NCBI GenBank assembly: GCA_000687655.1
Contig: JHWR01000008.1
Coordinates: 62,001 to 126,000, forward strand
Direction of reading: 5' to 3'
Length of the DNA: 64,000 nucleotides
Origin: Lachnospiraceae bacterium YSB2008
Lineage (GTDB): Bacteria > Bacillota > Clostridia > Lachnospirales > Lachnospiraceae
A program made the translations under genes and the position numbers. The notes below the pieces were generated by a model. It saw nothing but the letters and a program-made list of their open reading frames with translations. It was not told the origin of the DNA and did no database searches. Below are positions 1 through 64,000 of this stretch, piece by piece; position 1 is the stretch's first letter, and every line of letters starts with the position of its first letter.

Positions 1-378
1 GCACTGAAGCTGGCAGGAGGAACTCTTCCAGAGGCAGAGAGAGATTATATCAATCTTGCGGCAAGGCTTTCTGATGGAGATATGATTTATTTTCCGTATG
101 CATCGGAATCAGATGCAGAAGCTGATGTACATACAGGCAGGACAGATTCAAAAACTGCTGCCGGAAATGGTAACCGGGAGATTGATGATAAGGTAGATAT
201 CAATGCCGCGAGCAAAGAGGAGCTTATGACCCTGCCGGGAATAGGTGAGTCAAAAGCGTCAGCCATAGTAGATTACAGAGAGAAGGAAGGACCTTTCTCT
301 GATATAGAAGATATCAAGAAAGTAAACGGAATAGGTGAAAAGCTGTTTGACAGGATTAAGGATTTGATCCGTGTTTAA
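1..378 (+). CDS. ComEA-family helix-hairpin-helix DNA-binding protein, 5' end missing
   Basis: The reading frame is open from base 1, so the window holds only the C-terminal 125 codons. The last ~60 residues carry the signature of ComEA: V-D-I-N-A-A-S-K-E-E-L, then two helix-hairpin-helix motifs (L-P-G-I-G and V-N-G-I-G). In the family this domain binds double-stranded DNA non-specifically; full-length ComEA is membrane anchored, has an SLBB domain upstream and takes part in DNA uptake. The first residues here could be the tail of that SLBB domain. A hydrophilic linker rich in Asp, Glu and Gly separates the two parts. The N-terminal anchor is outside the window, so a secreted HhH protein with another role is possible. 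It ends 25 bp before the response regulator gene. Confidence 0.85.
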   Translation, partial: ALKLAGGTLPEAERDYINLAARLSDGDMIYFPYASESDAEADVHTGRTDSKTAAGNGNREIDDKVDINAASKEELMTLPGIGESKASAIVDYREKEGPFSDIEDIKKVNGIGEKLFDRIKDLIRV

Positions 379-403
379 ATGTAGCGAAAGAGGTTGTTGA
401 TCT

Positions 404-1093
404 ATGAAGAAAGTTCTTGTAGTAGATGATGAGAAGAGCATAGTAAAGGGACTTAAGTTCAGCCTTGAGCAGGACGACATGAGTGTTGATACTGCAAGTG
501 ATGGAGAGATGGCTGTAAACAAGATACGTGAGAATTCATATGATGTTATACTTCTTGACGTCATGCTTCCTAAGTTCACAGGACTTGAGGTTTGCCAGAT
601 GGTGAGAGAGTTTTCTGACGTACCGATCATCATGCTTACGGCAAAAGGCGAGGATATGGACAAGATACTCGGCCTTGAATATGGTGCAGACGATTATATT
701 ACAAAGCCGTTCAATATTCTTGAAGTTAAGGCAAGAATCAAAGCCATCATGCGCAGAAGCAGTAAGACAGAAACTGACAAGAGCAGAGATGGAAGTGTTA
801 TAGAGATAAATGGACTGCGTCTTGAATGTGACAGCAGAAGAGTTTTCATAGATAATGTAGAGGCAAGTCTGACAGCAAAAGAGTTTGACCTTCTTCTCCT
901 TCTTATATCTAATCCGAATAAGGTCTACAGCAGGGATGAACTTCTGGAGACTATCTGGGGAACATCTTATCCTGGTGATGCCAGAACAGTTGATGTTCAT
1001 GTAAGAAGACTCAGAGAGAAGATTGAAAGCCAGCCGGCAAATCCGAAATTCATTCATACCAAGTGGGGCATAGGATATTATTTCAGAGGCTGA
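404..1093 (+). CDS. OmpR/PhoB-family response regulator
   Basis: 229 residues, the usual length. The receiver domain (about 1-120) has the acidic pair D8-D9, the phospho-acceptor D52 in L-L-D-V-M-L-P, the conserved Thr in M-L-T-A-K and the Lys in T-K-P-F. The C-terminal winged-helix domain (about 130-229) shows the family pattern L-T-A-K-E-F-D-L-L and the recognition-helix stretch R-T-V-D-V-H-V-R-R-L-R. It should therefore bind promoters when phosphorylated by a sensor kinase. No histidine kinase lies next to it: the following gene starts 8 bp after its stop and encodes a hydrolase-like/methyltransferase fusion, probably cotranscribed. The partner kinase must be elsewhere, so the signal is unknown. 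The start has only a weak Shine-Dalgarno (AGAGG, about 12 nt upstream). Confidence 0.93.
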   Translation: MKKVLVVDDEKSIVKGLKFSLEQDDMSVDTASDGEMAVNKIRENSYDVILLDVMLPKFTGLEVCQMVREFSDVPIIMLTAKGEDMDKILGLEYGADDYITKPFNILEVKARIKAIMRRSSKTETDKSRDGSVIEINGLRLECDSRRVFIDNVEASLTAKEFDLLLLLISNPNKVYSRDELLETIWGTSYPGDARTVDVHVRRLREKIESQPANPKFIHTKWGIGYYFRG

Positions 1094-1101
1094 GATGTCA
1101 T

Positions 1102-2694
1102 ATGAAGAAGAGACAGAGAGATGCGTACTTCTCTGAAGTCAGAGAGATGGTATCTATTCCTGAATATGTAAATGACAGAGCAGATATACCGTCATGGGTA
1201 TCTGCTATGTTTTTCGTTGACGAGATTAAGCTTGACGGGAATCTCTGTTATTATATAAGACCGAGAAAAGACTTTAACGGCGAATACATTTTTTATATTT
1301 ACGACAGTGGTTATATCCATGATATAGAGAAGCCGGAGCTTAAGTTCATACTTGATCTGGCTGCCATGAGCGGGAAGGGAGTATTCATCCCATGTTATCC
1401 GCTAGCGCCAAAATACAGATATGACGATGTGGCAGAATTTCTGAGGCAGGCATACAGAGATTACTGTAAATCTTTTGGTTCGGGAGAACTTGTAGTTGTT
1501 GCGAGCGGTGTGGGTGCAGGTATAGCATTTTATTTCATGCAGAAGATCTGGGAATATGGTCTCAGAGTTGCTGATAAGCTCATCCTGATATCTCCTATAC
1601 TGGATGATGAATACCTTCCGAGTGAAGATACAGAGGACTATGCTGATTACTGCAAGGATATTACTGTATGCGCAGGTGAAAGAAGCAGATACAGAAGTGA
1701 GCTCTGGGATCTTAATTCAAGGCTGACGGACGAAGGCCTTGATATGAAGCTCTTTGAGTACAGAGATATGGAACATGACTTCTACCTGCATAGGAGAAGA
1801 AAAACTACTCTTCATATGAAGAGGATTCTTACTGACCTCATAACCGGAGGTAAAGAATCTGCTATCAGTGATCATATGTATGAGATAAAAAGAAGAGGAG
1901 ATATAACCAAGAGATATCCTGAAGTATTTACTGATGACAAGGCTGTTCGATTCATTTCCAAGAGCAAGCTTTTCTCTAAGATGAAAAAGAGAGTGAATCA
2001 GTATGAGGATTTTCTTCTTGCGGCCAGTTATAAGCAGTTTGATGATACAGTAAAAAGCTTTCTCAAAAAATACCCGAACGGAACAGTGGTTTATCTGGGT
2101 TGCAGCCTTGATACCATGTATGACAGGGTGGATAACGGCAGAGTATCATGGTATAATCTCGACAGGTCCGGAAAGATGGCGCTCCGCAAGATGTATACCA
2201 GGGTCGGAGAGCGTGAGTTTAATATTGAGAAATCAGTAGATGATATCTCATGGATGGATGATATCAAGAGTGATACAGGCTTTGGCCTGCTTATTGTTTG
2301 CCGAAACATTTTCGTGTATTACAGTAATAAAGAGTTAAAGAGTTACATTAATAAAGTGTATGAGAGATTTCCGGGAGCGCAGGTTGTTTTTGATGTAGGA
2401 AGGCAGATAACTCTGTTCCACAGTGATTTTTATGAGTTGGAAAAGGATGTCCATATCAGAAGCAGGAAGTTCTTTACCAGTTATCCTGACAGAGCTATAA
2501 CCTCATGGAATCCTGCGTTTAACTGCGAATGGAGCAAATCTATACTTGAGGGGATAGAGCCTCCGCAGAATGCCGGCTGGTTCCTCCGTTATCGTATATG
2601 GAGAGATAATTTCGGAAAAAGATATAAACTTGTCAAGATGACTCTTGGCATAGAAAAATATAAGCAGTACCAAAATATATATAAGGAGAGATAA
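1102..2694 (+). CDS. fusion: inactive-looking HSL-type alpha/beta-hydrolase domain + LCM-type SAM methyltransferase domain
   Basis: 530 residues from ATG 1102; a frame-open extension back to 1063 would overlap the response regulator and is not needed. Residues ~60-250 follow the hormone-sensitive-lipase layout: P-x-Y-P-L-A-P-K-Y near 97, the nucleophile-elbow region A-S-G-V-G-A-G at 134-140, A-G-E-R-S-R near 191 and M-E-H-D-F with H225. By alignment from memory the nucleophile Ser is V137 and the acid Asp is S195; only the His remains, so esterase activity is doubtful. From ~300 a leucine-carboxyl-methyltransferase-like domain follows, with the SAM loop Y-L-G-C-S-L-D-T at 331-338, then Y-N-L-D and D-D-I-S-W. 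That fold O-methylates carboxylates in its characterised members; the substrate here is unknown. The acyl ligase starts 5 bp downstream, which suggests an acid-processing pair. The fusion is inferred from motifs. Confidence 0.7.
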   Translation: MKKRQRDAYFSEVREMVSIPEYVNDRADIPSWVSAMFFVDEIKLDGNLCYYIRPRKDFNGEYIFYIYDSGYIHDIEKPELKFILDLAAMSGKGVFIPCYPLAPKYRYDDVAEFLRQAYRDYCKSFGSGELVVVASGVGAGIAFYFMQKIWEYGLRVADKLILISPILDDEYLPSEDTEDYADYCKDITVCAGERSRYRSELWDLNSRLTDEGLDMKLFEYRDMEHDFYLHRRRKTTLHMKRILTDLITGGKESAISDHMYEIKRRGDITKRYPEVFTDDKAVRFISKSKLFSKMKKRVNQYEDFLLAASYKQFDDTVKSFLKKYPNGTVVYLGCSLDTMYDRVDNGRVSWYNLDRSGKMALRKMYTRVGEREFNIEKSVDDISWMDDIKSDTGFGLLIVCRNIFVYYSNKELKSYINKVYERFPGAQVVFDVGRQITLFHSDFYELEKDVHIRSRKFFTSYPDRAITSWNPAFNCEWSKSILEGIEPPQNAGWFLRYRIWRDNFGKRYKLVKMTLGIEKYKQYQNIYKER

Positions 2695-2699
2695 GAAAG

Positions 2700-4334
2700 A
2701 TGCCCGTTACTAAATTACTGGAGAGAAATGCTTCTATGTATGGGGATGATACCGCACTTGTGGAGATTAATCCTGCGAAGCTTGAAAAGAACCGCGTAAC
2801 ATGGAAGGAATATGAGCTGATCCAGTCAACAGATGAAGCTCCATACAGGAGAGAGATTACATGGAAGGTATTTGATGAGAAGGCAAACCGTTTTGCTAAC
2901 CTTCTTATATCCAGAGGTATCAAGAAGAATGATAAGGTTGGTATTCTTCTTATGAACTGTCTTGAGTGGCTTCCTATATACTTCGGAATACTTAAAACAG
3001 GCGCACTTGCAGTGCCTCTTAATTTCAGATATGACACAGAAGAGATAGAATACTGCGTTAAGCTTGCAGACTGTGATGTACTGGTATTTGGCCCTGAATT
3101 CATAGGACGTATAGAGCCTATAGCAGACAGGCTTGCAAAGAGAAGACTTCTTTACTATGTAGGAAATTCATGCCCTTCATTTGCAGATGATTATAATGAG
3201 GATACTTCTAACTGCAGCAGCATCGCGCCTGAGATTGAACTTACAGATGATGACTACGGTGCTATATATTTCTCATCAGGTACAACAGGATTCCCTAAGG
3301 CAATCCTTCATAAGCACAGATCACTTATGCATGCTGCCATGACTGAGCAGAATCACCATGGACAGACTAAGGATGATGTATTCCTCTGCATACCTCCTCT
3401 TTATCATACAGGAGCAAAAATGCATTGGATGGGAAGTCTCCTCGTTGGTGGTAAGGCAGTTATCCTTAAGGGAACCAAGCCTGAATATATACTCGATGCA
3501 GTAAGCCGCGAACACTGTACAATAGTATGGCTCCTTGTTCCATGGGCACAGGATATACTCGTAGCACTTGAGAGCGGAGCGCTTAAGCTTGAAGATTATG
3601 AACTTGATCAGTGGAGACTTATGCATATTGGTGCTCAGCCGGTTCCTGCAAGTCTTATTCAGAGATGGAAGAAGATATTCCCTCATCATCTCTATGATAC
3701 AAACTATGGTCTCTCAGAGTCTATAGGTCCTGGTTGTGTACATCTCGGAGTTGAGAATATCAACAAGGTTGGTGCCATAGGTGTTGCAGGCTATGGCTGG
3801 GAAGTCAAGGTTGCCGATGAGAACGGAAATGAAGTTCCGGATGGTGAAGTAGGCGAGCTTCTTATCAAGGGACCGGGTGTCATGGAGTGCTATTATCACA
3901 ACAAAAAGGCTACAGAAGAATGCCTTAAGGATGGATGGCTTTACTCAGGAGATATGGCAAAGGTTGATGAGGACGGATTTATCTGGCTTGTTGACAGAAA
4001 GAAGGATGTCATCATAAGCGGTGGCGAGAATATCTACCCTGTTCAGATCGAGTCATTCCTTATGAAGAATAATAAGATAAAAGATGTTGCAGTAATAGGT
4101 ATAGGCGACAGCAGACTTGGTGAGATCTCAGCTGCTATCATTGAGCTTAAGAAGGGTCAGATAGCTACTGAGGATGAGATAAATGAGTTCTGTCTCGAGC
4201 TTCCGAGATACAAGAGACCTCGTAAGATCATATTCGCAGATGTTCCGAGAAATGCAACGGGTAAGATAGAAAAACCAAAGCTCAGAGAAATGTATGGAGC
4301 AGAAAATCTGGTAGCTAAAGAGAATAATTCATAA
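2700..4334 (+). CDS. AMP-forming acyl-CoA synthetase / acid ligase (ANL superfamily)
   Basis: 544 residues, the full length of the family. It shows the phosphate-binding loop Y-F-S-S-G-T-T-G-F-P-K (about 189-199), the adenine-binding segment Y-G-L-S-E-S, the hinge Y-S-G-D-M-A-K-V-D-E-D-G-F, R-K-K-D-V-I-I-S-G-G-E-N-I-Y-P and the catalytic Lys of P-R-N-A-T-G-K (K522). Such enzymes adenylate a carboxylic acid and usually transfer it to CoA. The acyl pocket cannot be read reliably, so medium-chain, aromatic and carnitine-like acids all remain possible. The Shine-Dalgarno AAGGAG lies inside the end of the methyltransferase-fusion gene, whose stop is 5 bp upstream, so the two are probably translated from one mRNA. 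No clear terminator follows; a sigma-A-like promoter for the next gene begins about 50 bp downstream. Confidence 0.88.
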   Translation: MPVTKLLERNASMYGDDTALVEINPAKLEKNRVTWKEYELIQSTDEAPYRREITWKVFDEKANRFANLLISRGIKKNDKVGILLMNCLEWLPIYFGILKTGALAVPLNFRYDTEEIEYCVKLADCDVLVFGPEFIGRIEPIADRLAKRRLLYYVGNSCPSFADDYNEDTSNCSSIAPEIELTDDDYGAIYFSSGTTGFPKAILHKHRSLMHAAMTEQNHHGQTKDDVFLCIPPLYHTGAKMHWMGSLLVGGKAVILKGTKPEYILDAVSREHCTIVWLLVPWAQDILVALESGALKLEDYELDQWRLMHIGAQPVPASLIQRWKKIFPHHLYDTNYGLSESIGPGCVHLGVENINKVGAIGVAGYGWEVKVADENGNEVPDGEVGELLIKGPGVMECYYHNKKATEECLKDGWLYSGDMAKVDEDGFIWLVDRKKDVIISGGENIYPVQIESFLMKNNKIKDVAVIGIGDSRLGEISAAIIELKKGQIATEDEINEFCLELPRYKRPRKIIFADVPRNATGKIEKPKLREMYGAENLVAKENNS

Positions 4335-4382
4335 GTTTTTTGCAGTGGTTACAAGTTTTTTGTGCATTTTGACAAAAAAGGC

Positions 4383-4410
4383 TTGCTTTTTTACTTCATT
4401 ATGATATAAT
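4383..4410 (+). promoter_or_regulatory. probable sigma-A promoter of the GH25 gene
   Basis: TTGCTT (4383-4388), a 16-bp spacer and a perfect TATAAT (4405-4410) lie 132 bp upstream of the lysozyme start. A better -35 hexamer, TTGACA at 4369-4374, is 30 bp from the -10 and too far to pair with it. Confidence 0.55.
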
Positions 4411-4469
4411 TTTTACATTCGTAGGGATACGTTTTGTTATGGTGGGGTAGTTACATATATAGTAACGGG

Positions 4470-4519
4470 AGAAGGCAATCATTCTTGTTCAAGGCTTTGA
4501 ATCAGAGTGATTGCCTTCT
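4470..4519 (+). promoter_or_regulatory. leader hairpin (possible attenuator) before the GH25 gene
   Basis: The arm 4470-4485 (AGAAGGCAATCATTCT) pairs with 4504-4519 apart from G-U pairs, closing an 18-nt loop between promoter and start codon. A short pyrimidine run, TTCTTCTTAG, follows. The shape is that of an intrinsic terminator, but the T-run is poor, so it may instead stabilise or mask the leader. The Shine-Dalgarno AGGAGA (4531-4536) lies just beyond it. Confidence 0.5.
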
Positions 4520-4541
4520 TCTTAGGAAACAGGAGAAAGTA

Positions 4542-5726
4542 ATGGCGAAAAGAAGAAATTCCAGAGATTCATATGAGAGCTTCGACAGAAGCCGTATCAG
4601 ACATTACGATGATTATGACGACTACGATACCGATTCTGATGATTACGATGACGATTATGATTCTGAATATGATTCATATGATGATGAGTATGATGATTAT
4701 GAAGATGATTCATACGGGGGACATTACGAGGATGAAGAAGAGGATGTATCATATTCATCCCCTAAAAAGATGTCCAAGAAGAGCGTAAAGAAACAGAAGA
4801 GAAAGAGAATAATCCAGTTCTGGTTCATACTTATTGTTTTTATAGCAGTTGCTGCAGTTTCATATCTGGAGATATCCAAGAGGATCTACAGAGGTGAACC
4901 GCTTGAACTCGGAATTGTCGGAAGTGATATGCATCTGAATGCTGACTGGAGCATTGGCGAAGTAGTTCAGGATAATCATGAAAGATACATGAAGAAGGCA
5001 TACGTTCTCGTGGAAGGCCAATATTTAAAGATAAGTGCAAATGTAGCGAGAAATAATTTTGATTTTGAGAATGGTTTCACGGCTCCGGACGGAAGATATA
5101 TGAAGTATACCGGAGATGGAGAGGCTAAAGGCAGCACAGCCATTGACGTATCAAGTCATAATGCCGGAATAGACTGGGGATCAGTAAAAGCATCCGGTGT
5201 TGAAGCTGCTATGATCAGACTTGGCTACAGAGGTTATGGCTCAGAAGCTACTCTTACTACAGATAAAAACTTTACTTCAAATATAAATGGAGCGAAGGCT
5301 GCAGGACTTAAGGTCGGAGTTTACTTCTTCACACAGGCCCTGACATATGAAGAAGGTGTTGAAGAAGCTAAGTATGTTCTCGAACAGATTCAGGGTATGG
5401 ACATTGAAATGCCTATAGCTATAGATACTGAGAACGTAGATGCAGATCCAAGTGCGAGAGCCAACAATATCGATAAGGGTGCAAGAACAGATGCGGTAGT
5501 CGGATTCTGTGAGACTATCAAGGAAGCAGGATATACACCTATGATATATTCTAATCGTAACTGGTTCCTTTCACAGCTCGATATAGACAGAATCGGTGAA
5601 TATCAGTTTTGGCTCGCCAACTATTCGTTTGTAGACTTCCCTTATCATATTGAGGGACTTCAGTATACACCTGAAGGAAATGTACCGGGAGTTTCCGGTA
5701 ACTGTGATGTGAATATCTGGTTCTGA
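4542..5726 (+). CDS. membrane-anchored GH25 lysozyme with an acidic Asp/Tyr-rich N-terminal tail
   Basis: 394 residues. ATG 4542 is chosen because AGGAGA sits 5 nt upstream; the longer reading from 4434 would translate the leader hairpin. Residues ~10-72 are almost pure Asp, Tyr, Ser and Glu. A Lys-rich patch (75-88) and one membrane helix (about 89-109) follow, so the tail should be cytoplasmic and the rest outside. The GH25 domain fills ~195-394: A-I-D-V-S-S-H-N-A-G-I-D-W holds the first catalytic Asp, and P-I-A-I-D-T-E-N-V-D supplies the Asp-x-Glu pair. GH25 enzymes cut the N-acetylmuramic acid to N-acetylglucosamine bond of peptidoglycan. An anchored form fits wall remodelling during growth or division. 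The role of the cytoplasmic tail is unknown. A strong terminator follows. Confidence 0.88.
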   Translation: MAKRRNSRDSYESFDRSRIRHYDDYDDYDTDSDDYDDDYDSEYDSYDDEYDDYEDDSYGGHYEDEEEDVSYSSPKKMSKKSVKKQKRKRIIQFWFILIVFIAVAAVSYLEISKRIYRGEPLELGIVGSDMHLNADWSIGEVVQDNHERYMKKAYVLVEGQYLKISANVARNNFDFENGFTAPDGRYMKYTGDGEAKGSTAIDVSSHNAGIDWGSVKASGVEAAMIRLGYRGYGSEATLTTDKNFTSNINGAKAAGLKVGVYFFTQALTYEEGVEEAKYVLEQIQGMDIEMPIAIDTENVDADPSARANNIDKGARTDAVVGFCETIKEAGYTPMIYSNRNWFLSQLDIDRIGEYQFWLANYSFVDFPYHIEGLQYTPEGNVPGVSGNCDVNIWF

Positions 5727-5761
5727 TGTTAATAATTTTGTTGACGGAGTGTTGACGATAC

Positions 5762-5803
5762 TAAGGAAAATGCTTGTATTCCAGGCATTTTCCTTATTTT
5801 TTT
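5762..5803 (+). terminator. intrinsic terminator after the GH25 gene
   Basis: A 12-bp perfect stem (TAAGGAAAATGC, 5762-5773, with 5785-5796) and an 11-nt loop are followed by a run of seven T. It ends the GH25 transcript. Confidence 0.9.
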
Positions 5804-5816
5804 CATAATTTTCAGA

Positions 5817-5998
5817 TTGAATATATGTCTTTCGGATTGGTATCATATATACATATAAAAGAGTAATGCTTAATCTAATCATCCCAGTGTTTCATATATC
5901 CCAAACTGTGTGAAACATATCTTGTATTTCTCTTGGAACGAAGCAAATGACTATAGCCGGCGGTAAAACCGGCGATGCATTTTTACTTGATCAAGGGA
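5817..5998 (+). promoter_or_regulatory. promoter region and structured leader RNA of the wall-anchored protease gene
   Basis: A weak promoter, TTGAAT (5817-5822), 18 bp, TATCAT (5841-5846), is one reading; TATAAA at 5854-5859 is another. The leader then offers several nested pairings: TGTTTCA 5888-5894 with TGAAACA 5911-5917; an outer stem TCTCTTGG 5929-5936 with TCAAGGGA 5991-5998 (two G-U pairs); an inner AAATG 5945-5949 with CATTT 5978-5982; and GCCGG 5956-5960 with CCGGC 5969-5973. The outer stem ends 10 nt before the start codon, next to the GGAG Shine-Dalgarno, so it could control translation. I could not match it to a known riboswitch class; the c-di-GMP-I core sequences are not evident. 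Confidence 0.4.
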
Positions 5999-6008
5999 TA
6001 GGAGAAAT

Positions 6009-9000
6009 ATGAAGAAGATTAACAAGCTACTTATATTCGTTATGGTTATAGCTCTGCTTATGCCTTCTCATAATATGGAGATGGTGCATGCGGAAGAAGT
6101 AACCTCTTTCTCATCCTGTCAGCTTCTGATAGCTACAGATGATGAGTCGATATTCACCGAAGATACGACCGTGCTTTCATGTTATAACGGCGTATATCTT
6201 ACAGAATACCCAAATGCCGAAACAGCAGAAAAAGCCTTTGATTATTATTCTGCAAAGGCTGATTTTGTTGAGCCTAATGTCATATTTAAGGTTTCAGATA
6301 AGGAGACAGATAATTCGTCAGCCGGCGATGCAGATGAAAAAGATGAAGCAGAAACCGGGGCAGATCTTTCAGATATGAATTCCGGTGATGATGCCATATC
6401 CATATTAAATGATATAGTCGATGATGGGGTCAAAAGTGCACCTAAGGGAACGATTGCCCTTATAGATACAGGAGTGAATGCACAGGATAAGAATATGATT
6501 GATTCCGTAGATCTTCTGAATTCCGATGGAAACGGATATGATGACAACGGTCACGGAACAAGAATGTATGAGACCATCATAGGAGAGGATCCGGATGCGA
6601 GGATTCTATCCATCAAGGCATTGGACAGGAATGGAAGAGGAAATGTATCTGATATCTATGCGGCACTTATGTATGCAATTGAGAGTAAAGTCAGTATTAT
6701 CAATCTGTCTGTATCTGCATACAGTACGCTTGAAAACAGTGTTGTACGCGATGCTGTTATAGAAGCAGTCAACAATGGAATAACTGTTGTCGGAGCAGCA
6801 GGTAATAACGGGCGTGACGTAAGATACTATATTCCGGGAAATATAGACGAGGCTGTCATATGTGCGGCAATAGATGAGGAGGGAAATCCGCTCTCTGATT
6901 CCAATTACGGTGCAACGGTTGATTATTTTGTTACAGGTGAATCGTCATCTTATGCAGCTGCACGTTATACAGGACTACTTTCAAAATATGGAAAAGATGG
7001 TCTCAGCACTCTTATCAATAAAGAAAAGATATTCACAAATGAACATCACAGCTTTGATACACCTGAAGAAGCGGAAGAGTTTTTTGATGAAGAATACGGT
7101 GAGATCAGATGGATATATCCTGACGAGGAGGACAGTGATTTTCATGTTGCAGCACCAACGGGGTGGCCGAGCAGGATAACGCTTGATTTCACTATCAACA
7201 GTTCTACAGGATATCAGCTGTTCTCATGGAATGGTAATTACTTTACTATTCCTACAAACGATGGGGGACAGACAGGTACATACAGAACAGGAACACAGTT
7301 CAACTGGACTATCAGAAACAGCTCAGGTTATGACAAGACAAAATTCAGTTTAAAGAAAGGAAAGGCTTTCTGTACTACCAGAGGCGCGGTGTTTCCGGGC
7401 GGAGCATACGGTAATGGATATGAACTCTACTACACAGCGACAGGTTCTACAGAAAACAAGAAGAGATATATAAGGGCCGGAATAGCTACATCCAACAGAC
7501 CTACCTCTGCCGGGTACCAGACATTTGCTATAGAGGCTTTTCTGGTCAGCTCAGGTTCGGAGTATGATTTCACTCTTATGAAAGAGGACTGGATGACTGA
7601 ACTGCACCCTTCATTTGAAGATATTGTATATAAGGCTACTGTTCATAATGAAGAGACAGGTGCAGATGTATGCAGTGTTAAGATCACGCTTGGATATAAT
7701 GGTTTCCCCAAAACTATAGACATACTGTCGTGTGATCCGGGAAATTCATCCAATCCGACAGTATATGTAAATCAAAATGTAACGTGTCCGGACGGGGCGA
7801 CCAGGGATATCCTGTTCGTACAGATAAAGCAGACCATATCACAGAATCTTTCAGTTATACTTGAGGAACTGAGTGTTCCCGAACAGAATGCTCATAAGAA
7901 AAATGCAGGGACATCGAAAGTGCTTCTTGAACCCGGAAATAAAGAGCAGATCATAACATCAAATGATGCAGAGAATCTATATGACTATATTAAGTTTGAT
8001 TACAGAGGAACCATCGAGCTTTATAAGTCTTATGACAGGAATGTGGCTGCAAAATGTAAGGCAAGTTCGGATTTCAGCCTTTCCGGTGCTGAGTACACTG
8101 TTTATACAGATCAGGCCTGCACGAAGCCTCTTAAAAATGGCACAAAGAATGTTGTTATAAAAACTAATGCCAATGGTTTTGGATATGTGACTGATATTCC
8201 TATCGGTACTTACTATGTGAAAGAGACAAAGGCATCAAAGGGCTGTCTCCTTGATACAAAAGTTTATACGGTAAAAGTAAATCATAAAGCTATTTATTGC
8301 AGCGCCTTTGATGAGAATATTGATATATCCCCGGTATTCGATCCGGAATACTATTTCACACATTCACTTGGAAGGATTGATAAAGAGAGACTTGGCATCG
8401 AGGATGCTGATCCTGAGAATCTTACAGCAGAGCAGATAGAGATCATGGCAAAGCACTATATGATATATGGAATTAAAGAAGGCAGAACAGGTTCACGAAA
8501 CTTTTATTCCGTATTCTATATGTATAATTACCCGGATCTTGCTCACTGGATCATAAGTCATACAGAGTACAAGAATAATCCGAACGGATATACAGCGGAT
8601 ATAAATGATTTTATAAATATAGTTGCTCATTACTGCAGATATGGAATGATGGAAGGAAGGTATGCTTCCATTACATCCTTCAAAGATGAGTATAGACAGA
8701 AGGGTACATATCAGCCGGGAAAGAGTGTGAGTAAGACACTTACACTTGAAAGAAGCTTTGATGCAAATGGAGATGGAGTTAAAGAGTTCAGTTATAATAA
8801 AAGCTTCTCTGTCTGGCAGAACGTAGTCTGGGACGGAAGAAATGACGTAGAAGGAAATGGCAGTCTGTGCCCGGTTATTTATTCTGAGGAAAAGGCTGCG
8901 AGAGAAGTAAGGGCGGATATAGAATTCACGAAGATGAATGAAGAGACAGGTGAAGGACTGGCAGGCGCTTCATTTGAGATTAAGAATACTTCTACCGGAG

Positions 9001-11090
9001 AAGCATATACAGTATTCACTGATGAGAACGGTTACTACAGTACATGCTCAGATTATAAATCTCATAAGGCTGCCGATGGTATATGGTTTAAACTGGGTAA
9101 ACACGGTATAGCAGAGGAAACACCTGATGATTCAGCAGGAGCTCTGACAGCCGGAACTTATCAGCTGAAGGAGCTGACTTCCGGTGAGGAAGATTCACTT
9201 CAGAAGGAAGAGGTCATAACATTTACAGTTACTGAGGAAGGAAGTATCAAGAATGTTTATGACACGAAGAGGAAAGACGGGAATACATATATATCCGATA
9301 TGGGTATGCCGGAAATCAAAACAACAGCATATGCAGAAGCAGGAGATGACAGACTTAGGATTCTTCCGGCAGATAGGAATGTCAGACTCGTAGATGTCTG
9401 TTCATATAAGAATCTCAGGGCAGATACTGAGTATACATTGTACGGAAGACTTATGCTGATTACAGAGGAAGGCGAAGCAGAAAGCTTTACTGTGGACGGC
9501 AGTGAGGTTACTGCAATAGCACATTTTAAGACAGGAGATACATATGAAGCATCGCTCTATGATTCGTGCGGTGAGGCAGAAGTTAGTTTTGATGATCTGG
9601 ATATGACAGATTATCAGGGACGAAGCTTTGTTGTATTTGAGAGATTATATCTGGGAGAGCTTACTGAAGAAGATATAGAAGAGGGTGAATTCAGTAAGGG
9701 ATATGAAGGAAGCAATAACGGCAGCGTTACATTTCCTATTATTCATGAAGATAAGGATGACGAGGGACAGACACTCAGGGTTCCTGACGGTCATACCAAT
9801 GCTGTTTCTGATGATTCTACAAAAACTGTCAGCAGTGTGGGACAGGTCGTCATAGAGGATAGGGTGACGTATGCAAGCCTTGTACCGGGAAGAGAGTACA
9901 GCGTATCCGGAAGGCTTTATGTCAGACCGGAAGATGTGGAAGAAGATAAGGTTTATACTCCCGAGGAGCTGGAAGAACTTCAGCTATTAGATGATGAAGG
10001 GAATCCTGTCACTTCTGAAACCAGCTTTATTCCGACTGAAGCTGACGGTGAAGTGACGGTGACCTTTACATTTGATGCGAAAAATCTGACAAGAGAGAAA
10101 AGGACTATAGTTGCTTTTGAAGATTGCTATGACACAGAAAGCGGTATGAAGGTTTTCACGCATGCAGATCTTTATGATGAGGCTCAGACGGTATATCAGC
10201 CGTACATTAATACTCAGGCAAAAGGTACTGAAGGAAGAAATGAGCTGCTCTACAGTCAGGGCGTATTCACAGATACCATATTCTATGAGAATCTTGAGCC
10301 CGAGACTACGTATGTGGTCCGTGGCATAGCTATGGATAAAAGTACGGGAGAAGCGCTGATGCTCGGTGGAGTTACAGTTGAAGCAGAAGCTGAGTTCGTA
10401 ACAGGAAGTGATATAAAAGAAAATGGAGCGTGCGACGGAGTATATGAACTTACGTTTGATGTGCCGGAAGATATGCAGGAGGATCTTATAGATAAGGACT
10501 TCGTTATATTTGAGGCAGTATCCAATCAGACAGGAACACTTGTCGCAACTCATAATGATATCAATTATAAGGGGCAGGAGCTTTATGTTCCTAAGATCGG
10601 TACGACTCTTACAAACAAAGCCTCAGGAGACCATACTATAGTTGATCCTTCCGGGGAGATTAAACTCTGCGACAGGGTAGAATATTCGAATCTGACTGAG
10701 GGAAGAGAATATATCATGTCCGGTAAGCTTATGAATAAGGACAAAAATACAGAATTATTGGGAGCTGACGGAAAACCTATACTTGCATCTGCCAAGTTTA
10801 CGGCAGCTGAAGGAGGAAAAGGAACAGTAGATGTAATATTTACTTTTGATGGAAGCATACTTAAAGGTCACGATATTGATATAGTCGCATTTGAAGAGTG
10901 TATACCGGCGGACGGAACTGTTCCTGTAGGAACACACAGTGACATAAATGACAAGGGACAGACAGTTACTGTAAGAAATACACCTAAGACGGGTGACGAT
11001 GCTCCGATACTTCTGTATATGGGCTTATCTGTCATTTCGCTTATAGCCATTGTGATTCTGATGAACAGAAGACGAAAGAAGTATTCTTGA
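6009..11090 (+). CDS. sortase-anchored subtilisin-type (S8) serine protease with Cna-B and VaFE repeat stalk
   Basis: 1693 residues. A signal peptide (1-29, ending V-H-A) leads to an S8 protease domain (about 145-330) with a complete triad: D153 in L-I-D-T-G, H182 in G-H-G-T and S314 in S-S-S-Y-A-A-A; G-A-A-G-N-N-G supplies the oxyanion-hole Asn. The stalk has a Cna-B/SpaA-like domain (about 688-760), a Y-Y-x(n)-Y-G-I-K-E-G-R type repeat (about 777-900), a second Cna-B domain (about 970-1075) and four VaFE-type domains starting near 1100, 1255, 1398 and 1528. The last four belong to a family noted for Thr-Gln ester cross-links and the V-A-F-E motif. The C-terminus is T-P-K-T-G (1658-1662), a membrane helix and R-R-R-K-K, a sorting signal. 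So it is a wall-bound protease held away from the cell on rigid modules. Its substrate is unknown. Confidence 0.88.
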   Translation: MKKINKLLIFVMVIALLMPSHNMEMVHAEEVTSFSSCQLLIATDDESIFTEDTTVLSCYNGVYLTEYPNAETAEKAFDYYSAKADFVEPNVIFKVSDKETDNSSAGDADEKDEAETGADLSDMNSGDDAISILNDIVDDGVKSAPKGTIALIDTGVNAQDKNMIDSVDLLNSDGNGYDDNGHGTRMYETIIGEDPDARILSIKALDRNGRGNVSDIYAALMYAIESKVSIINLSVSAYSTLENSVVRDAVIEAVNNGITVVGAAGNNGRDVRYYIPGNIDEAVICAAIDEEGNPLSDSNYGATVDYFVTGESSSYAAARYTGLLSKYGKDGLSTLINKEKIFTNEHHSFDTPEEAEEFFDEEYGEIRWIYPDEEDSDFHVAAPTGWPSRITLDFTINSSTGYQLFSWNGNYFTIPTNDGGQTGTYRTGTQFNWTIRNSSGYDKTKFSLKKGKAFCTTRGAVFPGGAYGNGYELYYTATGSTENKKRYIRAGIATSNRPTSAGYQTFAIEAFLVSSGSEYDFTLMKEDWMTELHPSFEDIVYKATVHNEETGADVCSVKITLGYNGFPKTIDILSCDPGNSSNPTVYVNQNVTCPDGATRDILFVQIKQTISQNLSVILEELSVPEQNAHKKNAGTSKVLLEPGNKEQIITSNDAENLYDYIKFDYRGTIELYKSYDRNVAAKCKASSDFSLSGAEYTVYTDQACTKPLKNGTKNVVIKTNANGFGYVTDIPIGTYYVKETKASKGCLLDTKVYTVKVNHKAIYCSAFDENIDISPVFDPEYYFTHSLGRIDKERLGIEDADPENLTAEQIEIMAKHYMIYGIKEGRTGSRNFYSVFYMYNYPDLAHWIISHTEYKNNPNGYTADINDFINIVAHYCRYGMMEGRYASITSFKDEYRQKGTYQPGKSVSKTLTLERSFDANGDGVKEFSYNKSFSVWQNVVWDGRNDVEGNGSLCPVIYSEEKAAREVRADIEFTKMNEETGEGLAGASFEIKNTSTGEAYTVFTDENGYYSTCSDYKSHKAADGIWFKLGKHGIAEETPDDSAGALTAGTYQLKELTSGEEDSLQKEEVITFTVTEEGSIKNVYDTKRKDGNTYISDMGMPEIKTTAYAEAGDDRLRILPADRNVRLVDVCSYKNLRADTEYTLYGRLMLITEEGEAESFTVDGSEVTAIAHFKTGDTYEASLYDSCGEAEVSFDDLDMTDYQGRSFVVFERLYLGELTEEDIEEGEFSKGYEGSNNGSVTFPIIHEDKDDEGQTLRVPDGHTNAVSDDSTKTVSSVGQVVIEDRVTYASLVPGREYSVSGRLYVRPEDVEEDKVYTPEELEELQLLDDEGNPVTSETSFIPTEADGEVTVTFTFDAKNLTREKRTIVAFEDCYDTESGMKVFTHADLYDEAQTVYQPYINTQAKGTEGRNELLYSQGVFTDTIFYENLEPETTYVVRGIAMDKSTGEALMLGGVTVEAEAEFVTGSDIKENGACDGVYELTFDVPEDMQEDLIDKDFVIFEAVSNQTGTLVATHNDINYKGQELYVPKIGTTLTNKASGDHTIVDPSGEIKLCDRVEYSNLTEGREYIMSGKLMNKDKNTELLGADGKPILASAKFTAAEGGKGTVDVIFTFDGSILKGHDIDIVAFEECIPADGTVPVGTHSDINDKGQTVTVRNTPKTGDDAPILLYMGLSVISLIAIVILMNRRRKKYS

Positions 11091-11135
11091 ATTATGTAAA
11101 CTGATTCGCAGAAAGTGGTAAATATATGGAATTTA

Positions 11136-11195
11136 TGGTAAAATATGCCTTGGTGCGTTTTGAATAATCCGATTCGTCGATGAGGTATTCAAAGC
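11136..11195 (+). promoter_or_regulatory. extended -10 promoter and leader hairpin of the glycerophosphotransferase gene
   Basis: TGG-TAAAAT (11136-11144) is an extended -10; the -35 is poor. The predicted RNA begins near 11151 and forms a stem TTTGAATA (11159-11166) with TATTCAAA (11186-11193), extended by two pairs. A separate perfect 8-bp inverted repeat, ACTGATTC 11100-11107 and GAATCAGT 11213-11220, brackets the whole intergenic region. Its first arm lies upstream of this promoter, so it would form only in a read-through transcript from the protease gene. Confidence 0.4.
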
Positions 11196-11225
11196 ATAAT
11201 AAGCCGGATAAGGAATCAGTGTGAC

Positions 11226-13730
11226 ATGAGTTTAAGAAAAAATGAGCTGATAGTTGAAGAAAGAAAGGCACCCTTTCATCAGACCTTCCTGAAGAATTTC
11301 TTTTACTTTAAGAGAGATATCAAGAAGTTCTGTTTCTTCAAGATACTCATTCCATTTAAATATAATAAGGCTAAACTTAAGCCGATCAAAGAAGACAAGG
11401 TTATATTCATGGAGCTTACCAGCCCTGAACTGACAGGAAGTTACAAACTTCTGTTTAATAAACTGGTGAGTGAATATAACCTTGATATTCATGTGCATTT
11501 TCTGATGCAGGGACGAGTTCCTAAGGATGAACTCTACAGAAGACAGGTGGCATTTGTTAAGGATGTTGCTACTGCGAAATATGTAATTCTGAATGACAGC
11601 TATAACCTCTGTGGCGCGCTCAAGAAGAGGAAGGGCGCCCATATTATGAATACCTGGCATGCAGCGGGTGCCTTCAAGAGATTTGGTTTCAGTATTGCTG
11701 ATAAGAAATTCGGAATGGATCGACATGAGATGACCAAATTCCCGCTCCATCCTTCATATGACCTTGTTACTGTCAGCAGCCCTGATGTTGAATGGGCTTA
11801 TATTGAGGCTATGGGTAAGGAGAAGGAAAAAGATTCCATAAAGGGTATAGGTATCAGCAGATCGGATATCTTCTATGATGAGGAATTCAAGGCGTCTGCA
11901 AGAGAACATCTCTATAACCTTTTCCCTGAGGCAGACGGTAAGAAGGTTATTCTGTATGCGCCTACTTTCAGAGGACATGTTAAGAATGCGCAGTCGCCCG
12001 ATATGATGGATATGTCCATGATGAGGGAAGAACTTTCAGATGATTATGTGCTGCTTACAAAGCACCATCCATTTGTTAAAAAGAGACCGGTCATAGCTGA
12101 CGAAGACAGAAGCTTCGCCAAGGATATGAGTGACCTTATGAGTATAGAGGAACTGCTTTCAGTTTCTGATATATGTATATCTGATTACTCTTCACTTATA
12201 TTTGAATATTCGCTTTTTGAGAAGCCGATGATATTCTTCGTATATGATCTGGCCAATTATTTTGACTGGAGAGGCTTCTATTATGATTTCGAAGAACTTA
12301 CTCCGGGACCGTCATGCTATACCAATCGTGAGCTCATTGACTGCATAAAGGCAACTGAGAAGGGCTTTGATATCGAGAAGGTAAGAAGCTTCAGAAAGAA
12401 ATTCATGTCTGGCTGTGACGGCCATGCAACGGAGAAAACATTCAAGGAGTTCTTCGGAAATGAATTGGATAAATATAAGAGAGAAGAGATACTCGAGGGC
12501 GACTTCAGTTCGCTCCCTGTGAATACTGCTTTCTATGAATATACTGAAAGAATGAACTTCCTCAGGAAAACAAGGAATTCATTCAGAGCAGCTTATGAAA
12601 AGGGTATGAATGAACGTATGAGACCGGGAAGTATGGCTCTTCTTATAGATGAGTATACGGATCCGGATTCTTATAAAACTCTTGAGGAGGCTGCTGAAAG
12701 AAAAGGTATAGCTCTCTTACATGACTTCGATGCGGAAACTATGACAATTTCAGAATATGCCGAGGCTCTTGCAAGGACAGAGACACTTCTGGTGGCAGGG
12801 GAACCATATTTGCTCCGTATGATAGATATCAGGGAAGAAACCAATGTGGTTCAGCTTCGTCCTGAAGGTGTTACATTCTATGACAAATGGAATGCTGATA
12901 TAACAAACAAAACAGGGCTCTTCAGGGAGAACAGTGAGGAATTCCCTATTCATACATCATATGATATGGTGACTGTTCCCGACGAGGAAGAGGAGCTGAC
13001 TCATATCAGAAAGAATTATGAGCTTAAGGAAAATGCTGAGATTCTGAAAATAGGAAATCTGAAAACAGGACTCTTCAAGGATAAGAAGTATATCAAGGAA
13101 TCAAGGGAGTACCTCGGGGCTATAATACCGGAGGCAAAGAATAAGAAGGTAATAACTATACTTCCTAAGGAGAGAGTAGGGTTTGACAGTCTTCTTACAG
13201 ATTTCCTCATTCATTCTCATGAGGCACTTGCAAGTGAATATGTACTTGTCGTGGATACTAAGAATCCTAAGCTTATTCCTGAATATCTTGACGGGTATGC
13301 AGTAAGTCCTCATTTAAGACTGAAGAGACTTATAGAAGAAGGCGTATTTTTCGATGATGAGAAGTCGGAAATAAAGGCAGAGGATGTTCATGAATTCAGT
13401 ACGAACAGTCTCATAGCTGCAGCTGATATTGTAATATCCGATTATAGGGAAGAAGCTGTATTTACTCTTGCAGGAGATTCTCCGCTATACATTTTTGCAG
13501 AAGATATTTCTACATTCTCGAAGAAAATGGGAGTATGCAGGGATTTCGAGAAGACCTATGAGGGTATACTCTATAAGGACAGTACAGCACTCATACGTGA
13601 TATCGCAGAGGGTATTTATAACAGAGAAGCATCTCTCTTAATAAAGAAGATTTTCCTCAGTGACGATGCCGTAAAAAATTCTGAAGTGCTGTTTGATCAT
13701 ATAAAAAACTTATCACACGGAGGTAACTAA
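11226..13730 (+). CDS. CDP-glycerol glycerophosphotransferase-like protein (TagB/TagF family) with a degenerate second copy of the domain
   Basis: 834 residues. The first domain (about 50-420) has the hallmarks of the family: N-T-W-H-A (142-146), K-H-H-P (279-282) and S-D-Y-S-S-L-I-F-E-Y (from 319). Family members transfer glycerol-phosphate or ribitol-phosphate from CDP-activated donors to build wall teichoic acid or similar polymers at the inner membrane face. Residues ~450-834 repeat the same order of elements in decayed form: H-T-S-Y-D-M-V-T-V-P matches H-P-S-Y-D-L-V-T-V-S of the first copy, and S-D-Y-R-E-E-A-V-F (from 738) replaces S-D-Y-S-S. N-T-W-H and H-H-P have no equivalent there. 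The second half is therefore probably non-catalytic. No signal peptide is seen. The GH13 gene starts 1 bp after the stop. Confidence 0.82.
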   Translation: MSLRKNELIVEERKAPFHQTFLKNFFYFKRDIKKFCFFKILIPFKYNKAKLKPIKEDKVIFMELTSPELTGSYKLLFNKLVSEYNLDIHVHFLMQGRVPKDELYRRQVAFVKDVATAKYVILNDSYNLCGALKKRKGAHIMNTWHAAGAFKRFGFSIADKKFGMDRHEMTKFPLHPSYDLVTVSSPDVEWAYIEAMGKEKEKDSIKGIGISRSDIFYDEEFKASAREHLYNLFPEADGKKVILYAPTFRGHVKNAQSPDMMDMSMMREELSDDYVLLTKHHPFVKKRPVIADEDRSFAKDMSDLMSIEELLSVSDICISDYSSLIFEYSLFEKPMIFFVYDLANYFDWRGFYYDFEELTPGPSCYTNRELIDCIKATEKGFDIEKVRSFRKKFMSGCDGHATEKTFKEFFGNELDKYKREEILEGDFSSLPVNTAFYEYTERMNFLRKTRNSFRAAYEKGMNERMRPGSMALLIDEYTDPDSYKTLEEAAERKGIALLHDFDAETMTISEYAEALARTETLLVAGEPYLLRMIDIREETNVVQLRPEGVTFYDKWNADITNKTGLFRENSEEFPIHTSYDMVTVPDEEEELTHIRKNYELKENAEILKIGNLKTGLFKDKKYIKESREYLGAIIPEAKNKKVITILPKERVGFDSLLTDFLIHSHEALASEYVLVVDTKNPKLIPEYLDGYAVSPHLRLKRLIEEGVFFDDEKSEIKAEDVHEFSTNSLIAAADIVISDYREEAVFTLAGDSPLYIFAEDISTFSKKMGVCRDFEKTYEGILYKDSTALIRDIAEGIYNREASLLIKKIFLSDDAVKNSEVLFDHIKNLSHGGN

Positions 13731-13731
13731 T

Positions 13732-15042
13732 ATGTGGTACGAGGATAGTGTGTTTTATCAGATATATCCACTTGGATTCTGTGGGGCACCATTTGAAAAT
13801 GATGGGGTGCTTCAGCACAGGATACTTAAGGTTATAGACTGGATTCCGCATATCAAGAAGCTTGGTGCGAATGCTATATATTTCTCGCCTGTATTCGAAT
13901 CTGATACACATGGATACAATACAAGGGACTATGGACTCATAGATAAGCGTCTCGGAACCAATGATGATTTCAAGAAGGTTGTTGATGAACTTCATAAGGA
14001 AGGCATCAAGGTTGTTCTTGATGGTGTATTCAATCATGTGGGAAGAGGATTCTTTGGCTTTAAGGATGTTCAGGAGAAGAAATGGGATTCTCCGTACAAG
14101 GATTGGTTCAACATTTCATTTGACGGCAATTCAAATTATAATGACGGTTTCTGGTATGAAGGCTGGGAAGGTCATTTTGATCTTGTAAAACTGAATCTCA
14201 GAAATCCTGCAGTTAAGGATCATATATTCGATAAGATAAGATACTGGGTATCAGAGTTTGGAATAGACGGACTCAGACTTGATGTAGCATACTGCCTCGA
14301 CAGAGATTTCCTGAGAGATCTCAGAAGAGTAGCAAATGATATCAGTCCGGACTTCCTTCTTCTCGGTGAACTGCTTCACGGAGATTATAATCAGTTCGTA
14401 AATGATGAGATGCTTCACAGCGCAACGAATTATGCATGTTATAAGGGACTTTATTCCAGCTTTAACTGCATGAACATGTTTGAGATAATCAATACACTCA
14501 TCCAGCAGTTCGGACCTGAGAACTGGAGCTGGTACAGAGGCAAGCATTTCCTTTCATTTGTTGATAATCATGATGTAACAAGGATAGCAAGCATTCTGGA
14601 CAGACCGGAACATCTTCCGCTCATATACACGCTTATGTTCGGTATGCCGGGAATACCTTGCGTATATTACGGAAGTGAGTGGGGCACACAGGCCAGAAAG
14701 GAAGAGGGCGATCCTGCTCTCAGAGTTTCATTTGATACGCCGGAGTGGAATGATCTCACAGACCATATAGCGCGTCTGGCTGAGATAGAGAAAAACAGTG
14801 AAGCACTTTGTCATGGATCATTCAGATCAGTTGTTCTTACAAATCATCAGTGCATCTTTGAAAGAAAGACAGATAATGAGAGAATTCTCGTGGCTATAAA
14901 TGCGAGCGATCAGGAATATACAGCGCATTTTGATGCCGGATGCGGCATGGCAGATGAACTTCTGACCGGAACCAAGCATGACTTCGGAGGAGGTTCAGTA
15001 CTTCCACCGTACAGTTCACAGATCTGGAAAATGGAACGCTAG
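13732..15042 (+). CDS. cytosolic GH13 alpha-amylase-family enzyme
   Basis: 436 residues without a signal peptide. All four GH13 regions are visible: L-D-G-V-F-N-H-V-G; G-L-R-L-D-V-A with nucleophile D184; L-L-G-E-L with acid/base E213; and F-V-D-N-H-D with D278. The protein starts directly with Y-E-D-S-V-F-Y-Q-I-Y-P and lacks the extra N-terminal domain of neopullulanases, so it is a compact member, closest in motif style to maltodextrin glucosidases and cyclomaltodextrinases. It should act on short malto-oligosaccharides in the cytoplasm; exact specificity cannot be read. It follows the glycerophosphotransferase gene after 1 bp (Shine-Dalgarno GGAGG inside that gene) and may be cotranscribed. 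The sugar-sensor diguanylate cyclase converges on it, and glgA lies 23 kb away. Confidence 0.86.
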   Translation: MWYEDSVFYQIYPLGFCGAPFENDGVLQHRILKVIDWIPHIKKLGANAIYFSPVFESDTHGYNTRDYGLIDKRLGTNDDFKKVVDELHKEGIKVVLDGVFNHVGRGFFGFKDVQEKKWDSPYKDWFNISFDGNSNYNDGFWYEGWEGHFDLVKLNLRNPAVKDHIFDKIRYWVSEFGIDGLRLDVAYCLDRDFLRDLRRVANDISPDFLLLGELLHGDYNQFVNDEMLHSATNYACYKGLYSSFNCMNMFEIINTLIQQFGPENWSWYRGKHFLSFVDNHDVTRIASILDRPEHLPLIYTLMFGMPGIPCVYYGSEWGTQARKEEGDPALRVSFDTPEWNDLTDHIARLAEIEKNSEALCHGSFRSVVLTNHQCIFERKTDNERILVAINASDQEYTAHFDAGCGMADELLTGTKHDFGGGSVLPPYSSQIWKMER

Positions 15043-15050
15043 TCAGTAAA

Positions 15051-15087
15051 TCAAAAGCAGTGGGACGATATGTCTCACTGCTTTTTT
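15051..15087. terminator. bidirectional intrinsic terminator
   Basis: A 14-bp stem AAAAGCAGTGGGAC with GTCTCACTGCTTTT (one G-U pair) and a 5-nt loop has T-runs on both strands. It separates the converging GH13 gene and the minus-strand diguanylate cyclase gene. Confidence 0.88.
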
Positions 15088-15110
15088 GATTAAATATGAA
15101 AGTGTGCTTT

Positions 15111-17063
15111 CTATTGCTGTCTCTGATTATTATAAAGATGGTTTTTAATCTTTTCGCTCTTCACGGCATACATTCTTTCATCTGCGATCTTGAGAGCTTT
15201 ATTAAGATCGAATTCAGGATTAAAGGTTGTCGTATATGTTCCGCTGCTCGTTGTGACAAGATATGGATTTGCTGCTTTTTTGTTATAATCATCAAGGATA
15301 GAATCGATATTTCTGATTATTGAATCAGGATCGCACTTTCCGAGGATGACTGCAAAGAGTTCATCTCCACCATAACGGGCACATAGTGCATTTTCAGGAC
15401 AGGATTCCTTAAGAGCATTTCCAACTGCTGTTATGGAACTGTCGCCATCAGCATGACCATATGTATCATTTATATATTTAAGACCATCAAGATCGGACAT
15501 GATAACAGTTACTTCTTTACCGTGATTCTCTTCATCGTTTTTGGTTATATCATATATCCTGAGGAAGCCGAGACGGTTGTACAGGCCGGTAAGCGCATCG
15601 TGCTTATACATGTCATCCATCTTTTCCATGAGGCGTTTCTGATACTGAAGATTAATGAATCCGCCTATTCCCATGCTTATTCCATTTGTAACGATTGCAG
15701 TTCTTGAATAATCCGTAACGGCATAGTCCTCATAGAAGTAGCAGTTGAATCCAAATGGCCTGTTCATATAGTCAAGCGCATTGAAGACAAGCGGGATGTT
15801 AAGATCCATAAGTTCAATGATCCTGTCGCGATAGTTTCCTGAAAGAACATCTGCTTTCGGATTTACTTCTGTATCGTAGAAAAGATCTTCAGGAAGAGGG
15901 AAGCGTCCGTCAAAACGATGCTCCTCTGCATAATCAGCATCGTTTATGATATGGAAATCAGGAGTTTTCCAGTTAGAAGGATCCTCCATGAAATAATTGG
16001 AATCCATATCAAAGATGTTTCTGTCCACTACTGTCAATGAATGCTTGGTTTTATGATTATGTATGGCTGCGGCCATATCCCATGTGCTGTTACTTATTTC
16101 CATAGCGGAAGATATATTGTAAAGAATTCGTGAATCGTCCTGGTGACGATAGAAGCTGTTGTTGAAGCTCGCCATCTGGTGAAGAGCATTCCAGCTATGT
16201 TCCTGACATCCGCATGATTCGTTAGGTACAAGCCTTGGCGGAATCAGAAGATCCTTTATTTCTTTGCCGGAAGCGGCATCAAGCGCAAGCCTGCCTGCGG
16301 ATTCTGCGAGTAACATGGTATCACAGCTTGAAGTGGAGATCTTAGGCTTAGAGTAGAAGGCTTCTTCGTACCCATCAAAACCTGATACGATAACATCTTC
16401 AGGAACCCGTTTTCCATCAAGCTGAAGCATGTCACTTACATTTATGGCCATAATGTCATTTGCACATATTATGGCATCAGGAAGGACATCTCTCTTCAGA
16501 AGCTCAGCCATAGCAGCTCTCGTAGGATCAGCCCAGAAATCTCCATGGCTTACCATGCCGCTGTCAAATGGAATGTTGTTCTCAGCCAGAACCTTCTTGA
16601 AAACTTCTATGCGGCGGTTGGAGAAGATATTATCTGCAAATCCCGCCATCATATGAGGTCTTTTGACTTTGTGATACTCTATGACATGACGTGTTATAGC
16701 TTCAAATCCTATATCATAATCGAATCCTACAGTAGTGGTTCCTTCATATTCACCGTCGATAACTATTACAGGAGTATCGGATTCTTTTGCTTTTGATAAT
16801 ATACGGTTGGATACTGTGTGACTCTTGATCTTTTCATCCATGAGAATGATGCAGTCAAGTTCGTCGTAAGGCATGATATCGAAGACGTAAGTTTCGGCAG
16901 GAACAAGTGACTCGTCCCAGTATATATCAGAATTGATAGAGAATATCAGCAGGGCAGAGTCTGTACTTTTGAGCGTTTCATTTAGCGTTTTAATGAAGCC
17001 AAAGACCTGTGCGTCATAGATACTGGAAGTACATAATGCAATTATTTTCCTATTATTTACCAT
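15111..17063 (-). CDS. diguanylate cyclase with N-terminal LacI-type periplasmic-binding sensor domain
   Basis: 650 residues from ATG 17063, chosen over the longer reading from 17150 because AAAGGG lies 8 nt upstream. Residues 1-~290 resemble the sugar-binding half of LacI-family regulators: P-D-A-I-I-C-A-N-D-I-M-A and D-V-I-V-S-G-F-D-G. There is no helix-turn-helix, signal peptide or membrane segment, so sensing is cytosolic. The GGDEF domain (about 485-645) has D-L-D-G-L-K-Y-I-N-D-T-Y-G-H-A-D-G-D and an active-site loop G-G-D-E-L (565-569), a Leu replacing the usual Phe. The inhibitory-site R-x-x-D upstream of the loop is absent. The middle ~190 residues match nothing I recognise. It likely makes c-di-GMP in response to a sugar, with no product inhibition at the I-site. 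Confidence 0.86.
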   Translation of the reverse strand: MVNNRKIIALCTSSIYDAQVFGFIKTLNETLKSTDSALLIFSINSDIYWDESLVPAETYVFDIMPYDELDCIILMDEKIKSHTVSNRILSKAKESDTPVIVIDGEYEGTTTVGFDYDIGFEAITRHVIEYHKVKRPHMMAGFADNIFSNRRIEVFKKVLAENNIPFDSGMVSHGDFWADPTRAAMAELLKRDVLPDAIICANDIMAINVSDMLQLDGKRVPEDVIVSGFDGYEEAFYSKPKISTSSCDTMLLAESAGRLALDAASGKEIKDLLIPPRLVPNESCGCQEHSWNALHQMASFNNSFYRHQDDSRILYNISSAMEISNSTWDMAAAIHNHKTKHSLTVVDRNIFDMDSNYFMEDPSNWKTPDFHIINDADYAEEHRFDGRFPLPEDLFYDTEVNPKADVLSGNYRDRIIELMDLNIPLVFNALDYMNRPFGFNCYFYEDYAVTDYSRTAIVTNGISMGIGGFINLQYQKRLMEKMDDMYKHDALTGLYNRLGFLRIYDITKNDEENHGKEVTVIMSDLDGLKYINDTYGHADGDSSITAVGNALKESCPENALCARYGGDELFAVILGKCDPDSIIRNIDSILDDYNKKAANPYLVTTSSGTYTTTFNPEFDLNKALKIADERMYAVKSEKIKNHLYNNQRQQ

Positions 17064-17121
17064 ATAAGTACCCTTTGAATAGTTTCGTATATATACTGAA
17101 TAAACAGACATACACATAATC

Positions 17122-17150
17122 ATTATACATCCATGTGTCAGAATCTTCAA
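17122..17150 (-). promoter_or_regulatory. promoter of the sugar-sensing diguanylate cyclase gene
   Basis: On the minus strand TTGAAG (17150-17145), a 17-bp spacer and a perfect TATAAT (17127-17122) lie 59 bp upstream of the chosen start. This also supports the shorter reading frame, since the longer start at 17150 would lie inside the promoter. Confidence 0.6.
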
Positions 17151-17247
17151 TGATTGTTAATCTGATATGATTTTAAAGAAGAATGTGTGTGGCAAAACCA
17201 AAATGATGTTATGCATATATATAAGTACAAAAAGTATATAAAAGTGG

Positions 17248-17277
17248 TTGACAATCATATACTGTTTGTGATATTGT
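17248..17277 (+). promoter_or_regulatory. rplJL promoter
   Basis: A consensus TTGACA (17248-17253), an 18-bp spacer and TATTGT (17272-17277) stand directly before the L10 leader. Confidence 0.75.
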
Positions 17278-17280
17278 AGC

Positions 17281-17421
17281 CAACGATGAACTGCCGTAGA
17301 CAGCAGGTGCTTCTCAGGAAGCCTAACCGGATAAGCCGGCCCGCCGAGGAAAAGATTCGTTATTTAAGAAGTCTTTATGTCCTTTAGCTACGTATGTCAG
17401 TACCGGTTAAAGGATTTTTTT
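17281..17421 (+). promoter_or_regulatory. ribosomal protein L10 leader with attenuator terminator
   Basis: The leader carries the typical core C-C-G-T-A-G-A-C-A-G-C-A-G-G-T-G-C (from 17293), then A-A-G-C-C-T-A-A-C-C-G and C-C-G-C-C-G-A-G-G. In Firmicutes this RNA binds L10, or the L10-L12 complex, and represses rplJL. A stem TCCTTTAGCT (17380-17389) with GGTTAAAGGA (17405-17414) followed by seven T forms the regulated terminator. The stretch 17064-17247 before it holds only the divergent promoter of the minus-strand gene. Confidence 0.85.
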
Positions 17422-17458
17422 ATGCGCAGTCATTAATACTATAAGGAGGTGCATAAAG

Positions 17459-17953
17459 TTGGCTAAGGTAGATATTAAGCAGCCTATAGTTGATGAGATC
17501 AAGGAAAAGATCGATGGTGCTAAGTCAGTAGTACTTGTTGACTACCGTGGACTTACAGTTGCTCAGGATACTGAGCTTCGTAGAGAAGCAAGAAAAGCCG
17601 GTGTTACTTATAAAGTATATAAGAACACAATGGTTAAGAGAGCTATCGAAGGAACCGAGTTCGAATCACTCAGCGATAGCCTTGAAGGACCTACTGCTGT
17701 AGTTATCTCTAAGGATGACGCAACAGCTCCTGCAAGAGTTATAGCAGAAGTAGCTAAGAAGGCTAGTAAGCTTGAATTTAAGACTGGTGTCGTTGAAGGA
17801 ACATTTTATGATGCAAAGGGACTTGAGACAGTATCTAAGATCCCATCAAGAGAAGTTCTTCTTTCCAAATTCCTTGGAAGCATTCAGTCACCTATTACTA
17901 ACTTTGCTCGTGTTATCAATCAGGTTGCAGAGCAGAAGGGCGCAGAAGCCTAA
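17459..17953 (+). CDS. rplJ: 50S ribosomal protein L10
   Basis: 164 residues. It starts with TTG (17459), placed 8 nt after a perfect AAGGAGGTG Shine-Dalgarno; no ATG would give the conserved N-terminus M-A-K-V-D. Family motifs are V-L-V-D-Y-R-G-L-T-V, K-N-T-M-V-K-R-A and G-P-T-A-V-V-I-S. L10 forms the base of the ribosomal stalk and carries the L7/L12 dimers through its C-terminal helix. The rare start codon, together with the L10-binding leader upstream, should tune its output. rplL follows after 36 bp with its own Shine-Dalgarno. The customary upstream genes rplK and rplA are not here; a diguanylate cyclase occupies that side. Confidence 0.97.
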   Translation: MAKVDIKQPIVDEIKEKIDGAKSVVLVDYRGLTVAQDTELRREARKAGVTYKVYKNTMVKRAIEGTEFESLSDSLEGPTAVVISKDDATAPARVIAEVAKKASKLEFKTGVVEGTFYDAKGLETVSKIPSREVLLSKFLGSIQSPITNFARVINQVAEQKGAEA

Positions 17954-17989
17954 ATTTTATTTATTGAATTTAAATGGAGGATTGTAAAA

Positions 17990-18358
17990 ATGACTATTGA
18001 AGAATTAGTAGCAGAAATTGATAAGCTCTCAGTTCTTGAGCTTAATGACCTTGTAAAGGCAGTAGAAGAGAAGTATGGTGTTTCAGCAGCAGCAGGCGTT
18101 GTAGTTGCAGCAGCAGCAGGCGACGGTGCAGCAGCAGCTGAGGAGAAGGATAGCTTTGATGTAGAGCTTACAGAGATCGGTGCTAAGAAGCTTGACGTTA
18201 TCAAGGTTGTTCGTGGTCTTACAGGACTTGGTCTTAAGGAAGCTAAGGAAGCAGTTGAGGCTGCTCCAAAGGTACTTAAGGAAGGTGCTTCTAAGGAAGA
18301 GGCTGAGGACTTCAAGACAAAGCTTGAGGAAGCTGGCGCTAAGGTTACTCTTAAGTAA
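17990..18358 (+). CDS. rplL: 50S ribosomal protein L7/L12
   Basis: 122 residues, the normal length. The N-terminal dimerisation domain (about 1-32), an Ala/Gly-rich hinge encoded by runs of GCA codons (about 35-50) and the C-terminal factor-binding domain with [10 protein letters not shown] and G-L-G-L-K-E-A-K are all present. L7/L12 recruits translation factors to the ribosome. Most Clostridia continue from here into rpoB and rpoC; in this genome a strong terminator follows 20 bp after the stop, so rplJL is a two-gene operon. Confidence 0.97.
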
Positions 18359-18377
18359 TCTAATCTTGAAATGTCAA

Positions 18378-18419
18378 ATCCCGCAAACGCTTATAAATAG
18401 GGCGTTTGCGGGATTTTTT
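18378..18419 (+). terminator. rplJL terminator
   Basis: A GC-rich perfect stem, ATCCCGCAAACGC paired with GCGTTTGCGGGAT, is followed by six T. It closes the rplJL operon before an accessory-looking region. Confidence 0.93.
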
Positions 18420-18449
18420 GTTGCTCAAAAATTGCTCATGAGAACTTCG

Positions 18450-18478
18450 TTGATTTTGGGCTGGATTTTTGCTATATT
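18450..18478 (+). promoter_or_regulatory. possible promoter of the accessory region
   Basis: TTGATT (18450-18455), a 17-bp spacer and TATATT (18473-18478). Apart from this, two tiny ORFs and a terminator hairpin, the 521 bp between rplL and the surface protein gene show nothing I recognise. Confidence 0.45.
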
Positions 18479-18575
18479 TTACTTATATCATTGTGCCATC
18501 TCGGAGGTGTTAAGTTTTTTCTGAGAATGTGCCGATACAATTTTAGGAGCCTATGCTTCGGAATAGGGGGCGTTG

Positions 18576-18650
18576 ATGACAAGAGAGAATATATTACGGC
18601 AGATAGCGACCCTTCAGACACAGTTGGATGAGATGGATAAAACACAGTAA
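18576..18650 (+). CDS. very small ORF, 24 residues, possibly a gene remnant
   Basis: An ATG behind AGGGGG (18565-18570) opens a 24-residue amphipathic peptide: M-T-R-E-N-I-L-R-Q-I-A, then T-L-Q-T-Q-L-D-E-M-D-K-T-Q. The pattern suits a short coiled coil or the first helix of a larger protein that was cut short. I do not recognise it. It lies between a putative promoter and a transcription terminator. Confidence 0.3.
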   Translation: MTRENILRQIATLQTQLDEMDKTQ

Positions 18651-18711
18651 CGATTTAGGATGGAATACAGCCAAAATCATCAAAGAATTTCGAAGAAAGG
18701 AGTTGACAGCC

Positions 18712-18813
18712 ATGTACCAAAACAGACATAATTTTTCAGGTCAGGTCAGTATAACTGCGTTCTTTTTTCGTGTAAAACAATATATATTCGTGATGAATAA
18801 CCGTCTTACTTGA
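18712..18813 (+). CDS. very small ORF, 33 residues, unknown
   Basis: A near-perfect Shine-Dalgarno AAAGGAG (18696-18702) stands 9 nt before this ATG, which is the main reason to list it. The peptide is basic with a short hydrophobic centre (A-F-F-F-R-V-K-Q-Y-I-F-V-M). It ends inside the first arm of the terminator hairpin at 18801. It may be a leader peptide for the surface protein gene or the fused remains of another gene; nothing in it identifies a family. Confidence 0.3.
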   Translation: MYQNRHNFSGQVSITAFFFRVKQYIFVMNNRLT

Positions 18814-18848
18814 CGGGGTATTATGCCCTGTCAGGTAAGGCGGTTTTT
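18801..18848 (+). terminator. strong hairpin terminator or attenuator before the YDG surface protein gene
   Basis: A stem of about 18 bp, CCGTCTTACTTGACGGG with CCCTGTCAGGTAAGGCGG (G-U pairs only as exceptions), is followed by TTTTT. It lies 32 bp before the surface protein start, with no evident promoter between. It could therefore be a regulated attenuator for that gene rather than just the end of the small upstream unit. Confidence 0.8.
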
Positions 18849-18879
18849 ATTATAAAAATATACTACGGGAGGTATTTTA

Positions 18880-21800
18880 ATGATACAAAAAAAGAAAAAA
18901 GGAAGAAAGATTATAAGCTTTTTACTTACGCTGGCGATGCTCGTCGGGCTGATGCCGGGGATGGGCATGACAGCGCAGGCAAAAGAATTAGAAGGATATA
19001 TCAATGTTATTTATGATTTACAAGAAGGGGATATTATAGGTTCTTCCGTGCAAGGAATATATATGTCTGATGTGACTATTACTTTTAAAGCTGGAGGATA
19101 TTATTGTCATGACAGCGAGAGTGTCGGTGGAACTGATGTTTCTACGTCAGAATGGGACTATGATTCTTCAGGAAAGCGCTTTACTGATAGTGAGCATGAG
19201 TATGAGTGGTATTATCCTTATTGTAATGGTCATCAGGTAGAGGCGTGGCGTGTTGTTTCAGTTTCAACGGAGAATAATACGCTTACTCTGACCGGATATG
19301 AGGAGGTTCAGAATGATAATCCATTCACACAGGCTGTCATCTATCGTCATTATAACACAAATGGTAACCTTTTAGAAAATGGTTCGCTTGCAAGTGGTGC
19401 CGGCATCATGGTAGAAAGTGATACGGTAAAATGGACTGACGGTAAAACATATGTTGTCAGTGGAGATGTGACGATTGACAAGCGTGTCAAGGTGACCGGT
19501 ACGGTGAATTTGATTCTGCTTGACGGCTCAAAACTTACTGTGAATAAAGGCATTTCTGTTAATGGGAGTGAATATTTTGATACAGGAGAAACACTGAATA
19601 TTTATGCAGGTAGTACGTCTGATACAATTTCAGGCACTGGAGAATTGGTTGCTGATGTCAGGGAAAGTGGTAGCCTTGAATACGCCGGAATCGGTGGGGA
19701 TGATCATACTACCGGAGGATACCTAAATATCCATGGTGGAGTAATTAAAGCATATGGTAATGTATGTGGAGCCGGAATCGGCGGTGGAAATAATTATTCT
19801 CACAAGAAAATAACTATATATGGAGGAACAATCACAGCAATCGGTGGGGATAATGAATACTACGGCAGTGCTGGAATTGGTGGTGGTTTTGATGCAAGTG
19901 GAGGAGAATTGTATATTTATGGAGGCAATGTAACTGCAACAGGTACCGTTTTAAGCGCCGGAATAGGCGGCGGTGGAAGTTCCGGTGATGGGGGAAGTGG
20001 AGGAAACGTATATATATATGGCGGAAATGTTGTTGCTACCGGAGGTAATGGGCGTGCCGATGGTATCGGTGGAGCGAGTGGATATGGGGGCGGAGATCAA
20101 GACGGTGCTCCCGGAAATCTGACTCTTGGATGTGTAAAACTGGAGACGTCTACAGACAACGTAAACTGGACAGAAACTACGGATACCGGTAACAGAACAC
20201 AATATATGAAGATTACCCCTGTACCACATGATTGGACTGAACATCCGGCTGTGGCAGCAACCTGTACGACAGCTGGTAACAGCGCTTATTATAGCTGCAA
20301 TCGTTGCGGTAAGTATTTTAGTGATGCAGAGGGTCTAAATGAAATTGCTGAGAACAGTTGGGTAATTCCGGCGACAGGACATAACCTTTCCTATTCTGCA
20401 GATAATAATACCATTACTGCAACCTGTTCGAATTCCGGATGTGAGTTAGATGAAGGGATATCCCTTTCTGCTCCGGAAGAACTTATCTTTGACGGTTCAA
20501 GCAAGAAAGCCCATATATCAACAGGGTATGATACCACAGTCTTTCCATATGTGTCCGATATAACATATACAAAAGATAATGTAGCACTTACCGGAGCACC
20601 TGTTGATGTTGGAACTTATGTAGCTTCGGTAAACGTCGGTGCAAGTGAATTAAATTGCAAGACGGCATCGGTTACCTATACTATTAAACCGGCAACAATG
20701 ACTGTAGATGCTTCGGATGTTAATGTTGTATATGACGGTAACCCACATGGGATATCCGTTAATGTTTCAAAACCTGAAAACGGCTCTACAGTTATTTTCG
20801 GGAGAGAAGAAGGAACTTATGATCAAAGCGAGAGCCCGACAATCACTTATGTGTCAGACAGTCCGTTTACAGTATATTACAAGGTAACTGCGGATAATTA
20901 TGAGGATTATACAGGCTCGGCATATGTAACGATTACCAATGCTTCTCAGACTGCACCGGATGCACCTACTATGGATAGTGCGACTGCAACAAGTATCACA
21001 TTGACTAATGTTACCGGATGTGAATACAGTAAGGATGGATCAACGTGGCAGACAAGCAATATATTTACCGGTCTTATACCGGATACTACATACACATTCT
21101 ATCAGCGAAAGGCTGCTGTTACAAACTACAATGCATCTTTAGCAAGCCCAGGTGCTGAATTTTCAACAAGTGCTCATGTGCATAGCTTCAGTTATACTGC
21201 TGATGGTGACACCATCACGGCAACATGCAACGACCATGATGGTTGTCCGCTTGCTGACAGTGATTATAAGGCAACATTGACTATCTCTGCCAACGGTGGA
21301 ACCTATGATGGAACTACCTCATACGGAGCAACTATAACTGACGAAAACAACATCAAGGGCGATGCTAAGGTGCAGTATCAGAAGAAGAATGGTGCAACAT
21401 ACGAAACAGCAACAGAAACTGCTCCTACAGATGCTGGAACATACAAGGCGAGCATTACACTTGGCACGGGCAACAACAGTGCGACTGCCAGTGTGGAGTA
21501 TACCATCGCAAAGAAACCGGTCACAGTTTCCGGAATCACAGCCAGCGATAAGACATATGATGGAAATACAACGGCGACACTCGTAACTACAGCAGTTGTC
21601 TTCGAGGGTAAACTGGACAGCGATACACTGACCATATCTGCTACAGGTACATTTGATAACGCAAATGTGGGTGATAATAAGACTGTAACAATTACCAATC
21701 TCACTCTTGACGGAACAAGTAAGGATAATTATGTGCTTGCAGCTACCGGACAACAAACCGGTACAAATGCAAAAATCACAGCCAAAGAGGTTGGGCTTAC

Positions 21801-23538
21801 TTGGACCGATACCGAACTGACATACAACGGTCAGGAACAGATCCCGACAGCTACTGCAACAGGACTTGTGAGTGGTGATGTGGGTAAGGTAAATGTCACT
21901 GTAACCGGTGGACAGACGAATGCCCAAACTGAAGCGTATACTGCTACTGCAAGTGGATTGACCGGAGATAAGGCGGACAATTATAAGTTACCGGATGAAA
22001 CGACAACATCATTTACTATTTCACCTAAATCCATAACCGGAGCAGTTGTAACCCTCAATAGTACACAACTTACTTACAATGGTTCCGAACAGTCTGTATC
22101 AGTAACAGCTGTATCTTTGGACGATGTAACACTTAATGCTGCTGACTATACTGTAAGCGGCAACACAGGCACAAATAAGAGTGACTATACTGTAACGGTC
22201 ACAGGTAAAGGAAACTATAAGGACGCGGCTACCGCCGATTGGAAGATCGTTGCCAAGGCGATGACGGTTACAGCAGAGCCTGTCAGCAAGACATATGACG
22301 GAAATGAGTATGGCATAACAGTAAATGTAACGGACCCTTCAAGCGGAACAACGGTTATGTATGGTACAGAAGCCGGAACATATAACCTTGATGCAAGCCC
22401 GAAGTTTAAGGATGCAGGAACGCATACCGTATACTATAAGGTCAGTGGAAATAACGATTATAGCGATTATGAAGGCAGTGCGACAGTTACTATCTTGAAA
22501 AAGGCAGTCACAGCAAACGTATCTGCTGAGGATAAGCCATATGACGGAAAGACCGATGCCACTGTATCTGCATCTGTTAAGGTAGAAGATCTGATAAGTG
22601 GCGACAGCATTGATATCGCAGGCATCAAAGGCAACTTTGTTGATGCGAATGTAGGTGCAGGCAAGAAGGTCACTGTAGACAGCAGTGCAAAATCGATTTC
22701 AGGAAGCGGATCGGATAACTATGAAGTAACCATACCGACTGAAACAACTGCATCAATTAGTAAATCTGAACCGAAAGTCACTGCACCTGCGCCAAAGACA
22801 TTGAATTACACCGGTTCTGCACAGGAGCTTGTTACAGCTGGTTCCACAACAGATGGCGAAATGCGGTATGCAGTAACCTCTGAAAACACTGCTCCGAAGG
22901 ATACGGATTATACCATATCCATCCCGACTGTTACCGACGCCGGAACATATTACATATGGTATAAGGTTGTAGGAGATGAGAATCATTTTGATTCTGATCC
23001 TAAATGCATAGTGGTAACTATCGAAAAGCCTGTTTATAGTAATTATGAAGGTGACGGAGGCAAGTGGACCAAAGGTAGTACGGATGGTCTTAAGTTTACG
23101 TTCAAGCGTTCTGCTGAGGATGTAACTACGATAGAACATTTTGCAGGAATACTTGTTGATGGTAAGGAAGTGGCTGAATCAAACTATGATGCTGTTTCAG
23201 GTAGTGTAGTGATAACACTGAAGGCGCCATACCTGGAGACTCTTTCTGCTGGAGAGCATATTCTTACAGCAAAGTTTAATGATGGTGACAGTGCTGATGC
23301 AGGATTTACCATTATCGAAGTCCCGGCTGCAGATGATAATAATGATTCAAAGGCTGGGGATGATTCAAAGTCTGGTGGTACAGCAGATTCAAATGAATCG
23401 AAAAAAACTGATGTTAAGAATCATAAGACTGGCGATGGAGTACCTATAGGTTTGATAATGATTATCGGGCTCGCCTCTCTTGTTGGAGCAGTCTGGAGCC
23501 TGGTATTTAAGAAGAACCTAAAACCAACAAAGAAGTAA
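18880..23538 (+). CDS. large secreted surface protein with Gly-rich repeats and YDG/MBG-type domains
   Basis: 1552 residues, with GGGAGG 8 nt before the ATG. A long signal peptide (1-~31, ending A-Q-A) leads into ~230 residues of unknown fold. A Gly-rich section (about 268-415) repeats A-G-I-G-G-G and I-Y-G-G, suggesting a right-handed beta-helix. A small C-x2-C module (C-N-R-C-G-K) lies near 473. From ~600 there are repeated Ig-like YDG/MBG modules marked by Y-D-G-N (about 615, 895, 1140, 1225). The C-terminus has H-K-T-G-D (1515-1519), one membrane helix (about 1521-1541) and a Lys-rich tail. This resembles a sorting signal but lacks the Pro of L-P-x-T-G. Codon choice (more CGT, ACC, GGA, fewer AGA and CTT) differs from the neighbours, which suggests transfer. 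An adhesin is plausible, not shown. Confidence 0.8.
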   Translation: MIQKKKKGRKIISFLLTLAMLVGLMPGMGMTAQAKELEGYINVIYDLQEGDIIGSSVQGIYMSDVTITFKAGGYYCHDSESVGGTDVSTSEWDYDSSGKRFTDSEHEYEWYYPYCNGHQVEAWRVVSVSTENNTLTLTGYEEVQNDNPFTQAVIYRHYNTNGNLLENGSLASGAGIMVESDTVKWTDGKTYVVSGDVTIDKRVKVTGTVNLILLDGSKLTVNKGISVNGSEYFDTGETLNIYAGSTSDTISGTGELVADVRESGSLEYAGIGGDDHTTGGYLNIHGGVIKAYGNVCGAGIGGGNNYSHKKITIYGGTITAIGGDNEYYGSAGIGGGFDASGGELYIYGGNVTATGTVLSAGIGGGGSSGDGGSGGNVYIYGGNVVATGGNGRADGIGGASGYGGGDQDGAPGNLTLGCVKLETSTDNVNWTETTDTGNRTQYMKITPVPHDWTEHPAVAATCTTAGNSAYYSCNRCGKYFSDAEGLNEIAENSWVIPATGHNLSYSADNNTITATCSNSGCELDEGISLSAPEELIFDGSSKKAHISTGYDTTVFPYVSDITYTKDNVALTGAPVDVGTYVASVNVGASELNCKTASVTYTIKPATMTVDASDVNVVYDGNPHGISVNVSKPENGSTVIFGREEGTYDQSESPTITYVSDSPFTVYYKVTADNYEDYTGSAYVTITNASQTAPDAPTMDSATATSITLTNVTGCEYSKDGSTWQTSNIFTGLIPDTTYTFYQRKAAVTNYNASLASPGAEFSTSAHVHSFSYTADGDTITATCNDHDGCPLADSDYKATLTISANGGTYDGTTSYGATITDENNIKGDAKVQYQKKNGATYETATETAPTDAGTYKASITLGTGNNSATASVEYTIAKKPVTVSGITASDKTYDGNTTATLVTTAVVFEGKLDSDTLTISATGTFDNANVGDNKTVTITNLTLDGTSKDNYVLAATGQQTGTNAKITAKEVGLTWTDTELTYNGQEQIPTATATGLVSGDVGKVNVTVTGGQTNAQTEAYTATASGLTGDKADNYKLPDETTTSFTISPKSITGAVVTLNSTQLTYNGSEQSVSVTAVSLDDVTLNAADYTVSGNTGTNKSDYTVTVTGKGNYKDAATADWKIVAKAMTVTAEPVSKTYDGNEYGITVNVTDPSSGTTVMYGTEAGTYNLDASPKFKDAGTHTVYYKVSGNNDYSDYEGSATVTILKKAVTANVSAEDKPYDGKTDATVSASVKVEDLISGDSIDIAGIKGNFVDANVGAGKKVTVDSSAKSISGSGSDNYEVTIPTETTASISKSEPKVTAPAPKTLNYTGSAQELVTAGSTTDGEMRYAVTSENTAPKDTDYTISIPTVTDAGTYYIWYKVVGDENHFDSDPKCIVVTIEKPVYSNYEGDGGKWTKGSTDGLKFTFKRSAEDVTTIEHFAGILVDGKEVAESNYDAVSGSVVITLKAPYLETLSAGEHILTAKFNDGDSADAGFTIIEVPAADDNNDSKAGDDSKSGGTADSNESKKTDVKNHKTGDGVPIGLIMIIGLASLVGAVWSLVFKKNLKPTKK

Positions 23539-23555
23539 TATGTGAATGCATTTTG

Positions 23556-23594
23556 CAATGACCATACCATAGGGTGTGGTCATTGTTTTTTTTT
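23556..23594 (+). terminator. terminator after the YDG surface protein gene
   Basis: A 13-bp stem, CAATGACCATACC with GGTGTGGTCATTG (one G-U), and a 4-nt loop precede nine T. Confidence 0.92.
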
Positions 23595-23642
23595 GTTTTT
23601 AAGCCATTGCGGGCTCTTTTGAAAAAGATTTTTAAAAACAGT

Positions 23643-23709
23643 TTGACAATTCAAAAGCCGTGCGTTATAACATAATCAAGAATTAGCACTCACCTAACGA
23701 GAGTGCTAA
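23643..23709 (+). promoter_or_regulatory. clpB promoter with CIRCE operator
   Basis: TTGACA (23643-23648), 17 bp, TATAAC (23666-23671) is a good sigma-A promoter. At 23683-23709 follows TTAGCACTC, nine bases, GAGTGCTAA: a perfect CIRCE element, the binding site of the heat-shock repressor HrcA. It sits at and just past the transcription start, the usual place for repression. Confidence 0.96.
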
Positions 23710-23782
23710 CAATCAGACAAATACCACTTATATAAGACGTTTGAAAAGAGTGGTCATCAAGAAAATGAAAGGAGAAAATGTT

Positions 23783-26365
23783 ATGAACGCTGAGAAATTC
23801 ACTAAGAAATCATTGGAAGCAATTGAAAACTGTCAGAAGATAGCAATGGATTACGGCGCACAGCAGATAGGTGCCGATCATCTTCTCTATAGTCTTCTCA
23901 CTATAGAAGGAAGCCTTATAGCAAAGCTTATCCCGCGTATGAATGTGGATCTTTCTGATTTCACTGATGATGTGAGAAGCATCATAGCATCTAAACCGGC
24001 TGTAGGCGGTAGCAGTCAGGATATTTATATGGGTCAGGATATCGGCAGAGTATTCATTAAGGCTGAGAATTCCGCTGATACCATGGGTGATTCCTTTATA
24101 TCGGTAGAGCATCTCTTTATCGGTATCATAGAGACTGCAGGCTCTGAGCTTAAGAAGCTGTTTAAGAAATATGGTATAGATATGAATAAGTTCCTTAAAG
24201 CTTTATCAGAGGTAAGAGGAAATCAGAAGGTTGAGTCCGACAATCCTGAGGATACTTATGAAGCACTGGATAAGTTCGGATATAACCTCGTAGAGAGAGC
24301 AAGACAGCAGAAGCTTGATCCTGTTATAGGAAGGGATGCTGAGATAAGACATATCATAAGGATTCTTTCCAGAAAAACAAAGAATAACCCTGTACTTATA
24401 GGTGAGCCAGGTGTAGGTAAGACTGCAGCCATAGAAGGACTTGCTGAAAGAATCGTAAGAGGAGATGTTCCTGAAGGACTTAAGGATAAGGAAATCTTTG
24501 CTCTTGATATGGGTGCACTCATTGCGGGTGCAAAATACAGGGGCGAGTTTGAAGAAAGACTTAAGGCTGTACTTGAAGAAGTAAAGAAATCGGAAGGAAG
24601 GATAATCCTCTTTATAGATGAACTTCATACCATAGTCGGTGCCGGAAAGACAGAAGGCTCGATGGACGCCGGAAATATGCTGAAGCCGATGCTTGCAAGA
24701 GGTGAGCTTCACTGTATAGGTGCCACAACTATCGATGAATACCGAAAGTATATAGAGAAGGATGCGGCTCTTGAGAGAAGGTTCCAGCCTGTTATGGTTG
24801 ATGAGCCTACAGTTGAAGATACTATTTCTATACTTCGTGGTATCAAGAACAGATATGAAGTTTATCATGGTGTAAAGATATCAGATAATGCTCTCGTAGC
24901 AGCTGCGACACTTTCCAATCGATACATTTCCGACAGATTCCTTCCTGATAAAGCGATTGACCTGGTTGATGAAGCCTGTGCAATGATAAAGACAGAACTG
25001 AATTCCATGCCACAGCCTCTGGATGAGATAAGAAGGAAGACTATGCAGCTTGAGATAGAAAGGGAAGCACTTCACAATGAGGATGATAATCTTTCCAAAG
25101 AGAGACTGCATAACATAGAGAAAGAGCTTTCAGAGCTGCGTGAGCAGTCTGAATCGCTGATGGCTGTATGGGAGTCTGAAAAAGCAGAGGTTGAAAAGCT
25201 TCACAGTCTCCGTGAAGAGATTGAAGATGTAAGAAGTCAGATAGAGCTGTCACAGAGGAATTATGACCTCAATAAGGCGGCAGAGCTTCAGTACGGAAAG
25301 CTTCCTCAGCTGGAGAAAGAGCTTAAGGAACTTGAGGAAAAGAGCCAGAAGACTGAAAGGACTATGATACATGAGACCATAACAGATGAGGAGATTGCAA
25401 GGATCATATCCAAATGGACCGGAATACCTGTATCTAAGTTGAATGAGTCCGAACGTAACAAGACACTTCATCTGGCGGATGAACTTCATAAGCGTGTGAT
25501 AGGGCAGGATGAGGCAGTAAGTCTTGTAAGTGATGCTATCATAAGGTCAAAGGCCGGTATCAAGGATCCGACCAAGCCTATCGGTTCATTTCTTTTCCTT
25601 GGACCTACCGGCGTAGGTAAGACAGAACTTGCGAAGACACTTGCTGAAGCACTCTTTGATAATGAGTCAAATATCGTGCGTATTGATATGTCTGAATATA
25701 TGGAGAAGCACAGTGTATCAAGGCTCATAGGAGCGCCTCCGGGGTACGTTGGTTACGATGAAGGCGGACAGCTTACAGAAGCAGTAAGACGTAAACCATA
25801 TTCGGTTGTTCTCTTCGATGAGATTGAGAAGGCTCATCCGGATGTATTCAATGTAATGCTTCAGATTCTGGATGATGGACGTGTAACGGATTCAAAGGGT
25901 AAGACAGTTGATTTCAAGAATACGATACTCATCATGACATCCAACCTCGGTTCGGAATTCCTGCTTTCAGGTATGGATGAAGAAGGCAAGATAAGTGATG
26001 AGGCAGAGAAGCAGGTTATGGATCTTCTCAAGGTAAGCTTCAGACCTGAGTTCCTTAACAGACTTGATGAGATCATAATGTTCAAGCCTCTTACAAAGGA
26101 GAATATCACAGGCATAGTTGACCTGCTTCTTGCAGAACTCAACAGAAGACTGACTGAGAAGCAGCTTACAGTGAGTCTCACAGATAAGGCTCGTGATTAT
26201 GTCATAGAATGTGGCTATGATCCGGTATACGGCGCAAGACCGCTAAGACGTTTTCTTCAGAAAAATGTTGAAACGCTGGCGGCAAGAGAGATACTCGGCG
26301 GCAAGCTTTCTGCAGGTGATACGATAAAAATAGATGCCGATGAGAACGGACTCAAAGTTGTATAA
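23783..26365 (+). CDS. clpB: ATP-dependent disaggregase ClpB
   Basis: 860 residues from ATG 23783, with AAAGGAG 8 nt upstream; the open frame back to 23741 adds no conserved residues. Order of parts: N domain (1-~150), first AAA+ domain with Walker A G-E-P-G-V-G-K-T at 207 and Walker B D-E-L-H, a coiled-coil middle domain (about 400-520) and a second AAA+ domain with G-P-T-G-V-G-K-T at 607 and V-L-F-D-E-I-E-K-A. The long middle domain identifies ClpB rather than ClpC or ClpA, and the ClpP-docking I-G-F-type loop is not evident. ClpB rescues aggregated proteins together with DnaK. The CIRCE site upstream puts it under HrcA. A terminator follows. Confidence 0.96.
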
Positions 26366-26378
26366 GATTAACTATGAA

Positions 26379-26409
26379 AAACCTCCGACAGGTAACTGTC
26401 GGGGGTTTA
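26379..26409 (+). terminator. clpB terminator
   Basis: AAACCTCCGACAG pairs with CTGTCGGGGGTTT around a 4-nt loop. The T-run is short (TTTAATTATTTTT). Confidence 0.8.
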
Positions 26410-26482
26410 ATTATTTTTGGAATTATGGTAGTATAAGCTTGGTGTGTTGTGCACAAAAGTATCATTAAGTGGGGGAATTCAT

Positions 26483-28507
26483 ATGTTTAATAATAAGAAT
26501 CTAAAAAACAAATGGAACGTTTTCAAAGAAAACAGTCCTACATCACACATCTGTTTCCTGATCATAGTTGTCAATGTAATATTCATAGCATTGTCAGCCG
26601 TCCTTATTTCTATACTTCCGGAAAATGAAGGGCATTCCATTCCTGAACTGGTACGCCTTGCATTTACACTTATGGTCAATCCGAGTGGTAGATATATTTA
26701 TAGTGATACTTCTATTTCACGTATCGTAACTACCATAGTCGTTCTTCTTGGTATGGTTTCTCTTACCGGTGGTACTGTCGGTTTCGTGACCAGTGTCATT
26801 AACGGTGTTTTGGAGAAGGCTGCAAACAGCCAGAGAGCTCTCAATCTTGAGAATCATATAGTTATACTCAATTATAATAATAAGGTTCCTTCAACAATAG
26901 TTGATTATGGTTTCGATGATGTAAAGAATACATTCATAGTTATTCTTGCCAATGGTAACAAGCAGCGTATCCAGGACGAGATAGACGGTATGTATGACAG
27001 AGAGGGAAATAAGAAACGTTTCAAGAATATTATTGTAAGAGACGGCGATCCTATGAATAAGCTGGATCTGGACAAGATCAATCTTGGTAAAGCAAGAACA
27101 GTTCTGCTCATGACACCGGGCTTTGGCGAAGGAAGCACCATGCATAAAACAGCAAATGGTGATGATATGAACTTTGAAGTGTCGAAGCTGTTCATGTTCG
27201 TAACATGGTATTTTTCTGAGCTGGAAACTGCTTCAAGTACCAATATAGTAGTTGAGACAAGCAGCAAAAACATGGAGAAAATGATAGGCGATTATCATAG
27301 GGAAAGCAGCACCCAGATGTCGGTATCAGTAAACTATAACGAGATTACCGGAAAGATGATAGCTGTTACCTCCATAATGCCTTCAGTTAATCCTGTAATG
27401 AAACAGCTCTTCAGTTTCAAGGGTGTTGAAGTTTATATAGAGGAACCTCCAAAAGGTAAATCTATAGAGGATGAGCTTCTTGAGAACAGATCAGTCATCC
27501 CGATGTTCGATCTTCCGGACGGAAGAGTATATGTTGCTGAAAATGAGGAAGAACTTGATAAGAGAAAGAGTAGATTTGAACTTTCCAAGCCTCTTCCGGC
27601 AAAGAAAATTGTTCCAAAGATTAATTTTGAAAAGTCCAATATAATCATTGTCGGTGTGAACAAGAAGCTTCCATATATACTTGAAAGCTTAGTATGTTTC
27701 AAGAGAGAATATGAAAATGATCAGCTCACAGTCCTTCTTGCAGGTTCTCCTGATGAAGAAGAACAGCTTAAGGCGTATTATGCGGATTCAAAATATGAAA
27801 CTATCCTGCTTCCTGATAAATATAATTATGTTATAGTAAATGACCTTTACGATCCGATGAAGGAACTTGGCGGGCTTACATCAGACAGAGCTGACTCCGT
27901 AATATTCCTTTCAAACGACATGGTAACAAGTGCGCATATAGATGAAAAACCTCTTATGTACTGGTCAAATCTGAAGAAATCCTTCAGAAAGAATGAGAAT
28001 GTTGATGTAATAGTCGAGATACTTGATTCACAGAACCAGAGTATCATCGAACTTAAGAATAAAGATCAGATCATAGTAAGTGATGAATTCCTCGGACATG
28101 TATATGCCCAGCTTGGAAAGAATCCGAAGAGAATAGATGTTATCAAGGATATGATCACTTCCGACGGAGATTCTTCTTCAGTGAACGTTGATCAGGAAGA
28201 AGAAAACGACAGCGATCTTGTCTGCGTTGGGGTTAAGCACTTCTTTGATGGTGCGGATGTTGACCTTACTTTTAAATCCAAGAGAGAACTCATCATATGG
28301 GTTTATGAGGCAACAGATCACAGAGCACTTCCTATAGGTGTCGTAAAAGATTCTGTAGAATACATATTCTCAAGAACAGATGGAAATGATGATGACCTTG
28401 ACAGCACAATACTTCTCGGTGTTGAAGAGGGACAGTATTATCCGGGTAACAGTGATAAGATAGTACTTGAAGAAGATGATGAACTTGTAGTGCTTATGCT
28501 TAACTGA
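26483..28507 (+). CDS. CASTOR/POLLUX-type ion channel protein with RCK-like domains
   Basis: 674 residues from ATG 26483 (GGGGGA 7 nt upstream). Two membrane helices are visible, about 20-43 and 84-108, the second with G-M-V-S-L-T-G-G-T-V-G-F. The linker between them would hold the pore; no K+-channel T-V-G-Y-G filter is present. Two nucleotide-binding-like (RCK/TrkA-N) regions follow: N-H-I-V-I-L-N-Y near 117 and N-I-I-I-V-G-V-N near 388. This architecture is that of the CASTOR/POLLUX/DMI1 family, whose plant members are nuclear-envelope cation channels; bacterial members are little studied. The ion and the gating ligand cannot be read. The small lipoprotein gene begins 16 bp after the stop and the radical SAM gene after that, so all three are probably cotranscribed. 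Confidence 0.8.
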   Translation: MFNNKNLKNKWNVFKENSPTSHICFLIIVVNVIFIALSAVLISILPENEGHSIPELVRLAFTLMVNPSGRYIYSDTSISRIVTTIVVLLGMVSLTGGTVGFVTSVINGVLEKAANSQRALNLENHIVILNYNNKVPSTIVDYGFDDVKNTFIVILANGNKQRIQDEIDGMYDREGNKKRFKNIIVRDGDPMNKLDLDKINLGKARTVLLMTPGFGEGSTMHKTANGDDMNFEVSKLFMFVTWYFSELETASSTNIVVETSSKNMEKMIGDYHRESSTQMSVSVNYNEITGKMIAVTSIMPSVNPVMKQLFSFKGVEVYIEEPPKGKSIEDELLENRSVIPMFDLPDGRVYVAENEEELDKRKSRFELSKPLPAKKIVPKINFEKSNIIIVGVNKKLPYILESLVCFKREYENDQLTVLLAGSPDEEEQLKAYYADSKYETILLPDKYNYVIVNDLYDPMKELGGLTSDRADSVIFLSNDMVTSAHIDEKPLMYWSNLKKSFRKNENVDVIVEILDSQNQSIIELKNKDQIIVSDEFLGHVYAQLGKNPKRIDVIKDMITSDGDSSSVNVDQEEENDSDLVCVGVKHFFDGADVDLTFKSKRELIIWVYEATDHRALPIGVVKDSVEYIFSRTDGNDDDLDSTILLGVEEGQYYPGNSDKIVLEEDDELVVLMLN

Positions 28508-28523
28508 TATAAGGAGGTATTCC

Positions 28524-28784
28524 ATGAAGGTTAATCCAAAGAAAGCGATGCTTATCGGACTTGCAGCATGTACCCTTTTCGGGACCACAAGCTGTGGAGT
28601 AGAGGAAAATGTTGAGCCGGATGTATATGGTCCGCCTTCAGATATTGAAGTGGATGTCGATGATACAGAGGAAGAGACGACTGCTGAAGATAAGAACAGC
28701 AAGGATGACAAGACTGCTACAGAAGAGGTGACTGTGGATGATAATGAACCATCTGTAGTTTATGGACCTCCGACAGATGAATGA
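28524..28784 (+). CDS. small acidic lipoprotein with paired V-Y-G-P-P motifs, candidate radical SAM substrate
   Basis: 86 residues behind a perfect AAGGAGG (28511-28517). Residues 1-23 form a lipoprotein signal peptide; the likely lipidated residue is C24 (T-T-S-C, not ideal at -3), while L-A-A-C at 13-16 fits the lipobox better but leaves too short a hydrophobic core. The rest is strongly acidic (Asp, Glu, Thr) and probably unfolded. V-Y-G-P-P-S-D (34-40) and V-Y-G-P-P-T-D (79-85) stand at either end of it, the second at the very C-terminus. No enzyme motif is present. With a radical SAM/SPASM gene 17 bp downstream, the Tyr-Gly-Pro-Pro sites look like modification targets. That is inference from context and repeat pattern; a structural lipoprotein is the alternative. 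Confidence 0.75.
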   Translation: MKVNPKKAMLIGLAACTLFGTTSCGVEENVEPDVYGPPSDIEVDVDDTEEETTAEDKNSKDDKTATEEVTVDDNEPSVVYGPPTDE

Positions 28785-28801
28785 TGCGAAAGGCATGAGT
28801 T

Positions 28802-29872
28802 ATGACAAAAGAAGAGATTAAGCGAAAGAATCTTGATACTCTGGCCGAGCATCAGGCAAAGCTCTGTAAGACGCCTGAACTCAGGACGCTTTTCTTTGAA
28901 CTTACGTTGAAATGTAATGAGAGATGTTTTCATTGCGGAAGCGGTTGCTCTGCAGATATGCCGGACGGGCTTCCCGTATCGAAGTATATGGAGATTCTTG
29001 ATGAGGTCAAAGAGAATTTCGGGACCGGAGTATATATAGCGCTTACCGGCGGCGAACCGCTTATGTATAAGGATTTCTTTCTGCTTACAGAATATATACA
29101 GAAGCTTGGCTTCAGGTGGGGCATGACCAGTAATGCAACCCTTATAACAAAGGATGTTGCAGAAAAGCTCAGAGATACCGGGATGAGAGGTGTCTCTGTA
29201 AGCATAGATGGGCTTCCGGAAACCCATGACCGCTACAGAAATTTTCCGAATGGCTTTGACAAGGCTATGACCGGAATTCAGAATATGATAGATGCCGGTG
29301 GTATCGGTTCCATAATGGTCACAACCGTGGTCAATCATGAGAACATTAAGGAACTGGACGCGCTGTATGACATATTCAATGATGTAGATATAAATGAATG
29401 GCGGCTTACCGGGCTTGAGCCTATAGGACGCGCCATGGATCATCCGGACATGCTTCTCACCCCGGATGATAATAAGTATCTCATGGAATTCATTACAATG
29501 AAGAGAGAGAAGAAGATACCGGTTGAGTATTCCTGCTGTCATTTCCTCGGTGAGGAATATGAAGCGGAAGTCAGAGACTGGTATTTCCTATGTAATGCAG
29601 GGATATATGTTGCAGGAATAATGGCAGACGGCGCTGTAGGTGCCTGCCTTGATATTCCACGAAATGAAAGAACTGTTCAGGGCAATGTACTGGAAAAATC
29701 ATTTACCGACATATGGAAAAATGAATTCAAACTGTTCAGGACACCATTATATAATCTGAATGAAACCTGCATGGACTGTCCTGAGAAGAAGTACTGCCGC
29801 GGCGGTTCATATCATAGCTGGGACTATGATGATGATCACCAGAAGGTGTGCTTCAAAAATGTTTTATTCTAA
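28802..29872 (+). CDS. radical SAM enzyme with SPASM domain (probable peptide/protein maturase)
   Basis: 356 residues. The radical SAM cluster is C38-x3-C42-x2-C45 in L-T-L-K-C-N-E-R-C-F-H-C; a further Cys is at 49. A-L-T-G-G-E-P-L is the SAM-binding G-G-E-P motif. The C-terminal SPASM region supplies the cysteines for auxiliary clusters: C-N-A-G, G-A-C-L-D and C-M-D-C-P-E-K-K-Y-C-R-G-G, then a last Cys near the end. Radical SAM/SPASM enzymes commonly modify peptides: sactionine, cyclophane or epimerisation chemistry, or anaerobic sulfatase-type oxidation. The tiny lipoprotein gene directly upstream is the natural candidate substrate. No transporter or peptidase gene is adjacent. nnr begins 40 bp downstream and may be a separate unit. 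Confidence 0.9.
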   Translation: MTKEEIKRKNLDTLAEHQAKLCKTPELRTLFFELTLKCNERCFHCGSGCSADMPDGLPVSKYMEILDEVKENFGTGVYIALTGGEPLMYKDFFLLTEYIQKLGFRWGMTSNATLITKDVAEKLRDTGMRGVSVSIDGLPETHDRYRNFPNGFDKAMTGIQNMIDAGGIGSIMVTTVVNHENIKELDALYDIFNDVDINEWRLTGLEPIGRAMDHPDMLLTPDDNKYLMEFITMKREKKIPVEYSCCHFLGEEYEAEVRDWYFLCNAGIYVAGIMADGAVGACLDIPRNERTVQGNVLEKSFTDIWKNEFKLFRTPLYNLNETCMDCPEKKYCRGGSYHSWDYDDDHQKVCFKNVLF

Positions 29873-29912
29873 AACATTGAGTGGTTTAATAATAACGAAA
29901 TGAGGAATTGTT

Positions 29913-31448
29913 ATGTTATATTTTCCGACAGGAAATGAAGCGGGAGCTATAGACTCTTACACTATAGAAAAGATAGGTATACCGCAGATGGTTCTCATGG
30001 AGAGGGCGGCACTTGCGCTTGCTGATGAGATGGAAAAGATCTGTAAAGACAGAGATACAAAGATTCTTGTTATGGCAGAAAGCGGCAATAACGGCGGAGA
30101 CGGTGTTGCGCTTGCAAGGATACTCACCGGAAGAGGTTATAGGGCGGATGTCATGTGCCTGAACGGCCTTAAGACCAGATCAGAAGCTTTCATGAATCAG
30201 CTGAAGATAGCAGAAACTGTGGGCGTCAGCATACATGCAGGAAAGCTTGATATAGAAAACTATGATGTGATAGTGGATGGTATCTTCGGAGTGGGTCTCT
30301 CAAGAAACGTTGAGGGAGTCCACGCAGATGCTATAGATATACTCAATCAGGCGGAGGCTCTTAAAATAGCAATAGATATTCCGTCCGGTATAAACAGTGA
30401 GACCGGTGCGGTTATGGGTACTGCATTTAAAGCTGACTATACAGTGACCTTCGGTTTTACCAAGCTTGGCATGCTTATTGGAGAGGGAAGAGAGTATTCC
30501 GGAAATATCATAGTAAAGGATATAGGATTCCCGGAAAAAGCTCTTCAGGAGAATCTTCCGAAGGCCTATACATTTGATAATTCTGATGCTAAGAAGCTTA
30601 TGCCTAGGAGAAGTCCTTCTTCAAACAAAGGGACTTACGGCAAGGTACTCGTGATTGCCGGATCTAAGGAAATCAGTGGAGCTGCATACCTTTCTGCGGC
30701 AGCAGCCTATGGCATGGGCGCAGGACTTGTCAAAATATTTACAGAGAAATCAAATCGCCGTATAATGTCAGAGCTTCTTCCGGAAGCGCTCCTTGCTACA
30801 TACGACGAGGCTGAGCCTGAGAAGGCTGATATAAGAGAGAGTATCAAATGGGCATCGGCAGTAGTGATCGGACCGGGTATAGGTCAGGGCAAGGCGGCAA
30901 AGCTTTTTCTTGAAAATGTATTGCTCTATGCCGAATGTCCTATAATCCTGGATGCAGATGCTATCAATATTATGTCAACCGACAAAGATCATTTTGACGT
31001 CCTTCTTTCAGCAAGGGAAGGTAAGGGCCAGGTCATAATGACACCACATATACTTGAAATGTCACGTTTCACAGGAATACCTGTTCCTGATATTAAGAAA
31101 GACATTATCAGAGTTGCCGAGGAAACAGCAGATAAAGATAATGTCATAGTAGTTCTCAAGGATGCACGTACTGTTGTGGCAAAGCCACACTCAGGAGATG
31201 CGGATAATGAAACTACTGAAGGCGTATACATCAATACCACCGGTAATTCATCAATGTCCAAGGGCGGTTCCGGAGATGTCCTGACAGGAGTCATAGCAGC
31301 TCTTATAGCGCAGGGCGCAGAACCGTATGACGCAGCACGACTTGGTGTATACCTCCATGGCGCAGCCGGAGACAGGGCTAAGGAGAAGCTCGGCGAATAC
31401 GGTGTAATGGCCAGAGATATAATTGATAATCTTAGTTTACAGGATTAA
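29913..31448 (+). CDS. nnr: bifunctional NAD(P)H-hydrate epimerase / ADP-dependent NAD(P)H-hydrate dehydratase
   Basis: 511 residues, the length of the fused bacterial enzyme. The N-terminal YjeF epimerase domain (about 1-215) has G-N-N-G-G-D-G and D-I-P-S-G-I-N-S-E-T-G. The C-terminal dehydratase domain (about 228-505), a ribokinase-like fold, has N-K-G-T-Y-G-K-V-L-V-I-A-G-S, the catalytic T-P-H and G-G-S-G-D-V-L-T-G-V. Together they repair hydrated, inactive NADH and NADPH. The Shine-Dalgarno is GAGGA 9 nt upstream. alr follows after 12 bp, an order seen in many Firmicutes. Confidence 0.95.
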   Translation: MLYFPTGNEAGAIDSYTIEKIGIPQMVLMERAALALADEMEKICKDRDTKILVMAESGNNGGDGVALARILTGRGYRADVMCLNGLKTRSEAFMNQLKIAETVGVSIHAGKLDIENYDVIVDGIFGVGLSRNVEGVHADAIDILNQAEALKIAIDIPSGINSETGAVMGTAFKADYTVTFGFTKLGMLIGEGREYSGNIIVKDIGFPEKALQENLPKAYTFDNSDAKKLMPRRSPSSNKGTYGKVLVIAGSKEISGAAYLSAAAAYGMGAGLVKIFTEKSNRRIMSELLPEALLATYDEAEPEKADIRESIKWASAVVIGPGIGQGKAAKLFLENVLLYAECPIILDADAINIMSTDKDHFDVLLSAREGKGQVIMTPHILEMSRFTGIPVPDIKKDIIRVAEETADKDNVIVVLKDARTVVAKPHSGDADNETTEGVYINTTGNSSMSKGGSGDVLTGVIAALIAQGAEPYDAARLGVYLHGAAGDRAKEKLGEYGVMARDIIDNLSLQD

Positions 31449-31460
31449 AGGACAACAACA

Positions 31461-32618
31461 ATGAGCACATATCGAAGAGTTGAGGCCGACATCGACCTCT
31501 CAGCAATAAGACATAATATCGAAGCAGTGCAGGCAGTGAACAGTAGCAGCATGAGAACACTTCTTGTTATCAAAGCAGATGCATATGGCCACGGAAGCGT
31601 AAAGCTTGCAAAAGAATTCGACGACATTTCCGATTATTACGGAGTTGCATGCATAGACGAAGCTATGGAGCTCCGACGTGCAGGAATAACAAAGCACATA
31701 CTTATCTTGGGTTATACAGATGAAAGCTACTTCGAAGAAGCTGTTAAGAATGATATAACACTTGCAGTATATGACTCAGAAAAGTGCAGAATCCTTTCAG
31801 ATAAAGCGGCTTCGCTCGGGATGAAAGCAAGGGTTCATATCAAAGCTGATTCGGGTATGTCCAGGATAGGCTTCCAGTGTACTGAGGAAGGCGTGAATGA
31901 GGCAGAAAAACTGCTTCAGATGGAAGGGCTGAATGTTGAGGGTGTATTCACCCACTATGCCAAAGCAGATGAATATGATAAGACAGCGGCAAAGGATCAG
32001 TATGAGAAGTTCTGCTTCTTTGTAAATGAACTTGAAAAACGAGGTGCAGACTTCGCGTTTAAGCATATAGATAACAGCGCCGGAGCCATGGAGATTCATT
32101 CAAAAGGGTTTGACATGATGCGCCTTGGAATAGTAATATATGGGCTATATCCGTCCGAAGAAGTAAGTAAGGATATAGTTCTGGCACCTGCCATGACATT
32201 TAAGTCAAAGGTTGTTCATGTGAAAGATCTTCCTGCAGGAAGAGGCATAAGCTATGGATGGACATTTAAGACAGAAAAGAATATGAGAGTTGCGACTGTA
32301 TCTGCAGGATACGCAGACGGATATCCGAGAGCTCTTTCAAATATAGGAAGAGTAATCATAAATGGACAGTTCGCGCCTATACTCGGCAGGGTATGCATGG
32401 ATCAGTTCATGATAGATGTTTCGGATATTCCTGATGTAAAGGTAGGAGATGATGTAATACTCTTCGGAAGAGATGGTGAAAAAGTCATCTCAGTTGAGGA
32501 AGTCGCAGAACCTGCTGCCAGCTTCAATTATGAGGCGGTCTGCAATATCAGCAGAAGAGTTCCAAGGGTCTACATTAAGGATGGTAAGGAAACAGAAGTG
32601 CTGAATTATCTCAGGTAA
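31461..32618 (+). CDS. alr: alanine racemase
   Basis: 385 residues. The PLP-binding Lys is K38 in V-I-K-A-D-A-Y-G-H-G and the second catalytic base is Y265 in I-S-Y-G-W-T. L-G-R-V-C-M-D-Q and the C-terminal beta-domain are complete. It supplies D-alanine for peptidoglycan and for D-alanylation of teichoic acids, so it serves the same envelope as the GH25 and TagF-like proteins of this window. The start is supported by the conserved R-V-E-A-D-I-D at the N-terminus, though the Shine-Dalgarno (AAAGGA, 31447-31452) overlaps the end of nnr. Confidence 0.96.
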   Translation: MSTYRRVEADIDLSAIRHNIEAVQAVNSSSMRTLLVIKADAYGHGSVKLAKEFDDISDYYGVACIDEAMELRRAGITKHILILGYTDESYFEEAVKNDITLAVYDSEKCRILSDKAASLGMKARVHIKADSGMSRIGFQCTEEGVNEAEKLLQMEGLNVEGVFTHYAKADEYDKTAAKDQYEKFCFFVNELEKRGADFAFKHIDNSAGAMEIHSKGFDMMRLGIVIYGLYPSEEVSKDIVLAPAMTFKSKVVHVKDLPAGRGISYGWTFKTEKNMRVATVSAGYADGYPRALSNIGRVIINGQFAPILGRVCMDQFMIDVSDIPDVKVGDDVILFGRDGEKVISVEEVAEPAASFNYEAVCNISRRVPRVYIKDGKETEVLNYLR

Positions 32619-32651
32619 ACGAGCATTCCATTTTATATAGAGAAAGAATAT

Positions 32652-33449
32652 ATGTTCAGAAAAAAAGACGAAGACAAAGTTGAAGAGGAGATTCTCTCCA
32701 TAGTCGAAGAAGGTCACGAACAGGGCATATTCGAAGATGAAGAGGTCGAGATGATCGAAAGCATACTTGAGTTTGACGAGAAGTATGCCAGAGACGTCAT
32801 GACCAGCAGGAATAAGATTTATGCGCTTGATAAAGAGAGCATAGTCAAGGAGGTCCTCCAGGGCTGCATAGACAGCAGCTATTCAAGATTCCCTGTTTTT
32901 GAAGAAGATATAGATAACATCGTCGGAGTGATTCATTTCAAGGACCTTGTGCGTGCGTATCTCTCACATCCTGATGAAAGGATAGAGACATTCACTGAGA
33001 AACCTATATTTGTTCACCCAACATATGTTATATCAAAGCTCCTCAGGAAGATGCAGCAGGAGAAGTCACATATGGCCATAGTCATTGACGAGTACGGTCA
33101 GACTGACGGAATAGTGACTCTTGAGGATATCATTGAAGAGATAGTCGGAAATATCCAGGACGAACACGATGATGAGGCTTCCCAGTACAGGAAGTTATCT
33201 GAAAGTGAAGTGATAGTTGATGGAATGATGACTCTCAATGATCTGTATGAGCTGCTTCCGGATATTGAATTCCCTGAGAATGACATAGAGACACTGAGTG
33301 GATTTATTCTTTTTATGCACGGAGGATTCCCGGAAAAGAAAGAAGTTATCAAGTTTGATTATGGGGGATATACCTTCCAGCCGCTGAATATTCAGGGCAA
33401 TATCATCAAGCTTGTAAAAATCACCAAGCTTCCTGAGAATAAACAATAA
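32652..33449 (+). CDS. CorC/HlyC-like CBS-domain protein without membrane domain
   Basis: 265 residues. It begins with the helix E-E-I-L-S-I-V-E-E-G and the M-I-E-S-I-L-E-F-D segment that in CNNM/HlyC proteins follows the membrane domain. A tandem CBS pair comes next (about 50-175; V-M-T-S-R and M-A-I-V-I-D-E-Y-G-Q-T-D-G-I-V-T-L-E-D), then the CorC-HlyC C-terminal domain (about 185-262). There is no transmembrane segment, as in Gram-negative CorC. CBS pairs bind adenine nucleotides, and the family is linked to magnesium and cobalt transport, so this may be the regulatory partner of a separately encoded transporter. Names such as hemolysin C are historical. Confidence 0.88.
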   Translation: MFRKKDEDKVEEEILSIVEEGHEQGIFEDEEVEMIESILEFDEKYARDVMTSRNKIYALDKESIVKEVLQGCIDSSYSRFPVFEEDIDNIVGVIHFKDLVRAYLSHPDERIETFTEKPIFVHPTYVISKLLRKMQQEKSHMAIVIDEYGQTDGIVTLEDIIEEIVGNIQDEHDDEASQYRKLSESEVIVDGMMTLNDLYELLPDIEFPENDIETLSGFILFMHGGFPEKKEVIKFDYGGYTFQPLNIQGNIIKLVKITKLPENKQ

Positions 33450-33513
33450 GAGAAAAACAGCTTTATATAAATGTATGAGTTGTTGAAAATACAAGATAGA
33501 AAGAGGAATAAAA

Positions 33514-34245
33514 ATGTCAGGACATTCAAAATTTGCAAACATTAAGCACAAGAAAGAAAAGAACGATGCAGCTAAGGGTAAGATATTTACCATCATAGGA
33601 CGAGAGATTGCCGTTGCCGTAAAGGAAGGCGGTCCGGATCCTAACAATAACAGCAAGCTTCGTGATGTTATTGCAAAGGCCAAGTCAAATAACATGCCAA
33701 ACGATACTATAGAGAGAGGTATCAAGAAGGCTGCCGGAGATGCAAGTTCAGTTAACTATGTAACAAATACATATGAGGGATATGGACCTGCCGGAACAGC
33801 TATAATAGTTAAGACACTTACAGACAATAAGAACAGAACAGCAGGAAATGTAAGAAGCTACTTCACAAAGGGTGGCGGAAGCATAGGAACAACGGGCTGT
33901 GTATCATATATGTTCGATGAGAAGGGACAGATCATAGTTGCTAAGGAAGAGACAGATCTCAGTGCGGATGATCTTATGATGCTTGCTCTTGATCTTGGAG
34001 CAGAGGACTTCTCAGAAGAAGAGGATTCATATGAGATCATAACTGATCCGGAAAGCTTCTCAGCAGTAAGAGAAGGCCTTGAGAAGGAGGGCGTTCCTAT
34101 GGTAGATGCTGAGGTTACTATGATTCCTCAGAACTACGTAACACTTACAGATGAAGAAGATAAGAAGAAGATTCAGAGAATCCTTGATCTTCTTGATGAA
34201 GACGATGATGTACAGGATGTGTACACTAACTACGACGAAGATTAA
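33514..34245 (+). CDS. YebC/PmpR-family protein
   Basis: 243 residues, normal length. The N-terminus [14 protein letters not shown] and the three-domain layout are typical, with [12 protein letters not shown] and Y-E-G-Y-G-P-A-G in place. Members have been described as transcription regulators and, more recently, as translation factors that relieve ribosome stalling (the mitochondrial TACO1 relation); which role applies here is open. A terminator follows within 15 bp of the stop. Confidence 0.93.
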
Positions 34246-34257
34246 TGTGAACCAAAT

Positions 34258-34302
34258 GGGACGGTTCTCGATGGGCAACACCATTTGAGAATCGTCTCTT
34301 TT
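34258..34302 (+). terminator. terminator after the yebC-type gene
   Basis: GGGACGGTTCTCGATGG pairs with CCATTTGAGAATCGTCTC (G-U pairs and one bulge) and is followed by TTTT. Confidence 0.8.
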
Positions 34303-34346
34303 ACATTTTATAAGAATAAATGTAACGATTTCGGGAAGGTATCAGT

Positions 34347-36965
34347 ATGAAAAAGAGTATTAAAAGATTTATGGCGTTCTGCCTGTCAGCTCTGATGGTT
34401 CTCAGTCTGATTACGGGCTGTGGAGAACAAAAAGGAACGATACAGAATGTAACAGTAAGTGATGAGGGACTGGTAGAATGGGATCCTGTCAAGGGTGCCG
34501 AGTCATATAATGTTGTTATGATATATCAGGGAGAAGATGGGACACCTACCAGTTTTACATCGGAGAATATCACTGAAACATCATATCAGCTGTCAAAAGG
34601 ATTCTCAATACAGATAAGCGCGGTATATCCTGATGGGTATGAGGGACCGAATTACGTGACAGATTACTTTGGTGGTGCGGAAACCCCTGATGCTGTTAAG
34701 AACGGCTATTTTGACGACGGTTCGGAAATCTCAAAGTACATGCTGAGTCTTCCTACATGGGATTTCGTAAAATCCATAGATGAATCCAGTGTTAAGAAAG
34801 AAAGCGATGGTACGGTAAGCTTTTCTTCAATCGGTCCGGACGGCAATCCTGTCCGATTCACAGGCGAGGATATAGAAGTAAATGAAGACAGTATAGTACT
34901 TCATAAAGATGCCAGAATGATGTCTCTGGACAGTATAGGCCGAATCTATGGAGTGTCAATCGAAGTGAGTGACCCGGGAGACGAGAATAATTCCGTTATG
35001 TATTTCGGAGGTTATAATGTTGATAATGATCCGAATCCCGGCACGCTTGACAGAATGGTATTTACCGGAGGGTTTGGAACATACGCTTCGGAACAGATGA
35101 ATGACATTACTATTGACACAAATTCATTCAGAACGCTTCAGCCTAATTTCATCGGAGTAGGTGTATCCGATTATCTGCATGAAGTAAACGATTATCCAAA
35201 CGTGGATGATGTAACCATATCAGGATGTTCTGTTGTGTATGAGAATACATCCATGGTCACTCCATTTAAAGAGCTCGTTCTTTCTGAAGACAATTATGGA
35301 GCGTATTTTGAAGGCGATGAATATGATACATCCAGGGAAAGGTTTGATCCATATAACAGTATTTTTGATTTCAGACTTTACGCAATTCCGGAACTGGATC
35401 ATGAGGATCTTTTGGAATCCGATGTTGAGTCAGCAAAATCTGATTACAATGATTATGCTGCATATGCCACTGAGGGCGGATACTACAAAATAGATGGAAT
35501 AAAGAAAAAAGACGGAAGCATCGTTGACAGGGAAAATGAATCGCTGGAGGAAGGAGATGCACTCGCAGTTACTTTTGGTAAAACAGAGTATGATGTACCG
35601 TTCAGTTTTATCAAATCGTACGAGGGTGCAGAGAATATGCATGATCTCGTTCCTTATGCATTCCATGAAGGTACAGGTGATCTTAAGGCACTTGTGGTTC
35701 CGATAGGATGGCAGGATGAAACTGAATATACAAGCGATACCGAGCTTGATACTATCAGGAAGAAGCTTGGCCGTGTTGAGGGTGAAAATGGACAGATAAC
35801 TGACTATACAGATGAAGCTTCTCCTTTCTATTCTCTCAGTAAGTATTATGATACTGCTTCTTATGGCAAGCTTAACCTGGTTTCATATATTACTGAATGG
35901 TATATCGCACCTCATGATTTTTCTGAATATAAAGCAGAAGCATTAGATGAAAGCTTTATCGATGAAGTACGTGACTGGATAAGTGCAACTTATCCCGATA
36001 AGGACTGGTCAGAATTTGATAAAGACGGTGATGGATATTTTGACGCAGTTGTATTCCTGAATACAGGTGATATGTCTGATTCGGATGAGTATGTCACCAT
36101 ATCTTTCGGCGGTGCTATCCAGTACAGACAGACTTATGGAAATGAACTGGCAGGTGATAATTCCCGTCTTGGAATGAACAATGTCGTTAATATGAATTAT
36201 GGGCATCTCAATGAAGAGGGTATGCAGAATACACTTATCCATGAGTTCGGTCATGGATTCGGACTTATAGATTATTATGATGTTTCATACAGCGGAAGAA
36301 ATGCAGTCGGTGGATATGATATGCAGTCCGACAACGTCGGTGACTGGAATGCATATTCCAAATATGCTGTCGGCTGGATAGAACCGAAGACAGTTAATGA
36401 CCTTGCTTCAGGAGAATCTGTTGAGTTAGAGATAGGCAGCTTTGCAGGAACAGGAGATGCAATTGTTATACCTGCTGCAGGCGATGGCAGCAGCGGTCCA
36501 TTTTCAGAATATATGCTCGTGGATCTTTTCACACCTACAGGTGTTAATCAGCATGATGCAGCGGGTTATGGACTTGGTGATACCACGGCTGTTCAGATAT
36601 ACCATGTTGATGCACGTATGGAGTACAGGGATTTTGTTTCTTCTGAACATCCGGATATGACTCCGTGTCCTATAGGAACTGTGCATTTTGCAAATGATTT
36701 CAAACCGACCGGATGTTATAATCTTGAGCTGATACAGGCAGGCGGACGCAATACATTTACAAATCCTGAAAAAGAGGACAGAAGCATTGTTGAACCGGAT
36801 GACCTGTTCAAGGCCGGAGATGTATTCACTACAGAAAAATACAGTGAATTCTTTAAAGACGGAAAGTTCGATAACGGAAAAGATTTCGGTTATTCCATTG
36901 AAGTTGTAAGTATTTCAGGAAGCGGCGATGATGCACACGCAGTAATTAAAATTACTAAGGAATAA
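34347..36965 (+). CDS. lipoprotein metalloprotease of the M6 (immune inhibitor A) type
   Basis: 872 residues. A lipoprotein signal peptide ends in L-I-T-G-C (C26). Residues ~30-110 resemble a fibronectin-III-like module. The catalytic region has H632-E-F-G-H636-G-F-G-L-I-D642, the H-E-x-x-H-x-x-G-x-x-D zinc signature, followed by Y-Y-D-V and G-G-Y-D-M-Q-S, which matches the Met-turn of M6 proteases. The D-K-D-G-D-G-Y stretch before it looks like a calcium-binding loop. So this should be a zinc protease tethered to the outer membrane face, degrading proteins outside the cell. The N-terminal ~450 residues beyond the first module are unassigned. It stands alone between a terminator and a promoter. 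Confidence 0.85.
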   Translation: MKKSIKRFMAFCLSALMVLSLITGCGEQKGTIQNVTVSDEGLVEWDPVKGAESYNVVMIYQGEDGTPTSFTSENITETSYQLSKGFSIQISAVYPDGYEGPNYVTDYFGGAETPDAVKNGYFDDGSEISKYMLSLPTWDFVKSIDESSVKKESDGTVSFSSIGPDGNPVRFTGEDIEVNEDSIVLHKDARMMSLDSIGRIYGVSIEVSDPGDENNSVMYFGGYNVDNDPNPGTLDRMVFTGGFGTYASEQMNDITIDTNSFRTLQPNFIGVGVSDYLHEVNDYPNVDDVTISGCSVVYENTSMVTPFKELVLSEDNYGAYFEGDEYDTSRERFDPYNSIFDFRLYAIPELDHEDLLESDVESAKSDYNDYAAYATEGGYYKIDGIKKKDGSIVDRENESLEEGDALAVTFGKTEYDVPFSFIKSYEGAENMHDLVPYAFHEGTGDLKALVVPIGWQDETEYTSDTELDTIRKKLGRVEGENGQITDYTDEASPFYSLSKYYDTASYGKLNLVSYITEWYIAPHDFSEYKAEALDESFIDEVRDWISATYPDKDWSEFDKDGDGYFDAVVFLNTGDMSDSDEYVTISFGGAIQYRQTYGNELAGDNSRLGMNNVVNMNYGHLNEEGMQNTLIHEFGHGFGLIDYYDVSYSGRNAVGGYDMQSDNVGDWNAYSKYAVGWIEPKTVNDLASGESVELEIGSFAGTGDAIVIPAAGDGSSGPFSEYMLVDLFTPTGVNQHDAAGYGLGDTTAVQIYHVDARMEYRDFVSSEHPDMTPCPIGTVHFANDFKPTGCYNLELIQAGGRNTFTNPEKEDRSIVEPDDLFKAGDVFTTEKYSEFFKDGKFDNGKDFGYSIEVVSISGSGDDAHAVIKITKE

Positions 36966-36979
36966 CCGGTCGGCGACAG

Positions 36980-37008
36980 TTTACAGAAACCGTCCGTTAT
37001 GTTACAAT
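36980..37008 (+). promoter_or_regulatory. promoter of the cytidylate-kinase-like gene
   Basis: TTTACA (36980-36985), a 17-bp spacer and TACAAT (37003-37008), each one base from consensus, lie 38 bp upstream of the start codon. Confidence 0.7.
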
Positions 37009-37046
37009 CATGGTGTCTGTACTTACTGAAAATGAGAGGGTATTCT

Positions 37047-37691
37047 ATGGATGAAAAGCTTGTTATAACTATAAATAGGCAGTATGGAAGCGGCGGTCTC
37101 AAGATAGGCAAGAGACTGGCTGAGGAACTTGGTATAACCTGCTATGACAGTGAAATGTTCAGGGTGGTATCAAGTAATTCAAACATGCATAAAGACAGCA
37201 TAGCCGGTGATTCTATAATATCAGGTACTATGCTATTTGATGTTGCCAAAAATATTTATGATGAGCATCCTGATGAAGAGCTTCCTGATCTGAACGGTAA
37301 TTTCCTCAGCATGGAGAATCTTTTCCAGTATCAGACAGATATAATTAAAGAACTTGCGAAAAAAGAGTCCTGTGTAATAGTCGGAAGATGTTCTAATTAT
37401 ATATTGCATGACAGACCGAATACGCTCAGCGTGTTCATACATGCATCACTTGAACACAGGCTGAAACGAGCTTCTTCAGTCCACAATATGGATAAGGATG
37501 AGCTCACAAGACTTCTTTACAGTAAGGACAATCATAAAGAAGAATACTATAAGCACTATACAGGAGTTGAATGGAAGGATGCTTCCTTCTACGATCTTTC
37601 CATAGACAGCGGAAAGCTTGGAATCTCCGGCAGTGTTAAAGAGATTGTGGACTATATTAAAATGAAGTACGGCAATCTGATAGAAAAGTAG
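37047..37691 (+). CDS. cytidylate kinase-like family protein
   Basis: 214 residues from ATG 37047 (GAGAGGG upstream); the longer frame from 36999 would begin inside the promoter. The N-terminus I-T-I-N-R-Q-Y-G-S-G-G is the P-loop form of the cytidylate kinase 2 family, in which the usual G-x-G-K-S/T is replaced by G-S-G-G. C-V-I-V-G-R-C and a basic region R-L-K-R-A suit a nucleotide monophosphate kinase fold. It is distinct from the standard Cmk. The substrate has not been settled for this family as far as I know. It is followed 40 bp downstream by glgA. Confidence 0.82.
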   Translation: MDEKLVITINRQYGSGGLKIGKRLAEELGITCYDSEMFRVVSSNSNMHKDSIAGDSIISGTMLFDVAKNIYDEHPDEELPDLNGNFLSMENLFQYQTDIIKELAKKESCVIVGRCSNYILHDRPNTLSVFIHASLEHRLKRASSVHNMDKDELTRLLYSKDNHKEEYYKHYTGVEWKDASFYDLSIDSGKLGISGSVKEIVDYIKMKYGNLIEK

Positions 37692-37731
37692 AACAAGGCA
37701 TTTAAGGGGTGCCTGAAACAAGGAGGGGTAT

Positions 37732-39168
37732 ATGAAAAGAATTGCTTATGTGGCATCGGAGTGCGTTCCATTTATAAAAACAGGAGGACTGGCAGACGTT
37801 GTAGGAACTCTGCCGAAGAAGTTCAATAAGAATGATTATGATGTCCGTATCATAATCCCGAACTATATGTGCCTTCCTGCTAAATATAAGAATAAGATGA
37901 AGTATCTTACTCATTTCTATATGGATATTGGATGGAAGCAGCAGTATGTCGGTGTTATGTATCTTGAATATGAAGGTGTACCGGTATATTTCATAGATAA
38001 CGAATACTATTTCAATGGTTTCAATATCTATGGCGATCCTAAGTGGGATCTCGAGAAGTTCTGTTACTTCAGTAAGGCAGCACTTTCAATACTTCCTTCT
38101 ATAGGATTCCAGCCGGATATTATACACTGCCATGACTGGCAGGCAGGACTTGTTCCTGTATATCTCAAGACCCTTTTTGCAGGGGATCCTTTCTACAGCG
38201 GAATGAAGAGCATTATGACCATTCATAACCTTCAGTTCCAGGGCAAGTGGGATATAGATACAGTTAAAGAATACTCAGGACTTCCTGATTATCTTTTCAC
38301 ACCTGATAAGCTTGAGATGAACAAAGATGCAAGTATGCTTAAGGGCGGACTTGTATATGCAGATAAGATAACAACAGTTTCAAATACTTATGCACATGAG
38401 ATTCAGACACCATATTACGGAGAAGGACTTGACGGACTTCTTTCTGCAAGATGGCAGTCACTCTGGGGAATTGTAAATGGAATTGATTATGATGTTTACA
38501 ATCCGGCAACAGACAAGGCTATAGCATCTCATTACACAAAGAAGACTGTTAACAAGAATAAAGTAAATAACAAGCTTGCGCTTCAGAGAGAACTCGGACT
38601 TCCTGAAGATCCTAACGCATATATGATGGGTATTGTTTCAAGACTTACCGATCAGAAGGGTCTTGACCTCATCGACAGGATACTGAATGATGTCATGACT
38701 GACGGAACTCAGCTTGTAGTTCTCGGTACAGGTGACAAGCGTTACGAAGATATGTTCAAGTATTATCAGGGGATACATCCTGCTAAGCTTTCGGCGAATA
38801 TCTACTTCAGTGACGATCTGTCACACAGAATCTATGCAGGCTGCGATTCCATACTCGTTCCTTCAAGATTCGAGCCTTGCGGCCTTACACAGCTCATGGC
38901 ACTCAGATATGGTGCTATGCCGATAGTACGTGAGACCGGCGGACTTAAGGATACTGTTGAACCATATAACGAATTCGAGAACAAGGGAACAGGATTCTCA
39001 TTTGCTAACTATGATTCACGTGAGCTCCTGAATACTATCAACTATTCCAAGAAGGTATTCTTCGATTATCCTGATCAGTGGAAGAAGATGAGAGTCAGAG
39101 CTATGGAGCAGGATTACAGCTGGGATACATCAGCAAAGATTTACGAAGATCTGTATAACCAGGTATAA
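37732..39168 (+). CDS. glgA: glycogen synthase (ADP-glucose)
   Basis: 478 residues, typical for GlgA. The N-terminal K-T-G-G-L loop (17-21) binds the ADP-glucose phosphates; P-S-R-F-E-P-C-G-L-T-Q is the conserved GT5 catalytic-domain motif with the retaining Glu. H-C-H-D-W-Q-A-G is also present. It elongates alpha-1,4-glucan from ADP-glucose. Other glg genes (glgC, glgD, glgB, glgP) are not in the window. The start is fixed by AAGGAGGGG 6 nt upstream. Two GC-rich hairpins follow the gene. Confidence 0.95.
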   Translation: MKRIAYVASECVPFIKTGGLADVVGTLPKKFNKNDYDVRIIIPNYMCLPAKYKNKMKYLTHFYMDIGWKQQYVGVMYLEYEGVPVYFIDNEYYFNGFNIYGDPKWDLEKFCYFSKAALSILPSIGFQPDIIHCHDWQAGLVPVYLKTLFAGDPFYSGMKSIMTIHNLQFQGKWDIDTVKEYSGLPDYLFTPDKLEMNKDASMLKGGLVYADKITTVSNTYAHEIQTPYYGEGLDGLLSARWQSLWGIVNGIDYDVYNPATDKAIASHYTKKTVNKNKVNNKLALQRELGLPEDPNAYMMGIVSRLTDQKGLDLIDRILNDVMTDGTQLVVLGTGDKRYEDMFKYYQGIHPAKLSANIYFSDDLSHRIYAGCDSILVPSRFEPCGLTQLMALRYGAMPIVRETGGLKDTVEPYNEFENKGTGFSFANYDSRELLNTINYSKKVFFDYPDQWKKMRVRAMEQDYSWDTSAKIYEDLYNQV

Positions 39169-39202
39169 AAGGTTTACATAATTCAGACCAGACATTAATA
39201 CT

Positions 39203-39264
39203 CAGGGGCGTTTCGGACGCCCCTGATTTGCGCAACTCCTGAATCCCCCGGCGATTCAGGGATT
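39203..39264 (+). terminator. double hairpin after glgA
   Basis: CAGGGGCGT / ACGCCCCTG (39203-39225) is followed closely by CCTGAATC / GATTCAGG (39239-39260). Neither has a long T-run, so termination may be partial. Confidence 0.6.
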
Positions 39265-39295
39265 GTCAAAATGATAAGATATAACGGTGATTGAC

Positions 39296-41110
39296 ATGGC
39301 ATATGACGGATTTACAGTTGGATGCATAAAAAACGAAATAGAGAAAAAGGCACTGGGTGGAAGAATATATAAGATACAGCAGCCGGAGAAGGATGAACTG
39401 GTACTTATGTTCCGTAAGGACGGAGAAACCAGCAGGCTTTCAATATCTGTTGATGCCAGTCTGCCCATAGTTCATTTTACTGAGAAGGCAAAGACATCAC
39501 CACTCACTGCACCTTCTTTTCTTATGTTGCTCAGAAAGCATATAGGAAGCGGAAAAGTTATAGAAGTATCCCAGCCGGGAAATGAAAGGATGATAGATAT
39601 CATCTTTGAACATCTTGATGAGATGGGCGATGTTCAGACCAAGAAGCTCAGGGTTGAGATAATGGGCCGCCACAGCAATATAATCTTCATGAATTCGGAA
39701 GGGATCATACTGGACAGTATAAAGCATATATCTCATGAAGTGAGCAGTGTCAGGGAAGTACTTCCGGGCAGAGAATACATAGTTCCTCCTACAGGCGGAA
39801 AAGAGAACCCATATGATGCAACAAAGGAAAGCTTTACAGAGGCGGTAATGAAGAAGCCTCTCGGCGTTGCAAAGGCTATATGTAATTCTTACGAAGGATT
39901 TTCATATGTCATGGCGGCGGAGCTCTGCTACAGAGCAGGAATTGATGCTGATGTCAGTACGGACTACCTGAGATATGAAGAGCCAATTTCCGGAAACAAT
40001 GAAATACAGGAAGGATTGCAGTTTGAAAAGTCTTATACAGCAGACAGACTGCAAAGACTATTTACAGAATTTGAAAAACTCATTGATGCTGCACGTGCCG
40101 GAGAATACAGCCCTGCTATATACTTCGATGGCGATTCTCCTAAAGAATTCTCTGTATATCCGATGACTATGTACAGTTCCCTCCGGGCAGAAAAATATGA
40201 TACCGGCTCAGAACTTATAGAAGCATATTACAGCAAGAAGTCATCAGCAGAAAGAATAAGGCAGAAGTCAGCAGATCTCCGCCAGATCATTAATACCCAT
40301 GTAGAGAGGGCGGCAAAGAAATATGATCTTCAGAACCTCCAGATGAAGGATACTGAAGATATGGAAAAGTTCCGTATTTATGGTGAGCTTATCAATACTT
40401 ACGGTTATTCAGTTCCGGAAGGAAGCAAGGAACTTAAGTGCACGAATTATTACGATAATACGGAAGTTACGATACATCTCGATGCTGACAAAACAGTTTC
40501 TGAAAATGCACAGAAATATTTTGAAAAATATAATAAGAAAAAAAGAACAAAAGAAGCTCTGACCACGCTGCTTGAAACAACAAAAGCAGAACTTGAATAT
40601 CTTCTTTCTGTAAAGCATTCTCTGGATATAGCAGAAGCTGAGGAAGATGTGAATGCCATAAAAGAAGAGCTTGTAAAAAGCGGTATTATAGCCGGAAAGG
40701 GTGGCAAAAAGGGAGAAAAGACGTCCAAGAAATCAAAGCCTATGCACTTCGTTACTGAGGACGGCTTCGATATCTATGTCGGACGTAATAACATCCAGAA
40801 TGATTATCTTACCTTCAAGGTGGCAAATGGAAATGATATGTGGTTCCATGCGAAGAAGATGCCGGGCAGCCACGTCATAGTAAAACGTAAAGGTGAGGAA
40901 GAACTTCCGGATCATATCTATGAGATAGCCGCAGCTGCAGCCGCATTCTTCTCCTCCGGAAAAGAAAACCCAAAGGTGGAGATAGATTATACTGAACGCA
41001 AAAATCTCAAAAAACCACCGGCAGCCAACCTCGGCTACGTAATCTACCATACGAATTATTCGATGAGTGTTGTTCCCGGTATATCACAACTGACTGAAGT
41101 AAATGAATGA
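39296..41110 (+). CDS. rqcH: RqcH (NFACT/Rqc2-family ribosome quality control factor)
   Basis: 604 residues from ATG 39296; an in-frame GTG three codons earlier is possible, but the family begins with M-A-Y-D-G. The N-terminal NFACT-N domain (M-A-Y-D-G-F-T-V, then G-R-I-Y-K-I-Q-Q-P), two central helix-hairpin-helix/coiled-coil stretches (about 290-450) and the C-terminal NFACT-R domain (Y-V-G-R-N-N-I-Q-N-D-Y-L and D-M-W-F-H-A-K-K-M-P-G-S-H-V) are in order. In Bacillus RqcH binds obstructed 50S subunits and adds Ala tails to stalled chains. Older annotations call it a fibronectin-binding protein; no secretion signal supports that. Confidence 0.92.
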   Translation: MAYDGFTVGCIKNEIEKKALGGRIYKIQQPEKDELVLMFRKDGETSRLSISVDASLPIVHFTEKAKTSPLTAPSFLMLLRKHIGSGKVIEVSQPGNERMIDIIFEHLDEMGDVQTKKLRVEIMGRHSNIIFMNSEGIILDSIKHISHEVSSVREVLPGREYIVPPTGGKENPYDATKESFTEAVMKKPLGVAKAICNSYEGFSYVMAAELCYRAGIDADVSTDYLRYEEPISGNNEIQEGLQFEKSYTADRLQRLFTEFEKLIDAARAGEYSPAIYFDGDSPKEFSVYPMTMYSSLRAEKYDTGSELIEAYYSKKSSAERIRQKSADLRQIINTHVERAAKKYDLQNLQMKDTEDMEKFRIYGELINTYGYSVPEGSKELKCTNYYDNTEVTIHLDADKTVSENAQKYFEKYNKKKRTKEALTTLLETTKAELEYLLSVKHSLDIAEAEEDVNAIKEELVKSGIIAGKGGKKGEKTSKKSKPMHFVTEDGFDIYVGRNNIQNDYLTFKVANGNDMWFHAKKMPGSHVIVKRKGEEELPDHIYEIAAAAAAFFSSGKENPKVEIDYTERKNLKKPPAANLGYVIYHTNYSMSVVPGISQLTEVNE

Positions 41111-41162
41111 TTTCTATGTATATATCACTATAGCATTATTAGGAATATGTTTTTAGTACACA

Positions 41163-41308
41163 GATTAACAAATGATTATATGCCGGAGAAACCCTTGGAG
41201 CACGTCGGTGCTTAACGAACAGACATTTATGTCTGTGAGTTTAGCATCCGTTACGTGTGGAATGGAGCGAGAGCGCGTTTCGATGGCATATAAATCACTT
41301 TGTTAATC
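41163..41308. repeat. structured inverted-repeat element, MITE-like or non-coding RNA
   Basis: The ends 41163-41184 and 41285-41308 are inverted copies (GATTAACAAATGATTATATG against CATATAAATCACTTTGTTAATC) apart from two one-base indels. Inside are two perfect hairpins, AGCAC/GTGCT (41199-41212) and ACAGACAT/ATGTCTGT (41219-41236), and a short GAGCGAGAGCGC motif. No ORF fits. The whole could fold as a cloverleaf-like RNA or be a miniature transposable element; target-site duplications are not obvious. It fills most of the 310 bp between rqcH and yicC. Confidence 0.6.
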
Positions 41309-41336
41309 GTAACTTATTACTACTACATTTATTCAC

Positions 41337-41365
41337 TTCACATCATCAGTCAGTTGTGATATACT
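41337..41365 (+). promoter_or_regulatory. promoter of the yicC-gmk-rpoZ unit
   Basis: TTCACA (41337-41342), a 17-bp spacer and TATACT (41360-41365) stand 55 bp before the yicC start and just after the inverted-repeat element. Confidence 0.7.
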
Positions 41366-41420
41366 ATAGTGTGCTTTATTGCGACTAAATGAAGTGGCAT
41401 TCCGCCGCTTGGGGGTATAT

Positions 41421-42299
41421 ATGATCAGAAGTATGACGGGCTTCGGAAGAAGCGAAACAGTAGATGATGAGAAGAAGATCATCATAGAGATGAAATCCGT
41501 TAACCACAGATATTCAGACTTCACCATCAAGATGCCGAGACGATTCAATCGTTATGAAGCTGAGATGCGAAACGTTCTCAAAGAGAATATCGAGCGTGGT
41601 AAGGTAGATGTATTCATTACATTTGAAAGTCTTAAGAAATCAAATTATACAGTAAGATATAACAGAGATATTGCAACTGAATACATTAATCATCTCAGTG
41701 ATATGAGACAGGACTTCAAGCTTACTGAAGACTTTAAGCCTACAGTACTTGCAAGATTCCCGGAGGTTCTCACACTTGAAGAGGACTTTGATGCAGATGA
41801 TGAGCTGTATCCGGATCTTGAGAAGGCACTTCGTGATGCTATTGCAAATTTCACGAAAGCCAGAGAGGTTGAGGGAGAGAATCTGAAAAATGATATGCTC
41901 GCAAAGCTCTCACGTATGTCTGAGCTTGTAGCCATCATTGAAGAGATGTCTCCTCGTCTTATAGAAGAGTATAAGCAGAAGCTTATGCAGAAAATATCAG
42001 AGCTCATGGGTGACAATCAGGTGGACGAAGCAAGGGTCATGACTGAAGTTACCATATATGCTGATAAGATAGCTGTCGATGAAGAGATCACAAGACTTAA
42101 GAGTCATGTATCTTCATGTCAGAATATCCTAAATGAAGGCGGTGCAGTTGGCCGTAAGATGGATTTCATTATTCAGGAAATGAACCGTGAAGCGAATACA
42201 ATTCTTTCCAAGTCAGATTCGCTCAAGGTTACTGATATAGGTATTGAACTAAAGACTATCATAGAAAAGATCAGAGAGCAGGTGCAGAATATTGAATAA
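41421..42299 (+). CDS. YicC/YloC-family endoribonuclease
   Basis: 292 residues from ATG 41421 (GGGGGT upstream). The N-terminus M-I-R-S-M-T-G-F-G-R-S and the C-terminal R-E-A-N-T-I-L-S-K-S motif with E-M-N are diagnostic. Escherichia coli YicC is an endoribonuclease involved in small-RNA decay; the Firmicute YloC is presumed equivalent. Its stop overlaps the start of gmk by 8 bp, so the two are translationally coupled, the same order as in Bacillus. Confidence 0.92.
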   Translation: MIRSMTGFGRSETVDDEKKIIIEMKSVNHRYSDFTIKMPRRFNRYEAEMRNVLKENIERGKVDVFITFESLKKSNYTVRYNRDIATEYINHLSDMRQDFKLTEDFKPTVLARFPEVLTLEEDFDADDELYPDLEKALRDAIANFTKAREVEGENLKNDMLAKLSRMSELVAIIEEMSPRLIEEYKQKLMQKISELMGDNQVDEARVMTEVTIYADKIAVDEEITRLKSHVSSCQNILNEGGAVGRKMDFIIQEMNREANTILSKSDSLKVTDIGIELKTIIEKIREQVQNIE

Positions 42300-42909
42300 A
42301 GGTAAACTTATAGTAATATCAGGCTTCTCAGGTGCAGGTAAAGGAACTGTAGTTAAAGGGCTGGTTGAGAAATATGGTTACAGCCTTTCTGTTTCTGCGA
42401 CAACAAGAGCTCCGAGAGAGGGCGAGGTCGACGGAAGAGAATACTATTTCAAGACTGAGAAGGACTTCAGAAGTCTTATAGATTATAACGGATTCATTGA
42501 GTGGGCTCAGTATGTAGATAATTTCTACGGTACCCCTAGAAAGTTCGTTGAAGACGAGCTTGAGGCCGGCAGGGATGTCATACTCGAGATAGAAGTTCAG
42601 GGTGCCATGAAGGTTAAGAAGCAGTATCCTGATGCTGTGCTTATTTTCATCTGCACAAAGGATGCGGAGACTCTGTCAGAGAGACTTCACAAGAGAGGCA
42701 CAGAAACTGAAGAGAATATAAAGAAGAGGATTGCCCGTGCGGCTGAAGAATCCGAATCAATCTCTGAATATGAATATGTAGTTATTAATGATGAACTGGA
42801 TAAATGCATAGATACAGTAAATTCCATCATCATTTCAAAGCATTGCCGTCTTGAAGAGCGTATTGCTTTCGCAGACGAAATGGTTGCAGGACTTAAGGAA
42901 CTGCTCTAA
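42292..42909 (+). CDS. gmk: guanylate kinase
   Basis: 205 residues. The start is TTG (42292), overlapping the end of the yicC-type gene; no ATG precedes the P-loop G-F-S-G-A-G-K-G-T at the proper distance. S-A-T-T-R-A-P-R-E-G-E-V-D-G and the lid R-L-H-K-R-G-T-E are typical. It phosphorylates GMP to GDP with ATP. The weak start codon and overlap suggest it is made mainly by ribosomes finishing the upstream gene. rpoZ lies 37 bp downstream. Confidence 0.96.
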   Translation: MNKGKLIVISGFSGAGKGTVVKGLVEKYGYSLSVSATTRAPREGEVDGREYYFKTEKDFRSLIDYNGFIEWAQYVDNFYGTPRKFVEDELEAGRDVILEIEVQGAMKVKKQYPDAVLIFICTKDAETLSERLHKRGTETEENIKKRIARAAEESESISEYEYVVINDELDKCIDTVNSIIISKHCRLEERIAFADEMVAGLKELL

Positions 42910-42946
42910 ATTATAAAAATTACGATGTAATGAAAGGAGAATAAAA

Positions 42947-43180
42947 ATGTTACATCCATCTTATACAGACCTTATGGAGGTCGTTAACAGTGAAGTTGAG
43001 CCGGGCGAACAGCCTGTAGTACAGAGCAGATATTCAATAGTTCTTGCTACTGCAAAGAGAGCCAGACAGATAGTAAATGGTTCAGAACCTCTCGTTCAGA
43101 ATTCAAAGAATATGAAGCCGCTTTCAGTGGCAGTTGAAGAACTTTACCAGGGTAAGGTAAAGATTGTTGGAGATGAGTAA
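42947..43180 (+). CDS. rpoZ: RNA polymerase omega subunit
   Basis: 77 residues behind AAAGGAG. The conserved core S-R-Y-S-I-V-L-A-T-A-K-R-A-R-Q-I follows a short N-terminus and K-P-L-S-V-A-V-E-E-L closes it. Omega helps assemble the polymerase beta-prime subunit and, in some bacteria, binds ppGpp. The gmk-rpoZ-priA order is standard for Firmicutes. A terminator lies 10 bp after the stop. Confidence 0.95.
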   Translation: MLHPSYTDLMEVVNSEVEPGEQPVVQSRYSIVLATAKRARQIVNGSEPLVQNSKNMKPLSVAVEELYQGKVKIVGDE

Positions 43181-43190
43181 GAGAGATCTT

Positions 43191-43223
43191 GAAGCCAAAG
43201 GGGAATAACCTTTGGCTTCTTTT
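43191..43223 (+). terminator. rpoZ terminator
   Basis: An 11-bp perfect stem GAAGCCAAAGG with CCTTTGGCTTC and four T. It lies upstream of the priA Shine-Dalgarno. An open frame extending priA back to 43189 would translate this hairpin, which argues for the later priA start. Confidence 0.88.
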
Positions 43224-43248
43224 ATCGAAGATGCATTCAGGGAATATT

Positions 43249-45255
43249 ATGTACGCAGACGTAATCATAGACATATCCCATAAGGATTTGGACAAGACAT
43301 TTGAATACAGGATACCGGAAGAGCTTTCGCTTTCAGTAGGGGATATGGTCATCATTCCATTTGGAAAGGGTGACAGAACGAGAACCGGTTACGTTGTGGA
43401 TATCAAAGAAACTCCGGTCTTTGATGTCGATAAGATAAAATGCATCGTTGACAGAAAAGAAGGCGGGCTTCCCATAGAGAGTAAGCTGATAAAGCTTGCT
43501 GCATGGATGCACAGAAATTATGGCGGAACCATGATAGCGGCCATGAAGACTGTTATGCCGGTAAAGAGGATAGTGACCAGAAAGAAACCGGTCAAGCAGA
43601 TATCATTTGCGATGACAGGTCAGAATTCCGTCGATGATCTGACAGAGGCTCAGAGAGAAATCTTAAATGAATTTAGGACTGATTATGACCTGGGTGAGAG
43701 AAAGACATATCTCCTTCATGGAATAACCGGAAGCGGAAAGACTGAGGTTTACATAAGATTAGCATCTCACGTTGTGGGACTTGGCAGAAAGGTAATCATA
43801 TTGATACCGGAGATAGCTCTTACCTACCAGATGGTCGCAAGATTTCAGAATCATTTCGGGGACAGAGTATCAGTAATCAACTCAAGCCTTTCAGAGGGTG
43901 AGAAGTTCCGTGAATTCGAGAAGGCTAAGTCCGGGGAGACTGATATAATCATAGGACCGAGATCGGCTCTCTTTACTCCATATAAGGATGTGGGGCTGAT
44001 AATCATAGATGAGGAACATGACCTCGCATATAAGAGTGATAACATTCCTAAATATCATGCACGTGAAACAGCTGTGGAGCGTGCACGTCTTGAGGGAGCA
44101 TCTGTTGTGCTCGGTTCAGCAACACCATCCATGGAGAGCTATTACAGGGCTGAAAAGGGTGAATATAAGCTCTGGGAACTGCCTGAAAGACCGAATGCGG
44201 CAGAGCTTCCTACGGTAGATATAATAGACCTTCGTGAAGAACTGCGAAATGGAAATAAGAGTATCATTTCCGGAAAGCTTTATGAGAAGATGCAAGATGC
44301 CTTCAACCATGATGAGAAGGTGATGCTTTTCCTGAACAAGAGAGGATACAACAGTTTTATTTCCTGCCGAAGCTGTGGAGAGGCTGTCAAGTGTCCTAAC
44401 TGTTCAGTATCCCTTTCGTACCATAGAGGAAATGTAATGATGTGTCATTATTGCGGGCACAGAGAACCTGCTCCGAAGGTGTGCCCTAAGTGCGGATCGC
44501 CTTTTATAGCCGGTTTTGGTACAGGCACTGAGAAGCTCGCACAGAGCGTTGAAAAGCTTTTTCCGGGAATAAATGTTTTTCGTATGGACAAAGATACCAC
44601 GAGCAGAAAAGGTGCTCACGGTTCTATATTGGAAGAGTTCAGGAAGCCGGGAGCAGGATGCCTGGTTGGAACTCAGATGATAGTAAAGGGACATGATTTT
44701 CCGGATGTTACTGTTGTCGGAGTTGTACTTGCAGATATGGGACTTTTTAACGATGATTATTCAGCTCCTGAAAGAACCTTTGATCTTCTGACTCAGGCGG
44801 CAGGCAGGGCCGGAAGGGCGGACAGGAAAGGAAGTGTGGTCATTCAGACCTATATGCCTGATAACTATGCTATACAGTTTGCGGCTGAACAGGATTATAA
44901 AGGTTTCTATGAGATGGAGATAGCATATCGGAGAGCGTTACATTTTCCGCCTGTATATAAACTGACGGGACTCCTGGTATCGTCAAAGGATGAAGAACTT
45001 CTTGAGGGAGCGGCAGGTACCATAGCTGAAACTTTAAGAGGAAAGCTTAAGAGCAGAGGGGTTGCAGTAATAGGACCCGGTGTGGCCAAGGTTTCCAAGC
45101 TGAGCAATGTCTACAGGCGTGTTATTTATATAAAATCTGCTGATGATTATGATCTGTCTGAGATAGAGATTATTGTGGCGGATGTTGTTCAGTCGGTTTA
45201 TAATGGTAAAGATGTGGCATTCTCTTTAGACAGAGATCCGGTTAATATGATGTAG
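43249..45255 (+). CDS. priA: primosomal replication restart helicase PriA
   Basis: 668 residues from ATG 43249 (AGGGA 6 nt upstream). The N-terminal DNA-binding domain starts Y-A-D-V-I-I-D-I. The helicase core has Walker A H-G-I-T-G-S-G-K-T-E and Walker B I-I-D-E-E-H. A zinc-binding insert (about 370-430) has the paired cysteines C-R-S-C, C-P-N-C, C-H-Y-C and C-P-K-C. It restarts stalled replication forks by loading the replicative helicase. def follows after 40 bp. Confidence 0.96.
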   Translation: MYADVIIDISHKDLDKTFEYRIPEELSLSVGDMVIIPFGKGDRTRTGYVVDIKETPVFDVDKIKCIVDRKEGGLPIESKLIKLAAWMHRNYGGTMIAAMKTVMPVKRIVTRKKPVKQISFAMTGQNSVDDLTEAQREILNEFRTDYDLGERKTYLLHGITGSGKTEVYIRLASHVVGLGRKVIILIPEIALTYQMVARFQNHFGDRVSVINSSLSEGEKFREFEKAKSGETDIIIGPRSALFTPYKDVGLIIIDEEHDLAYKSDNIPKYHARETAVERARLEGASVVLGSATPSMESYYRAEKGEYKLWELPERPNAAELPTVDIIDLREELRNGNKSIISGKLYEKMQDAFNHDEKVMLFLNKRGYNSFISCRSCGEAVKCPNCSVSLSYHRGNVMMCHYCGHREPAPKVCPKCGSPFIAGFGTGTEKLAQSVEKLFPGINVFRMDKDTTSRKGAHGSILEEFRKPGAGCLVGTQMIVKGHDFPDVTVVGVVLADMGLFNDDYSAPERTFDLLTQAAGRAGRADRKGSVVIQTYMPDNYAIQFAAEQDYKGFYEMEIAYRRALHFPPVYKLTGLLVSSKDEELLEGAAGTIAETLRGKLKSRGVAVIGPGVAKVSKLSNVYRRVIYIKSADDYDLSEIEIIVADVVQSVYNGKDVAFSLDRDPVNMM

Positions 45256-45295
45256 AGTTATATGACGTATTACTAAGAAAGATGAGGTACGAGTA

Positions 45296-45781
45296 ATGGC
45301 TATAAGAAATATCAGAACAGATGGAGATGATATACTCCGTAAGGTTTCCAAGCCTGTAAAGCAGATGACAGACAGGGTTGAAGAGCTTATAGATGATATG
45401 TTTGAGACAATGTACGAGTCAAACGGAGTTGGGCTCGCAGCACCTCAGGTAGGAGTGCTGAAGAGAATAGTTGTTATAGATGTAATGGATGATAATCCTA
45501 TGTGCCTTATCAATCCTGAGATCATAGAGGCTGACGGAGAGCAGACAGGAGAGGAAGGATGTCTCTCACTTCCGGGTCTTGTAGGGGAAGTTACAAGACC
45601 GGATCATGTCATTGTTAAAGCATTGGACAGAGATATGAATGAGATAACAGTAGAAGGAGAGGGACTTCTCGCAAGATGTTTATGCCATGAGATAGATCAT
45701 CTTGACGGAGTACTTTATAAGGACCTTGTTCTGGATGGACTGCATCCGGTACAGAGACCTGAAGATATGGAAGAGGAGTAG
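45296..45781 (+). CDS. def: peptide deformylase
   Basis: 161 residues. All three motifs are intact: [19 protein letters not shown] with the metal-binding Cys, and C-H-E-I-D-H-L-D-G with both His and the catalytic Glu. It removes the formyl group from nascent proteins. The usual neighbour fmt is 5.4 kb away, separated by a TPR/J-domain gene and an Hsp70 gene; the first of these starts 5 bp after the def stop. Confidence 0.96.
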
Positions 45782-45786
45782 CTAAA

Positions 45787-48700
45787 GTGGAAGAAGCAAG
45801 AATCTGGCAGATACTTCAGATAGAGCCAACTAAAGATGAAGAAGAGATAAGAACTGCATACAGAGCCAAGCTCGTACAGACAAACCCTGAGGATGATCCT
45901 GAGGGTTTTAAGGCTTTACGTGAAGCTTTTGAGAAGGCTGTTTTTCTCTGCCATAACGATGAAACTCAGCCTGAAGAGGGAGAACTCACACCTGTTCAGG
46001 AACTCGTCAAGAGGGCAGATGAGATATACAGCGATTATGAAAGAAGAAGAAATGTAGAAGAGTGGCAGGAGTGGATATCCGATCCGCTTATAGAAGCACT
46101 TGATACTGTAGATGAAGTAAGGAAGGAATTCCTTGTTTATATGCTGGATCACTTCAGCTTCCCGACAGATGTCTGGAGGCTTTTTGATGAGGTATTCAGA
46201 ATAAGAGATGAGCAGGCGGCTCTTTCAGAGGTGTTTCCTGAGAACTTCATCAGATACATCGTTTCACATATAGAGGAAGAAGATTATTTCGAGTACGATG
46301 AGCTGATTCCAAGGGAGAACATTCCATTTGCAGGAATAACTGATATAGAGGTTACTGCTGAAGAAAAATATGTAGATGACTCTGAAATATCTGAACTGGA
46401 TAAGTATATTAAAAATGCATCGTCACTCTATAATATCTACGCAGCACTCAATAACAGATATACTCCTGAAGAGAATAAAGAAGGAATCATGAAGGAGTTT
46501 GCATCGAGGATTGTTTCACTTCGTCAAGGACCTGTATATCATCCGACCGAGATGGCAGGCCTTATAAGATTTCTGGATTATTCTGACAGAAACGATGAGG
46601 CACTTCCAATATGCGAATTCTTCCTTACGGATGAATATATAGAAAAATATGATGACTATACTCTTGTTAATCTTGCTTATGTTCTGATCAATACATATAA
46701 GAAGCAGGAAAGAGAGGACCTCAGCGGACTTGAGCAGGCCAAGAAGGTTGTTGATATGGTCATTGAGAAGGAGCCTAAGTATGTACTTGCAAATTATGCA
46801 AGATCCATATACTACTTCCTTCACGGCGACTATGTTAAGGCTGACGAGGATGTTCTTGTTGCGGCAGAATTCAATGATCAGAATATGGTCATAGATGATT
46901 TTGTTACCGTAGTTGATAATAAGCTTATAGAATACTATGAAGGTATTCTTGAAAATGAACCTGATAATGTTAAAACGGCAATAGAGCTTGGCTGGTGCTA
47001 TCTCAGAAAAGATGATTCTGACAAAGCTATAGAAATGCTTAAGAAAATCACTCCTGATGAAGAGAACGGTTACGGATACTATAACCTCTACGGAAGATGT
47101 TATATCAAGGATGAGAAGTATGCTGAGGCATATCCATATATCGAAAAGTGGCAGGGATACCTTCTGGAGCTTTATGAAAAGTCGAAGACTGTAAGTCCTG
47201 AAGAGCTTTCTGATGATGAGAAGAAGAGACTCGAGAGAGTTGCATACAGCTTCTATCTCGTTGCGCTCTGCAAAAAGGATACGGGTGATATAGACGGAGC
47301 TATGAGCAGCATGGATACTGCCATAGAATATTCAGACCGTTATGATGAGAAGGTCAGATATACTCATATCAAAGGCCAGATGATGAATGAGCTGGAAATG
47401 TATGAAGAAGCCGTTGATCACTGGACCAAGATGATAGAAGATATACCGGATTATATGCCGGCATATGTATTCCGTCAGGAGGCAGCATTTGAACTCAGAG
47501 ACGGACAGATGGTAATAAATGATTTCTGGAGAATCATAGACTTCGCGCCTGATTATAAGAAAGCTTATGTGCTTGCTGCAAAGGTCTACAATATTTATAA
47601 CAGACCGGATCTCTTCGATGAGATGATGGAGGCTGCTGAGAATAATCAGATTGCCAGCATGGCTCTTGATTTCGAGCTGGCTAAGCGCTTCACATATGAC
47701 CGTGATTATCAGAAGGCAAATGAGATATTTGAGGATCTGGTACCTCATCTTTATGAAGAGGAATGTGATATAGAGAATAAGAGCGAATTCTTTACTGAAT
47801 ATGGAATAGTTCTCTATAATCTCGCAAAGAATACAGAAGATGAGAAAGAATCCGAAGGACTCTTCAGAGAGGCTATGGCTCTTGCTGAAAAGGCTATAGA
47901 AGAGAATAATAAATCAAGACGTGCCCACTGGCTCAAAACTGACTGTCTGGAGTCTCTTAAAGAGAATGCAGATGAAGAGTATACAAACATGCTGTCTATC
48001 TTCTCCGAAGACCCGGATGTATTCTATGAGTACGGTCTCTATATGGAAAGACAGAACAGAAATGAAGATGCCATAAGTCTCTTCATGAAGACCATAAATA
48101 TGTATGACGGTCACAGATCAGCTCATGGAAAGATATCTGATTATTATCTTGATGTATATTATAATTCTGAGGATATAAAGGATTATAATAATGCAGTCGA
48201 TCACGCAAGAAAGCAGCTGAATAACTATGCAAGTGCATATTACTATATAGCTCTGGCACTTGTGTACATAGAGGGAAATGAATTTGAAAAGGCTATAGAT
48301 GCCGCAAAGAAAGCTATTCAGGAAGAGGATGATAACATATATGCATACAATGCACTTGCTTATCCTCTTATGATGCTCAGGAGAAATGAAGAAGCTCAGG
48401 ATGCTTTTGATAAAGGCCTTCAGCTTTCTGAGGAAAGACATACCAGAACTGCACTTCAGAAGAACTATCTCAAGTTCCTTGAAATGAATGCAAGATATGC
48501 TGAAGCTATAGAATTCTCCAAGAAGTATTATGCGGATTTCGGACTGGAAAGCGTAGATACCCACAGAGATCTGGCAGCACTTTATAAGAAGAATAAGCAG
48601 CGAGAGGAAGCTCTTCTTGAGTACAAAGCCATAAACAGTATTTATGTCGGACGTATGCTCGGACAGAAAGCAGACAGAGAGTATATAGGTATCTTCGATG

Positions 48701-49473
48701 CACGCAGCCATATTAAAGAGACAGATATTGAGACTCTTTCATATATGGCAGCAAACCAGATACGTATCATGGAACTCTATGTAGTGATGGGACGTATAGA
48801 GGATTACCGCAAAGTTTATGATGATTTTGTAAAGTTTGTTGTTAAGGAGAACTTTAACGCAAAATACAGATTCGTTGATCCTGACGAAAATGTAAAGAGA
48901 CATGCCGGATTTGTTGCAAATATACTCCGTGAGATAGGACGTCATGAGATGTTCGTCAGAAGGAATTATGCAGAAGCTATCAAGTGCATGGAGCTTGTAG
49001 TTAAGTTTAAGGAACTGGAAGATCCGCAGTCAAATTATAAGATGCATATGTTCGGAAAGAGCATGCTCGAACTGGCTGAAGCTTATATGAGAGCCGGCAG
49101 GGCTAAAGAAGCTGCTGAAATGGCACAGAGGTGTCTTCCTGCACTTATATATCCAAATAAGACTATAGAAGAGTATCTTTCATATCCAAATGAGAGACCT
49201 TACAGATACGGTGAGATAGCAAAATACTACTTCTATACAGGAGAAGCTTCTAAAGCTCCGGGATGTCTGTCACAGATGACTGAATATCCTGCATGTAATT
49301 TCTGCAGAAATAAGGCATGCTATGACAGAGTGCTTACAGACGCTAATTTCTATGAGATAGTAGGTAAGTATGATCTGGCACTTGGATGCTACAATACCGC
49401 ACGTCAGATGTGCGACGATGATACCGAGATAGATGCAGCCATAGCTGCACTTAACGGTCAGCAATACATTTAG
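45787..49473 (+). CDS. large TPR-repeat protein with N-terminal degenerate J-domain and C-terminal Cys cluster
   Basis: 1228 residues from GTG 45787, GAGGAG upstream. Residues 1-52 have the form of a J-domain ([28 protein letters not shown]), but the catalytic H-P-D between helices II and III is N33-P34-E35. From ~210 to 1228 TPR-like helical hairpins repeat, recognisable by [11 protein letters not shown] and Y-A-Y-N-A-L-A-Y-P. Near the end C1160, C1170, C1173 and C1178 could bind zinc. No signal peptide or membrane segment is seen. The Hsp70 gene 16 bp downstream makes a chaperone-cochaperone pair likely: J-like domain contacting Hsp70, TPR array holding clients. Loss of H-P-D argues against normal ATPase stimulation. 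Function otherwise unknown. Confidence 0.82.
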
Positions 49474-49489
49474 TAAAAGAGGATTAAAA

Positions 49490-51184
49490 ATGATCATAGG
49501 AATCGATCTTGGAACTACTAATAGTCTGGCAGCGTATTATACCGATGAAGGACCAAAGATAATTCCCAACAGACTGGGGGAGAATCTTACTCCCTCTGTT
49601 GTCAGTATAGACGAAGAAGGAACTGTATACGTAGGACGTACCGCAAAGGAAAGAAAACAGCTGTTTCCTGATACATGTGCCTCTGTATTTAAGAGGAATA
49701 TGGGAAGCGATAAGAAGTATGAACTCTCCGGAAAAGAGCTGACAGCTGAAGAGCTTTCAAGCTTCATACTGAGGTCACTCAAGGAGGATGCTGAAGAATT
49801 CCTGGGAGAACCTGTTGAAGAAGCGGTCATAAGTGTTCCGGCATACTTCAATGATATGAGACGTAAGGCTACCAAGAGGGCAGGTGAACTTGCAGGCCTT
49901 AAGGTAGAGCGTATCATAAGTGAACCTACTGCAGCGGCTATAGCCTATGGACTCTATAATGATGACAAGCCGACAAAGAATCTCGTATTTGACCTGGGAG
50001 GCGGAACGCTTGATGTTTCCATACTTGATTATTTCCCACCAATACTTGAGGTAAGGGCAGTTGCCGGAGATAACTTCCTGGGTGGTGAGGATTTCACTAA
50101 AATAATCGAGGATATTTTCTTCAAGAAGAATCAGGATATAGTTCGTGATAATCTTTCTGTAAGGGAGCTTGCATCAATAAACAAAGAGGCCGAGAAGGCG
50201 AAGCTTGCATTTACTGATGCGGGAACAGTGACGATGTCACCAAAGATAGGTGAAAAGCTTGTTACTACAGAAATAACTATAGACGAATATGAGAAGAATT
50301 CTGAAGACCTGTACGAGAGAATAAGGATACCTGTAAAGAGAGCACTTGCAGATGCAATGCTCAAGGTTTCGGATATCGACAAGATAGTACTTGTAGGTGG
50401 CTCTACAAAGTCTCCAAGTCTCAGAACTTTTGTAAGTAAGCTTTTTAAGACATTCCCGGATACTTCCATAAATCCTGATGAGGCTGTTGCACTTGGAGCA
50501 GCAATTCAGGGGGCAATCAAGGAAAGAAAGGAAAGCATCAAGGAAGTAATACTTACGGATGTCTGTTCATTTACACTCGGAACGGAAGTTGCAGTGGATC
50601 TCGGCGAGAGACATATGGAGGGAGGTCATTTCTGTCCTATACTGGAAAGAAATACGATTATCCCGGCAAGCCGTACTGAAAGATTTTATACTGTACGTGA
50701 CAATCAGACCAGGATAGTAGTAGATGTACTTCAGGGTGAGAGCAGGATAGCTAAGAATAACCTTCTGCTCGGAACACTTGAGATACAGGTTCCGAAGGCC
50801 AAGGCCGGACAGGAAGCTGTAGACGTTACATATACATACGATATCAATTCCATACTTGAGGTTGAGGTTAAGTCAGTATCTACCGGTAAGAAGGAAAGAT
50901 GCATAATCAAGGGTCAGTACGTTGAGATGACAGACGAAGAGATAGAGAAGAGACTTCAGGAGCTTTCTTATCTTAAGATTCATCCGCGTGACCAGGAAGA
51001 GAATAAGCTCGTTCTTCTTCGCTGCGAAAGACTCTACGAAGAGAGCCTGGGACAGGACAGAGAAGTTCTTGAATCAGAGATCAGAAAGTTTGAACTTGCA
51101 CTTTCTTCGCAGGATAAGAGGGTTATAGAGAAGGAACGTAAGAGACTTACCGAATTCCTTGATCAGTGGGAAGAGGAATTATAA
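49490..51184 (+). CDS. Hsp70-family chaperone, short HscC-like form
   Basis: 564 residues, shorter than DnaK (about 610-640). The ATPase domain is complete: [19 protein letters not shown] and [10 protein letters not shown]. The substrate-binding beta-domain (about 360-460) is present, while the helical lid is short and ends [10 protein letters not shown] without the E-E-V-D-type tail. The [12 protein letters not shown] stretch resembles HscC. HscC-type proteins are specialised Hsp70s that work with their own J-proteins. Here the obvious partner is the preceding TPR/J-like protein. It is not the main DnaK; no grpE or dnaJ is adjacent. Shine-Dalgarno AGAGGA, 7 nt spacing. Confidence 0.9.
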
Positions 51185-51212
51185 TTTAGTTTACATAATA
51201 TAAGGATGACGA

Positions 51213-52148
51213 ATGAAGATAGTTTACATGGGCACTCCTGAATTCGCAGTGCCTCCTCTTAAAAGAATAATTGAAGAAGGATACGAGGTTGCTGCAGTAT
51301 TTACACAGCCTGACAAGCCAAAGGGACGCAGCGGAAAGCCGGCACCGTCTCCTGTAAAGGAAGCTGCTATGGAGGCAGGACTCAACATCTGCCAGCCCGA
51401 GAAGCTTCGTGATGAGGAAAATGTAAAGCTCCTGCAGGATATAAATCCTGACATGATAGTTGTGGCTGCGTACGGTCAGATACTTCCGGAGAGTATACTG
51501 AATATCCCGAAGTATGGATGCATCAATATTCATGCATCACTTCTTCCGAAGTACAGAGGAGCTGCACCGATAGAACGGAGCATACTGGACGGTGAAACAG
51601 TAACAGGCGTTACGACCATGTATATGGCGAAAGGCCTCGATACAGGTGATATCATAGAGCAGGTCAGCACTGAGATAACGAAGGCTGATACCGGAGCTGT
51701 TCTCTGTGAGAGACTTTCATATATGGGAGCAGATCTTATAATCAGTACCATGAAGAAGCTTGAAGCTGGTACGGCTGACAGAATACCTCAGGATGACTCA
51801 AAATCAAATTATGCTAAGATGCTCAGCAAGGATATGGGAATCATTGATTTCAGTAAATCAGCAGAAGAGATAGAAAGACAGATCAGAGCGCTTAATCCAT
51901 GGCCGATGTCTTTTACAAAGATAGCAGGAAAGACTGCGAAGATATATCAGGCTGAGGTTATAACTGATGTCAGTGAAAGTTCTTCACCGGGCGAGATCAC
52001 AGAGGTTACAAAGAAGAGCTTCACCATTGCCTGTGGTGAGGGAGCACTCAGAATTAAAAGACTTCAGCCTGAAGGCAAAAAAGAGATGGATGCGGCATCA
52101 TATCTTAACGGTAACAAGCTCGAAGTCGGAATGATATGCGGTTCATAG
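51213..52148 (+). CDS. fmt: methionyl-tRNA formyltransferase
   Basis: 311 residues, standard. M-K-I-V-Y-M-G-T-P-E-F-A starts the 10-formyl-THF-binding domain; N-I-H-A-S-L-L-P-K-Y-R-G-A-A-P-I carries the catalytic Asn and His, and D-T-G-D-I the Asp. The C-terminal OB-like domain begins near 205. It formylates initiator tRNA, the reaction undone by def. It is the last gene of the priA-to-fmt run, and the T-box region of the trp operon begins about 50 bp beyond its stop. Confidence 0.96.
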   Translation: MKIVYMGTPEFAVPPLKRIIEEGYEVAAVFTQPDKPKGRSGKPAPSPVKEAAMEAGLNICQPEKLRDEENVKLLQDINPDMIVVAAYGQILPESILNIPKYGCINIHASLLPKYRGAAPIERSILDGETVTGVTTMYMAKGLDTGDIIEQVSTEITKADTGAVLCERLSYMGADLIISTMKKLEAGTADRIPQDDSKSNYAKMLSKDMGIIDFSKSAEEIERQIRALNPWPMSFTKIAGKTAKIYQAEVITDVSESSSPGEITEVTKKSFTIACGEGALRIKRLQPEGKKEMDAASYLNGNKLEVGMICGS

Positions 52149-52198
52149 TTAATATGATTAATAATGCTATCAGTTTAACACTTTAGCGCAAAAAAGTA

Positions 52199-52228
52199 TT
52201 GACAGAAAATGCTCTTTCGTGTTATATT
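52199..52228 (+). promoter_or_regulatory. trp operon promoter
   Basis: A consensus TTGACA (52199-52204), 18-bp spacer and TATATT (52223-52228), placed so that the RNA starts just before the T-box stem I. Confidence 0.8.
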
Positions 52229-52235
52229 GCAGAGC

Positions 52236-52537
52236 GTAATTAAATATAACAAACCGTTGATGAAGAGTAAGTAGGTAAGACCTCCTTTCATACAGAGAAC
52301 TGTAGGTGGTGAGATTGCAGTATTAAGTGTTTTGCTGAATGGACTTCAGAGGGCGACCTGAAATGTAATCTACCGGTTATAAAGTATGGGAGACGGAGTA
52401 AGAACCTTCGTTACAAAAGTTCGGCATATGATAGTATGCGCTAAGCGGGTGAAGTTTTTTACCAAGCCGGGTGGCACCGCAGGAATTATAGAGATTATCC
52501 TGTCCCAGCAATCAGTTTTTGATTGCTGGGATTTTTT
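52236..52537 (+). promoter_or_regulatory. tryptophan T-box riboswitch
   Basis: The leader has the T-box sequence GGGTGGCACCGC (52469-52480), which pairs with the acceptor end of uncharged tRNA, and a final terminator stem TCCCAGCAATCA / TGATTGCTGGGA (52503-52531) with a T-run. In the specifier loop, in the family context G-A-A-[codon]-A-C, the codon is TGG (52340-52342), Trp. Uncharged tRNA-Trp should therefore switch on the downstream genes. The apparent reading frames in the leader are incidental. Confidence 0.94.
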
Positions 52538-52609
52538 ACTTTATATGTTTCCTATCACAGAAAACCTGCCGAGCGCAAATTGCATTAAAGACTAAGGGAG
52601 GAACAACAA

Positions 52610-53014
52610 ATGATTAGTCAGGTAGCAGTTTATGCAGAAAACACAAGAGGCGCAATGTTAAAGGTTTCCAAGTATATTTCGGATGCAGGGATAGATATTA
52701 CGAATGTCGTTACTAATGACAGTGCTGAGTTCGGAATTATCAGGATGATAGTTTCAGATCCTGAAAAGGCAGTAGAACTTCTGGGGTCACTTGGATACAT
52801 GTGCAGAGTTGATAAAGTCATAGGGGTTGAGATATCCGATGACGTAGGAAGCCTGACATCATTGCTGGATGTCGTCAACACCTGCAAGATGATCATTGAT
52901 TATATATTTGTTTCATACAGTAGAGATACAAAGACACCTCTTGCGATAATGAAAGTTACTGAGGCAGAAGAGGTTGAAAAGAAGCTCAGAGAGCAGGGCT
53001 ACAAGACATTATAA
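52610..53014 (+). CDS. tandem ACT-domain protein, first gene of the trp operon
   Basis: 134 residues behind GGGAGGA. Two ACT domains are visible: Q-V-A-V-Y-A-E-N-T-R-G-A-M-L-K-V and, from ~68, V-I-G-V-E-I-S-D-D-V-G-S-L-T-S-L-L-D-V. ACT domains bind amino acids at domain interfaces and usually regulate an attached or partner enzyme; here no enzyme domain is attached. Its place directly behind a Trp T-box and 18 bp before trpE suggests an amino-acid sensor acting on the pathway. The ligand could be Trp, Phe or another amino acid. Similar stand-alone double-ACT proteins occur in anaerobes with poorly known roles. Confidence 0.88.
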   Translation: MISQVAVYAENTRGAMLKVSKYISDAGIDITNVVTNDSAEFGIIRMIVSDPEKAVELLGSLGYMCRVDKVIGVEISDDVGSLTSLLDVVNTCKMIIDYIFVSYSRDTKTPLAIMKVTEAEEVEKKLREQGYKTL

Positions 53015-53032
53015 GCAGAGGGAGGAAGAAAT

Positions 53033-54484
53033 ATGGAACTCAGACCAACACTGGAAGAGTTACAGAAACTTGATAAAGATACATTTACAGTTGCACCTGT
53101 AAGTGCTGAGATTTTATCAGATTTTATAACTCCTATAGAAGCACTTAGAATCCTGAAGAAAGCATCATCACATACTTATATGCTTGAATCAGCACAGGCA
53201 AATGAAACGTGGGGCCGATATACATTTCTCGGATTTGATCCAAAGATGGAGATAACCTGTATCAATGGAGAAATGAAGGCAGGTGAAGAAAGCTTTCAGA
53301 CTGATAACCCGACTGAGTATCTGAGGAAGGTGTTAGCAGGTTACAGAAGTCCAAGATATGATTATCTTCCGCCATTTACAGGCGGACTTGTCGGGTATTT
53401 CTCATTCGACTATCTTAAGTACAGCGAACCTGTTCTTCAAAGCGAGGTCAAAGATGAGGAAGAATTCAGAGATGTGGACCTTATGCTTTTCGATAAGGTA
53501 ATAGCCTTTGATAATGTAAGACAGAAGATAGTGCTTATTGTAAATGTAAAGCTCGCTGATCTGGAAAACGAATACGAAAGATCAAAGAAGGATATCTCAG
53601 AACTTGCAGAGCTGCTTCTTACAGGAGAAAAGTTCAGAGATACAAAGGGAAGACTTACCGGAGATATCAAACCGCTCTTCAGCAGAGAAGAATACTGTGA
53701 CATGGTGGAACGTGGAAAGCATTACATTTTCGAGGGAGATATATTCCAGATAGTGCTTTCAAACAGACTTGAAGCTCCTTTTGAAGGAAGCCTCCTGGAT
53801 ACATACAGGAATCTGAGAACGATCAATCCATCACCTTATATGTTCTATTTTTCGGGAACGGATGTTGAGGTAGCAGGAGCATCTCCTGAAACACTGGTCA
53901 AGCTTGAGGATGGAATTCTTCATACTTTCCCTCTTGCAGGTTCAAGACCAAGAGGAAAGAACAAGGAAGAAGATGAGAAGCTTGAAGAAGAACTTCTGAG
54001 GGATGAAAAGGAACTCGCTGAACATAACATGCTGGTTGATCTTGGAAGAAATGATCTTGGAAGAGTGAGCCGTTTCGGAACTGTGGAAGTTGAGAAATAC
54101 ATGGAAGTCCTGAAGTTCTCACATATCATGCATATAGGTTCGACAGTAAGAGGATGTCTCAGGGAAGATAAGGATGCACTTGATGCCATAGAGGCAGTGC
54201 TTCCGGCAGGAACTCTTTCAGGAGCGCCAAAGATCAGAGCCTGTCAGCTTATAGATGAACTTGAGAATAATAAAAGAGGTATATATGGTGGTGCAATCGG
54301 TTATATAGATTTTACAGGAAATATGGATACCTGTATCGCCATACGAATTGCTTACAAGAAAAACGGAAAGGTCTTCGTCAGAAGCGGGGCCGGAATCGTA
54401 GCAGATTCAGTACCGGAAAAGGAATTTGAAGAGTCACTGAATAAGGCACGTGCAGTTATAAATGCACTTGAAACAACGATATAA
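53033..54484 (+). CDS. trpE: anthranilate synthase component I
   Basis: 483 residues. The N-terminal Trp-binding site is marked by Y-M-L-E-S-A, the form of the L-L-E-S feedback motif. The chorismate-binding half has D-I-F-Q-I-V-L-S-N-R, N-P-S-P-Y-M-F-Y and A-G-S-R-P-R-G, then G-A-P-K-I-R-A. It makes anthranilate from chorismate with ammonia from TrpG. Feedback inhibition by Trp is likely given the intact motif. trpG starts 11 bp after the stop. Confidence 0.96.
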   Translation: MELRPTLEELQKLDKDTFTVAPVSAEILSDFITPIEALRILKKASSHTYMLESAQANETWGRYTFLGFDPKMEITCINGEMKAGEESFQTDNPTEYLRKVLAGYRSPRYDYLPPFTGGLVGYFSFDYLKYSEPVLQSEVKDEEEFRDVDLMLFDKVIAFDNVRQKIVLIVNVKLADLENEYERSKKDISELAELLLTGEKFRDTKGRLTGDIKPLFSREEYCDMVERGKHYIFEGDIFQIVLSNRLEAPFEGSLLDTYRNLRTINPSPYMFYFSGTDVEVAGASPETLVKLEDGILHTFPLAGSRPRGKNKEEDEKLEEELLRDEKELAEHNMLVDLGRNDLGRVSRFGTVEVEKYMEVLKFSHIMHIGSTVRGCLREDKDALDAIEAVLPAGTLSGAPKIRACQLIDELENNKRGIYGGAIGYIDFTGNMDTCIAIRIAYKKNGKVFVRSGAGIVADSVPEKEFEESLNKARAVINALETTI

Positions 54485-54495
54485 GAGGTGGCGAT

Positions 54496-55116
54496 ATGAT
54501 ATTACTTATAGATAATTATGACAGCTTCTCATATAACTTATACCAGCTGATCGGAAGCATCGATCCGGATATAAAGGTTATAAGAAATGATGAGATGACT
54601 GTGGAAGAGATAGAAGCTTTGAATCCTGATCATATAATACTCTCACCGGGACCGGGAAAACCAAAGGACGCAGGAGTTTGTGAGGATGTAGTAAGGAAGC
54701 TCGGAGGAAAGATTCCGATACTCGGTGTGTGCCTCGGACATCAGGCAATATGTGAGGTATTCGGAGCGACCGTTACATATGCATCAAGACTTATGCATGG
54801 TAAACAGTCAGTATGTACAGTGACAGATGATTCGCTGTTCCGTGGAATTGTCAGCTGTACTGATGCAGAGACAAATGATGTGGCGGGCGGAAATGCCGAT
54901 AAACATATAAAGGTAGCAAGATACCATTCACTGGCGGCAAAGAAGGAGACAGTTCCTGATGAACTCCTCGTTATAGCTACCGCAGATGATGATGGTGAAG
55001 TGATGGCGGTGAGACATAAAGAGTATCCGATATATGGATTGCAGTTTCATCCGGAATCAATATTGACGCCCGACGGATTTTTTCTATTAAAGAATTTTCT
55101 TGGTTATGACGATTAG
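54496..55116 (+). CDS. trpG: anthranilate synthase component II, glutamine amidotransferase
   Basis: 206 residues. Class I amidotransferase motifs: D-N-Y-D-S-F-S-Y-N, S-P-G-P-G, nucleophile Cys in G-V-C-L-G-H-Q, and the His-Glu pair in Q-F-H-P-E-S. It hydrolyses glutamine and channels ammonia to TrpE. TrpG-type enzymes may also serve folate synthesis as PabA; no pabB lies here. There are about 15 extra residues before the last third compared with compact TrpG. Its stop codon lies within a perfect palindrome. Confidence 0.95.
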   Translation: MILLIDNYDSFSYNLYQLIGSIDPDIKVIRNDEMTVEEIEALNPDHIILSPGPGKPKDAGVCEDVVRKLGGKIPILGVCLGHQAICEVFGATVTYASRLMHGKQSVCTVTDDSLFRGIVSCTDAETNDVAGGNADKHIKVARYHSLAAKKETVPDELLVIATADDDGEVMAVRHKEYPIYGLQFHPESILTPDGFFLLKNFLGYDD

Positions 55117-55134
55117 TTATTGTAATAACTAATC
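55111..55134. promoter_or_regulatory. 24-bp near-perfect palindrome across the trpG stop codon
   Basis: GATTAGTTATT, two bases GT, then AATAACTAATC: eleven-base arms without mismatch. On RNA it is an AU-rich hairpin. TATACT at 55137-55142 just downstream could be the -10 of a weak internal promoter (TTAGTT, 18 bp), which would put the palindrome in an operator position. Confidence 0.55.
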
Positions 55135-55176
55135 TGTATACTAATTTAAAAACAATTACAATGGAGGGATATAAAA

Positions 55177-56196
55177 ATGATAAAAGAAGCTATTGAGAAA
55201 ATCGTAAATAAAGAGGACTTATCGTATGATGAGGCATATACAGTTATGAACGAGATTATGAGTGGGGAGACAACTCCGACTCAGAATGCTGCATTTTTGT
55301 CAGCACTTTCTACAAAGAGTGCAAAGGCTGAAACTAAAGATGAGATAGCAGGATGTGCAGCTGCTATGCGTGATCATGCAATTCCTGTTGTTACAAGTCA
55401 TGAGGTATTTGAGATTGTAGGAACCGGCGGCGACAATGCACACAGCTTCAATATTTCCACTACATCTGCTCTTATTGCAGCTGCAGGCGGAATGAAGGTT
55501 GCAAAGCACGGTAACAGAGCTGCTTCTTCAAAGTGCGGAACAGCTGACTGTCTTGAAGCTCTTGGAGTAAATATAGCTCAGGATCCTGAAAAATGTATCG
55601 AGCTTCTTGATGAGGTCGGAATGTGTTTCTTCTTCGCACAGAAGTATCATACATCAATGAAGTATGTAGGACCTATCAGAAAAGAGCTTGGTTTCAGAAC
55701 AGTATTCAATATTCTTGGACCTCTTACAAATCCGTCCAAGCCATCCAAGATGCTTCTTGGTGTATATGATGAGTATCTTGTTGAGCCTCTTGCTCAGGTT
55801 CTTGCAGACCTCGGAGTAAAGAGAGGAATGGTTGTTTTCGGACAGGATAAGCTTGATGAGATATCACTCAGCTCACCAACAACAGTTTGTGAGATTAATA
55901 ACGGATGGTACAAGATAAGAGTTATCCGTCCTGAAGATTTCGGTTTTGAAACCTGCAAAAAGGAAGAACTTGTAGGTGGCGCACCGGAAGAAAATGCAGA
56001 GATAACTAGAAGGATACTCAGTGGAGCAGAACAGGGGGCAAAGAGAAATGCAACGCTTCTGAATGCAGGTGCATCACTCTATATAGGTGGTAAGGCTGAT
56101 TCCATGAAGGATGGTATTGAACTTGCAAAAGAGCTTATAGCTTCAGGTAAAGCAACAGATACTCTTCAGAAGTTTATTGAGTTAAGTAACAGATAG
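55177..56196 (+). CDS. trpD: anthranilate phosphoribosyltransferase
   Basis: 339 residues. [14 protein letters not shown] binds the phosphoribosyl diphosphate, and [12 protein letters not shown] and [19 protein letters not shown] are intact. It joins anthranilate to phosphoribosyl diphosphate. It has its own strong Shine-Dalgarno (GGAGGG) and lies 60 bp behind trpG, the longest gap between the first trp genes. Confidence 0.96.
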
Positions 56197-56225
56197 TATG
56201 TCTTTACGGATGAACAGGTGAAAAG

Positions 56226-57023
56226 ATGATATTAGATGAACTGGCAGAATTAACGAGAAAAAGAATAGAGAAAGCAAAGGAGAGCTATTCATTTGAAGAT
56301 ATAAAAAGAGATGCTGAGCTTCTTGCTGCACAGGAGATGGAAGTTCAGGAGTTTGATTATCCATTTGAAAGAGCTCTTTCAGGAAAAGGACTTTCAATCA
56401 TTTCAGAAGTAAAGAAGGCTTCTCCTTCAAAGGGCGTTATAGCAGATGCCTTCCCTTATCTGGATATTGCAAAGGAATATGAGTCAGCCGGTGCAGATGC
56501 AATATCATGCCTTACAGAACCGGACAGGTTTAAGGGCAGTGATGAATATCTGAAGGAAATAGTTCGTGAAGTCAGCATTCCGGTTCTTAGGAAGGATTTT
56601 ACAGTAGATCCTTACATGATATACCAGGCTAAACTCATGGGGGCTTCAGCGGTACTTCTCATAGCGGCGATTCTTTCTGATGAAGAGCTCAGAAGCTATT
56701 CAGAGATTGCAGATACACTCGGGCTTTCATCTCTATTTGAGGCACATGATGCTGAAGAGGTAAAGAGATGTCTTAATGCCGGTGCAAGAATAGTTGGAGT
56801 TAACAACAGGAATCTTAAGGATTTCACCGTGGATATAACTAACAGCGTGAGACTCAGGGAACTGGTTCCAAGCGATGTTATCTTCGTATCCGAGAGCGGA
56901 ATTGAAAAACCATCGGATGTTAAGATTCTGAAGGAAAATGGAACGGATGCGGTTCTTATCGGAGAGATGCTGATGCGGAGCAGCAACAAAACGGCTCTCA
57001 TATATGATTTAAAACTTTTCTAG
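56226..57023 (+). CDS. trpC: indole-3-glycerol phosphate synthase
   Basis: 265 residues. E-V-K-K-A-S-P-S-K-G-V-I contains the phosphate and substrate-binding Lys and Ser, V-L-R-K-D-F the catalytic Lys, and G-V-N-N-R-N-L and S-E-S-G-I further barrel motifs. It closes the indole ring of the pathway intermediate. The stop codon overlaps a GTG that opens a longer reading of trpF. AGGTGAAAAG is the ribosome-binding region. Confidence 0.96.
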   Translation: MILDELAELTRKRIEKAKESYSFEDIKRDAELLAAQEMEVQEFDYPFERALSGKGLSIISEVKKASPSKGVIADAFPYLDIAKEYESAGADAISCLTEPDRFKGSDEYLKEIVREVSIPVLRKDFTVDPYMIYQAKLMGASAVLLIAAILSDEELRSYSEIADTLGLSSLFEAHDAEEVKRCLNAGARIVGVNNRNLKDFTVDITNSVRLRELVPSDVIFVSESGIEKPSDVKILKENGTDAVLIGEMLMRSSNKTALIYDLKLF

Positions 57024-57046
57024 TGACGATTAACGACGGAAGTAAT

Positions 57047-57694
57047 ATGAACAATAATATAACTAAAATTAAAATTTGTGGGTTAACTCGAAATGAGGAC
57101 ATCGAGGCTGTGAACGAGCTGCTTCCGGATTATATAGGATTTGTTTTCTGGAAGAGAAGTAAGAGAAATGTTTCGAAAGAAAAGGCGGCGGAGCTTAAGA
57201 AGCTGCTGAATCCGGAGATTAAAGCAGTCGGTGTTTTCGTAGACGCTGATATAGGTTTTGTTGCCGGTTTATTGAACGGAGGCATTATCGATATCGCTCA
57301 GTTTCATGGAAACGAAGATGATGCCTATATAGAAAAGCTTAGACTTAGAGTGAGTGAAATGTCAGGCGGAAGTAAATTGACAGAAATCATCAAGGCTTTT
57401 AATATAGACAGGCTGGAGTCTTTCGAGGAAGTGGAGAATTCGAAGGCGGATCATATAATGATAGACCCGGGCAAAGGATCGGGCGTTACATTTGACTGGA
57501 GTAAACTTGAGGGACTTGAGAGACCTTACTTCCTGGCAGGTGGACTGAATCCCGATAATGTTCAGGAAGTGGTCAGGAAGATTGAACCTTATGCCGTGGA
57601 TGTAAGCTCGGGAGTTGAGACTGACGGTGTGAAGGATGCAGTTAAGATGAAAGCATTTATGGAAGCTGTGAGAACTGCTTTCAGTAGTTGCTAA
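57047..57694 (+). CDS. trpF: phosphoribosylanthranilate isomerase
   Basis: 215 residues from ATG 57047, preferred to GTG 57023 because GGAAG lies just upstream and the family starts shortly before K-I-C-G-L-T-R. The catalytic Cys is in that motif and the general acid Asp in I-M-I-D-P-G-K-G-S-G-V-T-F-D-W. L-A-G-G-L-N-P-D-N-V is the phosphate site. It carries out the Amadori rearrangement before TrpC. The gene order C-F-B-A is common in Firmicutes. Confidence 0.94.
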   Translation: MNNNITKIKICGLTRNEDIEAVNELLPDYIGFVFWKRSKRNVSKEKAAELKKLLNPEIKAVGVFVDADIGFVAGLLNGGIIDIAQFHGNEDDAYIEKLRLRVSEMSGGSKLTEIIKAFNIDRLESFEEVENSKADHIMIDPGKGSGVTFDWSKLEGLERPYFLAGGLNPDNVQEVVRKIEPYAVDVSSGVETDGVKDAVKMKAFMEAVRTAFSSC

Positions 57695-57768
57695 TGGAAA
57701 CACTAAATAAACCATAGGGATACGTATGGTAAGAGATATAAGAAGCATTAATTCAGAAGGGATAAATC

Positions 57769-58977
57769 ATGGAAGAAAGATTATATCAGGACGTAAAGAA
57801 CGGAAGATTTGGTGAGTTTGGCGGGCAGTATATTCCGGAAACTCTTATGAACGAGATACATAAGCTGGAAGAGGCATACGAGCATTATAAGAATGATCCT
57901 GAGTTCGTTGCAGAGCTGGACAAACTCATGAAGGAATATGCAGGAAGACCGTCACTTCTTTATTATGCAGAGAAGATGACGAAGGATCTGGGTGGTGCCA
58001 AGATTTACCTCAAGAGAGAAGATCTGAATCATACAGGCTCACATAAGATAAACAACGTGCTCGGTCAGGTTCTCCTTGCAAAGAAGATGGGAAAGACCAG
58101 AGTTATTGCAGAGACAGGTGCGGGTCAGCATGGAGTTGCTACGGCAACGGCTGCAGCTCTTATGGGACTTGAGTGCGAGATATTCATGGGTGAAGAGGAT
58201 ACTATAAGACAGGCTCTGAATGTATTCCGTATGGAGCTTCTCGGTGCAAAGGTTCATCCTGTAAAGACAGGTACAAGAGTTCTGAAGGATGCTGTAAATG
58301 AAGCGATGCGCGAATGGACAACAAGGGTTGATGATACACTTTATGTTCTCGGTTCTGTCATGGGACCTCATCCATTTCCAACAATAGTAAGAGATTTCCA
58401 GTCTGTAATCAGTAAGGAAAGCCGTGCGCAGATACTTGAGGCAGAAGGCAAGCTTCCTGATGTGGTTATAGCCTGTGTAGGCGGCGGAAGCAATGCTATC
58501 GGTTCATTTTTCGAATATATTAAGGATGATGGAGTAAGACTTATAGGCTGTGAAGCAGCAGGTCTCGGAGTAGATAATCCGAAGAATGCAGCAACCATGG
58601 CAAATGGAACGAAGGGCATATTCCATGGAATGAAGTCGCTTTTCTGTCAGGATGAGTACGGACAGATCGCACCGGTTTATTCCATTTCTGCAGGACTTGA
58701 TTATCCGGGTATAGGACCTGAGCATGCATATCTTGCTGAGACAGGAAGAGCAGAGTATGTACCGATTACTGATGAAGAGGCAGTAAGGGCGTTCGAGTAT
58801 CTCTCAAGAACAGAAGGTATAATTCCTGCTATAGAGAGCAGTCATGCAGTTGCACATGTTCTTAAGATTGCACCGGATATGCCGAAAGACAGCATTATAG
58901 TATGTACTATATCGGGACGTGGTGACAAGGATGTTGCAGCTATTGCACGTTATCGTGGAGTAGATCTGTATGAGTAA
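57769..58977 (+). CDS. trpB: tryptophan synthase beta chain
   Basis: 402 residues. The PLP Lys is K93 in [17 protein letters not shown] and G-G-G-S-N-A-I-G are the substrate and phosphate loops. It is of the standard TrpB1 type with N-terminal [14 protein letters not shown], so it should pair with TrpA. It makes Trp from indole and serine. The start is 74 bp after trpF; the gap holds a small stem ACCATA/TATGGT. Confidence 0.97.
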
Positions 58978-59037
58978 TTTACATGTCTGAAATATAGCAT
59001 GAGTAAAGATTTATGAGTTTAAGTGGAGAATAAACAA

Positions 59038-59805
59038 ATGAGCAGAATACATAAAGCGTTTGAGAATAAAAAAGCATTCATTGCATTTCTTACAGCAGGA
59101 GATCCTGACTATGAGACAAGTCTTGCAAACTTCCGTGCAGTCATAGAAGCAGGAGCTGATCTTATAGAGGTGGGCATTCCGTTTTCAGACCCTATAGCAG
59201 AAGGTCCGGTCATACAGGAAGCGGATATAAGAGCTCTTTCGTCAGGAATGACTACAGACAAGGCTTTTCAGCTGGTTGCAGACATTCGAAAAGAATCGGA
59301 TGTCCCGATAGTATTTATGACATATGCAAATCCTGTATATCATTATGGAGCTGATAAGTTTTTTGAAAAGGCAGCTGCTGCGGGAGCTGATGGAATCATA
59401 ATACCGGACTGCCCATATGAAGAAAGACATGAATTTGACGAGACAGCAGGAAAGCATGGGATGGATTTCATTTCCATGATAGCACCAACGAGTGAGGACA
59501 GAATTAAAACTATCGCAAGTGAAGCAAAAGGCTTTATATATGTTGTTTCATCACTTGGAGTTACCGGTGTCAGAAGTGAGATAAAGACAGATTTAACATC
59601 CATCCTCGGCCTGATCAAGGAGTCGACGGATACACCTGCGGCAATTGGTTTCGGTATCAGTACTCCTGAACAGGCTGAGAAGATGTCAAAGATAGCTGAT
59701 GGTGTCATCGTAGGATCGGCGATGGTAAGAATAGCAGCCGAATATGGAAAGGATGCACCGGAGCAGCTGTCTCTCTTTGTAAAATCCATGAAGGAAAAAA
59801 TGTAA
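59038..59805 (+). CDS. trpA: tryptophan synthase alpha chain
   Basis: 255 residues from ATG 59038 (GGAG upstream; the GTG at 59023 overlaps that site). The catalytic Glu and Asp are in L-I-E-V-G-I-P-F-S-D-P and the phosphate loop in G-F-G-I-S. It splits indole-3-glycerol phosphate and passes indole to TrpB. It is the last trp gene; its stop lies 3 bp from the stop of the minus-strand gene, and no terminator fits between. Confidence 0.96.
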   Translation: MSRIHKAFENKKAFIAFLTAGDPDYETSLANFRAVIEAGADLIEVGIPFSDPIAEGPVIQEADIRALSSGMTTDKAFQLVADIRKESDVPIVFMTYANPVYHYGADKFFEKAAAAGADGIIIPDCPYEERHEFDETAGKHGMDFISMIAPTSEDRIKTIASEAKGFIYVVSSLGVTGVRSEIKTDLTSILGLIKESTDTPAAIGFGISTPEQAEKMSKIADGVIVGSAMVRIAAEYGKDAPEQLSLFVKSMKEKM

Positions 59806-59808
59806 AGA

Positions 59809-62136
59809 CTATTTGTGCATACCTTTATCAGCTTCAGCGTTGGCTTTATTTGCTTCCTGAATGCGTTTGTTTGTTATTTCAACTACAGTATTTCTATGGT
59901 TTAACTTTCTAGGCTTATTTTTATCTCGTATGGCTTTAAACTGGTTTTCACAGGTTGCCTTATGAGCATCAAACTTTTCCGTACATTCATCAATTAATGA
60001 ATTCTTATCGAGAATGCCGTCAAGGGCTTCAAGGGATTTTTTAGCAATCTCCTTGGATTCCTTGGCCAGCATGTAACGTTCATAGCCATTGCTGGTCTTG
60101 GACATCTTCAAGATCTTCTTTGCATCCTTGGTTTTCATGTAAAGATCACATTTTTTGATTGATTCTTCAAGGGCTGTCCTGTAATTCCTTATATTATCTT
60201 CATATACTTCAACACTGCCATCAAACTTTGGTCTTGCAAGACCATCCTCAATGAATGAATATGCTTTCTTGCAGTCCTTGAAAGCTTTGATCATATCGCG
60301 GAATGGCTGATGAGTGTTATGGGTTTTTCTTTCGGAAGCATCCATGGCTTTAATCTGCTTTTCAATTTGAAAACTATTCTTTATTGCAAGTGAAGTGTCA
60401 TTAAATAATCCTTTTTTTGCTGAATCTATGCTTTCTAGAATTCCATTTGCATCTTTTCCGTGGAAGCAGACAGTTGCAAAAAGGTTCTTATCATCTCTGC
60501 CCTGAATTTCAAAATCTTCCGAAGGCTTACCCATTCCTGCTCCAAGGTCTTCATACATGGAAATGGCTGCAAGCTGTTCGTCGTCTACAACCCTGATTCT
60601 TCCATTTTCAACATAATCTGCAGGCATGTCTTTAAAGTATTCCTGGTCTGCTTCAATCTTATTCCTGAGCTTATCCAGTCTTCCCAATGCGTTGTTTACT
60701 TCAGCAGTAGAAAGGTCATACCCATAAAGCATGTTCCTGAATTCTTCTTTGTTCATTGTCATGATCCTGTCAGCAGTTTCCTTGGTGATCACGTTCATGT
60801 TTTCAAGATGGATGCCGCTGAGGTTAGTTGCATGGTTACCTTTACCAAATGAAAGGTCATTGTCTATTCCGACTACACCCACAAGATTACCTGCTTCATC
60901 AAATTTATAGAATACATTGGCTTTATGTCTGTCAGCGTTTCCGCAGAGCCAGTCGAGAATCTGAAGATTAGCTATATCCTTTTTAAGCTGCAGGCTGTTC
61001 TCTATCTTATCAGGAGTAAGCTGGTTGAATTTTTCAAGATCTTCTCTTTTTGTACTGTAAATATCCGTTCCCTTTGCATTTTCCATTAATGTACCGCTTA
61101 TGATACGGCCTGTTGCCGGGTCTTTTATCTGAAGAGTAGAAGCGGGTGCAATAAGATCCTTACATCCTATAAGGTCAGCTACCATAGACATGGCACTGTT
61201 ACGTTTGTCCTGTTTTGTATTGATGCCTATACCTATCGAATCATTTATAAGATTCACGTTGTTTATCTTATATGCGCCGTTCATATATTCGATAAGCGAC
61301 ACAAGCTCACCGGGCTTTATATTATTTATTGTGTTAGTAAGGGCATTTTTTTCTGCTGCTGTAAGATTGGTTTCATTGATTGCATCTATAAACAAAACCT
61401 TGACATCACGACGGGTGCTCTTAAAGGTTGCTTTTGCTATGAGCTCTCCCGGAGCGTCACTGACCATGTCTGCTATGTTGTTGTTTCTTAATAACACTTC
61501 GGCAAGTACATACATGTTATTAGGGTTATAAGCATCGAAGATAGAATTCTCTCCGTACCTATTATTGATATCATCTATAAGCTCCTGCTTTCTTGCTTTA
61601 ACCGATAAGCCACGTTTGGATATGGTAAAGAAGCCGTCCGTTCCCGGAACGGTTATTCTGTATCTTGTACTTGTTCCATCGCCGTATTTCTTGGCTTTTC
61701 TAAGATCAAACTCAAGCTTCTTTGAACGGGCGCTTTCGTAGAACTGAGTGATGTTCGGCATTGGATTCGGATTCAACTTCCTGCATGTCATTATTGCCTT
61801 GAGATCCTTGCTGAGAGTCTTACGGATCTTTGTATAATAATCAAGCTGGTTCTGAAGCTTCTGCAATGCCGATTTCTGTTTTCTGGTTTCATCAGGGGCA
61901 GTTGCGATATTATTGGTCAAAGTTACAATTCTGGTATTTAGAGTATTGAGAGTTTCCCTATATGCAGTATCCATTTTCTGAAGATCCAGATCATTAAGAG
62001 GAGTTCTTCTTTTTCTCTGTGGTATGGAACTGTTGAGTTTTCTGAAAGCATTATATAATTCTCTGTCGGATTTTACTTTCTTAGTAGCAGCTCTGTATGT
62101 TTCTTTTCTTTTGCTTACATGGTTCTTTTCACTCAT
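59809..62136 (-). CDS. putative atypical kinase (PI3/4-kinase- or HipA-like catalytic core), unknown role
   Basis: 775 residues; the start has GGAGG 6 nt upstream, and a TATAAT -10 lies near 62194-62189. The N-terminal ~150 and C-terminal ~280 residues are basic, helical and rich in Lys and Glu. The centre holds the only readable signature: G-N-A-D-R-H-K-A-N (D402, H404, N407) followed by V-V-G-I-D-N-D-L-S-F-G-K-G (D425, D427), preceded by the N-lobe pattern M-V-A-D-L-I-G-C and L-M-E-N-A-K-G. This matches the catalytic loop and metal-binding Asp of PI3/4 kinases, actin-fragmin kinase and HipA relatives. No HipB-like antitoxin gene is adjacent, and no signal peptide or membrane helix is seen. 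It may phosphorylate a protein, lipid or small molecule; target unknown. AT content and AAA use seem higher than in the trp genes. Confidence 0.62.
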   Translation of the reverse strand: MSEKNHVSKRKETYRAATKKVKSDRELYNAFRKLNSSIPQRKRRTPLNDLDLQKMDTAYRETLNTLNTRIVTLTNNIATAPDETRKQKSALQKLQNQLDYYTKIRKTLSKDLKAIMTCRKLNPNPMPNITQFYESARSKKLEFDLRKAKKYGDGTSTRYRITVPGTDGFFTISKRGLSVKARKQELIDDINNRYGENSIFDAYNPNNMYVLAEVLLRNNNIADMVSDAPGELIAKATFKSTRRDVKVLFIDAINETNLTAAEKNALTNTINNIKPGELVSLIEYMNGAYKINNVNLINDSIGIGINTKQDKRNSAMSMVADLIGCKDLIAPASTLQIKDPATGRIISGTLMENAKGTDIYSTKREDLEKFNQLTPDKIENSLQLKKDIANLQILDWLCGNADRHKANVFYKFDEAGNLVGVVGIDNDLSFGKGNHATNLSGIHLENMNVITKETADRIMTMNKEEFRNMLYGYDLSTAEVNNALGRLDKLRNKIEADQEYFKDMPADYVENGRIRVVDDEQLAAISMYEDLGAGMGKPSEDFEIQGRDDKNLFATVCFHGKDANGILESIDSAKKGLFNDTSLAIKNSFQIEKQIKAMDASERKTHNTHQPFRDMIKAFKDCKKAYSFIEDGLARPKFDGSVEVYEDNIRNYRTALEESIKKCDLYMKTKDAKKILKMSKTSNGYERYMLAKESKEIAKKSLEALDGILDKNSLIDECTEKFDAHKATCENQFKAIRDKNKPRKLNHRNTVVEITNKRIQEANKANAEADKGMHK

Positions 62137-62366
62137 AATTAACCTCCAATGAACCTCATGAAAATGAAATGATTAACTCAATCTGAAAATTATAATACCA
62201 CATAAATGGCAACAAAATGGTAACAAAAATAAGCATATTATAATAATAGTTGCGTTTATGGCTTATTTACGATAATTTATACTGTGACATTCCGGCTACT
62301 CGTGATTTGGAATGTTTTGTTCCGCTCACATCGTGCAGTATTATCATAAGGAATCAGATTAAGAAA

Positions 62367-63704
62367 ATGGACGAAAGAGAATTAGTATTAGACATATTGC
62401 TTGATATAGATAAGAATAAGGCTTTTTCAAATGTAGCGCTCAGTAAAGCACTTAAGAAGCACCAGTTTGAGGATAAGCAGAAGCGTGCCTTTGTAACAAG
62501 ACTTGCAGAGGGCGTTACTGAGATGCGCATACAGCTTGATTATATCATCGACAGTTATTCAAAAACCAAGGTTGCAAAGATGAAGCCTCTCATAAGATGC
62601 GCCATGCGTATGGGAGTATACCAGCTCCTTTACATGGATTCGGTTCCGGACAGAGCGGCGATCTTTGAAACGGTTAAGCTCGTAAAAAAGCATGGTTTCA
62701 CAAGCCTGTCAGGTTTTGTAAATGCAGTTCTCCGAAATATCAGCAGAGAAAAAGATGCTATAGTACTTAAGGCATCAGAAGTTCCTCATATAAAGTATTC
62801 GGTACCGGAATGGCTGTATGATTTTCTTGTTAAAACCTATGATGCTGAAACGGCAGATAAGATACTCGAATCAGGCAGAGAGGAACGCCCTACAACAATA
62901 AGGGTAAATGTATCGAAGACAGACAGAGGCTCGCTTCGTCATATGATAGAAGAGAAGGGTATAAACGTTGCAGACGGTCACTACGCTCCGGATGCACTTC
63001 TCATGGACGGTTATGATTTCATAAAGAAGGTTCCGGGATACAGAGACGGACTTTTCTCCGTTCAGGATGAGAGCTCCCAGATGGCTGTGAGGCGGGCTTA
63101 CGATACTTATATATCGTTACATTCAGAGAAAAAACTGAATGATAACAGAGTGGAGAACAAGGATGATTGTGTGGGTCTGACAGTTGTTGATCTTTGTGCT
63201 GCACCTGGTGGCAAGACTACATATGCAGCAGAATTGATATCCGGGAAAGGTGCGGTCAATTCATTTGATATATCAAAAGATAAGACTGATCTTATCGAAG
63301 AGAATGTTGAAAGACTCGGGCTTTCAAATGTAACGGTTTCTGTTTCTGATGCAACTGTTAAGAGAGATGATCTTCTGGGCATGGCAGACATCGTTATAGC
63401 TGATGTACCATGTTCCGGGCTCGGCATCATGGGACGAAAGAATGATATAAAGTACAGGGTTCAGCCGGAAGATTTCGAAGCACTTCGAAATATGGCGGAT
63501 ACTATACTTGATAATGCGGTTTCATATCTGAAGCCGGATGGAATACTGCTTTTCTCAACCTGCACCATTAACCCATATGAGAATGGAGAAGCTGCAGAAG
63601 CGCTTATGTCCCGCCACCCTTCGTTAAAGAAGCTTGAAGAGAAGACATTTTTACAGGGCGTGGATAACTGTGATGGATTTTATTATTGTATATTTCAGGA
63701 GTAA
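62367..63704 (+). CDS. rsmB: 16S rRNA (cytosine-967-C5)-methyltransferase
   Basis: 445 residues from ATG 62367; the frame is open back to 62250, but the extension is not conserved in character and the family starts close to R-E-L-V-L-D-I-L. A NusB-like RNA-binding domain (1-~145) precedes the methyltransferase domain: D-L-C-A-A-P-G-G-K-T-T (SAM site), A-D-V-P-C-S-G-L-G (first Cys) and S-T-C-T-I-N-P-Y-E-N (catalytic Cys). About 20 hydrophilic residues (N-D-N-R-V-E-N-K) interrupt the region just before the SAM motif. rlmN follows after 2 bp, as in many Firmicutes. Confidence 0.94.
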   Translation: MDERELVLDILLDIDKNKAFSNVALSKALKKHQFEDKQKRAFVTRLAEGVTEMRIQLDYIIDSYSKTKVAKMKPLIRCAMRMGVYQLLYMDSVPDRAAIFETVKLVKKHGFTSLSGFVNAVLRNISREKDAIVLKASEVPHIKYSVPEWLYDFLVKTYDAETADKILESGREERPTTIRVNVSKTDRGSLRHMIEEKGINVADGHYAPDALLMDGYDFIKKVPGYRDGLFSVQDESSQMAVRRAYDTYISLHSEKKLNDNRVENKDDCVGLTVVDLCAAPGGKTTYAAELISGKGAVNSFDISKDKTDLIEENVERLGLSNVTVSVSDATVKRDDLLGMADIVIADVPCSGLGIMGRKNDIKYRVQPEDFEALRNMADTILDNAVSYLKPDGILLFSTCTINPYENGEAAEALMSRHPSLKKLEEKTFLQGVDNCDGFYYCIFQE

Positions 63705-63706
63705 AA

Positions 63707-64000
63707 ATGACTGACATACGTTCCTTGTACTTGGATGAACTAACTGAATATGTAAAGAGTCTTGGTGAGCCTGCGTTTCGTGCAAAGCAGATATTTGAGT
63801 GGCTTCATAAGAAGTATGTTGAAGGCGCAGATGATATGACGAATATCAGTAAGGCTCTTAGAGAGAAGATAAAAGATGATGTTGTTACACTTCAGGAAGA
63901 GACGAGACTTACTTCAAAAGAAGACGGCACCATCAAGTTCCTCTTCAGACTGAACGACGGACAGATGATAGAGACTGTATTCATGAGATATCATCATGGC
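63707..64000 (+). CDS. rlmN: 23S rRNA (adenine-2503-C2)-methyltransferase, 3' end beyond the window
   Basis: The first 98 codons only. The N-terminal HhH-like domain is typical: L-Y-L-D-E-L-T-E-Y-V, G-E-P-A-F-R-A-K-Q-I-F-E-W-L and K-F-L-F-R-L-N-D-G. In the family a radical SAM domain follows, which methylates A2503 of 23S rRNA and a tRNA adenosine; that part is not visible. It begins 2 bp after the rsmB stop, with AGGAG overlapping the rsmB end. Confidence 0.93.
   Translation, partial: MTDIRSLYLDELTEYVKSLGEPAFRAKQIFEWLHKKYVEGADDMTNISKALREKIKDDVVTLQEETRLTSKEDGTIKFLFRLNDGQMIETVFMRYHHG

Follow-up and report, generated by a model that had tools for sequence, protein, structure and literature searches.

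Crosslinks are a frequent product of SPASM enzymes, and SkfB and SuiB are crosslinking enzymes; anSME oxidises the Cys or Ser of a short motif on full-size proteins, and the Val-Tyr target of MftC is C-terminal. Wide use of a further reaction, splicing, is said to have been described by Scott et al. 2022 (Chem 8:2659), a study that may already cover part of the enzyme family found here beside proteins with the motif YGPP. In the available excerpts of the report on the PlpXY splicease, the enzyme excises tyramine (C8H9NO) at X-Tyr-Gly, the natural sites are MYG and LYG, and the leader is dispensable (PMC10533398). The same excerpts give the tags derived from PlpA2 as PIRP[L/G]YGLPI; a tag in the GYG form underwent splicing on an Affibody, and most tag placements in FtsZ, including both LYG tags, were left unspliced (PMC10533398). 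They also contain a second tag series, AVAAGYGVVFP, presumably derived from PlpA3, which has no Pro three residues past the Tyr, so that YGxP is not a general splicease motif (PMC10533398). PlpX is described in part of another report as working with the RRE protein PlpY, and IPR026482 is named for it (PMC11002830). Excerpts of three reports describe splicing as widespread or broadly occurring, with several events per precursor and with protease inhibitors as products (PMC11002830, PMC10373908, PMC11273373). For MftC, the available text gives decarboxylation and formation of a Val-Tyr bridge (PMC8326336).

We analyzed a gene pair from a 64-kb stretch of DNA, the whole of which is called the window here (Table 1). 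A preliminary description had reported an acidic lipoprotein of 86 residues that ends in VYGPPTDE and holds a second VYGPP, followed 17 bp downstream by a radical SAM/SPASM gene, and the reading frames and the Pfam domains bear this out. It had also placed a VYGPP right after the lipidation site; the repeat is real, but it begins ten residues past the lipidation-type Cys 24, so that the wording was approximate. The N-terminus is a signal peptide with the lipobox T-T-S-C, which is weak at position -3, and the tail is acidic, with 23 Asp or Glu against 3 Lys in its 63 residues. No Pfam or NCBIfam family matched the lipoprotein above its cut-off. YGPP-coding DNA occurs at two sites in the window, both in the lipoprotein gene, where 0.31 would be expected, and 4 of 100 shuffled windows had at least two such sites. 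Among 200,000 shuffles of the lipoprotein, 151 contained at least one YGPP and none contained two. The shuffles of window and protein, together with the zero copies in the control ORFs described below, lead us to reject a chance repeat of YGPP; the observation of a lipoprotein with VYGPP beside a radical SAM/SPASM gene is confirmed. Elsewhere in the window, the product of the gene preceding the lipoprotein (26444-28507) is a large membrane protein whose RCK-type match is weak and below cut-off, and 34347-36965 encodes a large secreted lipoprotein-like protein whose match to an M6 metalloprotease domain reached 96 bits against a cut-off of 110.8 bits.

Table 1. Positions, in the window, of the two genes and of the elements within and before them
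Feature	Position	Strand	Basis
Ribosome-binding-site-like AAGGAGG, 5' of the lipoprotein gene	28511..28517	+	Read from the sequence; role presumed
Acidic lipoprotein, 86 aa, two VYGPP; presumed substrate	28524..28784	+	ORF call and homologs
Codon of lipidation-type Cys 24	28593..28595	+	All 18 rows of alignment A2 share this Cys; lipidation presumed
VYGPP motif 1, residues 34-38	28623..28637	+	Read from the ORF
VYGPP motif 2, residues 79-83	28758..28772	+	All 18 rows of A2 have Y80, G81, P82 and P83
Radical SAM/SPASM enzyme, 356 aa; presumed modifying enzyme	28802..29872	+	ORF, alignment and predicted model
Radical SAM cluster motif C38-x3-C42-x2-C45, then G46-S47	28913..28936	+	Alignment
SPASM auxiliary-cluster domain, residues 264-327	29591..29782	+	Pfam PF13186

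The window enzyme carries the Pfam domains Radical_SAM (92 bits) and SPASM (34.7 bits), both above their cut-offs, and the CX3CX2C motif, which places it among the radical SAM/SPASM peptide-modifying enzymes. Its AlphaFold2 model had a mean pLDDT of 87.7, and the closest folds in the PDB were SkfB, SuiB, BlsE and anSME, which are SPASM and related radical SAM enzymes.

We searched 99 genomes: that of the window, a further 60 from its genus and 38 from its order. Enzymes of the same clade (49-100% identical) were found in 17 of them, all of the genus and the window's own included, with that of genome G034 being a fragment; more distant relatives occurred in three further genomes (G027, 42%; G075 and G085, 27-30%). 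At 11 of the 17 same-genus loci, a YGPP lipoprotein with 2-7 VYGPP copies lies directly upstream of the enzyme. Five others (L008, L009, L012, L014 and L016) have at this place a zinc-ribbon membrane protein without YGPP, which is conserved among them (L008:2568-3272, L009:2592-3275, L012:2652-3404, L014:2594-3379 and L016:739-1470). The genomes of these five carry YGPP lipoproteins elsewhere: 5.6-5.7 kb from the enzyme in G044, G021 and G001, in G007 among five unlinked lipoprotein genes, of which four have YGPP and the fifth has YGPA/YGAP only, and in G026 as a fragment truncated by the contig edge. This suggests that the enzyme can have unlinked substrates. YGPP was not seen at the seventeenth, truncated locus, that of G034, where a lipoprotein start is fused into the truncated radical SAM gene (L257:1503-2050) and the locus is decayed or misassembled.

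Alignment A2, which comprises 18 lipoproteins, has as its only invariant columns K2, C24, P37 and Y80-G81-P82-P83. When its profile was searched over the same 99 genomes, matches at E ≤ 1.3e-8 appeared in 16 of the 17 that hold the enzyme clade and in none of the 82 that lack it (Fisher p 1.5e-17), although the profile was built partly from genomes that it then matched, the threshold was chosen after the matches had been viewed, and the match in G034 spans only the signal peptide of the truncated locus. The contig-edge piece of G026, the remaining genome with the enzyme clade, matched at E 2e-5, and the best match in a genome without the clade had an E of 3.4e-6. At E ≤ 0.01, matches occurred in 60 of the 99 genomes, the weak ones (3e-6 to 0.01) presumably reflecting general lipoprotein signal peptides.

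The enzyme alignment A1, used as a query, gave at least 581 relatives, of which the best 80 (L049-L128) were used; these were picked by enzyme similarity alone, and the precursors played no part in the choice. The records come from Lachnospiraceae, Ruminococcus, Oscillospiraceae, Clostridia and others, and are mainly rumen or gut MAGs. At 78 of these 80 loci, the best of at least 581, a YGPP protein was present. The YGPP ORF lies within 300 bp upstream of the enzyme at 73 loci (median gap 19 bp; at least two copies at 68), 5.6-5.7 kb upstream at two and downstream at two. At L055, which the automatic count did not score, the contig starts inside a precursor ending in VYGPPEDMP; L058 has none at the locus and a five-copy YGPP lipoprotein elsewhere in its genome, and for L060 no YGPP lipoprotein was found with the lipoprotein profile. 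The 113 YGPP ORFs of these loci, which were selected for YGPP, contain 346 copies in 19,624 residues, and 428 other mechanical ORFs from the same loci (at least 100 aa, on the minus strand or more than 2 kb downstream) contain 0 in 147,733 residues. In an even draw of the class, 16 of 391 genomes had the enzyme. YGPP adjoins it at 11 of the 15 loci besides the window's, and the others have YGVP (L238), MYGSP (L239) or AYG only (L240), or are cut by the contig end (L230). L238, L239 and L240 form a separate enzyme clade, and short signal-peptide or membrane proteins with MYGSP, EYAPP or just AYGID are encoded at L239:3-703 and L240:1160-1495.

We also clustered the neighboring ORFs of at least 60 aa at the 80 loci. 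The largest cluster besides the YGPP proteins covered 16 loci and, judged from a few sequence starts, looks like a set of unrelated genes; another small adjacent mechanical ORF was present at 46. A classical RiPP system with leader, RRE, exporter and protease was rejected, given that no conserved extra gene of at least 60 aa was found at the 80 loci, and at the same size limit no PlpY-like partner was seen among their conserved neighbors. That the motif and the enzyme belong together is, in our judgment, very probable.

The 113 ORFs contain 357 YGxP motifs in total. The x residue is P in 346, A in 9, V in 1 and I in 1, a preference for P that is favored by the selection of ORFs with at least one YGPP. 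The residue before the Tyr is V in 250 motifs, L in 55, A in 12, I, E and T in 8 each, M in 6, D in 4, S in 2 and another in 4. What stays constant is the motif; the proteins that carry it vary and include lipoproteins, dockerin proteins and zinc ribbons. A type I dockerin domain was detected by Pfam in 19 of the 77 nearest precursors, and in 3 of 10 in a smaller scan; this count was used in place of carrier typing by regular expression, which is rough (lipoprotein 44, dockerin-like 31, other 38). By reading, the carrier at L084 and extra genes at L117 and L122 have no signal peptide, and the carriers at L070 and L076 have a twin-arginine-like signal. Distant enzymes adjoin zinc-ribbon proteins with IYGPP (L019), LYGPP (L023), VYGSP (L024) or two YGSP (L129), the zinc ribbon being confirmed by Pfam in L019 and L023 and assigned by reading in L024 and L129. 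L129 is a single locus from a viral scan, 47% identical, and its contig is not necessarily viral. At L086:2050-6982 and L109:155-5124, eight tandem YGPP genes lie upstream of a single radical SAM gene; several of these genes have, by reading, a dockerin-like segment between the motifs, and Pfam detects a dockerin in L086:6170-6982.

The preliminary description had asked whether Y-G-P-P is the conserved part of the homologs and whether it always neighbors this type of radical SAM enzyme. It is indeed conserved, its Tyr, Gly and last Pro being common more widely as YGxP, and the motif protein is a neighbor of the enzyme or, where it was sought and found unlinked, is encoded in the same genome. 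Its idea of a lipid-anchored substrate paired with a maturase is thus supported as regards the pairing, and the lipid anchor turns out to be just one of several carriers.

The same description had left undecided whether the pair belongs to the rSAM/lipoprotein families of TIGRFAMs. The two are related, since the best NCBIfam match of the window enzyme was TIGR04133 (rSAM_w_lipo), but the score of 274.7 bits lies below the cut-off of 425 bits, and the window lipoprotein went unmatched by TIGR04134 (lipo_with_rSAM; cut-off 39.8 bits) at E ≤ 1. Membership of the window pair in TIGR04133/TIGR04134 was rejected, since it fails both cut-offs and the positive controls pass. These are pairs on plasmid records from Parabacteroides (L180), Phocaeicola (L181, an unannotated record) and Treponema (L182), which pass both cut-offs and whose enzymes scored 607.9, 617.5 and 451.4 bits, respectively, against TIGR04133. 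In a set of 21 genomes, nothing scored above the TIGR04134 cut-off. In the lipoproteins of L180, L181 and L182, the lipidation-type Cys has EYGSP, EYGTP and YGMP no more than about ten residues away. A further positive control, the clostridial lipoprotein of L241, carries MYGPP and passes TIGR04134 (52.3 against 39.8 bits); in the tree described below, the L241 enzyme clusters with the three rows of TIGR04133. Given its occurrence in pairs from Bacteroidota and Spirochaetota and in the clostridial L241 pair, Y-G-x-P seems to be the target that the superfamily has in common, as read from few non-clostridial pairs. Among the open-access matches listed, none dealt with YGPP proteins, TIGR04133/TIGR04134 or dockerin RiPPs.

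Next, we compared the system with the spliceases. The window lipoprotein has the X-Tyr-Gly of a splicease substrate twice, as VYG. The window enzyme scored 115.4 bits against TIGR04103, which we take to be the same as IPR026482 and whose cut-off is 725; the same enzyme scored higher against the AhbD (140.9) and mycofactocin MftC (120.7) families. At E ≤ 1, neither NCBIfam nor Pfam gave the lipoprotein a Nif11 or NHLP leader match. In Nostoc, an enzyme annotated as nif11-class maturase 3 (TIGR04103-type) adjoins a Nif11 precursor ending in ALYGLPPELF, and clostridial PlpX-like enzymes below the TIGR04103 cut-off (L186 and L187) have precursors with repeated PLYGI. The enzymes of these two loci have long C-terminal tails, and the precursors are small, with GG-type leaders (L186:2698-2925, L187:2656-2895).

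In a tree of 52 enzymes, the PlpX/GDL, TIGR04133, zinc-ribbon and YGPP enzymes (42 rows) were split from the 10 other rows (MftC, NirJ, AhbD-like, TIGR04347 and TIGR04053) with support of 100/97; an earlier tree of 53 rows gave the same split (97/89). Both trees are unrooted and made of hand-chosen rows, with few outgroup families and many SPASM families absent. Of the earlier 53 rows, 11 were dropped (three long branches and eight near-duplicates) and 10 were added, and the six AhbD-like rows score below the AhbD family cut-off. When both trees were pooled, C-x3-C-x2-C-G-S was found in 51 of 51 rows on the PlpX/YGPP side and in 0 of 12 others. The enzyme of a GDL-motif (TIGR03913) system groups with PlpX, and the precursors of that system begin with, for example, RMLYGG, IKPYGV or RPMYMA (L220:597-1312).

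Given the motif-enzyme link, tyramine excision is, by analogy, the probable reaction. We infer a modification with this chemistry, an order of events, lipidation and a function along the following lines. The lipoprotein would be synthesised in the cytosol and still bear its signal peptide, and the enzyme would recognise each [hydrophobic]-Tyr-Gly-x-Pro before export, by local sequence and not by a RiPP leader. In the splicease step, the tyramine part of the Tyr would be excised (C8H9NO, -135.0757 Da per site) and the carbonyls of the Tyr and of the Val before it joined, giving a Val-derived alpha-keto-beta-amino acid before Gly-Pro-Pro. Export and lipidation would then follow, so that each molecule would present two reactive ketoamides on a flexible acidic linker held at the cell surface. 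Relatives carry 1-7 copies of the motif on lipoproteins, dockerin proteins and other scaffolds. The likeliest use would be inhibition of serine or cysteine proteases by the tethered protein, although we regard protease inhibition at the surface as a tentative proposal, more easily doubted than the chemistry. The explanation as a whole, from substrate-enzyme pair through splicease chemistry to surface ketoamides, seems to us to have slightly better than an even chance.

A different outcome would be a crosslink in which the Tyr ring is joined to a neighbor, for instance the Val on its N-terminal side or the conserved Pro, forming a small cyclophane or ether with a loss of about 2 Da per YGxP. 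This is unlikely in our view, although the motif keeps its Tyr, Gly and last Pro constant (the same residues served as the search pattern) and the crosslinking enzymes SkfB and SuiB are among the closest solved folds. However, the closest motif match in the available published excerpts is LYGLP, the core of a splicease substrate (PMC10533398). The enzyme also groups with PlpX-type enzymes in the tree, and the neighbor protein at L240 retains AYG without the Pro. Another local change at the motif, namely epimerisation, hydroxylation, methylation or oxidation of the Tyr, would suit a leaderless, motif-directed action on many carriers, which resembles that of anSME, itself among the closest folds; we consider it less probable still, since the XYG match and the tree favor splicing. 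Finally, it is very improbable that the enzyme has another target, the lipoprotein being just a normal disordered protein of the cell surface, as the zinc-ribbon protein upstream of the enzyme at 5 of 17 same-genus loci might indicate, because those five genomes keep YGPP lipoproteins and because recurrence at 79 of 80 loci or in their genomes, with changing carriers, would be hard to explain. A mycofactocin-like reaction was rejected, the Val-Tyr of MftC being C-terminal and the VYG of YGPP proteins internal.

If splicing at the motif is correct, then backbone-edited proteins with beta-amino acids would be common on gut and rumen cell surfaces and on cellulosome-type docking proteins, and the family would supply protein labelling with splicing enzymes that need no leader. 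The rSAM/lipoprotein families TIGR04133 and TIGR04134 would gain a concrete target motif, with a predicted change of -135.08 Da per YGxP site. A broader proposal, to which we give somewhat less than an even chance, is that the YGPP, YGxP/TIGR04133 and PlpX enzymes form a very large leaderless splicease superfamily of gut and rumen bacteria from at least three phyla, which would install alpha-keto-beta-amino acids both in multi-headed ketoamide proteins, lipid-anchored or cellulosome-docked, that act as tethered protease inhibitors or cross-linking handles, and in intracellular zinc-ribbon proteins.

Judged from the sequences, the YGPP system appears to be a real and widespread variant of motif-directed protein modification by radical SAM enzymes. 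With TIGR04133/TIGR04134 it shares the adjacent radical SAM/SPASM enzyme and lipoprotein, and also YGxP near the lipidation-type Cys, a trait that comes from a reading of four pairs and lies outside the family's own definition. Unlike TIGR04134, the YGPP proteins are, by reading, disordered, mostly multi-copy and without the TIGR04134 tail. The system resembles anSME, which modifies a short motif in full-size proteins, in its radical SAM/SPASM enzyme and similar fold; it differs in motif and family, and in most YGPP carriers Pfam shows no enzyme domain for which the change would be required. With the spliceotides, as the available excerpts describe them, it shares X-Tyr-Gly with a hydrophobic X, several sites per substrate and a leader that is not needed (PMC10533398, PMC10373908). 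Unlike spliceotides, the YGPP substrates appear to remain cell-bound proteins that are not cut free.
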